This document shows positions 1 to 64,000 of a stretch of 64,000 nt of DNA, in pieces. The position numbers and the translations under genes were made by a program. The notes below the pieces were generated by a model. The model searched no databases. It worked only from the letters and a program-made list of their open reading frames with translations, and had not been told where the DNA came from. Position 1 is the first letter of the stretch; every line of letters starts with the position of its first letter. The stretch is taken from assembly GCF_007096885.1 (NCBI RefSeq), contig NZ_VJNO01000003.1, positions 186,001 to 250,000 on the forward strand. Direction: 5' to 3'. This DNA comes from Streptomyces sp. 130. Lineage in GTDB: Bacteria > Actinomycetota > Actinomycetes > Streptomycetales > Streptomycetaceae.

Positions 1-345
1 AAGATCGCGACCTCCTCCAAGAAGGACACCGGGCCCGCCACCCGTGAGATCGACGAGTTCGTCCTGCTGATCGGCGTGCGGGACGTGAAGGCCGCCAAAC
101 AGTTCTACGTGGACCGGGGCCTGGCCGTGGGCAAGAGCTTCGGCGGGAAGTACGCCGAATTCCTGCCCGGCGGGCCCGGCGCCGTCAAGCCGGCCCTGTA
201 CGAGCGCCGCGCCCTCGCCAAGGACCTCGGCGTCCCGGACGAAGCGGCCGGCTCCCACCGAATCGTCCTCGGCGGCACCGCCGGGGCCTTCACCGACCCG
301 GACGGCTTCGTCCGGGAGCCCGCCGCCTCCGCCGCCCACGCCTGA
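1..345 (+). CDS. VOC (glyoxalase-like) protein, 3' part
   Basis: The frame is open from the first base of the window, so this is the C-terminal 114 residues of a longer protein whose start lies outside. The visible part has the second beta-alpha-beta half of a vicinal-oxygen-chelate fold: a strand reading EFVLLIGVRDV, a helix with AAKQFYVDRGLAVG, and a final FTDPDGFV turn typical of glyoxalase/bleomycin-resistance-like proteins. The GTG at 76 could only start an implausibly short version. No substrate can be named. It ends about 47 bp before the next gene on the same strand. Confidence 0.75.
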   Translation, partial: KIATSSKKDTGPATREIDEFVLLIGVRDVKAAKQFYVDRGLAVGKSFGGKYAEFLPGGPGAVKPALYERRALAKDLGVPDEAAGSHRIVLGGTAGAFTDPDGFVREPAASAAHA

Positions 346-392
346 GCCCGCACGCCCGCCGCGCTCTGCCCCGTACGAAAGGAACCCCTGCC

Positions 393-854
393 ATGCCGAT
401 GTCGAAGTCCACCGAGAACTACAGCGGATTCACCGCCGAGGAGCGGGCCGCGATGAAGGAGCACGCGCGAGAGGAGAAGAAGGCGGCTTCGCGGCGCGGC
501 GCGTCCCGGGCCGAGAAGGAGGCGGCGGCGGAGCGGGACGTCCTCGAGAAGATCGCCGAGATGCAGGACACCGACCGCACCCTCGCCGAGCGCATCCACA
601 AGATCATCAGAGCGGCCGCTCCGGAACTCGCCCCGAAGCTCTGGTACGGCATGCCCGCCTACGCCAGGGACGGCAAGGTCGTCTGCCACTTCCAGAGCGC
701 GGAGAAGTTCAAGTCGAGGTACGCGACACTGGGCTTCAGCGATCAGGCGGCGCTGGACGACGGCGTCATGTGGCCGGCCGCGTACGCCCTGACCGAGCTG
801 ACCGCCGCCGCCGAGGAGCAGATCACCGCGCTCGTCCGGAAGGCGGTGGGCTGA
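393..854 (+). CDS. DUF1801 / YdhG-like protein
   Basis: The product has 153 residues. The N-terminal third is charged and Lys/Glu/Ala-rich (about residues 1-50, probably helical). The C-terminal part carries the DUF1801 pattern: LWYGMPAYARDGKVVCHFQSA followed by ATLGFSDQAAL. This family includes the frataxin-like YdhG proteins, but no reaction is established. The ATG at 393 follows AAAGGA with good spacing; an in-frame ATG at 399 is also possible. It is downstream of the truncated VOC gene and may be co-transcribed with it. A strong hairpin follows. Confidence 0.8.
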   Translation: MPMSKSTENYSGFTAEERAAMKEHAREEKKAASRRGASRAEKEAAAERDVLEKIAEMQDTDRTLAERIHKIIRAAAPELAPKLWYGMPAYARDGKVVCHFQSAEKFKSRYATLGFSDQAALDDGVMWPAAYALTELTAAAEEQITALVRKAVG

Positions 855-878
855 GTCTTCCGCACTCCCCCGCGGCCC

Positions 879-918
879 GCCCCTGCCGCCGGACCGTTCC
901 CGGTCCGGCGGCAGGGGT
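879..918. terminator. Strong hairpin terminator
   Basis: Bases 880-896 pair perfectly with 901-917 (17 bp) around a TTCC loop, with one more wobble pair outside. It lies 25 bases after the DUF1801 stop codon. There is no U tract, which is normal for Streptomyces terminators. Confidence 0.8.
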
Positions 919-981
919 TGACGGCGATGTGAGACTTGCGCCATGGACATGGGGCGTGAGTCGCGGTGGGAGAAGGACGCG

Positions 982-1197
982 ATGACGGTGGAGATCGTCT
1001 TCGCCCTGGTGACGGCCACCGCGCTGGGGGCGGTCGTCTTCGCCGCGTGCTTCGCGCTCACCCTGGCGCTCGACGTCACCGGCCCGGCGCGTGAGAACAC
1101 GCTGACCGCGGGCGCGCTGCTCGCAGCCGCGGCCGGGGTGTGGCGCACGGTGCGCGTGCTGCGCCGGTTCGACGCGCGGCGCCGTCAGGGCCACTGA
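982..1197 (+). CDS. Small two-helix membrane protein
   Basis: This predicted 71-residue protein has two hydrophobic segments (about residues 2-30 and 38-55) and a basic tail ending RRFDARRRQGH, which suggests a small inner-membrane protein with a cytoplasmic C terminus. I chose the ATG at 982 because AGAAGGA ends just before it and the mature sequence then begins with the hydrophobic helix; an upstream in-frame ATG at 943 would add 13 polar residues. No family was recognised. It ends 10 bp from the stop of the convergent TetR gene. Confidence 0.6.
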   Translation: MTVEIVFALVTATALGAVVFAACFALTLALDVTGPARENTLTAGALLAAAAGVWRTVRVLRRFDARRRQGH

Positions 1198-1207
1198 GCC
1201 GGCCGCT

Positions 1208-1909
1208 CTACGCTCCGGCCTGCAGCCGCAGGCCCGCCAGGGTCAGGTCCAGCGCGGAGCGGAACTGGTCCACGTCGTCGTGGCCGTCGAACTCGTCGAC
1301 GATCTCGTGGACGAAGGGGTAGTCCTCCGGATCGAGCCCCCGCCAGGCCGTGGCGAACCGGCCGAGGTATTCCTCGCGGTCCACGGCCCCGTCAAGGACC
1401 TCCTCCGGCGGTTCCTGCCCCATGTCGACGGCGGAGCCGACCACGACACCGACGACCGCGGAGACGGCGTGGAACCGCTGACGCGCGTCGAGCTCGAGGC
1501 GAAGGGTCTGCCGGCCCAGCTTCTCGTACACGCGCAGGGAGTTGCTCTGCACATCGGTGTTGCGCATGAAGTACGCGCCGAGCCAGGGCCTCTCCACGAC
1601 CGCGTCGAACAGCGTCACGGCCATCGCGCGCAGGTCGTCGACGGGGTCGTCGCTCTCCGGAAGCTTCTCGATCTCGGCGAGGACGGTGCCCATCACGTGG
1701 TCGGTGGCGCGGTCGAGCAGTTCGTCCTTGCTCGCGACATACCAGTAGATGCTGGCGACGCCGCCGCCGAGGCGCTGCGCGAGCGCGCGGAACGTCAGCG
1801 CGGGCGCGCCGGCCTCGTCCAGCAGGGCCACCGCCTCGGTCAGCACGGACTCCATCGAGTGCGAAGCCCGGCGACGTCCTCCGTCGGACCGGCGCCGCTG
1901 CTGTGCCAT
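1208..1909 (-). CDS. TetR-family regulator, TetR_C-like
   Basis: This 233-residue regulator has an N-terminal helix-turn-helix at about residues 25-65 (FRALAQRLGGGVASIYWYV) and a helical ligand-binding domain after it. The GGVASIYWYVASKDELLD form resembles the TetR/TetR_C group with tetracycline-type C domains. The ATG at 1909 has an excellent GGAGGA ribosome site 7 bases upstream. It is divergent from an MFS efflux gene with a dyad between them, so it very likely represses both genes and is released by a compound that the pump exports. The ligand is unknown. Confidence 0.9.
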   Translation of the reverse strand: MAQQRRRSDGGRRRASHSMESVLTEAVALLDEAGAPALTFRALAQRLGGGVASIYWYVASKDELLDRATDHVMGTVLAEIEKLPESDDPVDDLRAMAVTLFDAVVERPWLGAYFMRNTDVQSNSLRVYEKLGRQTLRLELDARQRFHAVSAVVGVVVGSAVDMGQEPPEEVLDGAVDREEYLGRFATAWRGLDPEDYPFVHEIVDEFDGHDDVDQFRSALDLTLAGLRLQAGA

Positions 1910-1937
1910 GCCTGCTTCCTCCCGCTCTTTGCACCTC

Positions 1938-1997
1938 ATCGAACGTTGTTCTATCGTAGCGCATCGTACGGCGTTCGATAGCCGAACGATGTTCGAT
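1938..1997. promoter_or_regulatory. Dyad operator between tetR and MFS genes
   Basis: ATCGAACGTTGTTC at 1938-1951 is the inverted counterpart of GAACGATGTTCGAT at 1984-1997 (12 of 14 positions match), with a second inner pair TATCG/CGATA at 1952-1956 and 1976-1980. The dyad fills the divergent promoter region and is the natural binding site for the adjacent TetR protein. Its function is inferred from position and symmetry. Confidence 0.65.
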
Positions 1998-2012
1998 CGA
2001 AGGGACCGCGCC

Positions 2013-3482
2013 ATGACTACCGCCCCACCCGGAAACGGGACCCGCTCCTATCCCTCGCTGCGCGCGGCGTGGATGCCGCTGGCCGCCCTGTGCCTGGCCT
2101 TCTTCGTCGAGATGGTCGACAACACCCTGCTGTCCATCGCCCTGCCCACGATCGGCCGCGACCTGGGCAGCGGCACGACCGCGTTGCAGTGGGTCACCGG
2201 CGCGTACTCGCTGACGTTCGGCGGCCTTCTGCTGACCGCCGGATCGATGGCGGACCGGCTCGGCCGCCGCCGGGTGCTGCTCATCGGGCTCACCGTGTTC
2301 GGGGCGCTGAGTCTGTGCGTCGCCCTCGTCTCCACCGCGGGCGAGCTGATCGCCCTGCGGGCCGCGCTCGGCGTGGCGGCCGCCGCGATGGCCCCGATCA
2401 CGAACTCCCTGGTCTTCCGCCTGTTCGACGACAAGGCCCTGCGGATGCGCGCGATGACCGTCATGATCACCGTGGGCATGTCCGGCTTCGTTCTCGGCCC
2501 GCTGCTCGGCGGTACCGCGCTGGCGCACGTGCGGTGGGAATGGCTGCTGCTCGTCAACGCCCCGATCGCGCTGATCGCCTGCGTCGGCGTCCGGCTCGGC
2601 GTACCGGCGGACCGCCCGGAGGATCTGACCGAGGACGCGCTCGACGTGCCGGGGGCGCTGCTGAGCGTCGTCGCCATCGGGCTCGCCTGCTACTCGCTGA
2701 CCAGCGGGGTCGAGCACGGCTGGCTGTCCGGGATCACCCTCGCGTCGATCGTGGGCGCGGTCGCCGCCGCGTACGCCTTCGTCCGGCACGAGCGGCGCAG
2801 CGCGTCGCCCATGCTGGACCTCCGGGTCTTCTCGAACGGCACGGTGCGGGGGGCCGCCCTCGCGCAGATCGGAACGTCCATCGCGATGGCCAGTGTGATG
2901 TTCGGGCTGATCCTGCACTTCCAGTACGCGTACGGGTGGAGCCCGGTCCGGGCCGGCCTGGCCAACCTGCCCATCATCGTGACGATGCTCATGGCCACCC
3001 CGCTGTCCGAATGGCTGGCCCGCCGCTTCGGGCACCGCGTCGCCTGTCTGGTGGGCGCGGCCTGTCTGGCGGGGGCGCTGGCCGGTCTCGCCTGGGGCGT
3101 CGAGCACGGGTACGCCGTGATCGCGGTGTGCATGGTGCTCATGACCGTGGGGCTGCGCACGGTCATGACGATCTGCGCGGTGGCCCTCGTGGACGCGATG
3201 CCCGGCAACCGCACCTCGATCGCCGCCGCCCTGAACGACACCGCCCAGGAGGTCGGCTCCAGCGTCGGCACGGCGGTGGTCGGCACCCTGATCGCCGCGC
3301 TGGTCACCACGTCGCTGCCCGCCGGGGTGTGGAGCGGCGACCTCGTCGCGTCGTTCTTCCACGGCGAACGGATCACCTACGCGCTGCTCGCCGTCGTCGT
3401 CGGGCTGATCGCGGCCGGTGGCGCGCTGAGCCTCACCGACTCCCGCAGCGTCGAGGAACACCCCGTCGAGGAGCCCGCCTGA
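2013..3482 (+). CDS. DHA2-type MFS drug efflux transporter
   Basis: The 489-residue integral membrane protein has about 14 hydrophobic segments, the size and layout of the DHA2 drug:proton antiporters. Motif A is present after helix 2 as GSMADRLGRRRVLL. Helix 1 reads LAALCLAFFVEMVDNTLLSIALP, with the acidic residue (VEMVDNT) usual in this group. The ATG at 2013 follows AAGGGA with 7-base spacing; an ATG at 1989 is in frame but lies within the operator. Divergent from and probably repressed by the TetR gene at 1208-1909. Likely exports a hydrophobic toxic compound; the substrate is unknown. Confidence 0.9.
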   Translation: MTTAPPGNGTRSYPSLRAAWMPLAALCLAFFVEMVDNTLLSIALPTIGRDLGSGTTALQWVTGAYSLTFGGLLLTAGSMADRLGRRRVLLIGLTVFGALSLCVALVSTAGELIALRAALGVAAAAMAPITNSLVFRLFDDKALRMRAMTVMITVGMSGFVLGPLLGGTALAHVRWEWLLLVNAPIALIACVGVRLGVPADRPEDLTEDALDVPGALLSVVAIGLACYSLTSGVEHGWLSGITLASIVGAVAAAYAFVRHERRSASPMLDLRVFSNGTVRGAALAQIGTSIAMASVMFGLILHFQYAYGWSPVRAGLANLPIIVTMLMATPLSEWLARRFGHRVACLVGAACLAGALAGLAWGVEHGYAVIAVCMVLMTVGLRTVMTICAVALVDAMPGNRTSIAAALNDTAQEVGSSVGTAVVGTLIAALVTTSLPAGVWSGDLVASFFHGERITYALLAVVVGLIAAGGALSLTDSRSVEEHPVEEPA

Positions 3483-3518
3483 CGCGCGCACCGGCAGCCG
3501 GGCCCGTCGGTCCCGGGC

Positions 3519-4214
3519 TCAGTTGCCGGGCGGCAGCAGATTCCTGGTCAGGTCGAAGGCGGACGTCGCGGTGGCGAGGAGGGCGTTGACCCGGCCGAGC
3601 ACCCGGTTGGCGCGGTCGGTGTCCTGTGCGCCGGCCGCGTCCGACAGGTCCTCCGCGTATTCGCGAGCCCTGACCGCCTCCTCGGGCGTGGCGCCCTCCG
3701 AGTCCGCCCGGAGGGCGGTCGCCAGCTGGTGGTACGAGATGCCGGACAGGTCGGCGCTGCTGTCCCGCCCGCTGCTCTGGGCCACGCCGTGCGGGCTGTT
3801 GACGTTGACTGCCGCGAAGCCGCCCTCCGAGGCCGTTATGTGCATCGACTCGTCACTGCTCCCTGTCCACATGAAGTGCTTCCGGTATTCGCGCCACCCC
3901 TTGCGGGTGAGGGCGTAGGAGCCGAACCTCCAGCCTTCGACGCGCAGGAGTCTGTGCTTGACGGGTTCCGCGAGGACGAGCAGGGCGTCGGCGCGGTTCC
4001 AGTTCCGCTCGGCGAAGTAGGGCCCCAGGTGGACCCGCGCGCCCAGGCTGGGGGACCTGCGGCAGATCTCCTGGAACGCCTGCTTCTGGTAGATGTCCAG
4101 CCTGTCCATGCTGATGGACAGGGCGGGCAGCTTCCGCCTGTGGACGACGGTCCGGAGCCTCAGGAACAGCCAGTACACGGCCGCGACGCACAGCAGCAGG
4201 AGAAGGGGTTCCAC
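3519..4214 (-). CDS. Membrane-anchored hypothetical protein
   Basis: This 231-residue protein starts with one transmembrane segment (PLLLLLCVAAVYWLFL) followed by arginines, so the remainder should be cytoplasmic. Residues about 35-120 look like a small alpha/beta or winged-helix domain (FQEICRRSPSL, RVEGWRFGSYALTRKGW). A helical C-terminal region rich in Ala, Glu and Asp follows. I chose the GTG at 4214 because AGGAG lies 5 bases upstream; an ATG at 4250 would add 12 residues without a ribosome site. No family was recognised. It converges on the MFS gene. Confidence 0.65.
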   Translation of the reverse strand: MEPLLLLLCVAAVYWLFLRLRTVVHRRKLPALSISMDRLDIYQKQAFQEICRRSPSLGARVHLGPYFAERNWNRADALLVLAEPVKHRLLRVEGWRFGSYALTRKGWREYRKHFMWTGSSDESMHITASEGGFAAVNVNSPHGVAQSSGRDSSADLSGISYHQLATALRADSEGATPEEAVRAREYAEDLSDAAGAQDTDRANRVLGRVNALLATATSAFDLTRNLLPPGN

Positions 4215-4425
4215 TCGGGCTCCTGATTCTCTCGCGCCAGCAAGTCCCATGATTTTACGCGGAGTTGGCGCGCCCTGGAATGCCCGAGCCGGCCACCGGA
4301 GAGAGCGCTGCCCGTGGGTGTGCCACTGAAGTCTCACGGCCGGGTCGGCTCCACGGCATGACGCCGCCGGCACGGCCTTGCCCCTACCGTCCGGTCATCG
4401 CGCCGAACCCGAGAAGGGGCTCCCC

Positions 4426-4911
4426 ATGGCGCTCGCACCCGACGTCCTCCCCGCACGCCGCCGACCGCTGCCGCTGCGGGCGGGCCCGCTCCTGGTCCAT
4501 GCGCTGCCGGCGCTGCCCGCCACCGTCCTCGCTCTGCTGCCGGCCCTGACCGGCAACGCGTCGGCCGCCGGCCGGCTGCAACGGCGCCTCACGTCCTTCG
4601 GCGGGCCGACCGGGTCCCCGTCGGCCGCGCCTCTTCCGCCCGAGCCGGACCGCTTCCGGACCGTCGTCGGTCGTGCCCTCCGCGGCCTCCCGGCAAACGC
4701 CCTCGCCTCGGCCCCGGCCGCCCCCTCCGTGCTCCTTCTCCTCACCCGCGGCCTGCTCCATCCGCTGGCAACGGCAGGTGAGGACACGTCCCACGCCTGG
4801 GGCGGCCCCACTCCGGCGGGCGCCTGAATAGCCCACTTCGCGATCGCCCTGGCCGTGGTCGCGGTGGTAGCGGCACTCCTCGCCGCCACCCGACGCCCGC
4901 ACCGGTGGTGA
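4426..4911 (+). pseudogene. Membrane protein gene broken by in-frame TGA
   Basis: From the ATG at 4426 (AAGGGG upstream) the frame encodes 133 residues with hydrophobic stretches, then meets TGA at 4825-4827. The same frame stays open for 27 more codons to a second TGA at 4909-4911. Those codons have strong G/C third positions and encode a clear membrane helix with a basic end (AIALAVVAVVAALLAA, then TRRPHRW). The stop follows GGPTPAGA, where a tryptophan (TGG) would fit. The simplest reading is a former membrane or sensor protein inactivated by TGG to TGA. Alternatives are a sequencing error or a fortuitous downstream frame. Confidence 0.45.
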
Positions 4912-4951
4912 CCACCGGGAACAGTCCCGGCCCCGCACCGGCCCCCCGGCA

Positions 4952-5488
4952 TCAACCGGCCGCGCCCTCGACCACCCCGGTCAACGCGTCGGCGGACTCC
5001 GGCGTCAGACGGTAGAAGCCCTGAAGGCTGACCGAGTTCTCGAGGCGGCCGTCCACCACGTACTTCAGGACACGTGTCCGGCCTCGGCGGTTCTGCCAGG
5101 TCAGTCGGGGAAGCAGGTCACCGGGGACCGGCACGTCGAAGCGTACGGGGGTCGCCGCCACGTGCACCGCCTCCGCGCCGCAGCCACCCGCACCGAGCAT
5201 CGCCCAGTCGTCGTGGCCCGGAAAGGCGGGGTCCTGCCACGTGACGGGAGGCGTGCCGCAGCAGGTGCCTCGTTCCCTGTCGACCACGCGCAGCCGGCTC
5301 ACCACGTAGACCTGGCGTTGGTTGACGTGCAGCGCGTAGACCGTGTCCCCGGTGTTGGCGCCCGCCCAGCGGGGCAGGGAGGAGTGCGCGCCGCTGAAGG
5401 CGACGGGCGGTCGCTCGCCCGCCCGGCCCGCCTTGCGCAGCGCCCGGCAGACGTCGTGGGTCCACAGGACCGTGAAGGCTTCGGACAT
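4952..5488 (-). CDS. Conserved-looking hypothetical protein
   Basis: The product has 178 residues, with an N-terminal helical part (AFTVLWTHDVCRALRKAG) and a beta-rich middle (GDTVYALHVNQRQVYVVSRLRVVD). The middle is reminiscent of small PUA/EVE-like beta barrels, but this is a shape impression only. A Cys-Cys pair (GTCCGTP) and a later GGCGAEAV add two possible metal or redox cysteines. The C terminus ends LTGVVEGAAG. There is no signal peptide or membrane segment, so it is cytoplasmic. It is divergent from the S1-domain gene, with 60 bp between the starts. Confidence 0.65.
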   Translation of the reverse strand: MSEAFTVLWTHDVCRALRKAGRAGERPPVAFSGAHSSLPRWAGANTGDTVYALHVNQRQVYVVSRLRVVDRERGTCCGTPPVTWQDPAFPGHDDWAMLGAGGCGAEAVHVAATPVRFDVPVPGDLLPRLTWQNRRGRTRVLKYVVDGRLENSVSLQGFYRLTPESADALTGVVEGAAG

Positions 5489-5548
5489 GGCGTGATCCTA
5501 CGAACAGGGACTGACATCGCAGGCCGTGGCCGTGCCAGGGTATGCGGC

Positions 5549-6139
5549 ATGAACTGGCAGGCCGAGAGCCCGGAATTGTGGACGTTTCTGGGCTCATTGC
5601 ACCGCGGCGAGATCCTTACCGGCACCGTCGCCTCGATCGAGAGGTTCGGCGTCTTCGTCGCACTGGACGAGGGCCCCGCGCACCCCGTCTTCCCCGGCGT
5701 CGGGTTCCTCACGGCGCCCGAGTTGTCGTGGCGGCCGCTCCGCGATCCGGAGGACATCGTGCGGGTCGGGCAACGGGTCACATGCGAGTTCCTCGGCTTC
5801 GACACCCACAACGCGGAGGCCAGGCTGTCCTTGCGGGCCCTGCAAGCCGATCCGTTCGCGGCGCTCGCCTACCGCACCGAAGTCGGCCACATCCTGCGCG
5901 GAACGGTGACCGCGGTGCGGTCCATCGGCGTGTTCGTCGATGTCGGGGACGGGGTCGTCGGACTGGTGCCGTTCAGGGAGAATTACGGTCTCGCGGAGGT
6001 GCCCGGTCTCCCCTCGTCCGCCCGGTCGGACGACTTCGAGGCCGGTGCGGACATCACCATCGCCGTTCTGGACATCGACCTGCCGCGGAGACGGCTGCTG
6101 TTCGCCCAGGCGGACGGCGTCGGGTCGGCCCCGCGATGA
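5549..6139 (+). CDS. Two-S1-domain RNA-binding protein
   Basis: This 196-residue cytoplasmic protein contains two S1 (OB-fold) repeats, at about residues 18-95 and 110-190. Each shows the pattern G-x-V-x-x-I-x-x-[FI]-G-V-F-V: GTVASIERFGVFVALDEG in the first and GTVTAVRSIGVFVDVGDG in the second. Stand-alone S1 proteins of this size in actinomycetes are thought to bind single-stranded RNA, but no specific role is established. The start is the ATG at 5549; no strong ribosome site is visible, so leaderless translation is possible. Confidence 0.85.
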   Translation: MNWQAESPELWTFLGSLHRGEILTGTVASIERFGVFVALDEGPAHPVFPGVGFLTAPELSWRPLRDPEDIVRVGQRVTCEFLGFDTHNAEARLSLRALQADPFAALAYRTEVGHILRGTVTAVRSIGVFVDVGDGVVGLVPFRENYGLAEVPGLPSSARSDDFEAGADITIAVLDIDLPRRRLLFAQADGVGSAPR

Positions 6140-6396
6140 GTTGGCGGAACGGCGGCGGTCGTCACCGGGACACACCGATCGTGTGCGGACAGTCCGACGC
6201 GTACCCCGGCGTCCGCCTCAATCCGGTCGAGAGCCGTACCTTCGACGCGCTGCTCCAGGCTGGAGTACGTCGCACCCATCCCCGACGGGCCGCCGGCGTG
6301 ACCGGCGGCGGCGCCGGGCCGGCGGGTGGGACGCCGGTGGTCCGGGTCAGGCGTCCTGGGGGCGCGCCGGGGCGGTGGCGTCCGCGTCGACGGTGA
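6136..6396 (+). CDS. Doubtful small ORF coupled to S1 gene
   Basis: An 87-codon frame begins at an ATG that overlaps the S1-gene stop as ATGA, the usual sign of translational coupling. The first 45 residues look possibly protein-like (YPGVRLNPVESRTFDALLQ), but the rest is low-complexity Gly/Arg/Pro and runs 50 bp into the end of the convergent M23 gene. It may be a remnant of a longer gene or no gene at all. No homologue was recognised. Confidence 0.2.
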   Translation: MSWRNGGGRHRDTPIVCGQSDAYPGVRLNPVESRTFDALLQAGVRRTHPRRAAGVTGGGAGPAGGTPVVRVRRPGGAPGRWRPRRR

Positions 6397-7201
6397 ACGT
6401 CTCACCGCCGGCCGGCACGCCGACTCCGTGCCATGTGAACGGAATGCCGCGCGCCGTCTCCGGGTCGGGCCCGTCCATCAGCTGGAAGTGCACATGGGGC
6501 TCGGTCGAGTTGCCCGAATTGCCGCAGCGGCCGAGCAGGCGGCCCGACTCGACCCTGTCCCCCGGCCGGACGCACAGGGAGCCGCGCTGGACGTGGGCGT
6601 ACATGGCGTACTTTCCGTCGCCCAGGTCGAGGACTATGTGGTTGCCCACGACGCGGCGGCTGCCGCCGATGGTCCGGCCCACCCCCTCGACCACCCAGAA
6701 GTACAGGACCCCCGCGAGCGAGCTGCGGCTCAGGTGGTCGCGCTGGCCGTCCTCCGCGTGCACGACGGTCGCGTCGGCGACCGCGTACAGGGGCGCGCCG
6801 AAGGCGGGATAGTCCCGGTTGCGCCGGGCGACGGGCCAGAACCAGACGGGTGTGGGGCGGGCGGGCCCGCCGGCGGGCTCGGCCACGACATCGATGGCGT
6901 AGGTCTGCGCCAGGCCGTGCGTTCCGTGGCTCGGGACCTTGTCGGCCGGGCTGTTGACCGCGGACCAGCGGCCGGTGACCGGGGGCGCCACCGCGACGGG
7001 CGCCGGGGGGCGGCTCTTGATCCGGTGGCGGGCGGAGCGGGCCGTCACCAGGCCGATCCCCAGCGCACCGAGCGCCGGAAGCCAGCTCAGCCAGTAGTTG
7101 TACGGCAGCTCCACGAACGACCCGACGACGATCTGGGCGAAGAAGATCACCCACAGCGCGTACTGGGACTTCGCGGCGATCTTCCGGCGGTCCACGGACA
7201 T
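6347..7201 (-). CDS. Membrane-anchored M23 metallopeptidase
   Basis: The product has 284 residues. Two N-terminal hydrophobic segments (about residues 12-30 and 38-55) anchor it, and a LytM/M23 domain fills the C-terminal half. The zinc-site pattern is visible as GTHGLAQTYAIDV (first His and Asp) and EPHVHFQL (HxH), with GNHIVLDLGDGKYAMYAHV between. M23 enzymes cleave peptidoglycan cross-bridges or act as binding scaffolds; all expected ligands are present here, so activity is plausible. The ATG at 7201 follows AAGGGGGAG. The ArsR-type regulator gene is directly upstream on the same strand, with repeats between them. Confidence 0.85.
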   Translation of the reverse strand: MSVDRRKIAAKSQYALWVIFFAQIVVGSFVELPYNYWLSWLPALGALGIGLVTARSARHRIKSRPPAPVAVAPPVTGRWSAVNSPADKVPSHGTHGLAQTYAIDVVAEPAGGPARPTPVWFWPVARRNRDYPAFGAPLYAVADATVVHAEDGQRDHLSRSSLAGVLYFWVVEGVGRTIGGSRRVVGNHIVLDLGDGKYAMYAHVQRGSLCVRPGDRVESGRLLGRCGNSGNSTEPHVHFQLMDGPDPETARGIPFTWHGVGVPAGGETFTVDADATAPARPQDA

Positions 7202-7220
7202 GCTCTCCCCCTTGTACGTA

Positions 7221-7260
7221 AGCGGTGCACGCTTGCACGCCAGCGGTGCACGCAAGCGGT
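7221..7260. repeat. Direct repeats before the M23 gene
   Basis: AGCGGTGCACGC occurs at 7221-7232 and again at 7242-7253, exactly 21 bp (two helical turns) apart, followed by AAGCGGT. CTTGCACGC lies between them at 7232-7240. These lie in the short gap between the ArsR gene and the M23 gene and are probable regulator sites. Confidence 0.5.
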
Positions 7261-7766
7261 CAGGTCACGGGGCGTGCGGCGGTGAGCACCACGAGGAGCG
7301 GCACGACCCGCCCCGGTGGTATCTCGTAGCGGCCGCGCTCCGGTGAGTGCAGCCAGCCGGCGCCCGTCAGCTGACGCAGATGGTGGTAGACCTGGCCGGT
7401 CGTCCCGACTCCGTCGAGCGCGGCCAGTTCGGCGGCGGTGCGCAGGCCGCCCAGGACCTCGCGCAGCAGTGTGAGCCGCACGGGATGGCCGAGCGCGGCG
7501 AACGACGTGGCGGCCTCCGACCAGTCGTCGTCCAGCACCGTCTCGGTCAGCAGCCCGTACTGCCACTCGTAGCGGTGCCCGGTCGGCACGCGCACCGCGC
7601 CGGTGAACAGCACGGCCCCATCCGTCTCCTCCGTCACCGGGTGCCGCGCCTTCAGCGCGTCGAGCGCCCAGAAGTCGCCCTCCGCGACGGAGGGCGCGGC
7701 GGGGGCCGCCTCCACCAGCTCGGCCAGGCGTCGTTCGAGCGCGGTGACACGCGCCTCCAGATCCAT
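7260..7766 (-). CDS. ArsR-like winged-helix regulator
   Basis: This 168-residue protein has an N-terminal coiled-coil-like helix (LEARVTALERRLAELVEAA), a middle region, and a C-terminal winged helix-turn-helix at about residues 85-150 (SFAALGHPVRLTLLREVLGG, then TTGQVYHHLRQLTGAGWLH). The ALGHPVRLTLLR signature is that of ArsR/HTH_20 proteins. The DNA-binding domain is C-terminal rather than central, so the N-terminal part may sense something or mediate oligomerisation. No metal-binding cysteine motif is visible. It lies 58 bp upstream of the M23 peptidase gene and probably controls it and itself. Confidence 0.85.
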   Translation of the reverse strand: MDLEARVTALERRLAELVEAAPAAPSVAEGDFWALDALKARHPVTEETDGAVLFTGAVRVPTGHRYEWQYGLLTETVLDDDWSEAATSFAALGHPVRLTLLREVLGGLRTAAELAALDGVGTTGQVYHHLRQLTGAGWLHSPERGRYEIPPGRVVPLLVVLTAARPVT

Positions 7767-7778
7767 ACGACGAGGTTA

Positions 7779-7802
7779 CGTAATTACGGAGTTGCGTGCA
7801 AG
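7779..7802. promoter_or_regulatory. Palindromes upstream of arsR-like gene
   Basis: CGTAATTACG at 7779-7788 is a perfect 10-bp palindrome 12 bases upstream of the arsR-like start. GCGTGCAAG at 7794-7802 is the exact inverted copy of CTTGCACGC at 7232-7240 upstream of the M23 gene. The shared 9-mer suggests that one protein binds both places. Confidence 0.5.
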
Positions 7803-8027
7803 GGTGTTCCCGGGGTGCCGCGCGGGACATTCGGATCACGCGTCCCGGCCCGCCGCCTCCCCGCTCACCGACTCCGCGGCGCCCAGCTCGTCGGCGCGGA
7901 AATCGATCGCCCGCCCCCGAAAACACGCTCCGCGAGTTGCCACGCGCGTACCGTTACCCACACCATGGGATTATCGTCCGGGTCGGCTCGTACGGCCTCA
8001 CCGCCAGGGACGGGATGGGTACGGCTT

Positions 8028-9026
8028 ATGGCCAGGTACTTCGAGAACGGTGCCGGGGAACTCGTGTCCGACGCGCTGTCCGGCTTCGCCCGCGCGCACG
8101 CGGATCTGGTGCGGTACGACGCGGCGGACGGTTTCGTCACCGCCCGGCACACCGCGCCGACGCGGCGGGTGGGGCTGCTGTCGGGGGGCGGGTCCGGGCA
8201 CGAGCCGCTGCACGCGGGGTTCGTCGGTGCGGGGATGCTCGATGCCGCGTGCCCGGGCAGGGTGTTCGCCTCGCCGCACAACCGGCAGATCTTCCGGGCA
8301 TCACGCGCGGTGGCGGGGCCCGGGGGCGTCCTGCACATCGTGAAGAACTACACGGGCGACCGGATCAACTTCGGCATCGCGGCCGAGCGCCTCGCCGACG
8401 CGGGGATCGCCTGTGCGCGGGTCCTCGTGGACGACGACCTGGCGACCGACTCGGAGGACATCGCCGCGGGACGGCGTGGCACCGGCGCCACCGTGCTGCT
8501 GGAGAAGGTCCTGGGCGCCGCCGCCGACACCGGGATGGGGCTCGACGAGCTGGTGGAGCTGGGCACGGGCCTCGCGGCCCGGTGCCGCACGCTCGCCGTC
8601 GCCTCGGCCGCGCACCACGCGCCGGCCACCGGCGAGCCCGCGTTCGAACTGCCGCCCGGCGAGCTGGAGTACGGCGTCGGAATCCACGGGGAGCGCGCCG
8701 CCCGGACCCGGGAACAGGCGCCCCTGGGCGCGTTGGTGGAGGAGATGACGGGGGCCCTGCTGGACGCGCTGCGGCCGGGGGCCGAGGAGTCCGCCGTCGC
8801 CCTGGTCAACGGGCTGGGCTCGGTCACCTCGCTGGAACTCTATGCGGTCTTCGGGGAGCTGGGGCGGGTGCTCGACGCCCGCGGGGTGCGGCTCGCGCGC
8901 CATCTGGTGGGCGACTATGTGACGGCGCTGGACATGCGGGGGTTCTCCCTCACGCTGATGGTCGCCGACCGGGCCGCCCTGGACTTCTACGACGCACCCG
9001 TGCACACCCCGGCACTGCGGTGGTGA
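8028..9026 (+). CDS. dhaK: Dihydroxyacetone kinase subunit DhaK
   Basis: The product has 332 residues, the usual DhaK length. DhaK binds dihydroxyacetone covalently through a histidine; here that is H220 in EYGVGIHGERA. The substrate-pocket motif GGGSGHEPLHAG (H58) and the TGD triplet (D111) are also present. The partner DhaL follows after 40 bp. The cytoplasmic pair would phosphorylate dihydroxyacetone to DHAP. The ATG at 8028 has only a weak upstream ribosome site. No DhaM (phosphotransferase) gene is next to them, so the phosphoryl donor is unresolved. Confidence 0.92.
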   Translation: MARYFENGAGELVSDALSGFARAHADLVRYDAADGFVTARHTAPTRRVGLLSGGGSGHEPLHAGFVGAGMLDAACPGRVFASPHNRQIFRASRAVAGPGGVLHIVKNYTGDRINFGIAAERLADAGIACARVLVDDDLATDSEDIAAGRRGTGATVLLEKVLGAAADTGMGLDELVELGTGLAARCRTLAVASAAHHAPATGEPAFELPPGELEYGVGIHGERAARTREQAPLGALVEEMTGALLDALRPGAEESAVALVNGLGSVTSLELYAVFGELGRVLDARGVRLARHLVGDYVTALDMRGFSLTLMVADRAALDFYDAPVHTPALRW

Positions 9027-9066
9027 CCGGTCAGCCCCCTGCGGGACGAACGTACGAGGAGGGCCC

Positions 9067-9729
9067 ATGACGAGCGACGCCCTGGACGGCACGCGCACCC
9101 GCGAGTGGGCGGAGTGCTTCGCGCAGTCCGTCCACGCGACGGAGGCCGAGCTGACGGAGCTCGACCAGCAGGCGGGCGACGGCGACTTCGGCGCCAACCT
9201 GACCGCCGGGGTCCGGGCCGCCGGTCCGCTCCTCGACCGGGTGGCGCGGCCGGCCGGACCCGGTGAGTACCTCGGCGCTCTGGCCACCGCCTTCCTGGAC
9301 GAGGTCGGCGGGACGAGCGGCCCGCTGTTCGGCCTGCTGTTCCAGGCGTTGGGCCGGGCCGCCGGGTCCGGACCGGAGCTGACGACGGGCGCGCTCGCCG
9401 AGGGCGCCGCCGAGGGCCTGGCCGCCATCCGCCGCGTCGGGGACGCGGCGCCCGGCGACAAGACGCTGGTCGACGCGCTGTCCCCGGCCGCCGCCGCACT
9501 GCGGGCGGCCGGGGACGCGCCCCCCGCCGACGCCCTGGCCGCCGCTGCGGACGAGGCGTGGCGGGGGGTACGGGAGACCGCCTCCCAGGCGGCCCGCATG
9601 GGGCGGGCCAGCTATCTGGGCGAGCGGGCCACCGGCGTCCCGGACCCGGGGGCCGTGGGCATGGCGCTGTTCTTCGCGTCGGCGGCCGGCACGGTGCGGA
9701 CGCTGGCGCCGCACCTCGCCGGAGACTGA
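9067..9729 (+). CDS. dhaL: Dihydroxyacetone kinase subunit DhaL
   Basis: This 220-residue, all-helical nucleotide-binding subunit carries the Mg-ADP motif as D33, D38 and D40 in LDQQAGDGDFGANL, and the conserved DEVGGTSGPLFG and GDKTLVDAL stretches. In PTS-linked systems DhaL carries tightly bound ADP that DhaM recharges; in ATP-type enzymes it is fused to DhaK. Here it is separate and no dhaM follows. The ATG at 9067 has GAGGAGGG just upstream. It is co-transcribed with dhaK and converges on the HAD gene with only 13 bp between the stops. Confidence 0.9.
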   Translation: MTSDALDGTRTREWAECFAQSVHATEAELTELDQQAGDGDFGANLTAGVRAAGPLLDRVARPAGPGEYLGALATAFLDEVGGTSGPLFGLLFQALGRAAGSGPELTTGALAEGAAEGLAAIRRVGDAAPGDKTLVDALSPAAAALRAAGDAPPADALAAAADEAWRGVRETASQAARMGRASYLGERATGVPDPGAVGMALFFASAAGTVRTLAPHLAGD

Positions 9730-9742
9730 TCCGCCCCGCCGG

Positions 9743-10423
9743 TCAGGGGCCGAGGCGGCTGCGGGCCCAGCTGAGGAGTTCCGGGTCGGCCAGGCTCGTC
9801 ACCCACAGGTCGGCCTGCTCGCCGTCCGGGTCCGGCGGACGCGTCCCGAGGCCGACCACGCGGAGGCCCGCCCGGCGCGCCGACTCCATGCCGGTCAGCG
9901 AGTCCTCCACGGCCATGGCCTCCTCGGGAGGTACGCCGCAGAGGCGGGCGGCCGCCCGGTAGACGTCCGGCTCGGGCTTCGGCCGTACCTCCTCACCGGC
10001 GACCACGACGTGCTGGAAGCAGCCGAGGCGCCCGGCGCGCCGACGGCACGACTCCACCGTGGACCGGGGGCAGTTGCTGGCCACCGCGAGGGGGCGGTGG
10101 CGGGCGGCCAGCCGGACCAGTGAGGCGGCGCCGGGCATGGTGACCGGGTCCTCCTCGACCAGCGCGGTGAAGGTGCTCAGCAGGGTGTCGGCGAAGTCCT
10201 CGGCCAGATCGGGCTTCCCGGTCTCCTGAGCCATCAGGGCGCCGCATTCGATGTAGTGCACGCCTTTCGCCCGGTCGGCGAACCCGGCGGGCGGGGTGAG
10301 GCCGAAGAAGCGGAAGGTGATGTTGCGGGCTTCCTGCCAGTGCCTTTCCGTATCCATCAGGGTGCCGTCGCAGTCGAAGACGATGGCGGACGGGGACCAG
10401 GAAAGAATGCGATGAGCTGTCAT
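9743..10423 (-). CDS. HAD-superfamily hydrolase (beta-PGM/phosphatase type)
   Basis: This 226-residue haloacid-dehalogenase-fold protein has motif I VFDCDGTLMDTE (nucleophile D17, acid/base D19), motif II ASNCP, motif III RPKPEPDVY and motif IV VEDSLTGMESARRAG. The helical cap between residues 25 and 85 marks the GPH/beta-phosphoglucomutase subfamily. It probably dephosphorylates a small sugar phosphate or similar compound. I start it at the ATG at 10423, since the longer frame adds a low-complexity leader. It is next to dhaKL but on the other strand, so the link to triose phosphates is only by proximity. Confidence 0.85.
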   Translation of the reverse strand: MTAHRILSWSPSAIVFDCDGTLMDTERHWQEARNITFRFFGLTPPAGFADRAKGVHYIECGALMAQETGKPDLAEDFADTLLSTFTALVEEDPVTMPGAASLVRLAARHRPLAVASNCPRSTVESCRRRAGRLGCFQHVVVAGEEVRPKPEPDVYRAAARLCGVPPEEAMAVEDSLTGMESARRAGLRVVGLGTRPPDPDGEQADLWVTSLADPELLSWARSRLGP

Positions 10424-10806
10424 GTAACCGCCGTTCTGAGAGGCTGCGCCGACCGGTGAGGAACGAGGGCGCAGACATGTGCCGGAAGGCACACCTGTGG
10501 AAGGGGGGAATCGGACGCGGGCGTCGCTCCGTGATCGCGGCGGCCAGGTCGATTCCGCCGGCGCCGCAACGGACTTGAGACCCCGAGGGTCAGCCCGTCC
10601 GAAACATCATGGTGATTACGTTATTTCGGCGGCCCCGAATTCCGCAATCACCGATTCGAGTGCACTGGAATGTGTGAAGAAGCACCGGCCGCGCGTACCG
10701 GGCGATGAATAATAGGATCGTCGCGCGATGCGACTGCACCCCTTACGAAGGGGCGCGGCGGCCTTTCACGTCGCACCGCTAGCACGTTTGAGCGAAGGTG
10801 GAACAG
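10424..10806. other. 383-bp intergenic region upstream of ScbR-type gene
   Basis: No convincing gene lies here; a 77-codon frame at 10479-10712 has no protein-like features. The stretch is noticeably more AT-rich around 10605-10720 than its surroundings, as expected for promoters of the two divergent genes. A small hairpin CCCCTT-ACG-AAGGGG lies at 10739-10753. I could not identify a clear autoregulatory-element (ARE) match by eye. Confidence 0.5.
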
Positions 10807-11487
10807 GTGCAGGACAGGGCGCGCGAAACCCGCAAAGTGCTGCTGGAATCGGCGGCACATCTATTCGTAGAACGGGGATATACGGGCACGAGTGTCAATG
10901 ACATAAGTGACCACTCGGGAAAGACCAGCGGGGCGATCTACTTCCATTACTCCAGCAAGGAGAAGCTCGCGCTGGCCGTCGTCCGGGCGGAGTTCGCCAC
11001 CTGGCCGCAGCTCGCCGCCGCGTACGCCGCGCCCGGCGTCCCGCCACTGGAGAAGCTGGTCGCGCTCAGCTTCCGCGTCGCCCAGTCCCTCCGCGAGGAC
11101 GTCGTCGCGCGGGCCGGTGCGCGGCTGTGGGCGGAGCGCCGCGCCATCGGGGCGCCGGTGCCGACACCGTTCGGCGCCTGGGCGGCGGCCTGCGCCCGGC
11201 TCCTCGCCCAGGCCCGGACCCGGGGCGAACTCGCCGACGGGGTCGAGCCGTCGGCAGCCGCCGTGGCGCTGGTGTGCGGGTTCTACGGGCACTGCACCCT
11301 GACCGACGAGATGCCGGGCAAGCGGGGCTGGACGCAACGGCTGGAGCAGTGGTGGCGGATGGCCCTCGTCTCGCTCCAGGCGGACCCCGATCCGGCGGCC
11401 CTGCTCGCCCGGGCCCGCGCCCGCATCCCCACCCAGGCGGACGCCTCGCGGGCCGGGCGGGCGGGTGTTCCGACCGCGTCGCGGTGA
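10807..11487 (+). CDS. ScbR/ArpA-type gamma-butyrolactone receptor homologue
   Basis: This 226-residue TetR-fold regulator shows the gamma-butyrolactone receptor pattern: HTH with SGAIYFHYSSKEKLALAV, then VVARAGARLWAER, then PFGAWAAACARLLAQARTRGEL. W125 in that last stretch aligns with the ligand-pocket tryptophan of ArpA/CprB. The C-terminal WWRMALVSLQAD also fits. Such proteins repress antibiotic or morphology genes until a butyrolactone binds. No AfsA-type synthase is nearby, so it may be an orphan or pseudo-receptor. The GTG at 10807 has GAAGGTGG 5 bases upstream; a GTG at 10798 is also in frame. Confidence 0.8.
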   Translation: MQDRARETRKVLLESAAHLFVERGYTGTSVNDISDHSGKTSGAIYFHYSSKEKLALAVVRAEFATWPQLAAAYAAPGVPPLEKLVALSFRVAQSLREDVVARAGARLWAERRAIGAPVPTPFGAWAAACARLLAQARTRGELADGVEPSAAAVALVCGFYGHCTLTDEMPGKRGWTQRLEQWWRMALVSLQADPDPAALLARARARIPTQADASRAGRAGVPTASR

Positions 11488-11525
11488 CGGGCATCACAGG
11501 CGCCGACCTCTTGACGCCCCCCTTT

Positions 11526-11570
11526 CAAACCGGTTTGGTTGTCCTCGTTCGAGCAGTCAAACCGGTTTGA
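11526..11570. promoter_or_regulatory. Two LacI-type palindromic operators
   Basis: CAAACCGGTTTG occurs at 11526-11537 and, as the 14-bp perfect palindrome TCAAACCGGTTTGA, at 11557-11570. The centres are 32 bp apart (about three helical turns). The central CG and AAACCGGTTT core are typical of LacI/GalR operators. They are immediately upstream of the lacI-type gene, so autoregulation and control of the sugar operon are likely. Confidence 0.8.
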
Positions 11571-11610
11571 AGGCACGCGCCTTCGGCCGTCGGCAAGAAG
11601 GTCCAGGCAC

Positions 11611-12630
11611 ATGGCACGCAAGCCCACCATCGCGGATGTCGCCCGGCGGGCCGGTGTCTCACGTGCCACGGTCTCCTTCGCTCTGAACGACCGGCCCGGT
11701 GTCGCCGAGGAGACGAAGCTGCGGGTCCTCCAGGCGAGCCGGGAGCTCGGCTGGACCCCGAGCCGTCAGGCCCGGGCCCTCTCGCTCGGCAAGGCCGGTG
11801 CCTTCGGGCTCGTCCTCGCCCGCGACGCGGAGCAGGTCGGGGCCGACCCCTTCTTCCCGGCGTTCATCGCCGGGGTGGAGGCGGTGATCGGGCAGCGCGG
11901 CGACGGGCTGATGATCCATGTGACCTCGCCGGAGAACGAGCAGGGCGTCTACCGGCGCCTCGCCTCCGAGCAGCAGGTGGACGGGGTCCTCCTCACCGAC
12001 CTGCGCCGCGACGACCCGCGTCCCGCGCTGCTGCGGGAACTCGGTCTGCCGGCCGTCGTGGTCGGACAGCCCGAGTGGGGCGACGGCCTGACGGCGGTGA
12101 GCCTGGACGACGAGCCGGCGTACACGGCCGCCGTCCGCCACCTCGCGGAGCTGGGCCACCGGCGCATCGCCCACGTCGAGGGGCCGCAGGAGCTGCTGCA
12201 CGCCCATCGGCGCCGGACCGCGTGGGAGCAGACGCTGCGCGCGCTCGGGCTACCCGAAGCCCCCGTGCTGCCCGGCGGGTTCACGCCCGAGGGCGGCGCG
12301 CTGGCGACCAGGCGGCTGCTAGCCTCGGCCGAGCCGCCGACCGCGATCGTCTACGGCAACGACCTGGCCGCGATGGCCGGGCTCTCGGTCGCCCAGGAGC
12401 TGGGTGTCCGGGTGCCCGACCAGTTGTCGCTGGTCGGTTACGACGACGCGCCCCTGACGCGGTACAGCTACCCGCCGCTCGCCTCCGCCCGTGCCGATGC
12501 GCGGGGCTGGGGCGAGGCGGCGGCCCGCGCTCTCGACGCGGTCATCGCCGAGGGCGCCGCCGACCATGTTCGGCTGGCACCGGCCCAGTTCGTGCCCCGC
12601 GCGTCGATGGGGCCCGCGCCCCGCCGGTGA
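11611..12630 (+). CDS. LacI-family sugar repressor
   Basis: This 339-residue repressor has an N-terminal LacI helix-turn-helix at residues 5-25 (TIADVARRAGVSRATVSFAL), a hinge, and a periplasmic-binding-like sensor domain (GLVLARDAEQVGADPFFPAF to LVGYDDAPLTRYSYPPL). It has the family's normal length. The ATG at 11611 is preceded by AGAAGG. Two palindromes upstream are its probable operators. It reads into the ABC-transport and glycosidase operon 90 bp downstream, so it most likely represses that operon in the absence of the imported oligosaccharide. The effector sugar is not visible from sequence. Confidence 0.9.
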   Translation: MARKPTIADVARRAGVSRATVSFALNDRPGVAEETKLRVLQASRELGWTPSRQARALSLGKAGAFGLVLARDAEQVGADPFFPAFIAGVEAVIGQRGDGLMIHVTSPENEQGVYRRLASEQQVDGVLLTDLRRDDPRPALLRELGLPAVVVGQPEWGDGLTAVSLDDEPAYTAAVRHLAELGHRRIAHVEGPQELLHAHRRRTAWEQTLRALGLPEAPVLPGGFTPEGGALATRRLLASAEPPTAIVYGNDLAAMAGLSVAQELGVRVPDQLSLVGYDDAPLTRYSYPPLASARADARGWGEAAARALDAVIAEGAADHVRLAPAQFVPRASMGPAPRR

Positions 12631-12648
12631 CGTAACGGGGGCAATCGA

Positions 12649-12671
12649 CCGGTCGTGCTCGCACCGACCGG
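12649..12671. promoter_or_regulatory. Hairpin between lacI-type gene and ABC operon
   Basis: CCGGTCG at 12649-12655 pairs with CGACCGG at 12665-12671 around a 9-base loop, in the 90-bp gap before the solute-binding protein. It could be a partial terminator or a second operator half-site pair (CGACCGGTCG is itself palindromic at 12646-12655). Confidence 0.3.
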
Positions 12672-12720
12672 GAATTCCGTGCGGCGACGAGGCCGCGCGT
12701 GAACAGTTCGGAGATCAATC

Positions 12721-14013
12721 ATGCTGAGGAGAACGGCGTACGCGCTGCTCGTGCTCGCTCTCGCGGGCACGGCGACGGCCTGCGGCCGGTCGGCTCCCGA
12801 TCCGGCCACCGCCGCAACGGCGCGCGGCCCGATCACGGTCTGGCTTTCCAACAACGCGCAGGAGGTGCAGTGGGGCAAGGCGATGGTCGCCGCCTGGAAC
12901 AAGGCCCATCCCGACCAGCACGTCACCGCGCAGCAGATTCCGGCCGGCAAGACCTCGGAGGAGGCCATCAGCGCCTCGATCATCGCGGGGACGACGGCCT
13001 GTCTCGCCTTCAACACCTCACCGGCGGCGGTGCCGACGTTCCAGAAGCAGAACGGACTCGTCTCCCTCAGTGACTTCCCGGACGGCGAGAAGTACATCAC
13101 CGGTCGCGGCGGCTCCCTCACCGACCAGTACCGCTCCGCCGACGGCGAGTTCTACCAGCTGCCGTGGAAGAGCAACCCGGTGATGATCCTCTACAACAAG
13201 AAGCTGTTCGCGAAGGCCGGTCTCGATCCCGAGCACCCGAAGCTGGCCACGTACAAGGAATTCCTCGAGACCTCCCGGACGCTCGTGCGCAGCGGTGCCG
13301 CGAAGGCGGCGATATGGCCGTCGCCGAGCAGTGACTTCTTCCAGCCCTGGTACGACTTCTATCCGGCGTTCGCCGCGCAGAGCGGCGGCAAGCAGCTGAT
13401 CGAGGACGGCAAACCGCAGTTCGACTCGGCGGCGGGCCGTCAGGTCGCGGCGTTCTGGCGCACGCTGTACGCGGAGAAGCTGGCGCCCCAGGAGCAGTAT
13501 CCGGGCGACTCGCTCAACGACGGCAAGGCCGCCATGGCGACCGTCGGCGCGTGGGCGGTGGCCGCTTACAAGGACAGTGTGGACATCGGTGTGGTGCCGG
13601 TGCCGACCGCCGACGGCGGCAGCGGCAAGCACTCGTTCAGCGACGAGAAGTCCGCGGCGATGTTCAGTGCCTGCGAGAACCGGGCCACCGCCTGGGACGT
13701 GCTGAAGTTCGCGAGCTCCGCCGCGCAGGACGGAAAGTTCCTGGAGACCACCGGCCAGATGCCGATGCGTGAGGACCTGACGGCGAAGTATCCCGCCTAC
13801 TTCGCGAAGAACCCGACCTACAAGGCCTTCGCCGACCAGGCGGAACGCGTGGTCGAGGTGCCGAACGTGCCGGGCTCCATCGACATCTGGCAGGCGTTCC
13901 GCGACGAGTGGACGAAGTCGGTCGTGTTCGGCCGCGAGTCCACGGACGCGGGGCTGCGCAACGCGTCCTCCGAGATCACCGACCTGCTGAACGAGTACGG
14001 GGACCCGTCATGA
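12721..14013 (+). CDS. ABC sugar-binding lipoprotein
   Basis: This 430-residue extracellular solute-binding protein (SBP family 1) starts with a lipoprotein signal (MLRRTAYALLVLALAG, then TATAC with the acylated Cys at 21). The mature protein has ITVWLSNNAQEV at its start and typical family-1 features (WKSNPVMILYNKKLFAKAGL; SDEKSAAMFSACENRATAWD). It delivers sugar to the two permeases that follow. GGAG lies 8 bases before the ATG. Its stop overlaps the next start as ATGA. No ATPase is encoded in the run, as is usual in Streptomyces, where MsiK is shared by several sugar importers. Confidence 0.93.
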   Translation: MLRRTAYALLVLALAGTATACGRSAPDPATAATARGPITVWLSNNAQEVQWGKAMVAAWNKAHPDQHVTAQQIPAGKTSEEAISASIIAGTTACLAFNTSPAAVPTFQKQNGLVSLSDFPDGEKYITGRGGSLTDQYRSADGEFYQLPWKSNPVMILYNKKLFAKAGLDPEHPKLATYKEFLETSRTLVRSGAAKAAIWPSPSSDFFQPWYDFYPAFAAQSGGKQLIEDGKPQFDSAAGRQVAAFWRTLYAEKLAPQEQYPGDSLNDGKAAMATVGAWAVAAYKDSVDIGVVPVPTADGGSGKHSFSDEKSAAMFSACENRATAWDVLKFASSAAQDGKFLETTGQMPMREDLTAKYPAYFAKNPTYKAFADQAERVVEVPNVPGSIDIWQAFRDEWTKSVVFGRESTDAGLRNASSEITDLLNEYGDPS

Positions 14014-14948
14014 GCGTGAACACGGATGCGGCGCCCGGCGCCGTGCGCACCAGCGGCCCCGCCCCGCACGGCAAGGCGCGGCGCGGTCTGTCACGGGCCG
14101 GCGCGCTGTTCGTCTCGCCGTACGTGCTGTTCGTCGTGGTGGTCTTCGCGGTCCCGCTGGTCTACACGGTGTGGATCTCCTTCCACCGCTTCTACTTCAC
14201 CGCGCCGGGCACACACATCGACTCGCCGTGGGTGGGTCTGTCGAACTACCGGGACGTCTTCACGGACCCGGTCGTCGGGCAGGCGTTCCTCAACATCCTG
14301 ATCTTCCTCGTCATCAACGTGCCGCTGACGGTGGGCCTCTCGCTGGTGCTGGCGAGCGCGCTGAACGCGAAGATCCGGGGGCGTGCGTTCTTCCGCGCCG
14401 CGTTCTACGTGCCGTATGTGACGGCGAGCGTGGCCCTGGTCGCCGTATGGCAGTTCCTCTTCGGCTCGGACGGCTTCGTCAACCACCTGCTCGGCTCGCA
14501 CGCCCCGGACCCGTCGTGGCTGGTCAACTCGCATCTCGCGATGCCGATGATCGCCGTGTTCGTGACCTGGAAGCAGCTCGGCTTCTTCGTGATGCTGTAC
14601 CTGGCGTCGCTGCAGAACGTCGGCAAGGAGCTGTACGAGGCGTCCGCCATGGACGGCGCGGGCAAGGTGCGGCAGTTCTTCTCGGTGACCGTGCCCGGCG
14701 TACGGCCGGCGACGACGCTCGTCGTGATCTACGCGATCATCACCGGCGCCAACCTGTTCAGCGAGCCGTATCTGCTCACCGGGGGCGGCGGCCCCGACCA
14801 CGCCTCCACCTCGCCCGTCCTGCTGATGTACCAGAAGGGCATCGAGCAGGGGCATCCCGACTTCGCGGCGGCCCTGGGCGTCGTTCTCGTCGCCTTCGTG
14901 ATGGTCGTGTCGATCGCCGCCCGCAAGCTCACCGAGAGGGGCGACTGA
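14010..14948 (+). CDS. ABC sugar permease, MalF type
   Basis: This 312-residue, six-helix inner-membrane protein of the carbohydrate-uptake CUT1 family is preceded by a cytoplasmic Ala/Gly-rich tail of about 35 residues. The EAA-loop motif that docks the ATPase reads LYEASAMDGAGKVRQFFSVTVP. The start ATG overlaps the SBP stop by 4 bases and the next permease starts one base after its stop, so the three are translationally coupled. With the following permease it forms the channel for the oligosaccharide bound by the upstream lipoprotein. Confidence 0.93.
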   Translation: MSVNTDAAPGAVRTSGPAPHGKARRGLSRAGALFVSPYVLFVVVVFAVPLVYTVWISFHRFYFTAPGTHIDSPWVGLSNYRDVFTDPVVGQAFLNILIFLVINVPLTVGLSLVLASALNAKIRGRAFFRAAFYVPYVTASVALVAVWQFLFGSDGFVNHLLGSHAPDPSWLVNSHLAMPMIAVFVTWKQLGFFVMLYLASLQNVGKELYEASAMDGAGKVRQFFSVTVPGVRPATTLVVIYAIITGANLFSEPYLLTGGGGPDHASTSPVLLMYQKGIEQGHPDFAAALGVVLVAFVMVVSIAARKLTERGD

Positions 14949-14949
14949 C

Positions 14950-15807
14950 ATGAGCGCCACCAACCCCGGGCCCGCCCGCCGCTTCTCCGCGGGCAGCGCC
15001 GTCCGCTACGTGCTGCTGTCACTGGGCGCCGTCGCCTTCCTGTTCCCCTTCTACTACATGATCGTCGGCTCGCTGCGCGGGCAGACGGTCGGCGACCTGT
15101 CGGCGGCGGTCCCGTCCGGGCTGACCGGTGACAACTACGCGGCGGTCAACAGCGCGATCTCGCTGGGCCGGTCCCTGCTCAACTCGGGGATCATGACCAT
15201 CGGGGTGCTGATCTGCACGCTGGTGTTCGGGGTCCTCGCCGGGTACGCGCTGGCACAGCTGCGCTTCCGGGGCAAGGGGGCGGTCTTCGCGGCCCTCCTG
15301 CTCGTGCAGATGGTCCCGTTCCAGCTGCTGACGCTGCCGCTGTACGTCCTGGTCGTCCGCGACTACGGGCTCGGCGACAACTACCTGGGCATGATCCTGC
15401 CCTTCGCGATCAACTCGACGGCCGTGTTCCTGTTCCGCCAGTTCTTCGCGCAGATGCCGCAGTCCCTCTTCGAGGCGGCCCGCATCGACGGCGCGAGCGA
15501 GCTGCGCATCCTGTGGCGGATCGCGCTGCCGATGGCCCGGCCGGCCGTGCTGAGCGCGCTGCTGCTGACGTTCATCGGTCCGTGGAACGAGTTCCTGTGG
15601 CCCTTCCTCGTCACCAAGAACGCGGACATGCAGCCGCTGGCCGTCTCGCTCGCGAGCTTCCTCTCCAACCTCCAGGGCACGGTGGCCAACCCGGCCGGAG
15701 CCCTGCTGGCCGGCGCCTGTGTGCTGGCCGTCCCCGCGGTGGTCCTGTTCCTCCTGTTCCAGCGCCACTTCACCTCAACCGACATCGATTCCGGAGTAAA
15801 GGGCTAA
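14950..15807 (+). CDS. ABC sugar permease, MalG type
   Basis: This 285-residue protein is the second CUT1 channel subunit. It has six hydrophobic segments, the EAA loop LFEAARIDGASELRILWRIALP, and the FIGPWNEFLWPFLV stretch typical of MalG-like permeases. The C terminus LFQRHFTSTDIDSGVKG is also characteristic. The gene begins one base after the stop of its partner and ends 5 bp before the GH130 gene, so it is part of the same transcript. Confidence 0.93.
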   Translation: MSATNPGPARRFSAGSAVRYVLLSLGAVAFLFPFYYMIVGSLRGQTVGDLSAAVPSGLTGDNYAAVNSAISLGRSLLNSGIMTIGVLICTLVFGVLAGYALAQLRFRGKGAVFAALLLVQMVPFQLLTLPLYVLVVRDYGLGDNYLGMILPFAINSTAVFLFRQFFAQMPQSLFEAARIDGASELRILWRIALPMARPAVLSALLLTFIGPWNEFLWPFLVTKNADMQPLAVSLASFLSNLQGTVANPAGALLAGACVLAVPAVVLFLLFQRHFTSTDIDSGVKG

Positions 15808-15812
15808 ACGCC

Positions 15813-16892
15813 ATGAGCAACACCACCACCGCCACCCACATCCCCTACCGCATGGTGCGCAAGGGTGTGGTCATGTCCCCGCTGGCCGGTGAGGCGAACG
15901 AGGTCGAGGGCGTCCTGAACCCCGCCTCCGGCCGCACCCCGGACGGCACGCTGCACCTGCTGCCGCGCCTGGTCGCCGAGGGCAACGTCTCCCGCGTCGG
16001 CCTCGCCGAGGTCACCTTCGACGAGGCGGGCGTGCCGAACGGCGTCGAGCGCCGCGGCACCGTGCTCGCCCCCGACGAGGGCTGGGAGCGCGGCAAGAAC
16101 AACGCCGGGGTCGAGGACCCGCGCATCACCTGGATACCGTCGCTCGGCAAGCACGTCATGAGCTACGTGGCCTACGGCCCGCTCGGCCCGAAGCCGGCGC
16201 TCGCCGTGTCCGAGAACCTCACCGACTGGACCCGTCTCGGTCCGATCCAGTTCGCCTACCAGCCGGACCTGGACACCGACCTCAACCTCTTCCCGAACAA
16301 GGACGTCGTCCACTTCCCCGAGCCGGTCCCGGGCCCGGACGGCGAGCCGGCGTACGCGATGCTGCACCGCCCGATGTGGGACCTCGGCTGGTTCCGCCCC
16401 GGCGAGGGCGTCCACCTGCCCGCCGGTGTCACCGACGAGCGGCCCGGCATCTGGATCAGCTACGTCCCGGCCGCCGAGGTCGAGGCCGACATCACCGCGC
16501 TTGCCCGGCCCCGCTGCCACAAGCTGCTGGCCCTGTCCGAGTTCCCGTGGGAGTCGTTGAAGATCGGCGGCGGCCCCGCCCCGATCCGGGTCCCCGAGGG
16601 CTGGCTGCTCATCCACCACGGCGTGTCCGGCACCATCGAGGACCCGTGGGCGCAGAACCAGGACGTCTCGTACGCGGCCGGCGCGATGATCCTCGACCCG
16701 GCCGACCCGTCCCGTGTCATCGCCCGGTCGGACCAGCCGCTGATGGCGCCGGAGACCGAGGAGGAGCGCTCGGGCACCGTCCCGAACGTCGTCTTCCCGA
16801 CGGCGATCGAGGAGATCGACGGCGAGCTGTACGTGTTCTACGGCATGGCCGACGCGCACATCGGCGTGGCCCTCCTGGAGCGCACGGCATGA
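15813..16892 (+). CDS. GH130 beta-mannoside phosphorylase or hydrolase
   Basis: This 359-residue, five-bladed beta-propeller enzyme has clear GH130 signatures: NNAGVEDPRITW (catalytic Asp at about 102 in the EDPR motif), DTDLNLFPNKDVVHFPE and WESLKIGGGPAPI. Family members either phosphorolyse beta-mannosides to mannose-1-phosphate or hydrolyse beta-1,2-mannosides. No signal peptide is present, so it acts on imported sugar in the cytoplasm. The phosphomannomutase at the end of the operon favours the phosphorylase reading but does not prove it. Its stop overlaps the next start (ATGA). Confidence 0.88.
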   Translation: MSNTTTATHIPYRMVRKGVVMSPLAGEANEVEGVLNPASGRTPDGTLHLLPRLVAEGNVSRVGLAEVTFDEAGVPNGVERRGTVLAPDEGWERGKNNAGVEDPRITWIPSLGKHVMSYVAYGPLGPKPALAVSENLTDWTRLGPIQFAYQPDLDTDLNLFPNKDVVHFPEPVPGPDGEPAYAMLHRPMWDLGWFRPGEGVHLPAGVTDERPGIWISYVPAAEVEADITALARPRCHKLLALSEFPWESLKIGGGPAPIRVPEGWLLIHHGVSGTIEDPWAQNQDVSYAAGAMILDPADPSRVIARSDQPLMAPETEEERSGTVPNVVFPTAIEEIDGELYVFYGMADAHIGVALLERTA

Positions 16893-18109
16893 CGGACGGC
16901 GCCCTGGGTATCGGCCTGGCCGGCTGCGGCGGGTTCGCGGAGTTCGTCCTGGACGCGATCGCCGGTCTGCCCGGTCTGCGGCTCGCGGCGGTCGCCGACC
17001 CCTCGCGCGAGCGGGCCCGGCTGCTCGGCGAGCGGCACGGCGTCCCGGCGCTGGGCTCGCTGGACGAGCTCCTTCAGCGGGACGACGTGGAGGCCGTGCT
17101 GATCGCCACGCCGCCCGCCGGCCACGCCGCGATGGCCACGGCCGCGCTGCGCGCGGGGCGCCACGTCTTCTGCGAGAAGCCTCTCGCCACCACGACCGAG
17201 GACGCGTCGGCGGTCGTCGACGAGGCGCGGCGCGCCGGGCGTGCCCTGGTGGTGGACCATGTGCTGCGCTACAACCCGCTGCTGCGGGCGGTGGAGCGGC
17301 TGACCGGGCGGGGGCTGCTCGCGCCGCCGCGCCGGTTCCTGTTCGAGAACGACGCGTCCGACGAGGACCTGGGCCCCGGGCACTGGTTCTGGGACCCGGC
17401 GCACAGCGGCGGCATCTTCATCGAGCACGGCGTCCACTTCTTCGACGCCGCCCGCGCGCTGCTCGGCTCCGACCCGGTCAGCGTGCGGGCCACCGCGGTC
17501 GCCCGGCCCGGCGGCCCGGTCGACATGGTCAGCGCCGATGTGGTGCACCCCGGGGGCGCGCTCGCCTCGCACCTCCACTCCTTCACCCACGCCCACCGCG
17601 CCGAGCGGCAGCTGATGCGCCTGGACCACGGGTTCGCGGAGTCGCGGATCAGCGGCTGGATACCCGTACACGCGGAGATCACGGCGTGGACGGACGAGGC
17701 GGGCGCCCGCGCCTGGGAGGAGCTGCCGGAGCTGCGGGACGAGCTGCTGGCCGTCGAGGGGTTCCGGCCCGGCGGCGGCGAGCGGATCACCGTGCGCGTG
17801 GAGCGGGGCGCCGCCCCGGCCGCGCCGGCCCGCGGCCGGGGCGAGGAGCGGACCGTGCCGCACCGGGTGACCGCGGTGCTGGACCTCGGCGGCGAACCGC
17901 GCAAGCCGTATGTGTACGCGCAGAGCGTGCGCGCGGCGATGGCCGACCTGGTGCGCTCGGCCCGTACGGGCGAACCGCCGGTGGCCGGCCCGGTCAGCGG
18001 TTTCGCGGCGGTCGCGGTCGCCGAGGCGGCCACGGTCGCCGCCGCGACCGGCACCGAGCAGCACGTCCTGTCCCCCGGCCGGGCCCTTACCGAAGGAGTC
18101 TCCGCATGA
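16889..18109 (+). CDS. Gfo/Idh/MocA-family oxidoreductase
   Basis: This 406-residue cytoplasmic protein has an N-terminal Rossmann domain (LGIGLAGCGGFAEFVLDAI; FCEKPLATT with E96-K97-P98) and a C-terminal alpha/beta domain (PAHSGGIFIEHGVHFFDAARAL, with the conserved GG and H-x-x-H residues). Such enzymes oxidise or reduce sugar hydroxyls with NAD(P), and some cleave glycosides through redox steps. Its place between GH130 and GH13 suggests processing of an unusual sugar unit. Four-base overlaps on both sides show tight coupling. The exact substrate is unknown. Confidence 0.88.
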   Translation: MTDGALGIGLAGCGGFAEFVLDAIAGLPGLRLAAVADPSRERARLLGERHGVPALGSLDELLQRDDVEAVLIATPPAGHAAMATAALRAGRHVFCEKPLATTTEDASAVVDEARRAGRALVVDHVLRYNPLLRAVERLTGRGLLAPPRRFLFENDASDEDLGPGHWFWDPAHSGGIFIEHGVHFFDAARALLGSDPVSVRATAVARPGGPVDMVSADVVHPGGALASHLHSFTHAHRAERQLMRLDHGFAESRISGWIPVHAEITAWTDEAGARAWEELPELRDELLAVEGFRPGGGERITVRVERGAAPAAPARGRGEERTVPHRVTAVLDLGGEPRKPYVYAQSVRAAMADLVRSARTGEPPVAGPVSGFAAVAVAEAATVAAATGTEQHVLSPGRALTEGVSA

Positions 18110-19713
18110 GCTGGTGGCAGGACATGGTCTGCTACGAGGTGTACCCCCGGGCCTTCGCCGACTCGGACGGGGACGGGACCGGCGACCTCGCGGGCCTGAC
18201 CGCGCGCCTGGAGCACATCCGGGACCTGGGCGCGGACGCGGTGTGGTGCACCCCGTTCTATCCGTCCCCGCTCGCCGACGGCGGCTACGACATCTCCGAC
18301 TACACGGGTGTCGCCGAGGACCTGGGGACGGACGCGGACGCCGGACGGCTGACCGCCCGCGCCCACGAGCTGGGCCTCAAGCTCATCGTGGACCTCGTCC
18401 CGAACCACACGTCGGACCGCCACCCGTGGTTCCTGGACGCGCTCGCGGCGGGCCCGGGATCGGCGGAGCGGGAGAGGTACCTGTTCCGGGCGGGCCGGGG
18501 CGAGGCCGGCGAACTGCCCCCGAACGACTGGCAGTCGGCGTTCGGCGGTCCGGCCTGGACGCGCGTCGCGGACGGCGAGTGGTACTGCCATCTGCACGCC
18601 CCCGAGCAGCCCGACCTGAACTGGCGCAACCCGAAGGTGCGCGACGCGTTCGCGGACGTCCTGCGCCACTGGCTGGACCGGGGTGTGGACGGCTTCCGGG
18701 TGGACGTGGCGCACGCCCTCTTCAAGGCGGAGGGCCTGCCGGACGCGGGGCCCGGGCAGCACGCCGACCCGCTGCGCAACCACCTGATGCCGTACTACGA
18801 CCAGGAGGAGCTGCACCCGCTGTACCGCGAGTGGCGGGCGCTGCTCGACACCCATCCGGCGCCGCCGGGGGCGGTGGCGCCGCACGACCGGGTGATGGTC
18901 GCGGAGTCGGCCGTCTTCGACCCGGCCCGGCTGGCCCGCTACATCCGGCCCGACGAAATGCACCAGGCGTTCAACTTCGCCTTCCTGGAGGCGGCGTGGG
19001 ACCCGGCGGAGCTGCGCCGCGTCATCGACGACTCGTTCGGCGTGCCGGGCGCGGCCGTCACCTGGCTGCTCTCCAGCCATGACGCGGTGCGTCCGGTCAC
19101 CCGGTACGGCTCCCCGGAGCGGGCCCGCGCCGCCGCGCTGCTGATGCTGGCCCTGCCGGGGTCCGCGTATCTGTACCAGGGGGAGGAGCTGGGCCTGCCC
19201 CAGGCCGAGGTGCCCGTCGACCGCATCCTCGACCCGCTGTGGGAGCGTTCGGGCCGCACCGAGCGCGGGCGCGACGGGGCGCGGGTGCCGTTGCCGTGGT
19301 CCGGCGCCCGGGCGCCGTACGGCTTCACCACGGCGGACGCCGGGGCCACCTGGCTGCCGCAGCCCGCGGACTGGGCCGGTCTCACCGTCACCGCGCAGGA
19401 GGCGGACCCCGGCTCCACCCTCGCCCTGTACCGGGCGGCGCTTCGGCTGCGCCGCGCCCATCCGGCCCCGGACCCGGCGGCGCCGCCCGTCTGGCTCTCG
19501 GAGCCGGGCGCGCCCGTTCTCGCGTTCCGGCGCGGGGAGTTGGTGTGCGCCGTCAATCTGGGCGACGAGCCCGTGCGTACGCCCGGCCGCCCGCTGCTCA
19601 GCAGCGGACCGCTCGACGGGGACGCGCTGCCGCCCGACACGGCCGTCTGGTTCCTCGCCCCGCCCTCTTCCCGTACCGCCCATGGAGACACCTGTGACGA
19701 CACCCGTGACTGA
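18106..19713 (+). CDS. GH13 alpha-glucosidase-like enzyme
   Basis: This 535-residue cytoplasmic glycosidase has all four GH13 regions: DLVPNHTS, GFRVDVAHAL (nucleophile D200), VMVAESAV (acid/base E267) and SSHDAVRP (D326, where most members have NHD). The start CYEVYPRAFADSDGDGTGDL is that of oligo-1,6-glucosidase/AglA-type exo-enzymes, which release glucose from short alpha-glucosides. The N-H-D to S-H-D change is worth noting for specificity. It starts inside the previous stop (ATGA) and its last 20 bases overlap the next gene. Confidence 0.9.
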   Translation: MSWWQDMVCYEVYPRAFADSDGDGTGDLAGLTARLEHIRDLGADAVWCTPFYPSPLADGGYDISDYTGVAEDLGTDADAGRLTARAHELGLKLIVDLVPNHTSDRHPWFLDALAAGPGSAERERYLFRAGRGEAGELPPNDWQSAFGGPAWTRVADGEWYCHLHAPEQPDLNWRNPKVRDAFADVLRHWLDRGVDGFRVDVAHALFKAEGLPDAGPGQHADPLRNHLMPYYDQEELHPLYREWRALLDTHPAPPGAVAPHDRVMVAESAVFDPARLARYIRPDEMHQAFNFAFLEAAWDPAELRRVIDDSFGVPGAAVTWLLSSHDAVRPVTRYGSPERARAAALLMLALPGSAYLYQGEELGLPQAEVPVDRILDPLWERSGRTERGRDGARVPLPWSGARAPYGFTTADAGATWLPQPADWAGLTVTAQEADPGSTLALYRAALRLRRAHPAPDPAAPPVWLSEPGAPVLAFRRGELVCAVNLGDEPVRTPGRPLLSSGPLDGDALPPDTAVWFLAPPSSRTAHGDTCDDTRD

Positions 19714-21085
19714 CCCGACGCCCCGCACCGACCTGTCGGGGCTCGTCAAGGCTTACGACGTACGCGGTGTGGTGCCGGACCAGTGGGACGAGACGACGGC
19801 GGAGCTGTTCGGCGCCGCGTTCGTGCACGTCACCGGTGCGGGCGCGATCGTGACGGGGCACGACATGCGGCCCTCCTCCCCCGGTCTCGCCCGGGCGTTC
19901 GCCCGCGGAGCCGCGGCGCGGGGCGCGGACGTCACGGAGATCGGGCTCTGCTCGACGGACCAGCTGTACTACGCGTCGGGCTCGCTGGGCCTCGCCGGTG
20001 CGATGTTCACCGCGTCTCACAACCCGGCCCGCTACAACGGCATCAAGCTGTGCCGGGCCGGTGCGGAGCCGGTGGGCCAGGACACCGGTCTCGCCGAGAT
20101 CCGCGCCCTGGTCGAGCGGTGGACGGACCACGGGGCGCCGGCCCCGGCCGCCCGCCCGGGCGCCGTCACCGGGCGGGACACCCTGGACGGGTACGCCGCG
20201 TATCTGCGCTCCCTGGTGGACCTGTCCGCGATCCGCCCGCTGAAGGTGGTGGTGGACGCGGGCAACGGCATGGGCGGTCACACGGTCCCGACGGTGCTCG
20301 CGGGTCTGCCGCTGACGGTGGTGCCGATGTACTTCGAGCTGGACGGTACGTTCCCGAACCACGAGGCCAATCCGCTGGAGCCGGCCAACATCGTGGACCT
20401 CCAGGCGCGGGTGCGTGCCGAGGGTGCCGATCTCGGGCTCGCCTTCGACGGCGACGCGGACCGCTGCTTCGTCGTGGACGAGAACGGCGACCCGGTCTCG
20501 CCGTCGGCGATCACGGCCCTGGTCGCCTCGCGCGAGCTGGCGCGGCACCCGGGCGCGACCGTCATCCACAACCTGATCACCTCGCGCGCCGTGCCCGAGG
20601 TGATCCGTGAGGCGGGCGGCACACCGGTCCGTACCCGGGTCGGCCACTCGTTCATCAAGGCGGAGATGGCCCGTACCGGTGCCGTGTTCGGCGGCGAGCA
20701 CTCCGCGCACTACTACTTCCGCGACTTCTGGAACGCGGACACGGGCATGCTGGCCGCGCTGCACGTGCTCGCCGCACTCGGCGGCCAGGACGGCCCGCTG
20801 TCCGCGCTGACCCGCCGCTTCGAGCGGTACGCCGCGTCGGGCGAGATCAACTCCGCGGTCACCGACCAGGCCGCCCGCACGGCGGCGGTCCGGGCGGCGT
20901 GGGAGTCCCGTCCCGGCGTGTCGGCCGACACCCTGGACGGGCTCACCGTCAGCGGCGCGGACTGGTGGTTCAACCTCCGCCCGTCGAACACGGAACCGCT
21001 GCTGCGGCTCAACGTGGAGGCCCGCACCGAGGAGTCGATGCGGCGGGTCCGGGACGAGGTGCTCGCGACGGTGCGCGAGGCCTGA
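19694..21085 (+). CDS. manB: Phosphomannomutase/phosphoglucomutase
   Basis: This 463-residue alpha-D-phosphohexomutase has the phosphoserine loop FTASHNPARYNGIK (Ser at about 108), the metal loop DGDADRC, the sugar loop GGEHSAHYYFRDFW and the phosphate-binding loop RPSNTEPLLRL. It interconverts hexose-1- and hexose-6-phosphates. As the last gene of the operon it would convert mannose-1-phosphate, if GH130 makes it, to mannose-6-phosphate. I prefer the GTG at 19694 because GGAGA lies 5 bases upstream; an ATG at 19682 is in frame. It overlaps the GH13 gene by 20 bases. Confidence 0.9.
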   Translation: MTTPVTDPTPRTDLSGLVKAYDVRGVVPDQWDETTAELFGAAFVHVTGAGAIVTGHDMRPSSPGLARAFARGAAARGADVTEIGLCSTDQLYYASGSLGLAGAMFTASHNPARYNGIKLCRAGAEPVGQDTGLAEIRALVERWTDHGAPAPAARPGAVTGRDTLDGYAAYLRSLVDLSAIRPLKVVVDAGNGMGGHTVPTVLAGLPLTVVPMYFELDGTFPNHEANPLEPANIVDLQARVRAEGADLGLAFDGDADRCFVVDENGDPVSPSAITALVASRELARHPGATVIHNLITSRAVPEVIREAGGTPVRTRVGHSFIKAEMARTGAVFGGEHSAHYYFRDFWNADTGMLAALHVLAALGGQDGPLSALTRRFERYAASGEINSAVTDQAARTAAVRAAWESRPGVSADTLDGLTVSGADWWFNLRPSNTEPLLRLNVEARTEESMRRVRDEVLATVREA

Positions 21086-21112
21086 CGGACGCCGCCGGGC
21101 ACAATGCGGCCC

Positions 21113-21508
21113 ATGAGCCTGCACTACGAAGTCGTCTTCACCTGCTTCCTCCGCGAGGACACCCCCGCCCCGGTGCTCGACGCCCTGCGGTGGCACCTCG
21201 GCCTGCCCGGGGAGCCGCCGCAGGGGTACGGCGCGGACGAGTACGCGTATCCGCTGCTCAGCCCGGACCCGCACAGCCGCCTGCCGGGCGGGGACTTCGC
21301 GTCCTTGCGGCTCCAGGACGCGGGGTGGGGGCTGTACAGCCGCAACTACTGGCTGGACGACGACCTGGGCGAACTGGTCACGGTCCTGGACCTGCTGGCC
21401 CCGCACGTAGCGCGCCCCGGCCCCGGCGGCTTCTTCCGCGAGGAGGACGAGCTGCGGCCGACGGTCTTCACGTTCCGGGACGGCGGTTACGACGCGCTGG
21501 AGCCGTGA
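21113..21508 (+). CDS. Small hypothetical protein
   Basis: This 131-residue, soluble protein begins LHYEVVFTCFLREDTPAPVLDAL and contains many acidic and aromatic residues (SRNYWLDDDLGELV). No motif was recognised; proteins of this length and opening are common in Streptomyces without known function. The ATG at 21113 is preferred over one at 21104. It lies 27 bp after the mutase and could be read through from the sugar operon, but nothing ties its function to sugar use. Confidence 0.7.
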   Translation: MSLHYEVVFTCFLREDTPAPVLDALRWHLGLPGEPPQGYGADEYAYPLLSPDPHSRLPGGDFASLRLQDAGWGLYSRNYWLDDDLGELVTVLDLLAPHVARPGPGGFFREEDELRPTVFTFRDGGYDALEP

Positions 21509-21584
21509 GCGCCGCCCGGGCTGCCCGGCGCCTCCTGGCAGGGCGACGGAGTCACCGAGGGGCGCCCGTGCCAGGGTTGAGCGT

Positions 21585-22034
21585 ATGGAGATCACCGTAC
21601 GCACCGCCGTCGAGCGGGACCTTTCCTCGCTGCTCGCCCTCTACCGCGAGCTGAACCCCGACGACGCGGCCCTGTCGCAGGAGGCGGCCCGGGGTGTGTG
21701 GGAGCGCATCGCGGCGCAGCAGGGGCGGACCGTTCTCGTCGCCGAGGGCGGTGGGGCCGTCGTCGGGACGGCCGACTGCGTCGTCATGCCGAACCTGACC
21801 CGGGGCGGCCGGGGCATCCTCTTCGTGGAGAACGTCGTGGTCGCCGGGGCCGGCCGCCGGCGGGGCGTCGGACGGCGTCTGCTGGAGGCGGTGGTGGGCG
21901 TCGCCGAGGAGGCCGGCTGCTACAAGGTGCAGCTGCTCGCCGCCGATGACGCGTATGTGCACACCTTCTACGAGTCGTGCGGTTTTGAACCGCGGGCCCA
22001 AGGGTTCAGGCGCTACCTCGGGCGCGAGGCGTGA
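21585..22034 (+). CDS. GNAT-family N-acetyltransferase
   Basis: This 149-residue enzyme shows the acetyl-CoA loop VVVAGAGRRRGVGRRLLEAV (Q/R-x-x-G-x-G/A type) and C-terminal HTFYESCGFEPRAQGFRRYL, typical of the GNAT fold. The substrate amine is unknown. The gene converges with a TetR regulator gene (13 bp between the stops). Confidence 0.85.
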   Translation: MEITVRTAVERDLSSLLALYRELNPDDAALSQEAARGVWERIAAQQGRTVLVAEGGGAVVGTADCVVMPNLTRGGRGILFVENVVVAGAGRRRGVGRRLLEAVVGVAEEAGCYKVQLLAADDAYVHTFYESCGFEPRAQGFRRYLGREA

Positions 22035-22047
22035 CCCGTGGCGCTGT

Positions 22048-22707
22048 TCAGCCGCCGGCGCCGAAGCGGTCCGGGGCCAGCGTCCTGAGCAGGGCGTCTA
22101 CCACCAGGTCCGTCGAAGCGGCCATGTCCACGGCGCCGGGGGCCAGCAGCCACTGGACCTGGAGGCCGTCCATCACGGCGATGACCGCGTTGGCCGCGTG
22201 CTCGACCTTCTCCGTGCCGTCGTCGGGGAGGCCGCACGCCTCGCGGAGGGCGTCGGCGACGAAGCCCCGCAGTCCGTCGTAGCGGTCCCGGAAGTAGTCC
22301 TGCGCCGGGTGGTCGTCCGTGACGGACTCCGCCGACAGGACGGCGTACAGGCGGACGATGCCCTCGCGTTCGGCGTTGCGAATCGCGGTGTCGACCAGGT
22401 GGCGCAGGAACGCCAGACCCCGCGGGCGGTCCGGGCCCAGCTGCTCGATGTCCGACTGGTCGCGCAGTTCGAGGACGCTGGTGAGCAGGAGCGCCTTGGA
22501 CCGGAAGTAGTGCAGGACGCCGGCCTGGGTGAGGCCGACCCGGTCGGCGATCTCGGCGAGCGAGGCGTTGTTGTAGCCACGGGCGGCGAAGGTGTCCATC
22601 GCGATGTGCAGGATGTCCCGCTGCCGCTGCCGGGCTTCGGCGCTCCTGGGCGTGCGGGGCCTGGCCGGCCGGCCGGGCCCGCCTGCTGAGTGGTGGGTCA
22701 CCGGCAC
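22048..22707 (-). CDS. TetR-family regulator
   Basis: This 219-residue protein has an arginine-rich leader, an HTH at about residues 35-75 (ASLAEIADRVGLTQAGVLHYF) and a TetR_C_6-like helical domain. The start GTG at 22707 is 222 bp from the divergent GH30 gene, and the region between holds a nested dyad. The most likely targets are itself and the GH30 gene; sugar-responsive TetR proteins next to secreted glycosidases are known but less common than LacI types. Confidence 0.88.
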   Translation of the reverse strand: MPVTHHSAGGPGRPARPRTPRSAEARQRQRDILHIAMDTFAARGYNNASLAEIADRVGLTQAGVLHYFRSKALLLTSVLELRDQSDIEQLGPDRPRGLAFLRHLVDTAIRNAEREGIVRLYAVLSAESVTDDHPAQDYFRDRYDGLRGFVADALREACGLPDDGTEKVEHAANAVIAVMDGLQVQWLLAPGAVDMAASTDLVVDALLRTLAPDRFGAGG

Positions 22708-22791
22708 AGCTTAGACCGGCCGGAACGCGGGCCGGCGGGTGTGTCCGGGCCGCTGACCTGGGGGCGGCGGGCGTGCGGGGACCGCCCGCAC

Positions 22792-22835
22792 CAAAGCACG
22801 CCCGACTACTTACTAACCACTTAGTGGGTGTGCTT
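22792..22835. promoter_or_regulatory. Nested dyad between tetR and GH30 genes
   Basis: Outer arms AAAGCACGCCC (22792-22802) and GGGTGTGCTTT (22825-22835) match at 10 of 11 positions. Inside lies a perfect ACTAA-CCAC-TTAGT dyad at 22811-22824. It is 95 bp upstream of the GH30 start and 85 bp upstream of the regulator start, and is the best operator candidate in the divergent region. Confidence 0.6.
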
Positions 22836-22929
22836 TCATATCGCCGTCGTCCACGGAGCCGCGCCCCGCCACGGCGTCCGAGGGGACGCGCCATGTCCTC
22901 CCCCAGGCATGACCGAAGGAGAGCCGCAC

Positions 22930-24831
22930 ATGTCCCACGACACTCCCCCGCGCCCACGGGCGCGCGCCGCGGTCGCGGCCCTGGCGATGGCCGTCGCGGC
23001 CGTCGGTCTGGCCGGCAGCGGTACGGCCGCGCGGGCCGCCGACCCCACGGCTCAGGTATGGGTCACCACTCCCGACGGCGCGAAGAGGCTGTCCGCCGAG
23101 GGCACCGTCGCCTTCACGGGCTCGCCGCAGAGCATCGACATCCGCGTGGACGCCGGCAGCAGGGGCCAGAGGTTCACCGGGGCGGGCGCCTCGGTGACCG
23201 GGGCCTCGGCCCACCTCATCCAGGGCCTGCCGCAGGACAGGCGGAGCGCGTTGATGACCTCGCTGTTCTCGGCCTCCGGCGACGGGATCGGGCTCAGCTA
23301 TCTGCGCCAGCCGCTCGGCAGCAGCGACTTCAACGCCGACGGCAGCCTCTACACGTACGAGGACACGCCCGGCTCCTTCTCCATCGACCGGGACAAGGCC
23401 GAGATCATCCCGGTCCTGAAGCAGGCCACCTCGGTCAACCCGGCCATCCGCTTCATGGGCACCCCCTGGTCCCCGCCCGCCTGGATGAAGACCAACAACG
23501 CGCTGAACGGCGGCAGCCTCAAGCCGGAGAGCTACCAGTCGTACGCCGACTACCTGGTCAAGGCGATCAAGGCGTACGGGCAGCAGGGCATCGTGCTGAC
23601 CGACCTCACCGTGCAGAACGAGCCGCAGTTCGCGGCGAGTTACCCGTCGATGACCATGACCGCGTCCCAGCAGGCGGACTTCTTCAAGGTGCTCGACCGT
23701 ACGCTGACGGCGGCGGGCCTGCCGACGAACCTGCTGGCCTTCGACCACAACTGGGACCACCCGGACTATCCGTTGGAGGTGTTCGCCGGGACCCCGGGCA
23801 CGAGCCGGGTGATCGGCGCCGCGTTCCACTGCTACGGCGGTGACCCCTCCGCCCAGCAGCAGGTCGTCGACGCCGGGAAGCGGGTGTTCTTCACCGAGTG
23901 CTCCGGTACGGAGAGCGCCGACCGGTCCGCCACCTTCGCCGACACCCTCAAGTGGCACGCCGCGAACCTCGTCGTGCGCAACATGCGCAACGGCGGCGAG
24001 ACGGTCATCGACTGGAACCTGGCCCTGGACCAGAACGGCGGCCCGCACCAGGGCGGTTGCGCGGACCGCTGCAACGGAGTCGTGGAGATCGCGAACGGCA
24101 CTGTGACGCGCAACGCCGAGTATTACGTACTGGGGCAGCTCGCCAAGTTCGTCGTGCCCGGCGCCACCCGCATCGGCTCGACCAGCCAGGGCGGCGGAGG
24201 GGTGGAGAACGTCGCCTTCCAGAATCCGGACGGCTCCCGGGCCGCGTACGTCGTCAACTCGGCCGCGAGCGCGCAGCGGTTCTCGCTGACCGACGACGGC
24301 AGGTCGCTGGTCTACACGCTGCCCGCGGGCGCGGTCGCCACCTTCGTGTGGAACGGCACCGACGGCGGCACCACGGAGCCGCCCGCCGGCTCCGTCGACC
24401 CGTCCGTCTGGTACCGGGTGAAGAACGCCGGCAGCGGTGCCTGTCTGGACGCCGCCGACTGGGGCACCGCCGACGGGACCGCGCTCCAGCAGTGGAGCTG
24501 CACCACCGGCGCCAACCAGAGCTGGCAGTTCCGGCCCGCGGGTGACGGCGCCTACCAGGTCGTCAGCCGGCACAACGGCAAGGTGTGGGACGTCGACGGC
24601 GGGCCCGGCGCGACCGCCTCCGGCACCCGCGTGCACCTGTGGTCCTACGTGGGCGGCACCAACCAGCAGTGGCGGGCGGAGCCCCTGGGCGCGGCCGGCC
24701 GCTACCGCTTCGTCGCCCGCAACAGCGGCAAGTGCCTGGCCGTGGACGGGGCGTCCACCGCCAACGGCGCGCACCTCTCGCAGCAGCCGTGCGACGGATC
24801 GGCGGCGCAGGCGTTCTCGCTGGAGAGCTGA
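22930..24831 (+). CDS. Secreted GH30 glycosidase with ricin-type lectin
   Basis: This 633-residue exported enzyme has a signal peptide at residues 1-36 (cleavage near ARA-ADP). The GH30 (beta/alpha)8 domain with its beta side domain spans about 50-485 (acid/base E231 in TVQNEPQF, nucleophile E323 in VFFTECSG). The ricin B/CBM13 trefoil covers about 496-633, with three Q-x-W-like repeats (LQQWSC, NQSWQF, NQQWRA). GH30 members hydrolyse beta-1,6-glucan, glucosylceramide or xylan; TPWSPPAWMKTN fits the glucan/glucosylceramidase branch. The ATG at 22930 has GAAGGAG 8 bases upstream. A strong terminator follows. Confidence 0.92.
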   Translation: MSHDTPPRPRARAAVAALAMAVAAVGLAGSGTAARAADPTAQVWVTTPDGAKRLSAEGTVAFTGSPQSIDIRVDAGSRGQRFTGAGASVTGASAHLIQGLPQDRRSALMTSLFSASGDGIGLSYLRQPLGSSDFNADGSLYTYEDTPGSFSIDRDKAEIIPVLKQATSVNPAIRFMGTPWSPPAWMKTNNALNGGSLKPESYQSYADYLVKAIKAYGQQGIVLTDLTVQNEPQFAASYPSMTMTASQQADFFKVLDRTLTAAGLPTNLLAFDHNWDHPDYPLEVFAGTPGTSRVIGAAFHCYGGDPSAQQQVVDAGKRVFFTECSGTESADRSATFADTLKWHAANLVVRNMRNGGETVIDWNLALDQNGGPHQGGCADRCNGVVEIANGTVTRNAEYYVLGQLAKFVVPGATRIGSTSQGGGGVENVAFQNPDGSRAAYVVNSAASAQRFSLTDDGRSLVYTLPAGAVATFVWNGTDGGTTEPPAGSVDPSVWYRVKNAGSGACLDAADWGTADGTALQQWSCTTGANQSWQFRPAGDGAYQVVSRHNGKVWDVDGGPGATASGTRVHLWSYVGGTNQQWRAEPLGAAGRYRFVARNSGKCLAVDGASTANGAHLSQQPCDGSAAQAFSLES

Positions 24832-24847
24832 GCACCCCGGGCCGGTG

Positions 24848-24874
24848 CCCCCGCGAGCGGTCCGCTCGCGGGGG
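24848..24874. terminator. Hairpin terminator after GH30 gene
   Basis: CCCCCGCGAGCG at 24848-24859 pairs perfectly with CGCTCGCGGGGG at 24863-24874 around a 3-base loop. It lies between the convergent GH30 gene and the small gene at 24897 and can serve both. Confidence 0.85.
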
Positions 24875-24896
24875 CGGCAGGCCTACGCCACCGGGC

Positions 24897-25184
24897 TCAG
24901 CCGAGGCCGCGATGGGCGGCCCACAGCGTCCCGGCGCGGCTCGCCCCTTCGGCGATCAGGGCCGCCAGTTCGGGCCGGTCGGGCACCGGGAACGAGACGT
25001 ACGCGCCCCGTCCGCCCTCCACCGGCCGGCCGTACGCCTTCGCGGCGAGGCGGCCGTCGGGGAGGAGCCGGATGTTGAGGGTGGTCAGCTGGAACTCCGT
25101 CCCGCGCCGGGTGTCGGTCCAGCGGAGCTCCGCCGGGATCGTGATGTTGACCGCCAGCGCGCTCACTTCCAGGTCACTGCTCAT
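24897..25184 (-). CDS. Small hypothetical protein
   Basis: This 95-residue, soluble protein has a beta-rich centre (AVNITIPAELRWTDT, QLTTLNIRLLPDGRL, AAKAYGRPV) and a helical end (RPELAALIAEGASRAGTLW). No family was recognised. The ATG at 25184 is preferred to the one at 25211, which would add nine residues. The gene is divergent from the furan operon, so its promoter shares the 173-bp gap upstream of the MfnB-like gene. Confidence 0.55.
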   Translation of the reverse strand: MSSDLEVSALAVNITIPAELRWTDTRRGTEFQLTTLNIRLLPDGRLAAKAYGRPVEGGRGAYVSFPVPDRPELAALIAEGASRAGTLWAAHRGLG

Positions 25185-25308
25185 CCACGCATGATCCCAC
25201 GGTGCTCCCATGCGCCGGGGTGTGCGGCGCGTTGCCGTGGGGCGCCGTGCTCCCAGGGGGCCCCGCGCGCTCTACCGGGGCCCGGGGGCGGCGGAAATGA
25301 TGAGCACA

Positions 25309-25342
25309 CCGCAGGTCAACCTGGTGATCCGCACCCCTGCGG
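25309..25342 (+). promoter_or_regulatory. Hairpin just before the mfnB ribosome site
   Basis: CCGCAGG at 25309-25315 pairs with CCTGCGG at 25336-25342, ending one base before the GGAAGGAG ribosome site at 25344-25351. It could affect translation of the first gene of the furan operon, or be a regulator-binding dyad. Confidence 0.35.
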
Positions 25343-25357
25343 CGGAAGGAGCCCAAG

Positions 25358-26113
25358 GTGTTGCTTCTCATCTCCCCGGACAGCGTCGAGGAAGCCGTCG
25401 ACTGCGCGAAGGCGGCGGAGTACCTCGACATCGTCGACGTGAAGAAGCCCGACGAGGGGTCGCTCGGCGCCAACTTCCCCTGGGTCATCCGGGAGATCCG
25501 GGAGGCGGTCCCGGCCGGCAAGCCGGTGTCCGCGACCGTGGGCGACGTCCCGTACAAGCCCGGCACGGTGGCCCAGGCGGCGCTGGGGGCCGTCGTCTCG
25601 GGTGCCACGTACATCAAGGTCGGGCTCTACGGGTGCACGACGCCCGACCAGGGGATCGACGTCATGCGGGCGGTCGTCCGGGCGGTGAAGGACTACCGTC
25701 CGGAGGCCCTGGTCGTCGCCTCCGGTTACGCCGACGCGCATCGCGTCGGGTGTGTCAACCCACTCGCACTGCCCGACATCGCGGCCCGGTCCGGTGCCGA
25801 CGCGGCCATGCTCGACACGGCCATCAAGGACGGTTCCCGGCTGTTCGACCACGTACCGCCGGACGTCTGCGCCGAGTTCGTCGGTCTCGCCCACGCCTCC
25901 GGACTGCTCGCGGCCCTCGCGGGCAGCGTGAAGCAGGACGACCTCGCCACGCTGACCCGGATCGGCACGGACATCGTGGGGGTGCGCGGGGCGGTCTGCG
26001 AGGGCGGTGACCGCAACGCAGGAAGGATTCAGCCGCACCTGGTGGCCGCGTTCCGGGCGGAGATGGACCGGCATGCCCGGGAGTTCGCGGCCGGCGTCAC
26101 CCTCGCGGGCTGA
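25358..26113 (+). CDS. mfnB: (5-formylfuran-3-yl)methyl phosphate synthase (MfnB-like)
   Basis: This 251-residue TIM-barrel protein is strongly MfnB-like: [16 protein letters not shown] at the start, then [20 protein letters not shown]. MfnB joins two glyceraldehyde-3-phosphates into 4-(hydroxymethyl)-2-furancarboxaldehyde phosphate, the furan unit of methanofuran. The four residues known from the Methanocaldococcus enzyme (K27, K85, D151, K155) appear here at K29, K87, D153 and K157, each shifted by two, so it should be active. The GTG at 25358 has a good ribosome site. It heads an operon with two dehydrogenases and a methyltransferase. Methanofuran itself is not expected in Streptomyces, so the product is probably another furan. 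Confidence 0.9.
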
Positions 26114-26121
26114 CCGCCGGG

Positions 26122-27522
26122 ATGCGGACATCGGACGAGGCGGGGCGCGGCGCCCGGGGCGCGTCGTTCTCCGTGGCCGACCCGGCCACCGGGGAGATCT
26201 GCGGCGAGGCCCCCGACATGCGGCCGGACGAGCTGGACGCGGTGATCGGCCGGGCCCACCGGGCCTGGCCCGGGTGGCGGGCCGACGCCGCCGCCCGGAC
26301 CCGGGCGCTGCTCGGCGCGGCCGACGCCGTGGAAGCGGCCGGTGACGACCTGGCGCCCCTGCTCACCCGGGAGCAGGGCAAGCCGCTGGCCGAGTCGTAC
26401 GCGGAGGTCGCCCGCACGGCGGCCCGGCTGCGCTACTTCGCGGACCTCGCCCCGAGGACGCGGCGGATCAGCGACGGGCGGCCGGTGCGCAGCGAGGTCC
26501 GCTGGCGCCCGGTCGGGCCGGTGGCCGCGATCGTGCCGTGGAACTTCCCGCTGCAACTGGCGGCGGCGAAGTTCGCGCCCGCGCTCGCGGCGGGCAACAC
26601 CATGGTCCTCAAGCCGTCGCCGTACACCCCGCTGGCCACCCGGCTGCTGGGGTCCGTCCTGGCGGCCGCCCTGCCCGAGGACGTGCTGACCGTGGTAACC
26701 GGGCGCGAACCCCTCGGGGCGCGGCTCGCGTCGCACCCGGGCATCCGGCACGTCACCTTCACCGGTTCGGTACCCACCGGACGGGCGGTCGCCGAGGGGG
26801 CGGCGGCATCCCTCGCCCGGGTCACCCTGGAACTGGGCGGCAACGACGCGGCCGTCCTGCTGGACGACGTCGATGTGGAGGCGGTCGCGGACCGGTTGTT
26901 CTGGGCCGCCTTCCGCAACTGCGGGCAGGTCTGCATGGCCGTCAAGCGGGTCTACGCGCCCGCGCGGCTGCACGCGGAGGTGGTCGAGGCGCTGGCCCAG
27001 CGCGCGAAGTCCGTCGCGGTGGGCAGCGGTCTCGACCCGGACACCCGGATCGGCCCGGTCAACAACGCCCCGCAGCTGGCCCGGGTGGCGGAGCTCACCG
27101 AGCGGGCCCTGGCCGACGGTGCCCGGGCCGCGGCCGGCGGGCACCGGCTGGACGGCCCGGGCCACTTCTTCGCCCCGACGGTCCTCACCGGCGTGCCGCC
27201 CGGGAGCGCGGTGGTGACGGAGGAGCAGTTCGGGCCGGTCCTGCCGGTGCTGCCGTACGGAAGCGTCGACGAGGCGGTCGACGCGGCCAACGGCACCGGC
27301 TTCGGGCTCGGCGGCTCGGTCTGGGGCACCGACCTGGACCGGGCGGAGGCGGTGGCGGACCGGCTGGAGTGCGGGACGGCCTGGATCAACCATCACGCCG
27401 AACTGTCGCTCGCCCAGCCGTTCGCCGGGATCAAGGACAGCGGGGTCGGCGTCGCGGGCGGCCCCTGGGGGCTGTACGGAAACCTGCGGCCGTTCGTCGT
27501 CCACCGCCCGGAGGGACCGTGA
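26122..27522 (+). CDS. NAD(P)-dependent aldehyde dehydrogenase
   Basis: This 466-residue ALDH-superfamily enzyme has its complete active site: oxyanion N141 in VPWNFPLQL, K164 in VLKPSPYTPL, general base E237 in LELGGND and catalytic C271 in NCGQVCMAVKR. It oxidises an aldehyde to the acid. Placed 8 bp after the MfnB-like gene, it is well suited to oxidising the furan aldehyde (or an aldehyde made by the next enzyme) to a furoic acid; this is inferred from context. The start is the ATG at 26122; its stop overlaps the next start. Confidence 0.9.
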   Translation: MRTSDEAGRGARGASFSVADPATGEICGEAPDMRPDELDAVIGRAHRAWPGWRADAAARTRALLGAADAVEAAGDDLAPLLTREQGKPLAESYAEVARTAARLRYFADLAPRTRRISDGRPVRSEVRWRPVGPVAAIVPWNFPLQLAAAKFAPALAAGNTMVLKPSPYTPLATRLLGSVLAAALPEDVLTVVTGREPLGARLASHPGIRHVTFTGSVPTGRAVAEGAAASLARVTLELGGNDAAVLLDDVDVEAVADRLFWAAFRNCGQVCMAVKRVYAPARLHAEVVEALAQRAKSVAVGSGLDPDTRIGPVNNAPQLARVAELTERALADGARAAAGGHRLDGPGHFFAPTVLTGVPPGSAVVTEEQFGPVLPVLPYGSVDEAVDAANGTGFGLGGSVWGTDLDRAEAVADRLECGTAWINHHAELSLAQPFAGIKDSGVGVAGGPWGLYGNLRPFVVHRPEGP

Positions 27523-28631
27523 CCAGGAGATTCAGGGCGGCGGTGCTGCGCTCGTACGAGGAGCCGTTCGCGGTCGAGGACGTCGTCCTGCGGACGGCAC
27601 CCGCCGCCGGTGAGCTGCTGGTGGAGATCGCGGGCGCCGGGATGTGCCGGACCGACCTCGCGGTGCGCCGGTCGGCCGGCCGCAGCCCGCTGCCGGCGGT
27701 CCTCGGCCACGAGGGGGCCGGGGTCGTCGTGGAAACGGGCGGCGGGCCCGGTACGGGGATCGGCGTCGGCGACCACGTGGTGCTGAGCTTCGACTCCTGC
27801 GGGCTGTGCCGCAACTGCCGGGGCGCGGCCCCCGCGTACTGCGACTCCTTCGCCTCGCTCAACCTCTTCGGAGGGCGTGCGCAGGAGCCGCCCCGGCTCG
27901 GCGACGCGGACGGGAAGGCGCTGGCGCCCCGGTGGTTCGGCCAGTCCTCGTTCGCCGAGTACGCGCTCGTGTCCGCCCGCAACGCCGTCCGCGTCGACCC
28001 CGCGCTCCCCGTCGAGCTGCTCGGGCCGCTCGGCTGCGGCTTCCTCACCGGGGCCGGGGCGGTGCTGAACACCTTCCGCGCCGGTCCGGCCGACCCGCTG
28101 GTGGTCCTCGGAGCCGGGGCGGTGGGGCTGGCGGCGGTGATGGCGGCGGGGGCGGCCGGGGTGCCGGTCGTGGCGGTGGACCGGTACCCCCGGCGGCTGG
28201 AGCTCGCCGAGCGGTACGGTGCCGTCGCGCTGAGCGCCGGCCCGGCCGGGCTGCCGGAGCGCATCCGCCGGCTGACGGACGGCGGCGCGCGGTACGCGCT
28301 GGACACGACGGCGTCGCCCGCACTGATCAACGACGCGCTCCGGGCGCTCCGCCCGACCGGGACGCTGGGCCTGGTGGCGCGGCTGCACAGCGCCCTGCCG
28401 CTGGAGCCGGGCACCCTGGACCGGGGCCGCAGCGTGCGCCACATCTGCGAGGGGGACGCGGTGCCCGGGCTGCTGATCCCGGTACTGACGGAGCTGTGGC
28501 GGGCCGGGCGGTTCCCCTTCGACCAGCTGATCCGTACCTATCCCCTGGCCGGCGTCAACGAGGCCGAACGCGACTGCGACGCGGGCCGGGTGGTCAAACC
28601 CGTCCTGATCCCGGAGGGAAGAAGCCGATGA
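27519..28631 (+). CDS. Zinc alcohol dehydrogenase, aryl-alcohol type
   Basis: This 370-residue MDR-family enzyme has catalytic zinc ligands C43 (AGMCRTD) and H64-E65 (LGHEGAGVV), a structural zinc lobe C94-x2-C97-x2-C100-x7-C108 and a nucleotide-binding LGAGAVGLAAVMA. The CGLCRNCRGAAPAYC lobe and the glycine-rich central region resemble aryl/benzyl alcohol dehydrogenases, which fits a hydroxymethyl-furan substrate. It starts with GTG overlapping the ALDH stop and ends in ATGA with the methyltransferase start. Together the two dehydrogenases could oxidise both substituents of the furan ring; the order of steps is unknown. Confidence 0.88.
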   Translation: MTRRFRAAVLRSYEEPFAVEDVVLRTAPAAGELLVEIAGAGMCRTDLAVRRSAGRSPLPAVLGHEGAGVVVETGGGPGTGIGVGDHVVLSFDSCGLCRNCRGAAPAYCDSFASLNLFGGRAQEPPRLGDADGKALAPRWFGQSSFAEYALVSARNAVRVDPALPVELLGPLGCGFLTGAGAVLNTFRAGPADPLVVLGAGAVGLAAVMAAGAAGVPVVAVDRYPRRLELAERYGAVALSAGPAGLPERIRRLTDGGARYALDTTASPALINDALRALRPTGTLGLVARLHSALPLEPGTLDRGRSVRHICEGDAVPGLLIPVLTELWRAGRFPFDQLIRTYPLAGVNEAERDCDAGRVVKPVLIPEGRSR

Positions 28632-29545
28632 ACGAGGCATGCGGTACAACACCCCAGGACCTGGGGGCGGCGGAGGGTGTGGACGGCGGTGTGGGGCTGA
28701 CCGCCCTGCTGGTCGCCGCCGCCCGCGCGATCGAGACCCGTCGCCATGACAGCCTGGCCCGTGACGTCTACGCCGAGCACTTCGTGCGGGCCGCGCCGGC
28801 GTGCGCCGGGTGGCCCGTGCGCATCGAGGAGGTGCCCGACGGGGACGACAACGCGCTGTGGGGCCGGTTCGCCCGCTACTTCGGGCTGCGGACCCGGGTC
28901 CTGGACGACTTCGTCGTGCGGTCGGTGCTCACGGGCGCCCGCCAGGTGGTGCTCCTGGGGGCCGGGCTGGACACCCGGGCGTTCCGGCTGGACTGGCCGT
29001 CGGACTGCGTGTTCTTCGAGATCGACCGGGCGGGCGTGCTGGCCTTCAAGCACCAGGTGCTGACGGACCTGTCGGCGGCGCCGCGGGTCAAACGCGTGCT
29101 GGTTCCGGCCGATCTGCGCGACGACTGGGTCAGCGCGCTGACCGCCTCGGGCTTCGACCCCGGGGCACCGAGCGTCTGGCTGGCGGAGGGCTTGCTGTTC
29201 TATCTGCCGGGCCCGGCAGAAACGTATCTCGTGGACACCGTGGACTTGCTGGCCGCCGAGGGCAGCGCCCTGGCCTTCGAGGCGAAGCTGGAGGCTGACC
29301 TTCTGGCGTACCGGGACAGCGCGACCTACACGGCGACACGCGAGCAGATCGGCATCGACCTGCTCGACCTGTTCGACAAGGGCCCGCGTCCCGACTCCGC
29401 GGGCCGTCTCGCCGCGCGGGGCTGGTCCGCCTCGACGCACACGCCTTTCGAGTTCACCCGCCGCCACGGACGCGGCCCGCTGCCGGAGGCGAACGACGCG
29501 CTGGAGGGCAACCGGTGGATCTTCGCGTACCGGCGCCGCACCTAA
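28628..29545 (+). CDS. LCMT/TIGR00027-type SAM methyltransferase
   Basis: This 305-residue class I methyltransferase is of the leucine-carboxyl-methyltransferase-like (TIGR00027) group: the SAM loop reads VVLLGAGLDTRAFRL (residues 108-121), followed by FEIDRAGVL, VPADLRDDW and SVWLAEGLLFYLP. Relatives make carboxyl methyl esters or O-methylate small molecules. As the last gene of the furan operon it could esterify a furoic acid. The start overlaps the previous stop. The stop codon TAA lies inside the left end of a MITE-like element (bases 29543-29545 of the inverted repeat), so the original C terminus may have been altered. Confidence 0.88.
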   Translation: MNEACGTTPQDLGAAEGVDGGVGLTALLVAAARAIETRRHDSLARDVYAEHFVRAAPACAGWPVRIEEVPDGDDNALWGRFARYFGLRTRVLDDFVVRSVLTGARQVVLLGAGLDTRAFRLDWPSDCVFFEIDRAGVLAFKHQVLTDLSAAPRVKRVLVPADLRDDWVSALTASGFDPGAPSVWLAEGLLFYLPGPAETYLVDTVDLLAAEGSALAFEAKLEADLLAYRDSATYTATREQIGIDLLDLFDKGPRPDSAGRLAARGWSASTHTPFEFTRRHGRGPLPEANDALEGNRWIFAYRRRT

Positions 29546-29709
29546 GGGCTGTCCCGTAATCCCTGGCGGGCGTGCGACGACAGCCACGGCACCTCGCCGC
29601 GTTGTCGGAACGCCCGAATACACCCAGTATTCGGGCGTCCCTCCGCCTTGCGATGCACCGCGTCTGACGCCGCACGCTGATCCACCAGGGATTACGGGAC
29701 AGCCCTTAG
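29542..29709. mobile_element. 168-bp MITE-like element, perfect 25-bp inverted ends
   Basis: Bases 29542-29566 and 29685-29709 are perfect 25-bp inverted repeats, with outermost ends CTAAG and CTTAG followed by a GGGCTGTCCCGTAATCCC core. The element encodes nothing. It contains an inner hairpin, CGCCCGAATAC (29611-29621) paired with GTATTCGGGCG (29627-29637). Size, lack of coding and end symmetry suggest a miniature inverted-repeat element mobilised by an IS transposase in trans; the family is not certain. It fills the gap between two convergent genes and may also act as a bidirectional terminator. Confidence 0.75.
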
Positions 29710-29712
29710 CGT

Positions 29713-30216
29713 CTACGGCAACTCGCGGGTGAGCCAGACGACTTCGCCGTTCTCCTCGGTGGAGAGGTGGTCCCGTACGAAGTCGAGCTTCTCCAGGACG
29801 CGGAGCGAGGGCGCGTTCCACGTGCCCACGGTCGACCAGAGCAGCCGCCGCCCGGTCGCGGCGGCGGCTGCGACCACGGCGCGGGCGGCCTCGGTGGCGT
29901 AACCCCGGTTGTGCGCACGCCGGAACAGCTCGTAGGCGATCTCCGGCTCCTCCAGGGTGGAGCGGCCGATGATCAGTCCGCAGTAGCCGATGAAGTCGCC
30001 CTCGTCGCGGCGCTGGATGGGAAGGAGCGCGATGCCGGTGTTCTCCGTACCGGCGAGGAGACCGGCGATGCCCTTGCGGGCCCGCTCCACCGTGTAGGTC
30101 TCCTCGCCGCGTTCGGAAAGGAGTTCGCTGAAGTCGCCGGCGTCGGATTCGGCCCAGGGGCGCAGAATCAGCCGCTCGGTCTCCAGGTGGTACGGCATGG
30201 TCGCGTAGGTCGGCAT
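29713..30216 (-). CDS. GNAT acetyltransferase, RimJ/RimL type
   Basis: The 167-residue product begins YHLETERLILRPWAESDAGDF, the standard opening of RimJ/RimL-like acetyltransferases, and carries the acetyl-CoA loop AHNRGYATEAARAVV and the ending NAPSLRVLEKLDFV. It may acetylate an N-terminal or free amine; the target is unknown. I start it at the ATG at 30216; an in-frame ATG at 30198 would also give a complete domain. Its stop codon lies only 3 bases from the MITE-like element. Confidence 0.87.
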   Translation of the reverse strand: MPTYATMPYHLETERLILRPWAESDAGDFSELLSERGEETYTVERARKGIAGLLAGTENTGIALLPIQRRDEGDFIGYCGLIIGRSTLEEPEIAYELFRRAHNRGYATEAARAVVAAAAATGRRLLWSTVGTWNAPSLRVLEKLDFVRDHLSTEENGEVVWLTRELP

Positions 30217-30301
30217 GCCCCTACTCTGCCGTACGGCCACGTGCCTTCCGCCGGTGCGGGGGAACTCTCTGTGACGCGGCGACGGGCCGCGTCCCTGCCC
30301 C

Positions 30302-30904
30302 TCACCCGGTGCCGGGGTCCGGCCAGGCCGCGACCAGGGTGTCCACGTCCGGGAAGCGGGGGCCGCCGATCGGCTCCCGGAGCGTTTCGCCGTTGAGCCA
30401 GCACACCTCGCCGGGGCTGCCGTCGCCGATGTCGAACAGGCAGCACACTCCCCCGGCGTCCGCCGTGAGGCCGGTGAACGCCTCCCGGACCGTGGCGGAG
30501 TGTTCGAAGAGACGGCTCATCGCCGAGGTCGCGGCCCAGAACTCCATGGACGCGTAGTCCGGGTGATGGCCGGACCTGAAGCGGACCGTGGCGTAGATGT
30601 AGCCGACCCGCAGCCGCCCGTCGGCCGGGGGTGCGTAACCGGGCCGGTCGGCGTACGCGCGTACCGCGTCGTCCAGGCCGAACACGAGGGAGGTGTCGAG
30701 GTCGAGCGTGCCGCCTCCGGAGCAGTCGACCGGGGCGCTTTCGAAGTTCGAGGTGAACGGAAGGGCGATCCGGTCACCTCCGGGCAACGTGACGTGGAGC
30801 GGGGGCCCACCGGGGTCCGGCGCGGCCAGATCCGCCAGCGCGGTCAGCGCCCCGGCGACGTTCCGCGGGCGCAGGTAGATGTCGTAGCTGTAGGTCAGCC
30901 CCAT
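30302..30904 (-). CDS. Hypothetical protein
   Basis: This 200-residue soluble protein starts MGLTYSYDIYLRPRNVAGAL, with a ferredoxin-like beta-alpha feel. It continues with beta-rich stretches (YIYATVRFRSGHH, FWAATSAMSRLF) and a C-terminal CCLFDIGDGSPGEVCWLNGE containing three cysteines. Small proteins of this type often belong to toxin-immunity families, but I cannot assign one here. It lies downstream of the SDR gene on the same strand, separated by 153 bp with a hairpin. Confidence 0.7.
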   Translation of the reverse strand: MGLTYSYDIYLRPRNVAGALTALADLAAPDPGGPPLHVTLPGGDRIALPFTSNFESAPVDCSGGGTLDLDTSLVFGLDDAVRAYADRPGYAPPADGRLRVGYIYATVRFRSGHHPDYASMEFWAATSAMSRLFEHSATVREAFTGLTADAGGVCCLFDIGDGSPGEVCWLNGETLREPIGGPRFPDVDTLVAAWPDPGTG

Positions 30905-30960
30905 GAGCGATGCCCCTCCCCCTCGGCTCTGCGGGATGGCAGCCTCTCATGAACATGCTG

Positions 30961-30990
30961 CCGGGCCCTGGCGTTTTCCCCCGGGCCCGG
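30961..30990. terminator. Hairpin downstream of the SDR gene
   Basis: CCGGGCCC (30961-30968) pairs with GGGCCCGG (30983-30990) around a 14-base loop. On the minus strand it lies about 70 bases after the SDR stop and may end that transcript. Confidence 0.4.
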
Positions 30991-31057
30991 GTCCTGTCAG
31001 GCCGGTGCGGGGCCGGCCGCGTACGCCGGCGGCCACGAGCGGTAGCGGCCGGCGCGC

Positions 31058-31852
31058 TCAGGGCAGGATCGAGTCGACGTAGCCGCCGTCGGCGCGGAGG
31101 GCGCCGCCCGTGGTGGCGGAGGCGTACGGCGAGGCGAGGTAGACGACCATGTGGGCGATCTCCTCGGGCTCGATGAGGCGTTGCAGCAGGGACTGGGGGC
31201 GGTGCTTCACCATGAACTCGTGCTGGGCTTCGTCCCAGGGCAGGTCGTCGCCCACGAGTTCGCGGACGAAGTCCTCGACGCCGCCGGTGTGGGTGGGGCC
31301 GGCGATGACGGAGTTGACCGTGACTCCGGTGCCCGCGGCCTCCTTGGCGAAGCCCCGGGAGACCGCGAGCAGCGAGGTCTTGGTCATGCCGTAGTGGATC
31401 ATCTCGGCGGGGATGACTACGGCCGAGTCGCTGGCGATGTTGAGGACGCGGCCCCAGCCGTTGTCCTTCATGCGCGGCAGGTAGGCGCGGATGAGGCGCA
31501 CCGCGGAGAGGACGTTGACCTCGAAGTAGCGGCGCCACTCCGCGTCCTCGATCTCCAGCGGGGCGGCGGCCCCGAAGACGCCGAGGCTGTTGACCAGGAT
31601 GTCGACCGTCGGCGCGGCCTGCAGGACGGCCGCGGTGCCGTGCTCGGTCGCGAGGTCGCCCGCCGCACCGGTGACCTCGTCGTTGCCGGAGGCGGTCCGC
31701 ACGGCGTGCACGGCCTCGGCGACGCGTTCCTGGCCGCGTCCGTTCACGACGACGTGGGCCCCGGCGCGGGCCAGCCCGACGGCGATGGCCTCGCCGATGC
31801 CCTGGGTGGAGCCGGTGACCAGGGCGGTGCGGCCGGAGAGATCGATGTGCAT
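31058..31852 (-). CDS. SDR-family oxidoreductase
   Basis: This 264-residue classical short-chain dehydrogenase/reductase has TGSTQGIG for cofactor binding (residues 13-20), VNSLG, and catalytic S141, Y154 and K158 (NIASDSAVV; YGMTKTSLL). The ending GALRADGGYVDSIL is also family-typical. It lacks the D/R pair of strongly NADP-specific members, so the cofactor is unclear (VVVNGRGQ follows strand 2). The ATG at 31852 has a GAGGAGG ribosome site. It follows an aldo/keto reductase gene on the same strand, with a hairpin in the 88-bp gap. Confidence 0.9.
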   Translation of the reverse strand: MHIDLSGRTALVTGSTQGIGEAIAVGLARAGAHVVVNGRGQERVAEAVHAVRTASGNDEVTGAAGDLATEHGTAAVLQAAPTVDILVNSLGVFGAAAPLEIEDAEWRRYFEVNVLSAVRLIRAYLPRMKDNGWGRVLNIASDSAVVIPAEMIHYGMTKTSLLAVSRGFAKEAAGTGVTVNSVIAGPTHTGGVEDFVRELVGDDLPWDEAQHEFMVKHRPQSLLQRLIEPEEIAHMVVYLASPYASATTGGALRADGGYVDSILP

Positions 31853-31907
31853 GGCGGTCCTCCTCACGCCCGGGGCGCTGCCCGCCCGGGCGGGTGGTCG
31901 GCGGGAG

Positions 31908-31925
31908 CGTCCGGCCGGCCGGACG
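31908..31925. terminator. 18-bp palindrome between AKR and SDR genes
   Basis: CGTCCGGCCGGCCGGACG is a perfect palindrome in the 88-bp gap, 16 bases after the aldo/keto reductase stop on the minus strand. It may be a terminator or attenuator between two redox genes, or a regulator site. Confidence 0.4.
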
Positions 31926-31940
31926 GACGCCGCGCTGGGT

Positions 31941-32765
31941 TCAGTTGAGGGTGTCGGGGTCCGGTCCCGTGCGCAGTCCCCGGTCGAGGTCGGCGAGGGC
32001 GGCCAGGTCGGCGTCGGTCAGGTCGAACCCGAAGACGTCGAGGTTCTGCCGGATGCGGGCGGGGGTGACGGACTTGGGGATCACGATGTTGCCCGTGGCC
32101 AGGTGCCAGCGCAGCACGACCTGCGCGGGCGTTACGCCGTTGGCCTGAGCGATGCGCACGACCGCCTCGTCGTCCAGCACCGCGCCCTGGGCCAGCGGGC
32201 TCCACGCCTCGGTCGCGATGCCGTGCTCGGCGTGGAAGGCGCGCAGTTCCCGCTGCTGGAGGCCGGGGTGCAGCTCGACCTGGTTGACGGCGGGGACGGT
32301 GCCGGTGTGCTCCATGAGCCGCCGCAGATGGGGGACCTGGAAGTTGGAGACACCGATGGCGCGGGCGCGGCCGTCGGCGAGGATCTTCTCCAGCGCCCTG
32401 TACGTCTCGACGTACAGCTCCCGGGCGGGGGTGGGCCAGTGGATGAGGTAGAGGTCCACGTGGTCCAGGCCGAGCTTGTCCAGGGAGGCGTCGAAGGCGG
32501 CAAGGGTCCGGTCGTGACCCTGGTCGGCGTTCCACAGCTTGGTGGTGACGAAGAGCTCCTCGCGCGGCAGGCCGGAGTCGGCGACGGCCCGGCCGACACC
32601 CCGTTCGTTGCCGTAGACCGCGGCGGTGTCGATGCTGCGGTAGCCGGCGTCCAGGGCGTGCCCGACCGCGGTGGCGGTCTCGTCGTCGGGCACCTGGAAG
32701 ACACCGAAGCCGAGCTGGGGCATGCGGACGCCGTTGTTGAGCGTGATGTGGGGAACGGAAGTCAC
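31941..32765 (-). CDS. Aldo/keto reductase, AKR5 (diketogluconate reductase) type
   Basis: The 274-residue TIM-barrel oxidoreductase has the full catalytic tetrad D46, Y51, K76 and H109 (YRSIDTAAVYGNE; TTKLWN; YLIHWP). The opening ITLNNGVRMPQLGFGVFQV and GVSNFQVPHLRRL are those of the AKR5 group, which reduce diverse aldehydes and ketones with NADPH. The physiological substrate is unknown. The promoter region (32766-32909) carries repeated TTGCA sites. The neighbouring SDR and quinone reductase suggest a role against reactive carbonyl or quinone compounds. Confidence 0.9.
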   Translation of the reverse strand: MTSVPHITLNNGVRMPQLGFGVFQVPDDETATAVGHALDAGYRSIDTAAVYGNERGVGRAVADSGLPREELFVTTKLWNADQGHDRTLAAFDASLDKLGLDHVDLYLIHWPTPARELYVETYRALEKILADGRARAIGVSNFQVPHLRRLMEHTGTVPAVNQVELHPGLQQRELRAFHAEHGIATEAWSPLAQGAVLDDEAVVRIAQANGVTPAQVVLRWHLATGNIVIPKSVTPARIRQNLDVFGFDLTDADLAALADLDRGLRTGPDPDTLN

Positions 32766-32849
32766 GGGGGTGGTCCTTTATGTGTTCGTCGTACGCCGTG
32801 CGGCGAACCGGGCCGGGCCGGCTCGCCGCATATGCATGCAGGCGCGCCT

Positions 32850-32889
32850 TACTTGCATCGACAATACTTGCACACGCCTATTAATGCAA
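32850..32889. promoter_or_regulatory. Repeated TTGCA sites upstream of AKR gene
   Basis: TACTTGCA occurs at 32850-32857 and 32865-32872 (15-bp spacing), and ATGCAA at 32884-32889 is the inverse of TTGCAT at 32853-32858. This AT-richer block is 85-124 bp upstream of the aldo/keto reductase start and looks like a regulator-binding cluster. Which protein binds is unknown. Confidence 0.45.
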
Positions 32890-32909
32890 CCGATGACTTC
32901 CCGCGTCGG

Positions 32910-33689
32910 TCACCCTGCCAGATGCAGTGCGAAGCCCGAGCGGCCCACCGCTTCCAGGCCCTCCTTGAGGTGCAGCGAGGGGATCTCGTAGTCGCCGAAG
33001 TTCTGGCGGCGGTACGGGATCGGGGCGGTCGATTCCAGCGTGAGCAGGCGCTCCTGCCACGCCTTGGCCGCTTCCCGGTAGTCCGTGGCGGCCATCCGGT
33101 CGCTGCCGTACAGGACGAACGGCGGCAGCACCTCCAGGCCGGGGTAGTGGAGGATGCCGTGCTGGATCGGGAACAGCAGGTCGTCGATGGGGCCGTTGAT
33201 GCCCCGGGGCGAGTAGTGGGATTCCAGTCCCCCGACGGTCACCGAGAGGAGGGCGCGACGGCCCGCGAGGGTGCCCTCGCCGTAGCGCTCGCCGTACTTG
33301 GTGTCGCTGTGCTCGCCGACGCCGTACGCGAAGTGGTACGTGAAGACGCGGTCCACCCAGCCCTTGAGGATCGCCGGCATCGTGTACCACCACAGGGGGA
33401 ACTGGAAGATGACGGTGTCCGCCCACAGCAGCTTCTCCTGTTCGGCGCGCACGTCCGGGGTGAGTGCGCCGGCGTCGAAGGCCCGGCCGGAGTCGCGGGC
33501 CGGCTTGAGCGGGTCCGAGGCGTGGGGCCCGTAGTCCGCCGCGTCGACGGTCGCCTTCCAGTCCATCGCGTACAGGTCGCTCACCCGCACCTCGTGCCCG
33601 GCCGCCTCCAGGGTCGAGACCGCGAGGTCCTTGAGCGAGCCGTTGAGCGACTTCGGCTCGGGGTGGGCGTGGACGATGAGCGTCTTCAT
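32910..33689 (-). CDS. NAD(P)H:quinone reductase-like flavodoxin-fold protein
   Basis: This 259-residue protein of the MdaB/NQO family begins MKTLIVHAHPEPKSLNGSL (the FMN/FAD phosphate loop with the P-x-S-x-N/S-G pattern). It contains VIFQFPLWWYTMPAILKGWVDRVF, the dimer-interface and flavin contact stretch. These enzymes reduce quinones by two electrons. The ATG at 33689 has GAAGGAG upstream. It is divergent from an MmyB-type regulator gene, which is the likely controller, as in many Streptomyces pairs of this kind. Confidence 0.9.
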   Translation of the reverse strand: MKTLIVHAHPEPKSLNGSLKDLAVSTLEAAGHEVRVSDLYAMDWKATVDAADYGPHASDPLKPARDSGRAFDAGALTPDVRAEQEKLLWADTVIFQFPLWWYTMPAILKGWVDRVFTYHFAYGVGEHSDTKYGERYGEGTLAGRRALLSVTVGGLESHYSPRGINGPIDDLLFPIQHGILHYPGLEVLPPFVLYGSDRMAATDYREAAKAWQERLLTLESTAPIPYRRQNFGDYEIPSLHLKEGLEAVGRSGFALHLAG

Positions 33690-33730
33690 GGGAAACGCAC
33701 TCCTTCGGATCGGATGGTCTCGATCCTGGA

Positions 33731-33811
33731 CGCCCGGGCGCCCGGTGTTCAGGGGCGCCGCTTCCGTCGGACCGGGCTTCCTGGTACCGGCAGGGCCACC
33801 CTCGCGCGAGG
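33731..33811. promoter_or_regulatory. Divergent promoter region with two palindromes
   Basis: The 144-bp gap between the quinone reductase and the XRE gene contains the perfect palindromes CGCCCGGGCG (33731-33740) and CCTCGCGCGAGG (33800-33811). CATACT at 33822-33827, just before the XRE start, resembles a -10 box and would give a nearly leaderless transcript. Function is inferred from position. Confidence 0.35.
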
Positions 33812-33833
33812 CGGGCGTGGTCATACTGGGGGC

Positions 33834-34730
33834 ATGGACGATCTCGCGGGATTCCTGCGGACCCGGCGCGCCCGGGTCGACCCGGCCTCGGCCGGCATCT
33901 CCGCCGGCGGCCGGCGCCGGGTCGCCGGACTGCGCCGGGAGGAGGTCGCACACCTGTCCGGGGTGAGTGTCGACTACTACGTACGCCTGGAGCAGGGGCG
34001 TGCGACCCAGCCCTCCGAGCAGGTGCTGGACGCGCTCGCCCGGGTCCTCGGCCTGGACGAGACCGAGCGCGACCACCTCGACCGGCTCGCCCGGCAGCGG
34101 CGCCGGCGCGCGAAGACGCCCGGGGGGCGGGTGCGGCCGGAGCTGCTGCGCGTGCTCGGTCTGGTCACCGACGCACCCGCGCTGCTCATGGACCACCGCA
34201 TGGACGTCCTGGCGGGCAACCGCCTGGCCCGGCTGCTGTACGGCCGGCCGCTGCCGGGCATGAACACCGCCCGGCATCTCTTCCTGGAGGAGGCCGAACG
34301 GGGTCTGTACGCGGAGTGGGAGCAGTGCACCCTGGACGCGGTCGGCCACCTGCGGCTGGCCGCCGGCAAGTTCCCCGACGACGCGCGTCTGGCCTCGCTC
34401 ATCGGGGAGCTCTCGATGGGCAGCGACCGGTTCCGCCGGCTGTGGGCCCGTGCGGACGTGCGCTGCCGCACGCACGGCCGCAAGGTGTACCGGCATCCGC
34501 TCGTCGGCGTGCTGGAGCTGCACCAGGAGAATTTCTCCCTGCCGGACGCGCCGGACCGGGAGCTGATCGTGCTGTCGGCGGCGCCCGGCAGTCCGGCGGA
34601 GGACGGGCTGCGGCTGCTGGCCGGGCTGGGCGCCGACGCGGAGGCCGGCGAGGCACCCGGCCGGCCCCGCGCCCGCGAGGAGGACCCCGCTAGCGCGCCG
34701 CCTCGAAGCGCGCCAGGTGGTCGTCGCTGA
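33834..34730 (+). CDS. XRE-family regulator with MmyB-like ligand domain
   Basis: This 298-residue protein has an N-terminal lambda-repressor-type HTH (GLRREEVAHLSGVSVDYYVRLEQGR, about residues 27-50) and a C-terminal MmyB-like, PAS-related ligand-binding domain (RVLGLVTDAPALLMDHRMDVLAGN to VGVLELHQENFSLPD). This pattern is very abundant in Streptomyces; the regulator usually controls a divergent redox enzyme, here the quinone reductase. The ATG is at 33834. The low-complexity tail overlaps the end of the convergent aldo/keto reductase gene by 41 bases. Confidence 0.9.
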   Translation: MDDLAGFLRTRRARVDPASAGISAGGRRRVAGLRREEVAHLSGVSVDYYVRLEQGRATQPSEQVLDALARVLGLDETERDHLDRLARQRRRRAKTPGGRVRPELLRVLGLVTDAPALLMDHRMDVLAGNRLARLLYGRPLPGMNTARHLFLEEAERGLYAEWEQCTLDAVGHLRLAAGKFPDDARLASLIGELSMGSDRFRRLWARADVRCRTHGRKVYRHPLVGVLELHQENFSLPDAPDRELIVLSAAPGSPAEDGLRLLAGLGADAEAGEAPGRPRAREEDPASAPPRSAPGGRR

Positions 34731-35637
34731 GCCGGATGTCCCGGGCCGCGAGGGCTTCCTCCACGTGTCGCACGCGGCTCACGCCGACGATCGGGGCGAT
34801 GCCCTGGTGCAGCAGCCACGCCAGGACGACCTGGTTCTTCGTCGCGGAGACCTCGCGGGCCACCTCGTCCAGGACGGCGAGCACCCTGGCGGTGCCGGGG
34901 TGGTCGTACGTGTCCGGGAACGGCTTGTCCGGGCGCGTGTAGGAGCCCCAGAGCAGGGAGCTGTACGCCCACACCTCCAGCCCTTCCGCCTCGGCCAGGT
35001 CCAGGTCCTCGGCGGTGAGCAAGCGGTGGCCGCCCTCGGCGAGCGGGGTGAGGGGGCGCGGCTGGACGAGGGAGTGGCGCAGTTGCAGGGCGGACCACGG
35101 CTCCGCGCCCTGCTCGCGGGCCAGCGACCGGGCCCGCTCGACGCGCCAGGCGGTGTGGTTCGCGGCGCCGACCCGCAGCGCCACGCCCTTGGTGACCAGT
35201 TCGCCGAAGGCCCCGACCGTCTCCGCCAGGGGCACGCCGCGGTCCTCCGCGTGGGCCCACAGCAGGTCGACGTGGTCGACGCCGAGACGTTCCAGGCTCT
35301 GCGCCACGCCCGCGTGGACGGCGCGGGCGGACAGGCCCTCGGCGCTCTGCGGCCAGGAGTGCGGGACGAGCGGGTTCTGCCGCACCTTGGTCGCGATGCG
35401 CACGGCGTCGCGGGCGCCGGGGCGGGCCGCGAGCCAGGCGCCTATGACGCGCTCGCTGGCGCCGCCGGTGCCGCTGGGGTCGGCCCAGAACGAGTAGCAG
35501 TTGGCGGTGTCGAGCCATTCGCCGCCACCGGCGACGAAGGCGTCGAGGACGGCGAAGGACGTGCCGGGGTCGACCTGCGTGCCGAAGCCCATGGTGCCGA
35601 GGACGATCCGGCGGTTCGTGTTGTCGGTGTTGTTCAT
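34690..35637 (-). CDS. Aldo/keto reductase (YajO-like group)
   Basis: This 315-residue oxidoreductase has the tetrad D43, Y48, K84 and H129 (WLDTANCYSFW; IATKVRQ; LLWAHAED), with GTMGFGTQVDPGTS at the start and a C-terminal cofactor region VLAWLLHQGIAPIVGVSR. It probably reduces aldehydes or ketones with NADPH. I choose the ATG at 35637 rather than 35646, because the likely MerR-type promoter places its -10 box over the upstream ATG; transcription would then start at the downstream ATG and give a leaderless mRNA. It is divergent from a GNAT gene. Confidence 0.88.
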   Translation of the reverse strand: MNNTDNTNRRIVLGTMGFGTQVDPGTSFAVLDAFVAGGGEWLDTANCYSFWADPSGTGGASERVIGAWLAARPGARDAVRIATKVRQNPLVPHSWPQSAEGLSARAVHAGVAQSLERLGVDHVDLLWAHAEDRGVPLAETVGAFGELVTKGVALRVGAANHTAWRVERARSLAREQGAEPWSALQLRHSLVQPRPLTPLAEGGHRLLTAEDLDLAEAEGLEVWAYSSLLWGSYTRPDKPFPDTYDHPGTARVLAVLDEVAREVSATKNQVVLAWLLHQGIAPIVGVSRVRHVEEALAARDIRLSDDHLARFEAAR

Positions 35638-35644
35638 GTCCGCC

Positions 35645-35675
35645 ATGCTCGGCGTTGAAGTGCGCTTCAGGTCAA
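35645..35675 (-). promoter_or_regulatory. MerR-type promoter with 19-bp spacer
   Basis: Read on the minus strand, TTGACC (35675-35670) is followed by a 19-bp spacer holding the dyad TGAAGCGCACTTCA (35669-35656) and a weak -10 GAGCAT (35650-35645). An overlong spacer with a dyad between -35 and -10 is the hallmark of MerR-activated promoters. No MerR gene lies in the window, so the activator would be encoded elsewhere. Confidence 0.55.
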
Positions 35676-35705
35676 GCCCGTTGTTCGAAACCCTCAGGAG
35701 GCGTG

Positions 35706-36506
35706 GTGGCGGATCTCGCGGAATCGGTCGAGTCGGTGGAACAACTCGCCGTGGGCTGGCGGACCATGGTGCTCGACCGGGACCCCGGCGCGGACGTACG
35801 GGACCTGCCCGGGATCGCCGTGCGCTGGGCCGACTGCGGCTTCGCGTTCTGGAACTGCGTCACCCTGACCGACGCCGGCGCGGACGCGGCGCTCGCCGCC
35901 CGGCGCATGCGTGAGGCGGCCGGCATCATGCGGGCGAAGACGCGTCCCGGCTTCCTCTGGGTCTTCGAGGGGCTGCTCGACGCGGAGGCGGTCTCCTCTC
36001 TGGACGCGGCGGCCGAGCGCGCCGGTCTCGCGTACGCCTTCCCCGGGACGGGCATGGCGGGCGACCTGTTCCCGCTGCCCGAACCGGTCCACCCGGAGCT
36101 GGAGTTCGTCCGGGTCCGCGAGGACGACCAGCTGCTGGCGTACGCGGATCTGAACTCGCGCGCCTACGGCTTCCCCCTGGAAGCGGGCCGCGACGGGCTG
36201 GCGGGGTCCTCGCTGTGGAAGAGCGGGGTGCACGCGTATCTGGGGCTGCGGCAGGGTGTGCCGGTGACGTGTGCCGCGACGGTGGAGACGGCGGGCCGGC
36301 TCTTCGTCGTGCTGGTGGCCACCGATCCGGCGTGGGAGCGCCGGGGGTACGGCGAGGCGGTGACGCGCAAGGCGCTGTACGAGGGCGCCCGCGCGACCGG
36401 GCTGACCCGCGCCACCCTGCACGCGACGGCGGCGGGTGCTCCGGTGTACCCCCGGATCGGCTTCACCCCGAATTCGGCCATCCGCTTCTACGGGCTGCGG
36501 GAATGA
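35706..36506 (+). CDS. GNAT acetyltransferase with long N-terminal region
   Basis: In this 266-residue protein the GNAT domain is C-terminal (about 135-266), with the acetyl-CoA loop VATDPAWERRGYGEAVTRKA and the ending VYPRIGFTPNSAIRFYGL. Residues 1-130 resemble the degenerate N-terminal GNAT-like half seen in two-domain acetyltransferases (DLPGIAVRWADCGFAFWN). I chose the GTG at 35706, 4 bases after AGGAGG; an ATG at 35655 is in frame but lies inside the divergent promoter. Substrate unknown. Confidence 0.8.
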   Translation: MADLAESVESVEQLAVGWRTMVLDRDPGADVRDLPGIAVRWADCGFAFWNCVTLTDAGADAALAARRMREAAGIMRAKTRPGFLWVFEGLLDAEAVSSLDAAAERAGLAYAFPGTGMAGDLFPLPEPVHPELEFVRVREDDQLLAYADLNSRAYGFPLEAGRDGLAGSSLWKSGVHAYLGLRQGVPVTCAATVETAGRLFVVLVATDPAWERRGYGEAVTRKALYEGARATGLTRATLHATAAGAPVYPRIGFTPNSAIRFYGLRE

Positions 36507-36661
36507 GGTGCCCCGGGGCGCTGTCACAGAACCATGACACACGGGGTCACAACCCGGGGCCCGGGTGGCCTGTCCAACTGGGTGGGACGACGGGCTGATC
36601 CACCCGTCGCCGACGGGACGCGGCAACCGGCCGCGCGCCCACACGCCTTGGGGGGACAACC

Positions 36662-37849
36662 TTGAACACCACCGCCCGTACCCTGCGTTCGGCCTTCATC
36701 GCCTCGGCCGCGGGGCTCGTGCTGACCGTCACCGGCGCCGCCCTGGCGCCGGCCGCCCTGGCCGACACCGGCATGCCCGAGCTGACCGTGGCCACCGACG
36801 CGCCCGCGATGATCGGGGGCGGCGGCCTGCCCGTCGCCTTCACCACCACGGCCTCCAACACCGGTTCGAAGGACACGTCGTCGGCGCGCCTCATCTACCG
36901 CATCGACGGCGGCCCCGGTCTGCCCCAGAACCCCCTGAGCCTGGAGTACCGGCTCGACGGGACGACCTGGAAGGCCGTACCGCTGGAGGTCGTCGAGGGC
37001 TCCGTGTACGGCGGCGAGCTGCCCGAGCAGTTCCCGCTGGCCGCCGGGAAGTCGCGGACCGTGGAGCTGCGGCTCGGGCTTCCCATGGGCACCCCGCACA
37101 ACGGCTCCACCAACGGGGGCACCGACCACCTCAAGCTGACGACGATGATCTCCTACGGTGCCGCGGGCGCCGCCAACGACACCGATGTGGACGACGTGGC
37201 GGTCAAGGGGCTGAGCACCCACCTGTCCGGCGTGCCCGCGACCGCCACGGCCGGCGGCCCCGCGGTCACCTTCGAGGCCACCGTCGACAACCCGACGCCG
37301 TCCGCGTACGAGAACGTCACGGATGTGCTGTTCACCAACCGGTACACCACCGTCCAGGTGCGGCGCTCGGGCATTTGGACGACGCTGAAGCCGATCACGT
37401 CGAACGCCGAGCCGGACGTGTACGGGTACTACGTGATCGGCAAGGACGCCTCCCTCGCGGCGCACGGCAGCGCCTCGGTCGAGATCCGCGTGACCTACCG
37501 CAAGGACGCTCCGCTGGGGAAGACCGAGGTCTCCCCGTGCGCGATCGTCAACGAGGGTTCGACCCCGTTCAGGGGCATCACCAGCTGCGGCGACGGAGCC
37601 ACGATCACCGTGGAGAAGGCCGCGGCCGCCTCCGGGGCCCCGTCCCCCTCCGCCTCCGCCACGGCGTCGCCCTCCCCCGCCGCGACGGGCACCGGTACCG
37701 GCGCGGCGTCGTCCGGCATGACCGCGCAGCTCGCGGAGACCGGCGGCAGCGGCCTGTCGGCGACGGCGGTGGGCGCGGCGGGACTCGTCGCCGCCGGGGC
37801 GGGCGCCGTGGGCTTCACCGCGGTGCGCCGCCGGCGCGGCCGGGCCTGA
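36662..37849 (+). CDS. Sortase-anchored surface protein (LAETG signal)
   Basis: This 395-residue exported protein has a signal peptide at residues 1-34 (cleavage near ALA-DTG). Two or three beta-sandwich domains (about 38-150 and 175-310) follow, then a Ser/Thr/Pro/Ala linker, and a C-terminal sorting signal: LAETG at 357-361, a hydrophobic segment and RRRRGRA. LAETG is the class E sortase motif of Streptomyces, so the protein should be covalently attached to peptidoglycan. It starts with TTG at 36662 after GGGGGACAACC. Binding partner unknown. A nearly pure G tract begins 7 bases after the stop. Confidence 0.87.
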   Translation: MNTTARTLRSAFIASAAGLVLTVTGAALAPAALADTGMPELTVATDAPAMIGGGGLPVAFTTTASNTGSKDTSSARLIYRIDGGPGLPQNPLSLEYRLDGTTWKAVPLEVVEGSVYGGELPEQFPLAAGKSRTVELRLGLPMGTPHNGSTNGGTDHLKLTTMISYGAAGAANDTDVDDVAVKGLSTHLSGVPATATAGGPAVTFEATVDNPTPSAYENVTDVLFTNRYTTVQVRRSGIWTTLKPITSNAEPDVYGYYVIGKDASLAAHGSASVEIRVTYRKDAPLGKTEVSPCAIVNEGSTPFRGITSCGDGATITVEKAAAASGAPSPSASATASPSPAATGTGTGAASSGMTAQLAETGGSGLSATAVGAAGLVAAGAGAVGFTAVRRRRGRA

Positions 37850-37855
37850 GCCGCC

Positions 37856-37997
<142 letters not shown>

Positions 37998-38024
37998 CCC
38001 GGCACCCGTCCGGGTCACGCGGGG

Positions 38025-38753
38025 TCAGGAGGCGATGAACCGCGCTATCTGCCCGAGGACGACCGTGTCGGCCAGGTACCCGATGTGGGTCTGGCAGAGC
38101 ACGTTGTTGTTCGTCGCGCCGCTCAGGCGGGTGCTGGTGTACGGGAGGATGATGCCGTCGCACGCCGAGTACCAGGTGGCGTACTCGGTGTCGCCGGGGG
38201 TCTCGTCACCGGAGCTGATCTGCGAGATGAACGACGAGCCCGGGTACATCTGCCGGCAGGTGGTGTAGATCAGGCAGGCCCCGGCGAACGTGGTGCCGTG
38301 GTTGGCGCCGGCGATGGACGCGAGGTGGCTGACGCTGGTGTGTCCGCCGAGCACCTTCAGGTAGTACTGGCTGACGAGACCGCCCATGGAGTGGTTGACG
38401 ATCGCGACCTTGCTCGCCCCGGTCCGGGACTTCACGTTGTTGACGAAGGCGGCGAGGCCCTGGGCGTTGGTGATGTTGTCGCCGTAGGAGTCGTACTCGT
38501 ACGCGAACAGGTTGGAGCTCGACCAGCCGTTGAGGCGGAAGACGCTCATGGCGGTGACCCAGTTGGAGGCGCTGCCGGTGTAGCCGTGCACGAAGACGAC
38601 CGGGGTGCTGGTCGACAGCGGCTGCACCGCGGCCGTGCGGGCCGGGGCGGGCGTCTCGGCGGCACCGGCCGTGGACGCCGAGGAGAACAGGGAGAACGCG
38701 ACCGTGACGGCCGCGAGGACGCCGAGGAGCCGGCGCGGTGAACGACGAGGCAT
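38025..38753 (-). CDS. Secreted lipase (Bacillus LipA-like alpha/beta hydrolase)
   Basis: The 242-residue exported lipase has a signal peptide at residues 1-31 (MPRRSPRRLLGVLAAVTVAF; cleavage near AGA-AET). The mature enzyme has VVFVHGYTGSASNW (oxyanion region) and the nucleophile elbow VNHSMGG with S122. Likely acid and base are the Asp in YSACDGII and the His in CQTHIGYLAD. The lack of a lid-like insertion resembles small lipases of family I.4. It releases fatty acids from acylglycerols outside the cell. The ATG at 38753 has AGGAG 6 bases upstream. Confidence 0.9.
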   Translation of the reverse strand: MPRRSPRRLLGVLAAVTVAFSLFSSASTAGAAETPAPARTAAVQPLSTSTPVVFVHGYTGSASNWVTAMSVFRLNGWSSSNLFAYEYDSYGDNITNAQGLAAFVNNVKSRTGASKVAIVNHSMGGLVSQYYLKVLGGHTSVSHLASIAGANHGTTFAGACLIYTTCRQMYPGSSFISQISSGDETPGDTEYATWYSACDGIILPYTSTRLSGATNNNVLCQTHIGYLADTVVLGQIARFIAS

Positions 38754-38905
38754 GAGGCACTCCTGTGGGAAACGCGGGGATGTGGTTGCCTGCCCGCACA
38801 AGGTGCCGGGCACAAGGGGCCCGCGCCATCGGCTAATTCACCGGTGTCGGCCGCCGGCCGGTCCCGGTGCGGGACGCTCGCCGGCGGCGGGGTGCCTCGC
38901 CTGTG

Positions 38906-39499
38906 TCAGCCGCCGACGTGGAAGGTGTTCCCGCCGGGATCGCGGTGGGTGCCCGGTTCGACGCCGGGCCGGCTGACGAGGAGGCGCATCCGGTCCCGCC
39001 CGGCCCCCGGCGCGGCGGGTGGACCCATCACGAGCGAGACCGGGGCGGCGGGGGCCCGGCGCAGGCGCACGCACCGGTCGCGGTCCTCCTCCACGGGCCA
39101 GCCGGACCAGGTCGCCCAGAAGTCCCGCTGCACCGCGCGTTCCTCCTCGGTGACGTCGAGGCAGACCGCGACGATCCCGGAGCCGGCGCGCACGCCCGGG
39201 TGCCCGGGGCGCAGGAGACAGAACTCGTTGCCTTCCGGATCGGCCAGCACGTCCCACGGCACGTCGCCCTGGCCGATGTCGGCCCGGGTCGCTCCGAGTG
39301 CGAGCAGGCGCGCGGCCTCCGCCTCCCAGCGCGGTCCGCCGGCCAGGTCGAGGTGCAGGCGGTTCTTGTGCGCCGGCTTCGGCCGGTCGGCCTGCTCGCA
39401 GCGCAGTCGGAGCCCGCCGGTGCGCCCCCGGGTCGCGTCGGCCCAGAAGCGGGCCATGCCCCTCACGTCGCAGGCGTCGATCACGACACCGGTCAGCAT
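38906..39499 (-). CDS. Two-domain VOC (glyoxalase-like) protein
   Basis: This 197-residue protein is made of two vicinal-oxygen-chelate halves: residues 1-100 (LTGVVIDACDVRGMARFWADATRG to VLADPEGNEFCLLRPG) and 108-197 (IVAVCLDVTEEERAVQRDFW to HRDPGGNTFHVGG). The opening pattern with the DPEGNEFCLL turn is common in Streptomyces glyoxalase-like proteins. Substrate unknown. The ATG at 39499 is preferred because the longer frame adds 31 low-complexity residues. It is divergent from the GH31 gene. Confidence 0.82.
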   Translation of the reverse strand: MLTGVVIDACDVRGMARFWADATRGRTGGLRLRCEQADRPKPAHKNRLHLDLAGGPRWEAEAARLLALGATRADIGQGDVPWDVLADPEGNEFCLLRPGHPGVRAGSGIVAVCLDVTEEERAVQRDFWATWSGWPVEEDRDRCVRLRRAPAAPVSLVMGPPAAPGAGRDRMRLLVSRPGVEPGTHRDPGGNTFHVGG

Positions 39500-39696
39500 T
39501 CCGTCCCCCAGTCCTGCGCGGCCTCGTCCGCCCAGTGTGCCGCCACCCCTGTCGTGGCGTGAACTCGGGTCCGCTGTCGGCCATATGGACACCGCGCCAT
39601 GGGCGTGCTCTCATTCCCCTTGCACTTTTCCAACGATGCACAACGAGCGGTGCGGCGCGCACGTGCCTGCCGGTCGGTGTGAGAACGGAGCCGCAT

Positions 39697-42600
39697 GTGA
39701 AACCTCCACCCGCGAGGCGGCGCAGAGGGCTGCGACGGTGGGCCGGCGCAGCCGCCGTCCTCGGGACCACCGCGGCCATGACGGTGACGGGCACGGCGGG
39801 TCCGGCGTCGGCCGGCGGTCCGCACGGCCACCGCATCCCGACGGTCACCTCGGGCGACGCCCGGTTCCAGGTCCTGTCGCCGACGCTGATCCGGACCGAG
39901 TACGCGGGAGACGGCGCGTTCACCGACGAGGCGACGTTCAACGCCATCGGCCGCGGCTCCTTCGCCCCGGCCGCGTACACCACGACGACGGCGGACGGCT
40001 GGCTCACCCTCAGGACGAGCGCCGTGACGCTGCGGTACAAGGTCGGTTCCGGGCCCTTCGACGCGGGCAACCTGTCGGTCCGGCTCAACGCCGGCGACTC
40101 CCCCGTGACCGCCACCCCCTGGCACCGCGTCACCTGCGCACCCGGCGCGCTCTGCGAGGCGGAGAACCTCCGGGCCGAGGGGGTCTCTCCGGCATCCGAC
40201 CACGACGGCTACACCGGGTCCGGATTCGCCGCGGGCTTCGAGAGCACCGGCGCCTCCCTGTCCTCTGACATCGATGTCAAGGCGGCGGGCTCCTACCGGT
40301 TCGCCGTGCGGTACGCCAATGCGCGCGGCGGCGACGGCAAGAGCGAGCCGCGCACCCTCACCCTGTCGGTGGACGGCGGCGACGGGCAGCGGGTGACGCT
40401 GCCGCCGACGGCGGACTGGGACACCTGGGACACCGCGTTCGCCGATGTCCGGCTGGACGCCGGGCACCACACGCTCGGCCTGGCCCGGGGCGCCGAGGAC
40501 TCCGGCAGTGTGAACGTGGACAGCGTCGCGCTGCTGGGCGAGGGCGAGGCCTTCCCGCCCGCGTCCCGCACGGCGGTCGCCGACTGCCGGTTCGGGGTGA
40601 GCTGCGAGGCGGAGGCCGGACGTGTCGTCGGCGCGACGGCCGCCGCCACCGATCACCAGGGCTTCGCCGGGACGGGCTTCGTCGCGGAGCTCAACCGGGG
40701 TTCCTCGCTGACCACGCGTGTGGTGGAGGTCCCCTCGGCCGGCACGTACACCCTGCGCGTCCGCTACGCCAACGGTCCGGGCGGCGACGGCCGGCACGAG
40801 ACGCGCACCGCCACCGTGTCCGCGGGCGGCGCCACCGGCACCCTGTCGTTCCCCGCGACGGACGACTGGGACACGTGGTCGACGGCCACCCTGCCCGTCC
40901 GCCTCGACGCGGGCGCCAACGACGTCACGCTCGCCTGCCCGGACCCGGCAAGCTGCCATGTCAACGCGGACACCGTGTCCGTCGCCGCGACCGGCGAGCC
41001 GGCTCCGCAGCCGCACCTGGCACTCGGCGGATACCGGCGCGGTCTCGACGGCGTCACCGGTGAGGGCGCACCGCCCGTCACCACGCCCGGCCTCCTCAAC
41101 CAGGACGGCTGGTACCTCCTGGACGACACCCCGTCCGCGCTCTACGACTCCGCGTCCCGGAAGGTGACCCAGCGCTCCGCGCACGGCGGCGCCCCGTACC
41201 AGGACGGCTACCTCTTCGGCTACGGGCACGACTACAAGCGGGGCCTCGGCGACCTGGCGACCCTCACCGGTCCGCCCGCGCTGCTGCCCTCCTGGGCGTA
41301 CGGCGTCTGGTACTCGGAGTACATCGACCGCACGGACGCGGACTACCGGAACACGATCCTGCCGAAGTTCCGGTCGGAGGGCGTGCCGTTGGACGTGCTG
41401 GTGACGGACACCGACTACAAGGCGGTGCACCCGTGGAGCGGCTGGGAGATCGATCCGGCCAAGTTCCCCGATCCGAAGGGGTTCTTCGACTGGTCCGAGT
41501 CCCAGGGCCTGCACAACACCCTCAACGTGCACCCCAGCATCCTCTCCACCGACCCCCAGTTCGCCCAGGCGCAGAGGACCGCCAAGGGCAAGCTGAAGAA
41601 GGGGAGTTGCGGCGGTGGCGCGGGGCCGGACTGCTACGTCTTCGACTTCGGCGACCCCGATCAGTTGCAGGCGTACATGGATCTGCACCGGACCATGGAC
41701 GAGCAGGGCAACGACTTCTGGTGGCTGGACTGGTGCTGCGACTCCTCGCAGTCGTCGATGCCGGGGGTGACCCCGGACGCGTGGATCAACCAGCAGTACG
41801 CGGACGCCACCGCCGGGCACCAGGAGCGCGGGTTCGTCCTGTCACGCGCCTTCGGTTCGCTCCAGGCGGCCGGGTACAGCGGCCAGCAGGCGGTGCCCAC
41901 CGGCCCCTGGGCGGACAAGCGCACCACGGTCCACTTCTCCGGCGACACGTCGTCCACCTGGGGCACGCTGAAGTTCGAGGTGGGATACACCCCCGCCGAG
42001 TCGGCGGCGACCGGGATGGCCGCCATCACGCACGACATCGGCGGGCACAACGACACGACGGGCCTGAAGGGCTCGGAGACGTACACGGACGGCGGCGGCA
42101 CGCACACCACGACGAAGCTGCCCGACGACCTCTACGCGCGCTGGGTCCAGTTCGGCACCTTCCAGCCCGTCGACCGGCTGCACAGCAACCACAGCGACCG
42201 GCTGCCCTGGCAGTACGGCCCCGAGGCGGCGGCCTCCGCGAAGAAGTTCCTCAACCTCCGCGAGAAGCTGCTGCCTTACACGTACACGCTCGCGGCGGAG
42301 GCCAACCGGACCGGTGTGCCGATCGTCCGGCCGATGTACCTGGAGTATCCGGAGGAGCGGCAGGCGTACGAGACGGCCGGCAGCGAGTACTTCTACGGTC
42401 CCGACCTGCTGGTCGCCCCGGTCACCACGCCCGGCGCGTCCGCGAGGACACCGGTGTGGTTCCCGCCGGGGCAGTGGACGGACTACTTCACCGGCAAGAC
42501 GTACGAGGGCGGCACCACCCGGGAGGTCACGACGACGCTGGACACCATGCCGGTGTTCGTCAGGGCGGGCGGGATCGTCCCGAGCCGCACGCAGGACGTC

Positions 42601-42975
42601 GCCCACGACGGCGCGGCCGGCGCGGACGACCTCACGCTGACGATCACCCCGGGCGGTTCCGGTTCGTTCCGTCTCTACGAGGACGACGGGGGCGCCCCCG
42701 GCAGTGTGCGGAGCGCCACGACGGAGGTCTCCTACGAGGAGTCAGGCGGGCGCCACACGGTGTCGGTCGCTGGGGCGAAGGGGTCCTTCCCGGGCCTGCC
42801 GAAGAGCCGCGTGTGGACCCTGTCGGTCAGGGCCGACCACGCGCCGGAGGGGGTCACCGCGACCGGGACACACCTGTCCGCGCGGGCGTACGAGTGGGAC
42901 GCCGCGTCGAAGACGCTGACCATCACCCTGCCAAAGCGCAACGTCCACGCTCCGGTGACCGTCACGTACTGGTGA
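39697..42975 (+). CDS. Secreted GH31 glycosidase with two inserted CBM35-like modules
   Basis: This 1092-residue exported enzyme has a signal peptide at about residues 1-35 (RRGLRRWAGAAAVLGTTAAM...ASA). The GH31 N-terminal beta domain starts at about 45 and is interrupted by two similar modules of about 130 residues each (CEAENLRAEGV...YANARGGDG and CEAEAGRVVGA...YANGPGGDG). It resumes at LALGGYRRGLDGVT. The (beta/alpha)8 domain carries nucleophile Asp in FWWLDWCCDSSQ and acid/base Asp in HFSGDTSSTW, and HDIGGHND. Likely an exo-alpha-glucosidase or relative. The GTG at 39697 has GGAG 6 bases upstream. Confidence 0.9.
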   Translation: MKPPPARRRRGLRRWAGAAAVLGTTAAMTVTGTAGPASAGGPHGHRIPTVTSGDARFQVLSPTLIRTEYAGDGAFTDEATFNAIGRGSFAPAAYTTTTADGWLTLRTSAVTLRYKVGSGPFDAGNLSVRLNAGDSPVTATPWHRVTCAPGALCEAENLRAEGVSPASDHDGYTGSGFAAGFESTGASLSSDIDVKAAGSYRFAVRYANARGGDGKSEPRTLTLSVDGGDGQRVTLPPTADWDTWDTAFADVRLDAGHHTLGLARGAEDSGSVNVDSVALLGEGEAFPPASRTAVADCRFGVSCEAEAGRVVGATAAATDHQGFAGTGFVAELNRGSSLTTRVVEVPSAGTYTLRVRYANGPGGDGRHETRTATVSAGGATGTLSFPATDDWDTWSTATLPVRLDAGANDVTLACPDPASCHVNADTVSVAATGEPAPQPHLALGGYRRGLDGVTGEGAPPVTTPGLLNQDGWYLLDDTPSALYDSASRKVTQRSAHGGAPYQDGYLFGYGHDYKRGLGDLATLTGPPALLPSWAYGVWYSEYIDRTDADYRNTILPKFRSEGVPLDVLVTDTDYKAVHPWSGWEIDPAKFPDPKGFFDWSESQGLHNTLNVHPSILSTDPQFAQAQRTAKGKLKKGSCGGGAGPDCYVFDFGDPDQLQAYMDLHRTMDEQGNDFWWLDWCCDSSQSSMPGVTPDAWINQQYADATAGHQERGFVLSRAFGSLQAAGYSGQQAVPTGPWADKRTTVHFSGDTSSTWGTLKFEVGYTPAESAATGMAAITHDIGGHNDTTGLKGSETYTDGGGTHTTTKLPDDLYARWVQFGTFQPVDRLHSNHSDRLPWQYGPEAAASAKKFLNLREKLLPYTYTLAAEANRTGVPIVRPMYLEYPEERQAYETAGSEYFYGPDLLVAPVTTPGASARTPVWFPPGQWTDYFTGKTYEGGTTREVTTTLDTMPVFVRAGGIVPSRTQDVAHDGAAGADDLTLTITPGGSGSFRLYEDDGGAPGSVRSATTEVSYEESGGRHTVSVAGAKGSFPGLPKSRVWTLSVRADHAPEGVTATGTHLSARAYEWDAASKTLTITLPKRNVHAPVTVTYW

Positions 42976-42979
42976 GAGG

Positions 42980-43011
42980 GGCCCGCCCCCGGGGGGAGCC
43001 GGGGGCGGGCC
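42980..43011. terminator. Bidirectional hairpin terminator
   Basis: GGCCCGCCCCCGG (42980-42992) pairs perfectly with CCGGGGGCGGGCC (42999-43011) around a 6-base loop. It lies between the convergent GH31 and SapA-like genes and can serve both. Confidence 0.85.
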
Positions 43012-43026
43012 GGTGGGCGGCGCGGA

Positions 43027-43476
43027 TCAGCGGACTTCGAGGGCCCGCTGCTCCTTGAACGCGGCGCAGTTGGAGTTCTCCACGGACACGTACACATTGG
43101 CGATGTGGCCGCCCCAGCTGACGCAGTGGCCCTTGCCGTAGGCGTAGACCGGGCCGGCGTACGACGTGTAGCTGCCGTAGTCGTTCGCCGAGGCGTCGGT
43201 GTCGGGGACGTAGATGTACGCCGACATGTCCTTGGCGGCGCCGGGGGTGGACCGGATGGTCACCACGCAGTTCTTGCCGTTCGTCGCGTTGTACGTCAGG
43301 TAGACCGTGCCGAGGGAGCCCACGGCGGCCGAGTTGACGGTCTTGTACGAGCTCCCGCAGACCTTCTGCGGGGTGGTGTTGGGCGCGGCGGACGCGGTCG
43401 GGCCGAAGGCGGCCGTCGCGCCCAGCACGAGGCTGGTCAGGGCCCCGGCGGTGGCGAGAGTACGGATGTTTCGCAT
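43027..43476 (-). CDS. SapA-like (spore-associated protein A) secreted protein
   Basis: This 149-residue exported protein has a signal peptide at residues 1-30 (cleavage after TASA). The mature part begins APNTTPQKVCGSSYKTVNS and contains TVYLTYNATNGKNCVVTI, AYIYVPDTDASANDYG, FYAGPV-like YAGPVYAYGKGHCVSWGG and a final Cys. The four spaced cysteines and this layout match Streptomyces spore-associated protein A. Its exact function is unknown. The ATG at 43476 has AAGGGGG upstream. It lies 108 bp downstream of the NRPS on the same strand and probably marks the edge of the biosynthetic cluster. Confidence 0.8.
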   Translation of the reverse strand: MRNIRTLATAGALTSLVLGATAAFGPTASAAPNTTPQKVCGSSYKTVNSAAVGSLGTVYLTYNATNGKNCVVTIRSTPGAAKDMSAYIYVPDTDASANDYGSYTSYAGPVYAYGKGHCVSWGGHIANVYVSVENSNCAAFKEQRALEVR

Positions 43477-43584
43477 ATTTCCCCCTTGTAGCTCCGGGAG
43501 TGGTTTTGCTCCCACTTGTTGGGACCTCCGAGGGGCGCGGATGGTTGTATACGGATTGCCGGGTACTTGCCGGTTGGTGATCTT

Positions 43585-46500
43585 TCACGCACCCGGCAGT
43601 GCTCCGGGGGCCGGGAGGAAGCCCGTGACCTGGAAATACGTCAGGTAGCGCGTCAGGACCTCGTCGGTGAGCGGCGGTTGACGCACGCCCGCCTCCGCCG
43701 CCGCCCGGGCCGTGCGGCCGGAGTCGAAGCGGCGGTGGTCCGCCTCGTCGTGACCGGCCGGCCCGTCGTCGCCGAGGAACAACTGTGCGGCGTTGTCCGG
43801 GTGTTCGGCCACGCAGGCCCGCCACTCCTCGGGCGTCACCGGGCGCAGTGCGTACCCGAGGCGGGCCGCCGCCTCGAAGACGCGGTCCAGGCCCGGCGCG
43901 TCCGGGTTGGTGTAGTGGTACGCCTCCGCCCCCGGCCCGCCGGAGGTGCTGAGGGCCGCGACGGCGGCGCTGACGTAGTCCACGGGAACCCAGTCGGTCG
44001 TCCCGTGCGCCAGATCGGGCACCGCTCCGGCCTGGAGGCACCCCTTGATGAGCTGCCAGAGCAGGTCCCGGTCCTGGCAGGCACCGGTGGCGGTGTCGCC
44101 GCTGATGCGGCCCGGGCGGTGGACGGTCACCGGGAGGCCGCGCTCGCGGGCGATGCCGACCAGTTGCTCGGCGACCCATTTGCTCTGCGCGTACCCGTCG
44201 GGCAGGCCGGCCGCCGGGCCGGTCGGGGACGACTCGGTGAGCGGCGCGGGGTCCGTCCCGCGCGACGGGGCGTACACCCCGGTGGTGGAGACGTAGTGCA
44301 GGCCGGGCGATCCGGAGTCCGCGAGGAGGCGGAGCAGCTCCTCGGTGCCGGCCACGTTGGGCGCGCGCAGATCACCGTACGGGGCGGCGAAGTTGACGCG
44401 GGCGCCGTTGTGCAGCACGGGGCCCAGGCGCCGGGCGAGGGCGGTCCTCTCGGCGGGGTCGAGGCCGAGGCCGGGGGCGGCGAGATCGCCGGGGACCGGG
44501 TGGATCAGGCCGGCGTACCGGGACTGCCACAGGCCGTAGTGCTCCAGGTTGGCGCGGAGCCGCTGGGCCGCGCTGTCGGGGCTCGCGGCCCGGACCAGGC
44601 AGTCGACGGGGCCGCCCGTGGCCTCGATGAGGTCGCGCAGGAGGAACGCGCCGAGGAAGCCGGAGGCCCCGGTGAGCAGGGGCCGCGCGGAGGGGCGGGC
44701 GGGCCGGCGGTCCCGGCGCCCGCCGGTGATGTCCGGCGCGAGCCGCACCTCGGCGGCGAAGTCCGGTGCGACCGCCTCCTGCCGCTCCTCCTCCCCCGGT
44801 CCCCGGCCGAGCAGGCGGTCGACGCCCTCGACGGTGGGCGTCGCGAAGAGGGCGCGCAGGGAGGGCCGCACCCCGCAGCGTTCCCCGATCCGGCGGGCCA
44901 GGGTCACGGCGAGCAGCGAGTGGCCGCCCAGCGCGAAGAAGTCGTCGGTGACGCCGACCTCCGGCACGCCGAGGGTCTGCGCGAACACCTCGCACAGGGC
45001 GCGTTCACGGGCGGTGCGCGGGGCCCGCCCGCCGGCCGGGGCCGCACTCTCCGGGGCGGGCAGCGCGCGCCGGTCGGTCTTGCCGTTGGGCGTCACGGGG
45101 AGGGCGTCGAGCCGGACGTGGGCGGCGGGCACCATGTGTTCGGGCAGGGTGGCGGCGAGGTGGGCGCGCAGTCCGGCCCAGCCGGGGGCGGGTTCGCCGG
45201 CGGCGGGCACGGTGTAGGCGACGAGGCGCCGGTCGCCGGGGCGGTCCTCGCGGACGGTGACGCAGGCGGCGGCGACCCCGGGGTGTGAGGTGAGCGCCGC
45301 CTCGATCTCGCCGAGCTCGATGCGGAAGCCGCGGAGCTTGACCTGGTCGTCCGCCCGGGAGACGTAGAGGAGGCGCCCGTCCGCCGTCCACCGCACCAGG
45401 TCCCCGGTGCGGTACATCCGGCCGCCCGCGCGGTCGAAGGGGTCGGCGACGAAGCGGGTGGCGGTGAGACCGGCCCGGCCGTGGTAACCGCGTGCGAGGC
45501 CCTCGCCGGCCACGTACAGCTCGCCCGTGACACCGGGCGGTACGGGCGTCAGCCGGTCGTCGAGGACGTACACGCGGGTGCCGTCGACGGGGGCGCCGAT
45601 GGGGACGGTGCGGTCCGGGGCGAGGGGGCCTTCCGCGTGCTGGAAGGCGCTCATGGTGGCGCAGACGGTGGTCTCGGTCGGGCCGTAGGCGTTGACGAGG
45701 AAGCGGTCCCGGGCCCAGGCGTGCACGAGGGCGGGCGGGCACGCCTCTCCGGCGAGGACCATGGTGAGGCCGGTGGGCAGGGAGTCCGGGGGCATCACGG
45801 CGAGGGCGGCGGGCGGGATGGTGAGGTGGGTGACGCCCCGGTCGCGGACCAGGCCGGCGAGGGCCGGTCCCGGCAGCAGGGCGTCGCGGGTGTCGATCTC
45901 CAGGCAGGCGCCGGTGAGCAGCCCCATGCACAGCTCCCAGAACGCGGCGTCGAAGCTGACCGACGCCATGTGCAGCACCCGGCTGCCCGGTCCGACGCGC
46001 AGCCGCTCGCTCTGCGTCGCGGCCATCGCCCGCACGCCCCGGTGCGTGACGACCACGCCCTTGGGGCGGCCGGTGGAGCCCGAGGTGTAGATGACGTACG
46101 CCGGGTGGGCCGGGTCGATGCGCACGGGTTCCGTCGTCGCGCCGCTCGCGGCGAGGTCGTCGGTGTACAGGTGCGGCACCGGGTGGCCGGGCAGGCCGCG
46201 GTGGAGCTCCGGGGTGGTGAGGAGCAGGCGGGGGCACGCGTCGTCCAGCATGTAGGACAGGCGCTGGGCCGGGTAGTCCGGGTCCAGCGGCACATAGGCG
46301 GCGCCCGCCTTCAGGACGCCGAGCAGGGCCACGACGAGCTCGGACGTCCGGGGCAGGGCGACGGCCACCCGGTCCTCGGGGCCCACGCCCCGTTCGGTGA
46401 GGTGGCGTGCCAGCGCGTCGGCGCGGGCGTCGAGTTCGCCGTAGGTGAGGGTGGTGCGCGCGTCGCGGACGGCCGGGGCCGCCGGGGTGCGCCGGGCCCA

Positions 46501-49500
46501 CTCCTCGAAGAGCGCGGGGACCGTCGTGGCGGGCAGGCCGTCGGCGGGCCCGGTGCCGAGGGCGGTGAGGCGGTCGTGCTCGGCGGCGGTCAGCAGGTCG
46601 TAGCTGTGCAGGGGGCGGTCGGGGTCGGCGGTGACGGCGCCCAGCAGCAGGACGAGCCGGTCGGCGAGGCTCTGGACGGTGGGCGCGTCGAAGAGTTCGG
46701 TGGCGTAGTCGACGGTGCCCCGCATGCCGTCGAGGGCGCCGGTGTCGTCGTAGGTCTCGGTGAGCGCGAACGACAGGTCGAACTTGCTGACTTCCGCCTC
46801 GGCGGGCACCCCGGTGACGGTGAGGCCGGGCAGGTCGATGGCGGCGGGGGCCTGGTTCTGGAGGACCAGCATGGTCTGGAAGAGCGGGTGGTGGCTCTGG
46901 GCGCGCGCCGGGTTGAGGAGTTCGACCAGCCGCTCGAAGGGCACGTCCTGGTGGGCGTAGGCGGCGAGGTCGAATTCCCGGACGCGGCCGAGGAGTTCGC
47001 GGAAGGTGGGGTCGCCGCTCAGATCGGTGCGCAGGACGAGGGTGTTGACGAAGAAGCCGACGAGACCGTTCGCCGCCTCGTCGGTGCGTCCGGCGACGGC
47101 CGTGCCCAGGGGGATGTCCTCGCCGCCGCCGTGCCGGGACAGGACGGTGGCCAGGGCGGCCTGGAGGACCATGAAGACGCTGGAGCCGCAGGTGCGGGCG
47201 AGCTCCGTGACCTGGCGGGCGGTGGCCCGGTCCACGGAGAAGCCGAGGGTGGCACCGGTGTGCCGGGAGGTGGCGGGGCGCGGCCGGTCCCAGGGCAGTT
47301 CGATCGCCTCGGGCAGCCCGTCCAGCGCGTGCCGCCAGTGGGAGAGCTGCCGGCGGACGAGGCTGTCGGGGTCCTTCTCGTCGCCGAGCAGGGCGCGCTG
47401 CCAGAGGGTGTGGTCCGCGTAGTCGACGGGCAGCGGTGCCCAGGCGGGTGCCTCGCCCCGGGCGCGGGCACGGTAGGCGAGGCCGAGGTCGTGGGCGAGG
47501 GGTGCGAGCGAGGTGCCGTCGGCCGCGATGTGGTGGACGACGAGCACCAGCACGTGGGCGTCGGGGGCCAGGCGGAGCAGGGTCGCGCGCAGGGGCAGGC
47601 TGTGCTCGATGTCGATGGGCTCGGCGGTGGCGGCGGCGACGCGGTGGCGCAGCTTCGCCTCCTCGACGCTCTCCATGGCGAACGGGATGACGACGTCGCC
47701 GGGTGCGGTGATGTGCTGGCACGGTCCGCCCTCGCCCTCCGGGAAGACGGTGCGCAGGGCGGTGTGCCGGGCGATGACGTCGGCCACGGCGGTGCACAGG
47801 GCGTCGGCGTCGAGCGGTCCGTCGACGCGCACGGCGAGCGGGATGTTGTACGTGGCGGAGGGCCCGTCGAGCCGGTGCAGGAACCACAGCCGCTGCTGGG
47901 CGTAGGACAGCGGGAGTTCGGCGGGGCGGGGCTGCGGGACCAGGGCGGGGCGGGTGCCGCCTGCCGCGCCCTCCAGGGCGCCGGCGAGCGCGGCGACGGT
48001 GGGGTGTTCGAACAGGGTGCGGATGTCGGTCTCGGTGTGCAGGGCGGTGCGGATGCGGCCGACGAGGCGGGTGGCGAGCAGGGAGTGGCCGCCCAGGGCG
48101 AAGAAGCTGTCGTCGGTGCCGACCCGGTCCACGCCGAGCACATCGGCGAACAGCCCGGCCAGGATCTCCTCCATGGCGCTGCGCGGTGCCCGCCCCGCAG
48201 CCGTGCGGGGTGCGGTGGGCGCGGGCAGGGCGGCCCGGTCGATCTTGCCGTTGGGGGTCAGGGGCAGGGCGTCCAGCGGCTGGATGACGGCCGGGACCAT
48301 GTACGCGGGCAGCAGCCGGCCGACGTGGGCGGCGAGCAGTCCGGGGTCGGGTCTCTCGCCGGGCGCCGGGACGACGTAGGCGGTGAGGGTGCGGTCGCCG
48401 GGCAGGTCCTCGCGTACGAGGACGCAGGCGGCGCGCACCGCCGGGTGGTCGCGCAGGACCGTTTCGATCTCGGCGGGTTCGATGCGGTGGCCGCGCAGTT
48501 TGATCTGCTGGTCGGCCCGGGCGACGTAGCGCACGGTGCCGTCGGCGTCCTGGCGCACCAGGTCGCCGGTGCGGTACATGCGCGCCCCGTCGCCCGCGAA
48601 GGGGTCGGCGACGAATCGGGTCGCGGTGAGGGCCGCCCGGCCGAGGTAGCCGCGGGCGACGCCGGGGCCCGCGAGGTAGAGCTCGCCCTCGGCGCCGGGC
48701 GGTACGGGGCTCAGCGCGGCGTCCAGGACGTAGGCGCGCATGCCGTCGAGCGGGTGGCCGATGGGCGGGGCACCGGCGGGGGTGTGGCCGGGGCCGACGT
48801 GGTGGGCGGTGGCGAAGGTGGTGGTCTCGGTGGGGCCGTACACGTGCAGGACGGTCGTCGCGGGGTGGGCGGCGGCGACGCGCTGCATGACCCCGGGCGC
48901 GGCGGCCTCACCTCCGGCGGCGACCAGGCGCAGCTGCCCGAGGGAGCCGGGGTCGGTCTCGGCCAGCACGTTGAAGAGGGCCGTCGTGAGGAAGGCGGCC
49001 GTGACGCCGTGCCGGGTCACCAGCTCCCGCAGGGTGTCGGGCTGGAGCGGGCCCTCCGGGGCGACGACGACGCGTCCGCCGCGCAGCAGCGGGGTCCAGA
49101 GCTCGAAGGTCGAGGCGTCGAAGACGTACGCGGAGTGCAGCAGGACGGCGTCGGCGGCTCCGCCGTCCCAGCCTTGGTGGGCGGCCAGGGCCGCGATGTC
49201 GCCGTGGCTGACGCCGACGCCCTTGGGCAGTCCGGTGGACCCGGAGGTGAACATCACGTAGGCGAGCCGGTCGCCGCCCGGTGCGGCGGGGAGCGGGCCC
49301 GGGGCGGCGGGGCCGCCGGTGAGGACGCGGCCGGCCCGGTCGACGGTCAGGAGTGCGGTTTCGGGGCCGAGCCGGCGGACCCAGGGCAGCGTGGCGGTCG
49401 TCTCGTCCACGACGAGGACGCGCAGGGGGACGACTTCGGTGACCCGGTTGAGCCGTTCGGTGGGCCAGCGGGCGTCGAGCGGCACATAGGCCGCGCCCGC

Positions 49501-51108
49501 GCGCAGGGCGGCCAGCGAGGCGGTGACGGTGGCGGCCGAGCGGGCGACGAGGATGCCGACGCCGTCCTCGGCCCCGGTCCCGAGGCCGGTCAGGGCGGCG
49601 GCGAGCCGGTCCGCGAGACCGGTGAGCTGTGCGTACGTCAGCTGCTCGCCGGCGCCGCAGACGGCCACCGCGTCCGGGTGGCGGGCGGCCCGGCCGGCGA
49701 CGGCCCGCGGGATGCTCAGGGCCGTGGTGCCGTCGGGCAGGGCGGCGCCCGTCCCCCGGGCGACGAGCCGGTCGCGTTCGCCGTCGAGCAGGAAGGGCGC
49801 GGTGTCGGCGCGCCGGCCGAGGTCCTGGGCCATGGCGGTCAGCAGCTGCCGCATGCGCGAGACGGTTTCGGCCACCTCCTGGCGGTCGAGCACGGCGGCC
49901 CGGTAGCCGAAGGTGATCCTCAGGGTGTCGCCGGGGGCGACGGTGAGGGTGAGCGGGTAGTGGGCGGCGTCGGTGCCGCTGAAGCCGGTGACGGCCAGGC
50001 CGGGCAGTCCCCGCTGGGCGGTGCGCAGGGCCTCGGCGTCCATCGGGTAGTTCTCGAAGACGACGAGGGTGTCGAAGAGTTCGTCCAGGCCGGTGGCGCC
50101 CCGGATGTCGCTGAGGCCCACGTGCTGGCTGCCGAGGAGCCGGCCCTGCTCGGCCTGGAGCCGGGTCAGGAACTCCGCCAGGGTCTCGCCGGTCGCGGGC
50201 CCGGTGCGCACGGGCACGGTGTTGATGAACAGGCCGATCATGGACTCGACGCCGGGGAGCTCCGGCGGACGCCCGGACACGGTGGTGCCGAACACCACGT
50301 CGGAGCGCCCGGTGAGGTGGCCGAGGAGCAGGCCCCAGGCGCCCTGGACCAGGGTGTTGAGGGTGAGCCGGTGGGCGCGGGCCGTCTCGCGCAGCCGGGC
50401 CGTCACGGCGGCGTCCAGGTCGAGGACGAGCGTCTCGGGCAGTTCGGCGGCGCCGTCCGGGCCGTCCCGCTCCGCGAGGAGGGTCGGTGCCTCGATGCCG
50501 GCGAGGGCGGCGGACCAGGTGTCGAGGGCGGCGGCGCGGTCCTGCTGGGAGAGCCAGACCAGATAGGCGCGGTACGGGGTGACGCGCGGCAGTGCGCTCT
50601 CGTCGCCGCCGGCCGCGTACAGCTCGAAGAGCTCCCGTACGAGCAGCGGCAGGGACCAGCCGTCGAACAGGATGTGATGGCTCGTCATGACCAGGCGGTG
50701 CCGGTCCGGAGCGGTGCGCACCAGGGTGAACCGCATCAGGGGCGGGGTCGCCAGGTCGAAGCGGCGGGTGCGGTCGGTGGTGAGGAAGGCGGTCAGGCGG
50801 TCCGGGACCGTGCCCGCGTCGTCGCCGGACAGGTCCAGCTCCTCCAGGGGGACGGGGACCTCGGCCGCCACCGCCTGCACGGGTTCGTCCAGGTCCTCGT
50901 GGAGGAAGCCGACGCGCAGATTGGCGTGGCGGCGGAGCAGGCCCGCGACGGCGGCGCGCAGGGTGGGGACGTGGACGGGGCCTTCGAGGTCGAAGACGAA
51001 CTGCGCGGTGTAGACGTCCACGGCGTGCGAGTCGTACAGGGCGTGGAAGTACATCCCGGCCTGCAGCGGCGTCAGGGGGAGCACGTCCTCCAGCTGGAAC
51101 CCGTTCAC
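43585..51108 (-). CDS. NRPS, C-A-T-C-A-T-R (reductive release)
   Basis: The protein has 2507 residues in two modules plus a terminal reductase. Domains by residue: C 1-440 ([24 protein letters not shown] at 144), A 455-960, T 975-1045 (S1009), C 1060-1480 (HHIAADG at 1192), A 1510-2010, T 2030-2100 (S2064), R 2140-2500 ([13 protein letters not shown]-x-x-x-K in YAQSKW). The first C resembles those that follow an epimerase, matching the E domain ending the upstream protein. My hand-read codes are DAFFVAVTFK (unassigned, perhaps aliphatic) and DAWTVAAVCK (phenylalanine). R should release a Phe aldehyde or alcohol. The GTG overlaps the upstream stop (GTGA). Confidence 0.93.
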
Positions 51109-54100
51109 TTGCGTCCACCCCACTTGTTCTGCAGTCGGTCGATCTGGGCCTGGTTGAGCGAGACCAGGGGAAGGTCGGACGGCGTGTAGCCGCCGGCTCC
51201 GGGCTGTTCGGCGTGTTCCGCGACGGCGCGCAGGGCGCGGTTGAACGCCTCGGCGAGTGCGCCCACGTCCTCCTCCTTCAGCAGGTCGCTGGGCCAGGTC
51301 CAGCGGGCCACGAGGCGGGGACCTTCCGGCAGGTCCTCGGTGTGCGCGTTGATGTCGAGGACGTGGTGGACGGGCATGTCGGGGTCCTGGGCGCGGGGCC
51401 CGCCGGCGTCGGTCAGGACCTCCCAGTCGCCGGCCGCCGCCTGGCCGGGGGCCGCGTACCGTCCCAGGTAGTTGAAGCCGATCTGGGGCGCGGGGGCGGC
51501 CAGGCGGGGGGCGGTGGCGGGGTTGAGGTGGCGCAGCATGCCGTGGCCGACGCCGTGGTCGGGGACGGCGCGCAGCTGTTCCTTGACGCGCTTCACTGCG
51601 CGTTCAACGAGCGAGGGACCGAAGCGTGCCGGGTCGCGGACGTCCAGGGGGCCCGGGTCCAGCCGGACGGGGTAGAGGCTGGTGAACCAGCCGACCGTGC
51701 GGGACAGGTCGATGTGGTCGGCGATCTGTTCCCGGCCGTGGCTCTCCAGGTCGAGCAGCACGGCGGTGTCCGGGCGGCCCCGCCAGGTGTTGACGGCGAG
51801 GGCGAGCGCGGTGAGCAGGATGTCGTCGACTCCGGCGTGGAAGGCGCCGGGGACGGTGGTGAGGAGGGGCTTCGTCCAGGTGGCGGGCAGCTGGGTGGTG
51901 AGGGTGCGGGTGCCGTCCGCGGTGTCCAGGAAGGGGTCGAGCGGCCGGTAGCCGAGCTGGGGGTCCGGTGTCCTCAGCGCCTCCTCCCACAGGGGCAGTT
52001 CGCCGGTGCGGGCCGGTGTGCGGGCCTGTTCGGCGAGGAGCTGGGACCAGCGCCGGTAGGAGGTGGTGGCGGCGGGCAGCGCGGACGCGGTGCCGGTGGC
52101 CACCCGCCAGGCGTGCGCGAGGTCGTCGGCGAGGATGCGCCAGGAGACGGAGTCGACGCAGAGGTGGTGCACGACCAGGAGCAGCCGCCCGCGTGCTCCG
52201 GGTCCCGCGTCGCCCCAGACGGCCTCGAAGACCGCGCCGGCGGAGGGCCGCAGTCGTCGGCGGGCCCGTTCGCCCGCTTCGGTGAGCGCGGCCCGGGCGG
52301 CGGCGGTGTCGAGCCCGGCGATGTCGATACGGGTGAGCCGGCGCCGGGCCGTGACGGCGCCGGGCGGCAGCGTTTCGAGTACGGGCTCGCCCCCGGCGGT
52401 GCGGGAGACGCGCAGACGGAGCATGTCGTGGTGGTCGGCGAGGAGCTGGAGCGCGGCGGCCAGGGTGTCCTCGCGGGCACCGGCGGGGGTGCTCAGCACA
52501 CCGGACTGGTTGTAGCCGTCGGTGGTGCCGGGGCGGTCCAGGAACCAGGCGGCGATGGGGGTCGGCTCCATCGTGCCGGTGCCGTGGCCGTCCGGTTCGC
52601 CGGCGGTGCCGTCCAGCGGTGCGGCGACGGCCGCGATGGCCTCGGGGGTGCGGTGGACGAAGACGTCCCTGGGGGTGACGGCGAGCCCGGCTTCCCGGAC
52701 GCGGCTGACGAGCTGGATGGAGAGGATGCTGTCGCCGCCGAGCGCGAAGAAGTCGTCGTCGGTACGGACGGCGGGCGCGCGCAGGACGGAGGCGAACGCC
52801 TCGCACAGGACGCGTTCGGGCGCGGTGCGCGGCGCCCGGCCCGGCCGGGCGGTGTCCGGGCGCTCCGGTGCGGGGAGGGCCGCGCGGTCCGTCTTGCCGT
52901 TCGGCAGGAGCGGCAGCGCGTCCAGGGCCACGAAGGCGGCGGGCACCATGTACGGCGGCAGGCTCGTGGTGAGCCGGGCGCGCAGTTCGCCGTCGGTGAG
53001 GCGGGCGCCCGCGGTGTACGCGACGAGGCGCTGTTCGCCGGGGCGGTCCTCGCGGACGAGGGCGCAGGCGGCGGTGATGCCGTCGACCGCGGTGAGGGCG
53101 GCCTCGATCTCGCCGGGCTCGACGCGGAAGCCGTTGAGCTTGACCTGGTCGTCGGCGCGGGAGACGTAGTGGAGGAGCCCGTCGGCGTCCCGGCGGACCA
53201 GGTCGCCGGTGCGGTACATGCGGCTGCCGGCCGGGCCGGAGGGGTCGGCGACGAAGCGGGTGGCGGTGAGCCCGGGGCGGCCTAGGTAGCCGCGGGCGAG
53301 GCCGTCACCGGCGAGGTACAGCTCGCCGGTCACACCCGCCGGTACGGGCTGGAGCGCGGCGTCCAGGACGTGGGCGCGGGTGTTGTCGATCGGGCGGCCG
53401 AGCGGAACGCCCCCTTCTTCCGCCTGGGCGGTGACGTGGTGGGCGGTGGCGTCGATGGTGGTCTCGGTCGGGCCGTAGAGGTTGTGCACAGCGGTGGCCC
53501 AGGCCCGCCCGGCCCGGGCCGCCAGGGCGCGGGTCAGGGGCTCGCCGCCGCAGGCGACGGCCCGCAGTGCCGCCGGCGCCGCCTCGGGCCCCGTCTCGGT
53601 GAGCAGGAGCGCGAGGTGGGAGGGCACGAACTGGGCGAGGGTGACGCCCTCGTCGCGCATCCGGGCCAGCAGCCCGGCCGGGTCGTGGTTGAGCGCGGCC
53701 GGTACGGGGCAGGTGGCGCCGCCGTGCAGCAGGGGCAGCCAGGTCTCCCACACCGACGCGTCGAAGCTGGGCGAGGTCCGGGCGAGGACGCGGTCGTCGT
53801 CGGTGAGGCCGAAGTGGCCGGCCATCCAGGCCATGTGGTTGGTGAGCGCGGCGTGGGTGACGACGACGCCCTTGGGCCGGCCGGTGGAGCCGGAGGTGTA
53901 GATGACGTACGCGGCGTCGTCCGGGCCCGGGGCGGCGGCGGCCGGTGGCGCCCCGCGTCCGGCCGGCCAGGCGGCCCCGTCGCCGAGCGCGAGGCGGGGC
54001 ACGGCCGTGAACCGGGCGGCGCGCGCCACGTCGTGGGCCAGGAACAGGGCCGGGCGGGCGTCCTCCAGCATGTGGGCGACGCGGGCCTCGGGGTAGTCCA

Positions 54101-57100
54101 GGTCGACGGGCAGGCAGGCGGCCCCGGCCTTGGCGACGGCCAGCATCGCGACGACCCGGTCGGCGGTGCCGTCGGCGGCGAGGGCGACGAGGTCCCCGCG
54201 GCCGACGCCCCGGTCGTGGAGGTGGTGGGCCAGGTCGTCGGATCGGGCGTCCAGCTCGGCGAAGGTGAGCCGCCGGGCACCGGCCCGGACCGCGGTCCGC
54301 CCGGGGGTCCGGGCCGCCTGGGCGCGGAACGCCTCGGGCGCGGTCCGGGCGTGGACCGGGCGGACGGGCCCCGCAGCGGCCCGGTCCAGCTCGGCGCGCT
54401 CGGCCGCGTCCAGGAACGCGGCGGTGCGGACCCGCCCGTCGGGGTCGGCGGCGAGCGAGGCGAGCAGGCGGGTCAGGCGTGCGGCCAGGGCGTGCGCGGT
54501 GGCGGGGTCGAACAGGTCGGTGGAGAACTCCAGATTCCCGTCGAGCCCGGACGGCCGGCCGGCCTCGTCGCGGGTCTCCGTGAAGGTGAAGGTGAGGTCG
54601 AACTTGCTGATGCCGGTCCGCACGGGCTGCTCGGTCACGGTGAGGCCGTCGAGGCCGAGCGCGGTGTCCGCCTGGTTCTGCAGGACGATCATGGTCTGGA
54701 AGAGCGGGTGGTGGTCCTGCGCCCGGTCCGGGGCGAGGGCGTCCACCAGGCGTTCGAACGGCAGGTCCTGGTGGGCGTAGGCGGCCAGGTCGAACGCCCG
54801 CACCCGGTCGAGGACTTCGGCGAAGGTGGGGTCGCCGCTCAGGTCGGTGCGCAGGACGAGGGTGTTGACGAAGAAGCCCACCAGGTCGTCCAGGGCCTCG
54901 TCGGTGCGTCCGGCGACGGGGGTGCCGAGCGGGATGTCCTCGCCCGCGCCGTGCCGGGAGAGCAGGACGGACAGGGCCGCCTGGAGCACCATGAAGAGGC
55001 TGCATCCCCGGGCGCGGGCCAGCTCGGCCAGCGCCCGGTGCGTGTCGGCGTCCACGGGGAAGGTGAAGGCGTCGCCCCGGTAGGTGAGGACGGCGGGGCG
55101 CGGCCGGTCCAGGGGGAGGTCGAGCAGGCCGGGGGCTCCGGCCAGGGCGGTGCGCCAGTGGTCCAGCTGCCGGGCGGCCCGGCTGCCGGCGTCGTCCTCG
55201 TCGCCGAGGAGGGCGCGCTGCCAGAGGGTGTAGTCGGCGTACTGGACGCGGAGTCCGGGCAGGCCGGGTGCCTCGCCCCGGCTGCGGTGGCGGTAGGCCT
55301 CGCCGAGGTCGCGGGCCAGCGGGGCGAGCGACCAGCCGTCGCCCGCGATGTGGTGGACCAGGAGGACCAGCACGTGGGACTCGGCGCCCAGGCCGAGCAG
55401 CCGGGCCCGCACCGGCAGGTCCGCGGTGACGTCGAAGGCGTGCGCCACCTCGGCGGCCAGCGCCTCGTCCAGGCCGTCCGGCGGCACGGGCCGGGGGGTC
55501 AGGTCCAGGTCGGCGTGGTCGGCGGCGAGGACGAGCTGACGCGGCACACCGCCCGTCTCGGGGAAGACGGTGCGCAGGCTCTCGTGCCGGTCCACGACGT
55601 CCGCGAGGGCGCGTTCCAGGGCCGGGGCGTCGAGCGGTCCTTCCAGGCGCAGCACCAGCGGCACGTTGTAGGTGGGGCTCGGTCCCTCGAACCGGTTGAG
55701 GAACCACATGCGCTGCTGCGCGAAGGACAGCGGCAGCGGGTCCGGCCGGTGCGGGGTGCGCACCAGTGGCGGGGCGGCGGCTGCGGCGCCGTCGAGGGCG
55801 GCGGCGAGCCCGGCCGGTGTGGGATGCTCGAAGACCGCCTTGACCTGGAGTTCCACGTCGAGCGCGGTCCGGATGCGGGCGACGAGCCGGGTGGCGAGCA
55901 GGGAGTGGCCGCCCAGGGCGAAGAAGTCGTCGTCGGCGCCCACGGCCGGGAGGCCGAGGACATCGGCGACGAGCCCGCAGACGATCTCCTCGCGCGCGGT
56001 GCGGGCGGCGCGCCCGCGGGGCGCGGCGTGCTGCCCGGGCGCGGGCAGGGCGCGCCGGTCCACCTTGCCGTTGACGGTCAGCGGCAGCGCGTCGATCAGG
56101 ACGAACGCGGAGGGCACCATGTAGGCGGGCAGGGACCGGCCGACGGCTTCGGCGAGGTCGGCGGGGTCGGGGCGGACGGTCCCGGCGGGCACCACGTACG
56201 CGACGAGACGGCGGTCGCCCGGGACGTCCTCGCGTACGAGGGTGTAGGAGTCGGCGACGCCTTCGCAGCAGGCGAGGACGGACTCGATCTCGCCGGGTTC
56301 GATGCGGTAGCCGCGCAGTTTGACCTGGCTGTCGGCGCGGGAGACGTAGGCGATCTGCCCGTCCGGGGTCCACTTCACGAGGTCGCCGGTGCGGTACATG
56401 CGCCCGCCGTCCGGGTCGAAGGGGTCGGCGACGAACCGGGTGGCGGTCAGGGCGGGCAGGCCGGTGTAGCCCCGGGCGACGCCGCGCCCGGCGAGATACA
56501 GCTCGCCCGTGACCCCCGCCGGGACCGGGCCCAGCGAGCCGTCGAGCACGTGGAGCCGCATGCCGTCCAGGGGCCGGCCGATGGGCGGTGGGCCCGCCGG
56601 CAGGTCGGCGGCCACGTCGTAGCGGGTGGCGAAGGTGGTCGTCTCGGTGGGGCCGTACACGTGCAGGACGCGGACACCGGGTGCGGCGCCGGCGACCCGC
56701 TGCATGGCGTCGGGCGAGGCGAGTTCGCCGCCCGCGCAGACGAGGCGGAGTCCGGCGAAGGCGCCGGGGTCGGTGTCCGCGATCACGTTGAGCAGAGCGG
56801 TCGTCAGGAAGACCGCGGTGACGCCGTGTTCGCGTACGGCCGCGCGGAGCGTCCCGGGCTCCAGGACGCCTTCCGGCGCGACGACGACCGTGCCGCCGCG
56901 CAGGAGCGGCGCCCACATCTCGAAGGTGGACGCGTCGAAGACGTACGCCGAGTGCATCAGGACCGCGTCGGCCGCGCCGCCGTTCCAGGCGGAGTCCTCG
57001 GCCAGCGCCGCCACGTCGGCGTGGCTGACTCCGACGCCCTTGGGCAGGCCGGTCGAACCGGAGGTGAACATGACGTACGCGAGCGAGTCCGGGCCCGGTA

Positions 57101-60100
57101 CGGCGACGGCCCGGCCCGGTGCCGCGGGCGCGCCGCGCAGGATGCGGCCGGCGCGGTCCACGACGAGGACCGGGATGCGGCGGGCGGTCTCGGTCACCCA
57201 GGGGGTCCCGGCCGCCGGTTCGTCCACGACGAGGACCCGGACGTCCGCGACTTCGGCGACCTGGTCGAGCCGTTCCCGGGGCCAGCGCGCGTCCATCGGG
57301 ACGTACGCGGCGGCGGCGCGCACCGCGCCGAGGGAGGCGGAGACGACGGCCGGCGACCGGGAGAGCAGCACGCCGACGCCGGTCTCCGGGCCCGCTCCGA
57401 GGCCGGCGAGGGCTCGGGCGAGGTCCGCGGTGAGGGTGTCGAGCGCGGTGTACGTGAGGGGGGCGCCGTCACCGCGCACGGCCACGGCGTCCGGGGTGCG
57501 CCGGGCCTGTGCGGTGAAGAGCGCGGGCAGGGTGGTCTCCGGTGCGGGAGCGGGCAGTTCGCGGCCGGTGCCCCAGTGGGCGGTGCGGGTGTGCTCGTCC
57601 GGCGTCAGCAGGTCGTAGTCCGCGAGGGGCCGGCCGGGGTCGGCGGCCACCTGGTGCAGGAGCAGCAGCAGGCGCTCCGCCAGGGCCTCGGCGGTGACGC
57701 GGTCGAAGAGGGCGGTGGCGTACTCGATCCCGGCGGTGAGTCCGCCCCCGTCCCGCTCCTCACCGAAGGCGAACGTGAGGTCGAACTTGCTGAGGCCGTT
57801 GTGGACGAGCCGGTCCTCGACGACGAGCCCCGGCAGCTCGGGGCGTACGGCGTCCTGGTTCTGCAGGACGAGCATGGTCTGGAACAGGGGGTGGTGGTTG
57901 CGCGCCCGGGCCGGGTTGACGCTCTCGACCAGCCGCTCGAACGGCACGTCCTGGTTGGCGTATGCGCCGAGGTCGAACTCCCGCACGCGTGCCAGGAGTT
58001 CGCTGAAGGTGGGGGCGCCGGACAGGTCCGTGCGCAGGACGAGGGTGTTGACGAAGAACCCGACCAGGTCCTCCAGCGCCTCGTCGGTGCGGCCGGCGAC
58101 GGGCGTACCGAGCGGGATGTCGTCGCCCGCGCCGTGCCGGTGCAGCAGCGTGGCCACGGCCGCCTGGAGCACCATGAACAGGGTGGCGCCCGATTCCCGT
58201 GCCAGGCGCAGGAGTTCGGCGTGGAGTGCGGCCGGTACGTCGAAGGGGTGCACGGCCCCCGAGGGGTCGGTGCCGGCCGGGCGCGGGCGGTCCAGCGGCA
58301 GGTCGATGAGCCCGGGCAGGCCGGCGAGCGCGGCGTGCCAGTGGTCCAGCTGCTCGCGCAGCACACTGCCGGGGGTGTCCGGGTCGCCGAGGACGGTGTG
58401 CTGCCACAGGGTGTAGTCCGCGTACTGGAGCCCTCCGCGGAGCTCGGGCTCCCGTCCGGCGAGGCGGGCCCGGTAGGCGTCGCCCAGGTGGCGGGCGAGC
58501 GGGGCGAGGGACCAGCCGTCGCCCGCGATGTGGTGCAGGACCAGCACCAGGACGTGGTGGCCGGGCGCGGTGCGCAGCAGCCTGGCCCGCAGCGGCGGAT
58601 CGCCGGCCACGTCGAACGGCTCGCCCACGGCATCCGCGACGGCCGCCTCTAGCCGGGCCGGGGCGGTGCTCTCGACGGGCAGCGGGGGAACGACGGCATC
58701 GGCGGGCAGCACCGACTGCTGTGGCACGCCGTCCCGTTCGGGGAAGACGGTGCGCAGCGCCTCGTGCCGCTCCACGACGTCCCGCAGGGCGGCGCGCAGG
58801 GCGTCGGTGTCCAGCGGCCCGTCGATGGCGAGCACCAGCGGGATGTTGTACGAGGAGCTGGGCCCGTCGAGCCGGTTCAGGAACCAGAGCCGCTGCTGCG
58901 CGTACGACAGGGGCAGCGGGTCGGGCCGCTCGGCCACGGGCAGGACCGGCGGGCGGGAGCGCCTTTCGGTGTCCAGGGCCCGGGCGAGCCCGGCGACGGT
59001 GGGGTGCTCGAACAGCGTGCGTACGGCGAGGTCGGCACCGAGGACCGTGCGGACCCGGCTGACGACGCGCATCGCGAGGAGCGAGTGCCCGCCCAGGTCG
59101 AAGAAGCTGTCGTGCGGGCCGACGCCGGGGCGGCCCAGCACATCGGCGAAGATCCCGGCGAGCAGTTCCTCGCTCGGGCCGAGCGCGCCGGTGCCCCCGG
59201 TGGTGTGCGCGGCCTCGTCGTCCGGCCGGGGCAGGGCGCGCCGGTCCGTCTTGCCGTTGGGCAGGAGCGGCAGGTCGTCCAGGACGACGACCGCGGCCGG
59301 GACCATGTAGTGCGGAAGCGCCTGTGCGAGGGCGTCGCGCAGGGCGGCCGGGCGGGGCCCCGGGTCCCTGGTGACGGCGTAGGCGACGAGCCGGCGCTCC
59401 CCCGGCACGTCCTCCCGGATCACCGCGCAGGCGGCGGTGACCCCGGGGTCGGTGAGCAGGGCGGCCTCGATCTCGCCGGGTTCGATGCGGAAGCCCCGGA
59501 GCTTGATCTGGTCGTCGGCGCGGGAGACGTAGTCGAGCGTCCCGGCCGCGTTCCACCGGACCAAGTCGCCGGTCCGGTACATGCGGGCGCCGGTGCCGTC
59601 GAAGGGGTCGGCGACGAAGCGGGCGGCGGTGAGGCCGGGCCGGTCCAGGTAGCCGCGGGCGAGGTTGGGTCCCGAGAGGTGGAGCTCGCCGGTGACCCCG
59701 GGCGGGACGGGCCGCAGCCGGTGGTCCAGGACGTAGGCGCGCATGGTGTCGACGGGCCGGCCGATCGGCACGGTCTCGTACGGGGTGTCCGGCGTGGCGG
59801 GGACCAGGTGGGCGGTCGCGTCGATGGTGGCCTCGGTCGGGCCGTACAGGTTGTGCACCTGCGTCCGCCACCGCGCGGCCGTCTCCTCGGCGAGGGCGCG
59901 CGGCAGGGGTTCCCCGCCGCACAGGACGGCCCGCAGGCCGGGCAGGGGCGCGGCGTCGGCCGCCTCGGACAGGACGAGGGCGAGGTGGGAGGGCACGAAC
60001 TGGGCGATGGTGACGCCGAACCGGCTCATCCAGGACACCAGCGTGTCGGGCTCGGTGTTGGCTCCGGGCGGCAGCACGCACACCTCGGCGCCGTACATCA

Positions 60101-63100
60101 GGGGCAGCCACACCTCCCACACGGAGGCGTCGAAGCTGGTGGACGTCCGTGCGAGGACCCGGTCCCGCGCGGTGACCGCCAGGTGATCCGCCATCCAGGC
60201 CATGTGGTTGGCCAGGGCGCCGTGGGTGACGACCACGCCCTTGGGGCGGCCGGTCGACCCGGAGGTGTAGGTGATGTATGCCGGGTCCTCCGGGTGAGGT
60301 GTGCACGGGACCCGGGCGGCGGGGTCCGCGGGAGGCTGGAGCGGGGCCTCGAGGGCGAGCCGCGGGATGTCGCCGGTGGGCAGATCCTGAGTGGTGAGGA
60401 CCAGGACGGGCCGGGCGTCGTCCAGCATGTGGCGGATGCGGGCGTGCGGGTAGGCCGGGTCGACCGGCAGGTACGCGGCGCCGGACCGCAGCACGGCCAG
60501 CATCGCGACGACGGTGTGCGCGGAGGGCGGCGCGGCGACGGCGACCCTGGTCTCCCGGCCCGCACCGCGTTCGCGCAGCGCGCGGGCGAGCGCGTCGGCC
60601 CGGGCGTCGAGCTCGGCGTAGGTGAGGTGGGTGTGCGCGTCGCGCACGGCGACGGCTTCGGGCGTACGCAGGGCCTGTTCCCGGACCGCTTCGGGGGCGG
60701 TGAGCACCGGCAGGGGCCGGGGGGCGCCCTGTCCTCGGGCCAGGAGGCCGTCCCGCTCGGCGGGGGTGAGGGGGTCCAGGTCGCCGATGGGGCGGCCGGG
60801 GTCGGTGACGGCCAGGGTGAGGACGCGGGCGAAGCGGTCGCAGAGGGCGCGGGCGGTGGTGGCGTCGAAGAGGTCGGTGGCGTATTCCAGGTAGCCGCCG
60901 ATGCCCCCGGCGGCCTCCTCGGTCTGCGCGGGCGCGGCGGTTTCGGTCAGGGAGAACGTGAGGTCGAACTTGCTGCCCCCGTGGTGCCGGGACCGGTCGC
61001 GGACGGTGATGCCGGGCAGTTCCGGTTCGGCCCGGTCCTGGTTCTGGAGGACCAGCATCGTCTGGAAGAGGGGGTGGTGGTCGCCGGACCGCTCCGGGTT
61101 GACGGCCTCCACGATCCGTTCGAAGGGCAGGTCGCTGTGGCCGAAGGCGGCGATGTCCGACTGCTTGACCCGGTCGAGGAGTTCGCGGAACGTCGGCTCG
61201 CCGGAGAGGTCGGTCCGCAGGACGACGGTGTTGACGAAGAAGCCCACCAGATCGTCCAGCACCTCGTCGGTGCGCCCGGCCACCGCCGTGCCCAGCGGGA
61301 TGTCGCTGCCGGCGCCGTGGGCGCCGAGCGTCACGGCGAGGGCCGCCTGGAGCACCATGAACGGCGTGCACCCCGCCGTGCGGGCGAGCCGGACGAGCGC
61401 GGCGTGCGCCGGGGCGGGCAGGTCGAAGGGGACGGACGCGCCCCGGTGGCTGGGCACGGCGGGGCGCGGCCGGTCGAGGGGCAGCGCGAGCAGGCCGGGT
61501 GCGCCGCGCAGCGCCTCCTGCCAGAAGGCGGTCTGGCGGGCGGCGAGGCTGTCCGGATCGCCGTCGTCGCCGAGCAGCCGGTGCTGCCAGAGGGTGTAGT
61601 CGGCGTACTGCACGCGCAGCGGCGCCCAGTCGGGGGTGCCGGTGCCCCGCGTCCGGGCCAGGTAGGCGGCGGAGAGGTCGCGGCAGAGCGGGGCGAGGGA
61701 CCAGCCGTCGGCGACGATGTGGTGCAGGACGAGGACCAGGACGTGCCGGGCGGGCCCGTGCCGGAGCAGGTGGGCGCGGACGGCGGGGTCCCGGCCCAGG
61801 TCGAAGGGGGCGGTGCTCAGCCGGCGTACCGTCTCCGTCTCCCAGGCGTCCGCGTCCCGGTCCGCCGGAGGCCGTTCGACGGTGAGGGGGAGGAGCGACG
61901 CGGCGGCGTCGGCTTCGATGATCCGCTGCCGGGCGACGCCGTCGTGCTCGGCGAAGACGGTGCGCAGGCTCTCGTGCCGGACGGCCACGTCGGCCAGGGC
62001 GCCGCGCAGCGCCTCGGTGTCCAGGGGGCCGTCGAGTTCGAGGACGAGCGGGACGTTGTAGGAGTCGCCGGGGGCCTCGGACCGGTTGAGGAACCAGAGG
62101 CGCTGCTGGGCGAAGGACAGCGGCAGCACCTCGGGCCGGGGCTGCGCCGCGAGGACGGGCCGGGCGGCCCCCGCCGCGTCGAGGGCGGCGGCCAGGGAGG
62201 CCACCGTGGGGTGCTCGAAGAGCGTGGCGAGGGGGAGTTCGACGCCGAGGGCGGCCCTGACCCGGCCGGTGAGGCGGGTGGCGAGCAGCGAGTGACCGCC
62301 GAGGGCGAAGAAGCTGTCGTCCGCCCCGACGGCGCTCACGCCCAGGACGTCGGCGAACAGCCCGGCGAGCACTTCCTCGTACGCGGTGCGCGGCGCGCGG
62401 CCGGTGCCGGTGGTGGTCCGGGGCGCGGGCAGGGCGCGGCGGTCGACCTTGCCGTTGGGGTTGAGGGGCAGGGCGTCGAGGACGACGAAGGCGGACGGCA
62501 CCATGTACGCGGGCAGTGTGCGCGCGACGCGACGGGCCAGCGCGGCGGTGTCCGTGCGGGCTCCGGGCGCGGGCACGACGTAGCCGACGAGCCTGCGGTC
62601 GCCGGGGGTGTCCTCTCGGACGACGACACAGGCGCCGCGTACGTCGGGGTCGGCGAGCAGGGCGTGCTCGGTCTCGGCCGGTTCGATGCGGAAGCCGCGC
62701 AGTTTGACCTGGCCGTCGGCGCGCCCGACGTACTCGATGTCGCCGGCCGCGGTCCAGCGCACGAGGTCGCCGGTGCGGTACATCCGGCTGCCGGGCGCTC
62801 CGTACGGGTCGGCGACGAAGCGGGCGGCGGTGAGCGCGGCGCGGCCCTGGTAGCCGCGGGCGACGCCGTGCCCGCTCACGTACAGCTCCCCCACCACGCC
62901 GGGCGGCACCAGGTCCAGGGTGCCGTCGAGGACGTACAGGCCCATGCCGTCCAGTGGGCGGCCGATGGGCGGCACACCGGTGGTGGCGGCGGTGACGGGG
63001 TGGCGGGTGGCGAAGGTGGTGGTCTCGGTGGGGCCGTACACGTGCAGGACGAGCGTGCCGGGCGAGGCGGCGGCCACCCGCTGCATGAGGCCGGGGGTGG

Positions 63101-64000
63101 CGGCCTCCCCGCCGGCGGCGACCGTGCGCAGCCCGGCGAAGACCGCAGGGTCCGATTCGGCCATCGCGTTGAACAGGGCCGTGGTGAGGAACAGCGCGGT
63201 GGCGCCGTGCCGTTCCACCGCCTCGCGGACGGCGCGCGCCTCCAGGACGCCACCGGGGGCGACGACCACCCGGCCGCCGTTGAGGAGCGGCACCCAGATC
63301 TCGAAGGTGGAGGCGTCGAAGACGTACGCGGAGTGCATGATGACCGCGTCGGACACCCCGCCGGTCCAGGCGCTGTCGGCGGCGAGCGCCAGGACGTCGG
63401 CGTGGGTGACTCCGACGCCCTTGGGCAGTCCGGTGGAGCCGGAGGTGAACATGGTGTAGGCGAGCCGGTCGGGTCTGCTGACCCGGGGCAGCGGTCCGGG
63501 CCGTTCCGGCGCACCGCGCAGGAGCCCGCCGCGCGTGTCCACGACGAGGAGCGGCAGTTGGGCGGCGGCCTCCCGGACCCAGGGTTCGCGGGCGGTCCTC
63601 TCGTCGGCGATCAGGGCGCGGACGCGGGAGGCCTCGGCGACGCGGCCGAGCCGTTCGGCGGGCCAGGCCGCGTCCATCGGGACGTAGGCGGCGCCCGCCG
63701 CGACGGTCGCGAGGGTGGCGGCCGGCACGGCGGCCGAGCGCCCCAGGAGCACCCCGACGCCGTCCTCGGCGCCGATGCCCCAGCCGGTCAGCGCGCCGGC
63801 GAGCTCGTCGGCCGCCTGGTCCAGTCGCCGGTACGAGAGGGTGTGCGCCCCGTCCACGACGGCCGGGGCGTCCGGGGTCCGGCGCGCCTGGTCCCGGAAC
63901 GCCTCCGGGAGGGTCCGCGCGACGGTGTTCCCGGGCAGGGCGGTGCCGAGCCCCTGGGCGCGCAGGGCGGGGGCGGTGGTTTCGTCCACGAGTGGCAGGT
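51105..64000 (-). CDS. NRPS, A-T-C-A-T-C-A-T-C-A-T-E (5' end outside window)
   Basis: About 4297 residues are visible; the frame is open to the window edge and upstream codons read LPLVDE, the usual linker after a C domain, so the protein continues. Carrier serine codons are at 62289-62291, 59082-59084, 55902-55904 and 52728-52730 (the last in GGDSI, the form before an epimerase). C domains carry HHIVADG, HHIAGDG and HHIAGDG; the terminal E has [10 protein letters not shown]. Hand-read A codes are DAFFVAVTFK, DAWQVCLIDK, DAFFVAVTFK and DAWQVCLIDK. The second type resembles the glutamine code of tyrocidine synthetase. E makes the last residue D. It hands on to the downstream NRPS. Confidence 0.93.

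Follow-up and report, generated by a model that had tools for sequence, protein, structure and literature searches.

A mobile operon of Streptomycetaceae with an MfnB-type synthase, a candidate pathway for a small furan metabolite

The synthase MfnB joins two triose phosphates into a furan ring within a single active site, and is familiar from the biosynthesis of C1 cofactors. The part of PMC6604932 concerned with this enzyme describes two lysines and two aspartates as essential, with Lys27 forming the Schiff base, and an excerpt from PMC11365854 names Lys155 as catalytic. Small furans of Streptomyces are also treated in that portion of PMC6604932, which proposes a beta-ketoacyl thioester and dihydroxyacetone phosphate as the precursors of the methylenomycin furans, with 4-hydroxymethylfuran-3-carboxylic acids as the outcome.

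We analysed an MfnB-like locus of Streptomyces sp. 130, located within a stretch of 64,000 nucleotides (the window). Four genes of the + strand, encoding the synthase, an aldehyde dehydrogenase (ALDH), a zinc alcohol dehydrogenase (ADH) and a methyltransferase (MT), are separated by +8, -4 and -4 bp (Table 1), which corroborates the operon structure claimed in the original prediction; they include the only PF04476 gene of this genome. The explanation that we marginally favour is that this operon, horizontally mobile and conserved in Streptomycetaceae, directs the synthesis of a small 2,4-disubstituted furan metabolite in this family, perhaps a methyl ester.

Table 1. Genes and predicted upstream elements of the mfnB-like operon (window positions)
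Feature	Coordinates	Strand	Remarks
Conserved operon leader	25264..25357	+	Model R1 (70 bits, match 25264-25360 with the start codon); length in most relatives about 118 nt
Block GCGCYCTACC, probably a promoter or operator element	25267..25276	+	Invariant or near-invariant columns in 92 aligned leaders; function predicted
Block AAATGATGAG, probably a promoter element close to where transcription starts	25295..25304	+	Invariant or near-invariant columns; function predicted
Leader hairpin remnant CCGCA-CCCC-TGCGG	25329..25342	+	Directly 5' of the ribosome binding site; full hairpin in relatives
Ribosome binding site GGAAGGAG	25344..25351	+	GGAAGG invariant in 30 leaders of alignment A2
mfnB-like (5-formylfuran-3-yl)methyl phosphate (4-HFC-P) synthase	25358..26113	+	GTG start, 251 aa; PF04476, NF002573
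Aldehyde dehydrogenase (ALDH)	26122..27522	+	466 aa; PF00171, 461 bits; catalytic Cys and Glu
Zinc alcohol dehydrogenase (ADH), benzyl-alcohol-dehydrogenase-like	27519..28631	+	GTG start, 370 aa; PF08240 and PF00107; zinc ligands
SAM-dependent methyltransferase (MT), leucine-carboxyl-methyltransferase (LCM) family	28628..29545	+	ATG start, 305 aa; PF04072, 181.5 bits; TIGR00027, 252.6 bits

The MfnB of the window is full length, scores 269.1 bits against PF04476 (cut-off 22.4) and 392.7 bits against the equivalog model NF002573 (cut-off 341), and shares 60.3% identity with MJ1099 of M. jannaschii over 229 positions. Its residues D27, K29, K87, D153 and K157 align with D25, K27, K85, D151 and K155 of MJ1099 (K85, D25 and D151 presumably have active-site roles), and all five are invariant among the distinct MfnBs of 145/145 loci. 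The original prediction of an MfnB-like enzyme with active-site residues K29, K87, D153 and K157 is therefore borne out. The gene is under purifying selection (dN/dS 0.02-0.24 in 12 close pairs). Because of this identity and the unchanged active site, we infer with high confidence that the enzyme would convert two glyceraldehyde-3-phosphates into 4-HFC-P. Aldolase-like TIM barrels related to MfnB can switch outcome, and no assay of a Streptomyces MfnB was found in the literature searched; nevertheless, the identity to MJ1099, the invariant active site and the score above the equivalog cut-off speak against a changed reaction, and it is very unlikely that another product, and no furan, is formed from triose phosphates.

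The operon is not rare: roughly one Streptomyces genome in four carries it. Matches to PF04476 were found in 99/392 genomes of the genus, 29/150 of the family and 6/396 of the phylum (an accessory pattern); among the 99, the match was full length and in one piece in 95, weak and partial in three, and split in one. Regions were fetched for 80 of the 94 full-length genomes other than that of the window, and 80 of 202 named relatives were kept. The locus set comprised 161 loci with 145 distinct mfnB genes, 138 of which were counted; the remaining seven had been dropped beforehand, because less than 4.6 kb of contig follows the start of mfnB.

The synthase, ADH and MT genes occur within 8 kb of one another in all 138 loci, and 115 of these show the exact four-gene order, with full-length synthase, ALDH, ADH and MT genes sharing one strand. 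This grouping is thus not due to chance, and the genome survey, which the original prediction had named as a refuting test, found the genes kept together. Median spacing (116 loci with a full ALDH and a co-directional MT) was 8 nt for mfnB-ALDH, -4 nt for ALDH-ADH and 61.5 nt for ADH-MT. The MT gene lies at most 500 bp from ADH in 136/138 loci (the exceptions are L197, 1.5 kb, and L110, 3.0 kb); it is inverted in 12 loci, still within 500 bp in 11 of them, a pattern that requires eight or more changes on the tree. Thirteen Streptomyces or Streptantibioticus plasmid records belong to the same accessory pattern, and the four genes occur on plasmids amid unrelated flanks. A further 23 loci (18 from Streptomycetaceae and five plasmid regions) were inspected but not counted. 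Of the uncounted loci, L219, L222 and L225 duplicate the counted L175, L156 and L161, respectively, and L228 and L235, both of S. cattleya, duplicate each other (ALDH absent, MT inverted); the sequence of L224 stops inside ALDH, and L229 carries another MfnB type and lacks all three partner genes.

The ALDH gene is full length in 127/138 loci; in the other 11 (nine or more changes on the tree) it is broken or gone and its three partners remain, so the core of the operon is MfnB, ADH and MT. Three tested ALDH remnants have evolved under relaxed selection; in eight pairs with both copies intact, dN/dS of 0.12-0.38 points to purifying selection, and the catalytic Cys and Glu are kept wherever that region exists. 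The predicted four-enzyme set consequently stands for the synthase, ADH and MT, which are constant, but not for ALDH, which is not fixed. Among solved structures the ADH is closest to 5tnx (285.2 bits) and to benzyl alcohol dehydrogenase 1f8f (254.8 bits), with human ADH at 143.3 bits. Residues which we take to be its catalytic and structural zinc ligands are conserved (C43, H64 and C94/C97/C100/C108 in 142/142, C173 in 143/143), and its dN/dS is 0.12-0.30, plus two pairs at 0.43 and 0.54 (12 close pairs, one of them not computable for ADH). Purifying selection was likewise found for MT (0.04-0.27 in 12 close pairs), in which the glycine and aspartate of GAGLDTR, presumably the SAM motif, are kept in 141/141 best matches. 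The substrate of LCM/TIGR00027 proteins cannot be read from sequence, and a single-sequence structure model of MT (pLDDT 36.9) was discarded.

In the favoured pathway, a host phosphatase would release the hydroxymethyl group of 4-HFC-P, ADH may interconvert the ring alcohol and aldehyde, the operon ALDH or a host substitute would oxidize the aldehyde to a furoic acid, and MT would cap the carboxylate as a methyl ester, following the habit of its family, whose functionally characterized members are known as carboxylate methyltransferases. It is awkward for such a route that the acid-making ALDH has been lost repeatedly while MT stays, unless host ALDHs replace it or MT acts elsewhere; the dispensability of this gene makes a pathway dependent on the operon ALDH doubtful unless host enzymes substitute. 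The locus L226 (outside the 138), whose 18 kb include mfnB, ALDH and ADH but lack an MT gene, also counts against the favoured pathway. The pattern of ALDH loss with ADH and MT kept would be accounted for by a reduced or ether end product, for which ADH would make the diol from 4-hydroxymethylfurfural, MT would methylate a hydroxyl, and ALDH would be a side or detoxifying enzyme. We consider this alternative unlikely, since both the preference of LCM-family enzymes for carboxylates and the retention of a full-length, selectively constrained ALDH in most loci argue against it.

The surroundings of the operon were surveyed to a distance of about 6 kb, by visual inspection of the 25 neighbour families that recur most often; the gene caller, a simple one, missed genes in some loci (mfnB, for example, was found in 68/81). 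Among these families, and subject to the omissions of the caller, no phosphatase, transporter or regulator was recognized at a fixed nearby position. A conserved receptor gene was likewise absent from the 25 families, which counts against the idea of a signal. A gene encoding an EF-hand protein lies at most 700 bp away in 50/138 loci; neither this linked protein nor the leader described below featured in the original prediction. It is a rather improbable thought that the product represents a new class of furan signal or hormone, occurring widely in Streptomycetaceae and with no chemical kinship to gamma-butyrolactones or methylenomycin furans, made by an archaeal-type synthase, governed by the operon's own leader and connected to Ca2+ via the EF-hand protein.

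A furan made by the operon might also serve as a building block of a larger product, in the window strain that of the NRPS at 43585-63989. This large enzyme, 14 kb downstream, has six A domains and ends in a reductase-like NAD_binding_4 domain, and an NRPS-like gene was seen by eye upstream of mfnB in three loci. However, NRPS and PKS genes are absent from the 25 most recurrent families (although the survey could not reach 14 kb), and the plasmid-borne operons have unrelated flanks; we attach little probability to this reading.

Returning to the favoured pathway, its expression would depend on a promoter and leader of its own, in which, in most relatives, a hairpin abuts the ribosome binding site and is followed by a weak TTG or GTG start. 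The leader of the window has lost the inner part of the hairpin and is therefore about 20 nt shorter than that of most relatives. Of the 85 sources searched with model R1, 21 of which had contributed to its seed, each gave a single match; the model matched 15/16 mfnB-positive and 0/5 mfnB-negative genomes, the exception being G031, whose leader (L085) has diverged. A role as a regulon element was rejected on the basis of this single match per mfnB-positive genome (150 candidates were scored per genome, and weak second sites may escape). The full hairpin covaries in a 30-sequence subset, consisting mostly of TTG-type leaders, and the result holds for that subset; the window's own 66 nt, in which the hairpin is reduced, do not fold better than shuffled versions (z 0.20). 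Shuffled folding revealed no excess structure in the blocks upstream of the hairpin, and RNAalifold found no pairs in the 92-leader alignment, which we think is due to misalignment of the hairpin there. An alternative helix, ACCGCA/TGCGGT, was rejected, since its covariation does not exceed that of shuffles although 88.3% of cells are paired. No part of the window matched an Rfam family at gathering score, and none of the weaker hits overlapped the leader, so a known riboswitch was also rejected, as was a leader peptide: the frame from ATGATGAG is open in several leaders, but, as judged by eye, it is disrupted between relatives by indels of lengths not divisible by three.

The familiarity of MfnB from methanofuran and methylofuran pathways raises the question of whether the operon makes a similar cofactor for one-carbon metabolism, and MfnB relatives of proteobacteria and of an actinobacterium from another family (L211, adjoining FTR) do lie in C1-type clusters. 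The data oppose such a role, which we regard as extremely unlikely. Formylmethanofuran:H4MPT formyltransferase (Ftr, PF01913) was detected in 0/21 genomes, namely that of the window and 20 relatives (only the former known to be mfnB-positive), while the controls M. jannaschii and M. acetivorans were positive. The operon lacks an aminotransferase, an MfnE-type kinase and an MfnF-type ligase, and no mfnC-, mfnE- or mfnF-type gene was present among nine window proteins scanned or recognized among the 25 recurrent neighbour families. Moreover, the operon is distributed patchily, and any two of the 145 Streptomycetaceae MfnBs share at least 80% identity, whereas that of the window shares only 46-50% with the MfnBs of L211, L212 and L229. 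The expectation that Streptomyces has no methanofuran or methylofuran pathway was upheld by the lack of Ftr and of mfnE/mfnF-type operon genes, and the product is more likely a specialized metabolite or signal than a C1 cofactor.

To conclude, an enzyme known from C1 cofactors recurs in a compact, mobile four-gene pathway of Streptomyces, which would offer an enzymatic route from central metabolites to 2,4-disubstituted furans. New elements are the MfnB, ADH and MT core with ALDH loss, the leader with its covarying hairpin, and the linked EF-hand protein. In S. coelicolor, according to an excerpt from PMC7581861, a gene given the name mfnB (SCO6440) is among those up-regulated in the delta-abrB mutant, which shows increased actinorhodin and undecylprodigiosin. 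The frequency of the pathway among Streptomyces genomes and this gene of the same name point to a common small metabolite.

Neither the operon nor its product was found described in the open-access literature searched (subscription journals lie mostly outside it, and names with commas or brackets are unsearchable). Of the known systems, the methylenomycin furans (MmfL/H/P) of S. coelicolor, as presented in the relevant part of PMC6604932, resemble the proposed product in being small Streptomyces furan metabolites, but no MmfL-type gene occurs among the nine window proteins scanned. The second MfnB type of Streptomycetaceae (L229 of genome G452) similarly has no recognizable Ftr or fhc beside it; this MfnB is, however, 50% identical to that of the window and neighbours an aminotransferase, an amino-acid-kinase-fold kinase, a UbiA prenyltransferase and an AMP-ligase. 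The methylofuran clusters of methylotrophic and other proteobacteria (Orf22/21/9; excerpt from PMC8141765) share the use of a bacterial MfnB homologue, yet MfnBs from proteobacterial plasmid records are only 29-37% identical, and the two regions examined hold fhc, fae and related genes. Full-length homology, active-site residues and equivalog assignment are shared with methanogen MfnB (MJ1099; PDB 4rc1, 4u9p), from whose setting the Streptomyces operon differs in that MfnC-, MfnE- and MfnF-type genes, and Ftr in the genome, give way to an ALDH, an ADH and a methyltransferase.

We confirmed that the window carries a four-gene operon with an MfnB-like furan phosphate synthase, an aldehyde dehydrogenase (ALDH), an aryl-alcohol-type zinc alcohol dehydrogenase (ADH) and an LCM-family methyltransferase (MT). 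The four genes lie on one strand, with an 8 bp gap between mfnB and ALDH followed by two 4 bp overlaps. The MfnB is identical to MJ1099, the MfnB of M. jannaschii (PDB 4rc1/4u9p), at 138 of 229 positions (60.3%). Comparison of 145 distinct loci showed 120 invariant positions among the 250 that follow the start (first residue excluded), including D27 and all four active-site residues named in the original prediction (K29, K87, D153 and K157). PMC6604932 names two essential lysines and two essential aspartates, with a Schiff base on Lys27, and PMC11365854 calls Lys155 catalytic. The remaining residues likewise count as active-site positions. The zinc ligands of ADH (143 matches), the Cys and Glu of ALDH (140) and the SAM motif of MT (141) are likewise kept in every best match spanning the respective region. 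In 11 ADH matches the alignment crosses a stop, always no more than a dozen residues from its end, and this stop is read as the natural gene end. The ADH scored 285.2 bits with 5tnx, 254.8 with benzyl alcohol dehydrogenase 1f8f and 143.3 with human ADH, which makes the human enzyme the most distant of the three.

Features of the operon and its surroundings in the window
Feature	Position	Strand	Remarks
Glucanase gene	22828-24831		GH30-type, with ricin-type lectin domain; just upstream of operon
Leader	25264-25357	+	conserved stretch before mfnB
mfnB-like	25358-26113	+	GTG start
ALDH	26122-27522	+	PF00171
Zinc ADH	27519-28631	+	GTG start; PF08240/PF00107
MT	28628-29545	+	PF04072 with TIGR00027
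Inverted repeat	29542-29709		two 28 nt arms (96% complementary) separated by 112 nt
NRPS genes	43585-63989	-	two large genes, six A domains altogether

The conservation of gene order was surveyed in 161 loci (80 of 94 genus loci, the best 80 of 202 relatives, and the window), which yielded 145 distinct mfnB genes; 7 loci end too soon, leaving 138. Such a survey had been proposed as a test that might refute the operon, and it found the order kept: the complete co-directional set is present in 115 of the 138 loci, and full-length ADH and MT genes lie within 8 kb of mfnB in all of them. Because the loci were picked for having mfnB, these counts reflect linkage and not frequency. The MT start is at most 500 bp from ADH in 136 loci (1.5 kb in L197 and 3.0 kb in L110), and the median spacings in 116 loci are 8 (mfnB-ALDH), -4 (ALDH-ADH) and 61.5 nt (ADH-MT). 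Outside the 138, locus L226 has no MT at all.

The idea of a fixed four-enzyme chain held for MfnB, ADH and MT (138/138) but not for ALDH, of which 127 loci have a full-length copy, 8 a partial one and 3 none. On a FastTree phylogeny of MfnB+ADH+MT (138 rows; 45 of 135 inner branches weak), this loss requires at least nine changes. In rough dN/dS estimates from small counts, ALDH remnants gave 1.07 (L185/L068; mfnB 0.14, MT 0.04, ADH 0.54), 0.55 (L188/L052; 0.24, 0.16 and 0.18) and 0.45 (L135/L141; 0.10, 0.25 and 0.28), and ALDH in eight intact pairs gave 0.12-0.38. In S. cattleya (outside the 138) the MT is inverted and the mfnB-ADH interval lacks ALDH. The repeated loss, the remnant dN/dS and the S. 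cattleya arrangement indicate that the core is MfnB, ADH and MT, and that ALDH is replaceable. The MT is inverted in 12 loci (at least eight changes on the tree), and, since inverted MTs stay neighbours, these cases speak for a functional linkage that goes beyond simple co-transcription.

Approximately 118 nt upstream of mfnB are conserved, whereas the flanking genes mostly differ among loci. This leader comprises the blocks GCGCYCTACC, AATGATGAG and ACCGC(A), and an 11-pair hairpin that ends directly before the ribosome site. In 30 leaders, mostly of the TTG type, 91.2% of hairpin cells are paired (15-53% when slid), 12 cells are altered on both sides (4.3 in shuffles) and the covariation score is 0.174 (versus 0.126), the latter two values being reached by none of 500 shuffles. 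Three pairs with two-sided changes and 12 further pair types were reached by 251 and 207 of 500 shuffles, respectively, and support for the hairpin therefore comes from the cells and the covariation score. When 13 windows were compared with shuffles across 51 leaders, clearly greater stability was confined to -60 to -16 (mean z -1.34) and -51 to -7 (mean z -1.12). A covariance model of the leader gave exactly one match per source, always at mfnB (85/85, 21 in the seed); it matched 15 of 16 mfnB-positive genomes once each (some being seed members), the exception being G031, and none of five mfnB-negative genomes. No Rfam family fits the leader. The window's own hairpin has lost its inner part, so that CCGCA-CCCC-TGCGG remains, and folding of this stretch is no more stable than that of shuffles; the hairpin is thus not indispensable in this lineage. 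Among the 145 loci, 73 mfnB starts were read as TTG, 69 as GTG and 3 as ATG. From these sequence features we infer that the leader may serve as a dedicated promoter and translational brake.

PF04476, the MfnB family profile, matched 99 of 392 genomes in the genus (95 with an unbroken full-length match, one with a split match and three with weak, partial matches to frames of 481-570 aa), 29 of 150 in the family (two weak and partial) and 6 of 396 in the phylum (three Streptomyces including the window's genome, one under the cut-off, two from other families). Frames of 481-592 aa in G080, G108, G228, G483 and G506, matching only the first half of the profile and weakly (31-38 bits), may belong to another enzyme family whose barrel is related. 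We found mfnB on 13 Streptomyces/Streptantibioticus plasmid records (85.6-92.7% identity), and four annotated ones carry all four operon genes within unrelated flanks. By hand calculation from coordinates, the locus lies less than 1.5 Mb from a contig end in 24 of 27 contigs above 5 Mb. Given this patchy spread, the plasmid copies and the contig-end positions, the operon looks like accessory, mobile DNA.

An EF-hand protein gene occurs in the flanks (up to ~10 kb) of 53 of 138 loci, and in 50 it lies within 700 bp of the operon, downstream or upstream; such calcium-binding genes adjoin the operon in L056, L084, L190, L231, L232, L234 and others. On the tree, its arrangement requires 15 or more changes. 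Relatives at E <= 1e-20 were found in 14 of 20 mfnB-positive versus 4 of 19 mfnB-negative genomes (kinship uncorrected), and all five relatives that share at least 85% identity lie within ~5 kb of mfnB. The link is real as a neighbourhood; the window's genome has its relative (53% identity) on another contig. A GH30-type glucanase gene precedes the operon in 10 of 145 loci. The inverted repeat between MT and a convergent GNAT gene, one arm of which contains the MT stop codon, might act as a long terminator or represent a small mobile element. The terminal NAD_binding_4 domain of the 2512-aa NRPS suggests reductive release.

Enzyme families, kept active sites, linkage and selection constitute the sequence-level evidence, and as far as this reaches, the furan-operon reading is supported. 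LCM enzymes with known function methylate carboxylates. MfnB very probably forms (5-formylfuran-3-yl)methyl phosphate (4-HFC-P) from two glyceraldehyde-3-phosphates; a host enzyme might then dephosphorylate it, ADH and an ALDH might oxidise the furan intermediate, and the MT might yield a methyl ester. The open-access literature searched for enzyme, operon and product contained no description of this operon or product. According to PMC7581861, the S. coelicolor gene named mfnB (SCO6440) is up-regulated in a delta-abrB mutant with raised actinorhodin and undecylprodigiosin, and was one of three up-regulated genes picked for RT-qPCR validation, where discrepancy with RNA-Seq fold changes was larger for up- than for down-regulated genes. 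This behaviour would fit a specialised metabolite under developmental control.

The expectation that neither methanofuran nor methylofuran occurs in Streptomyces was supported by the absence of PF01913 (formylmethanofuran:H4MPT formyltransferase) from the window's genome and 20 relatives, among which mfnB is known only in the former. Elsewhere in the phylum, the MfnB of L211 (non-Streptomycetaceae; 47% identical to the window's) adjoins FTR and amino-acid-kinase genes, and that of L212 (another family; 46%) an amino-acid-kinase gene. A second MfnB kind, 50% identical to the window's, was found in another genus of Streptomycetaceae (L229:2110-9269, G452:C19) with a UbiA prenyltransferase, an amino-acid-kinase-fold kinase that is MfnE-like by fold, a class I/II aminotransferase and a fusion of AMP-ligase and SDR; here aminomethylfuran diphosphate is possibly used by the UbiA enzyme. 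MfnBs on proteobacterial plasmids share 29-37% identity; in the two such plasmid regions inspected, MfnB lies near fhc or fae genes, as in PMC8141765 and PMC9088363.
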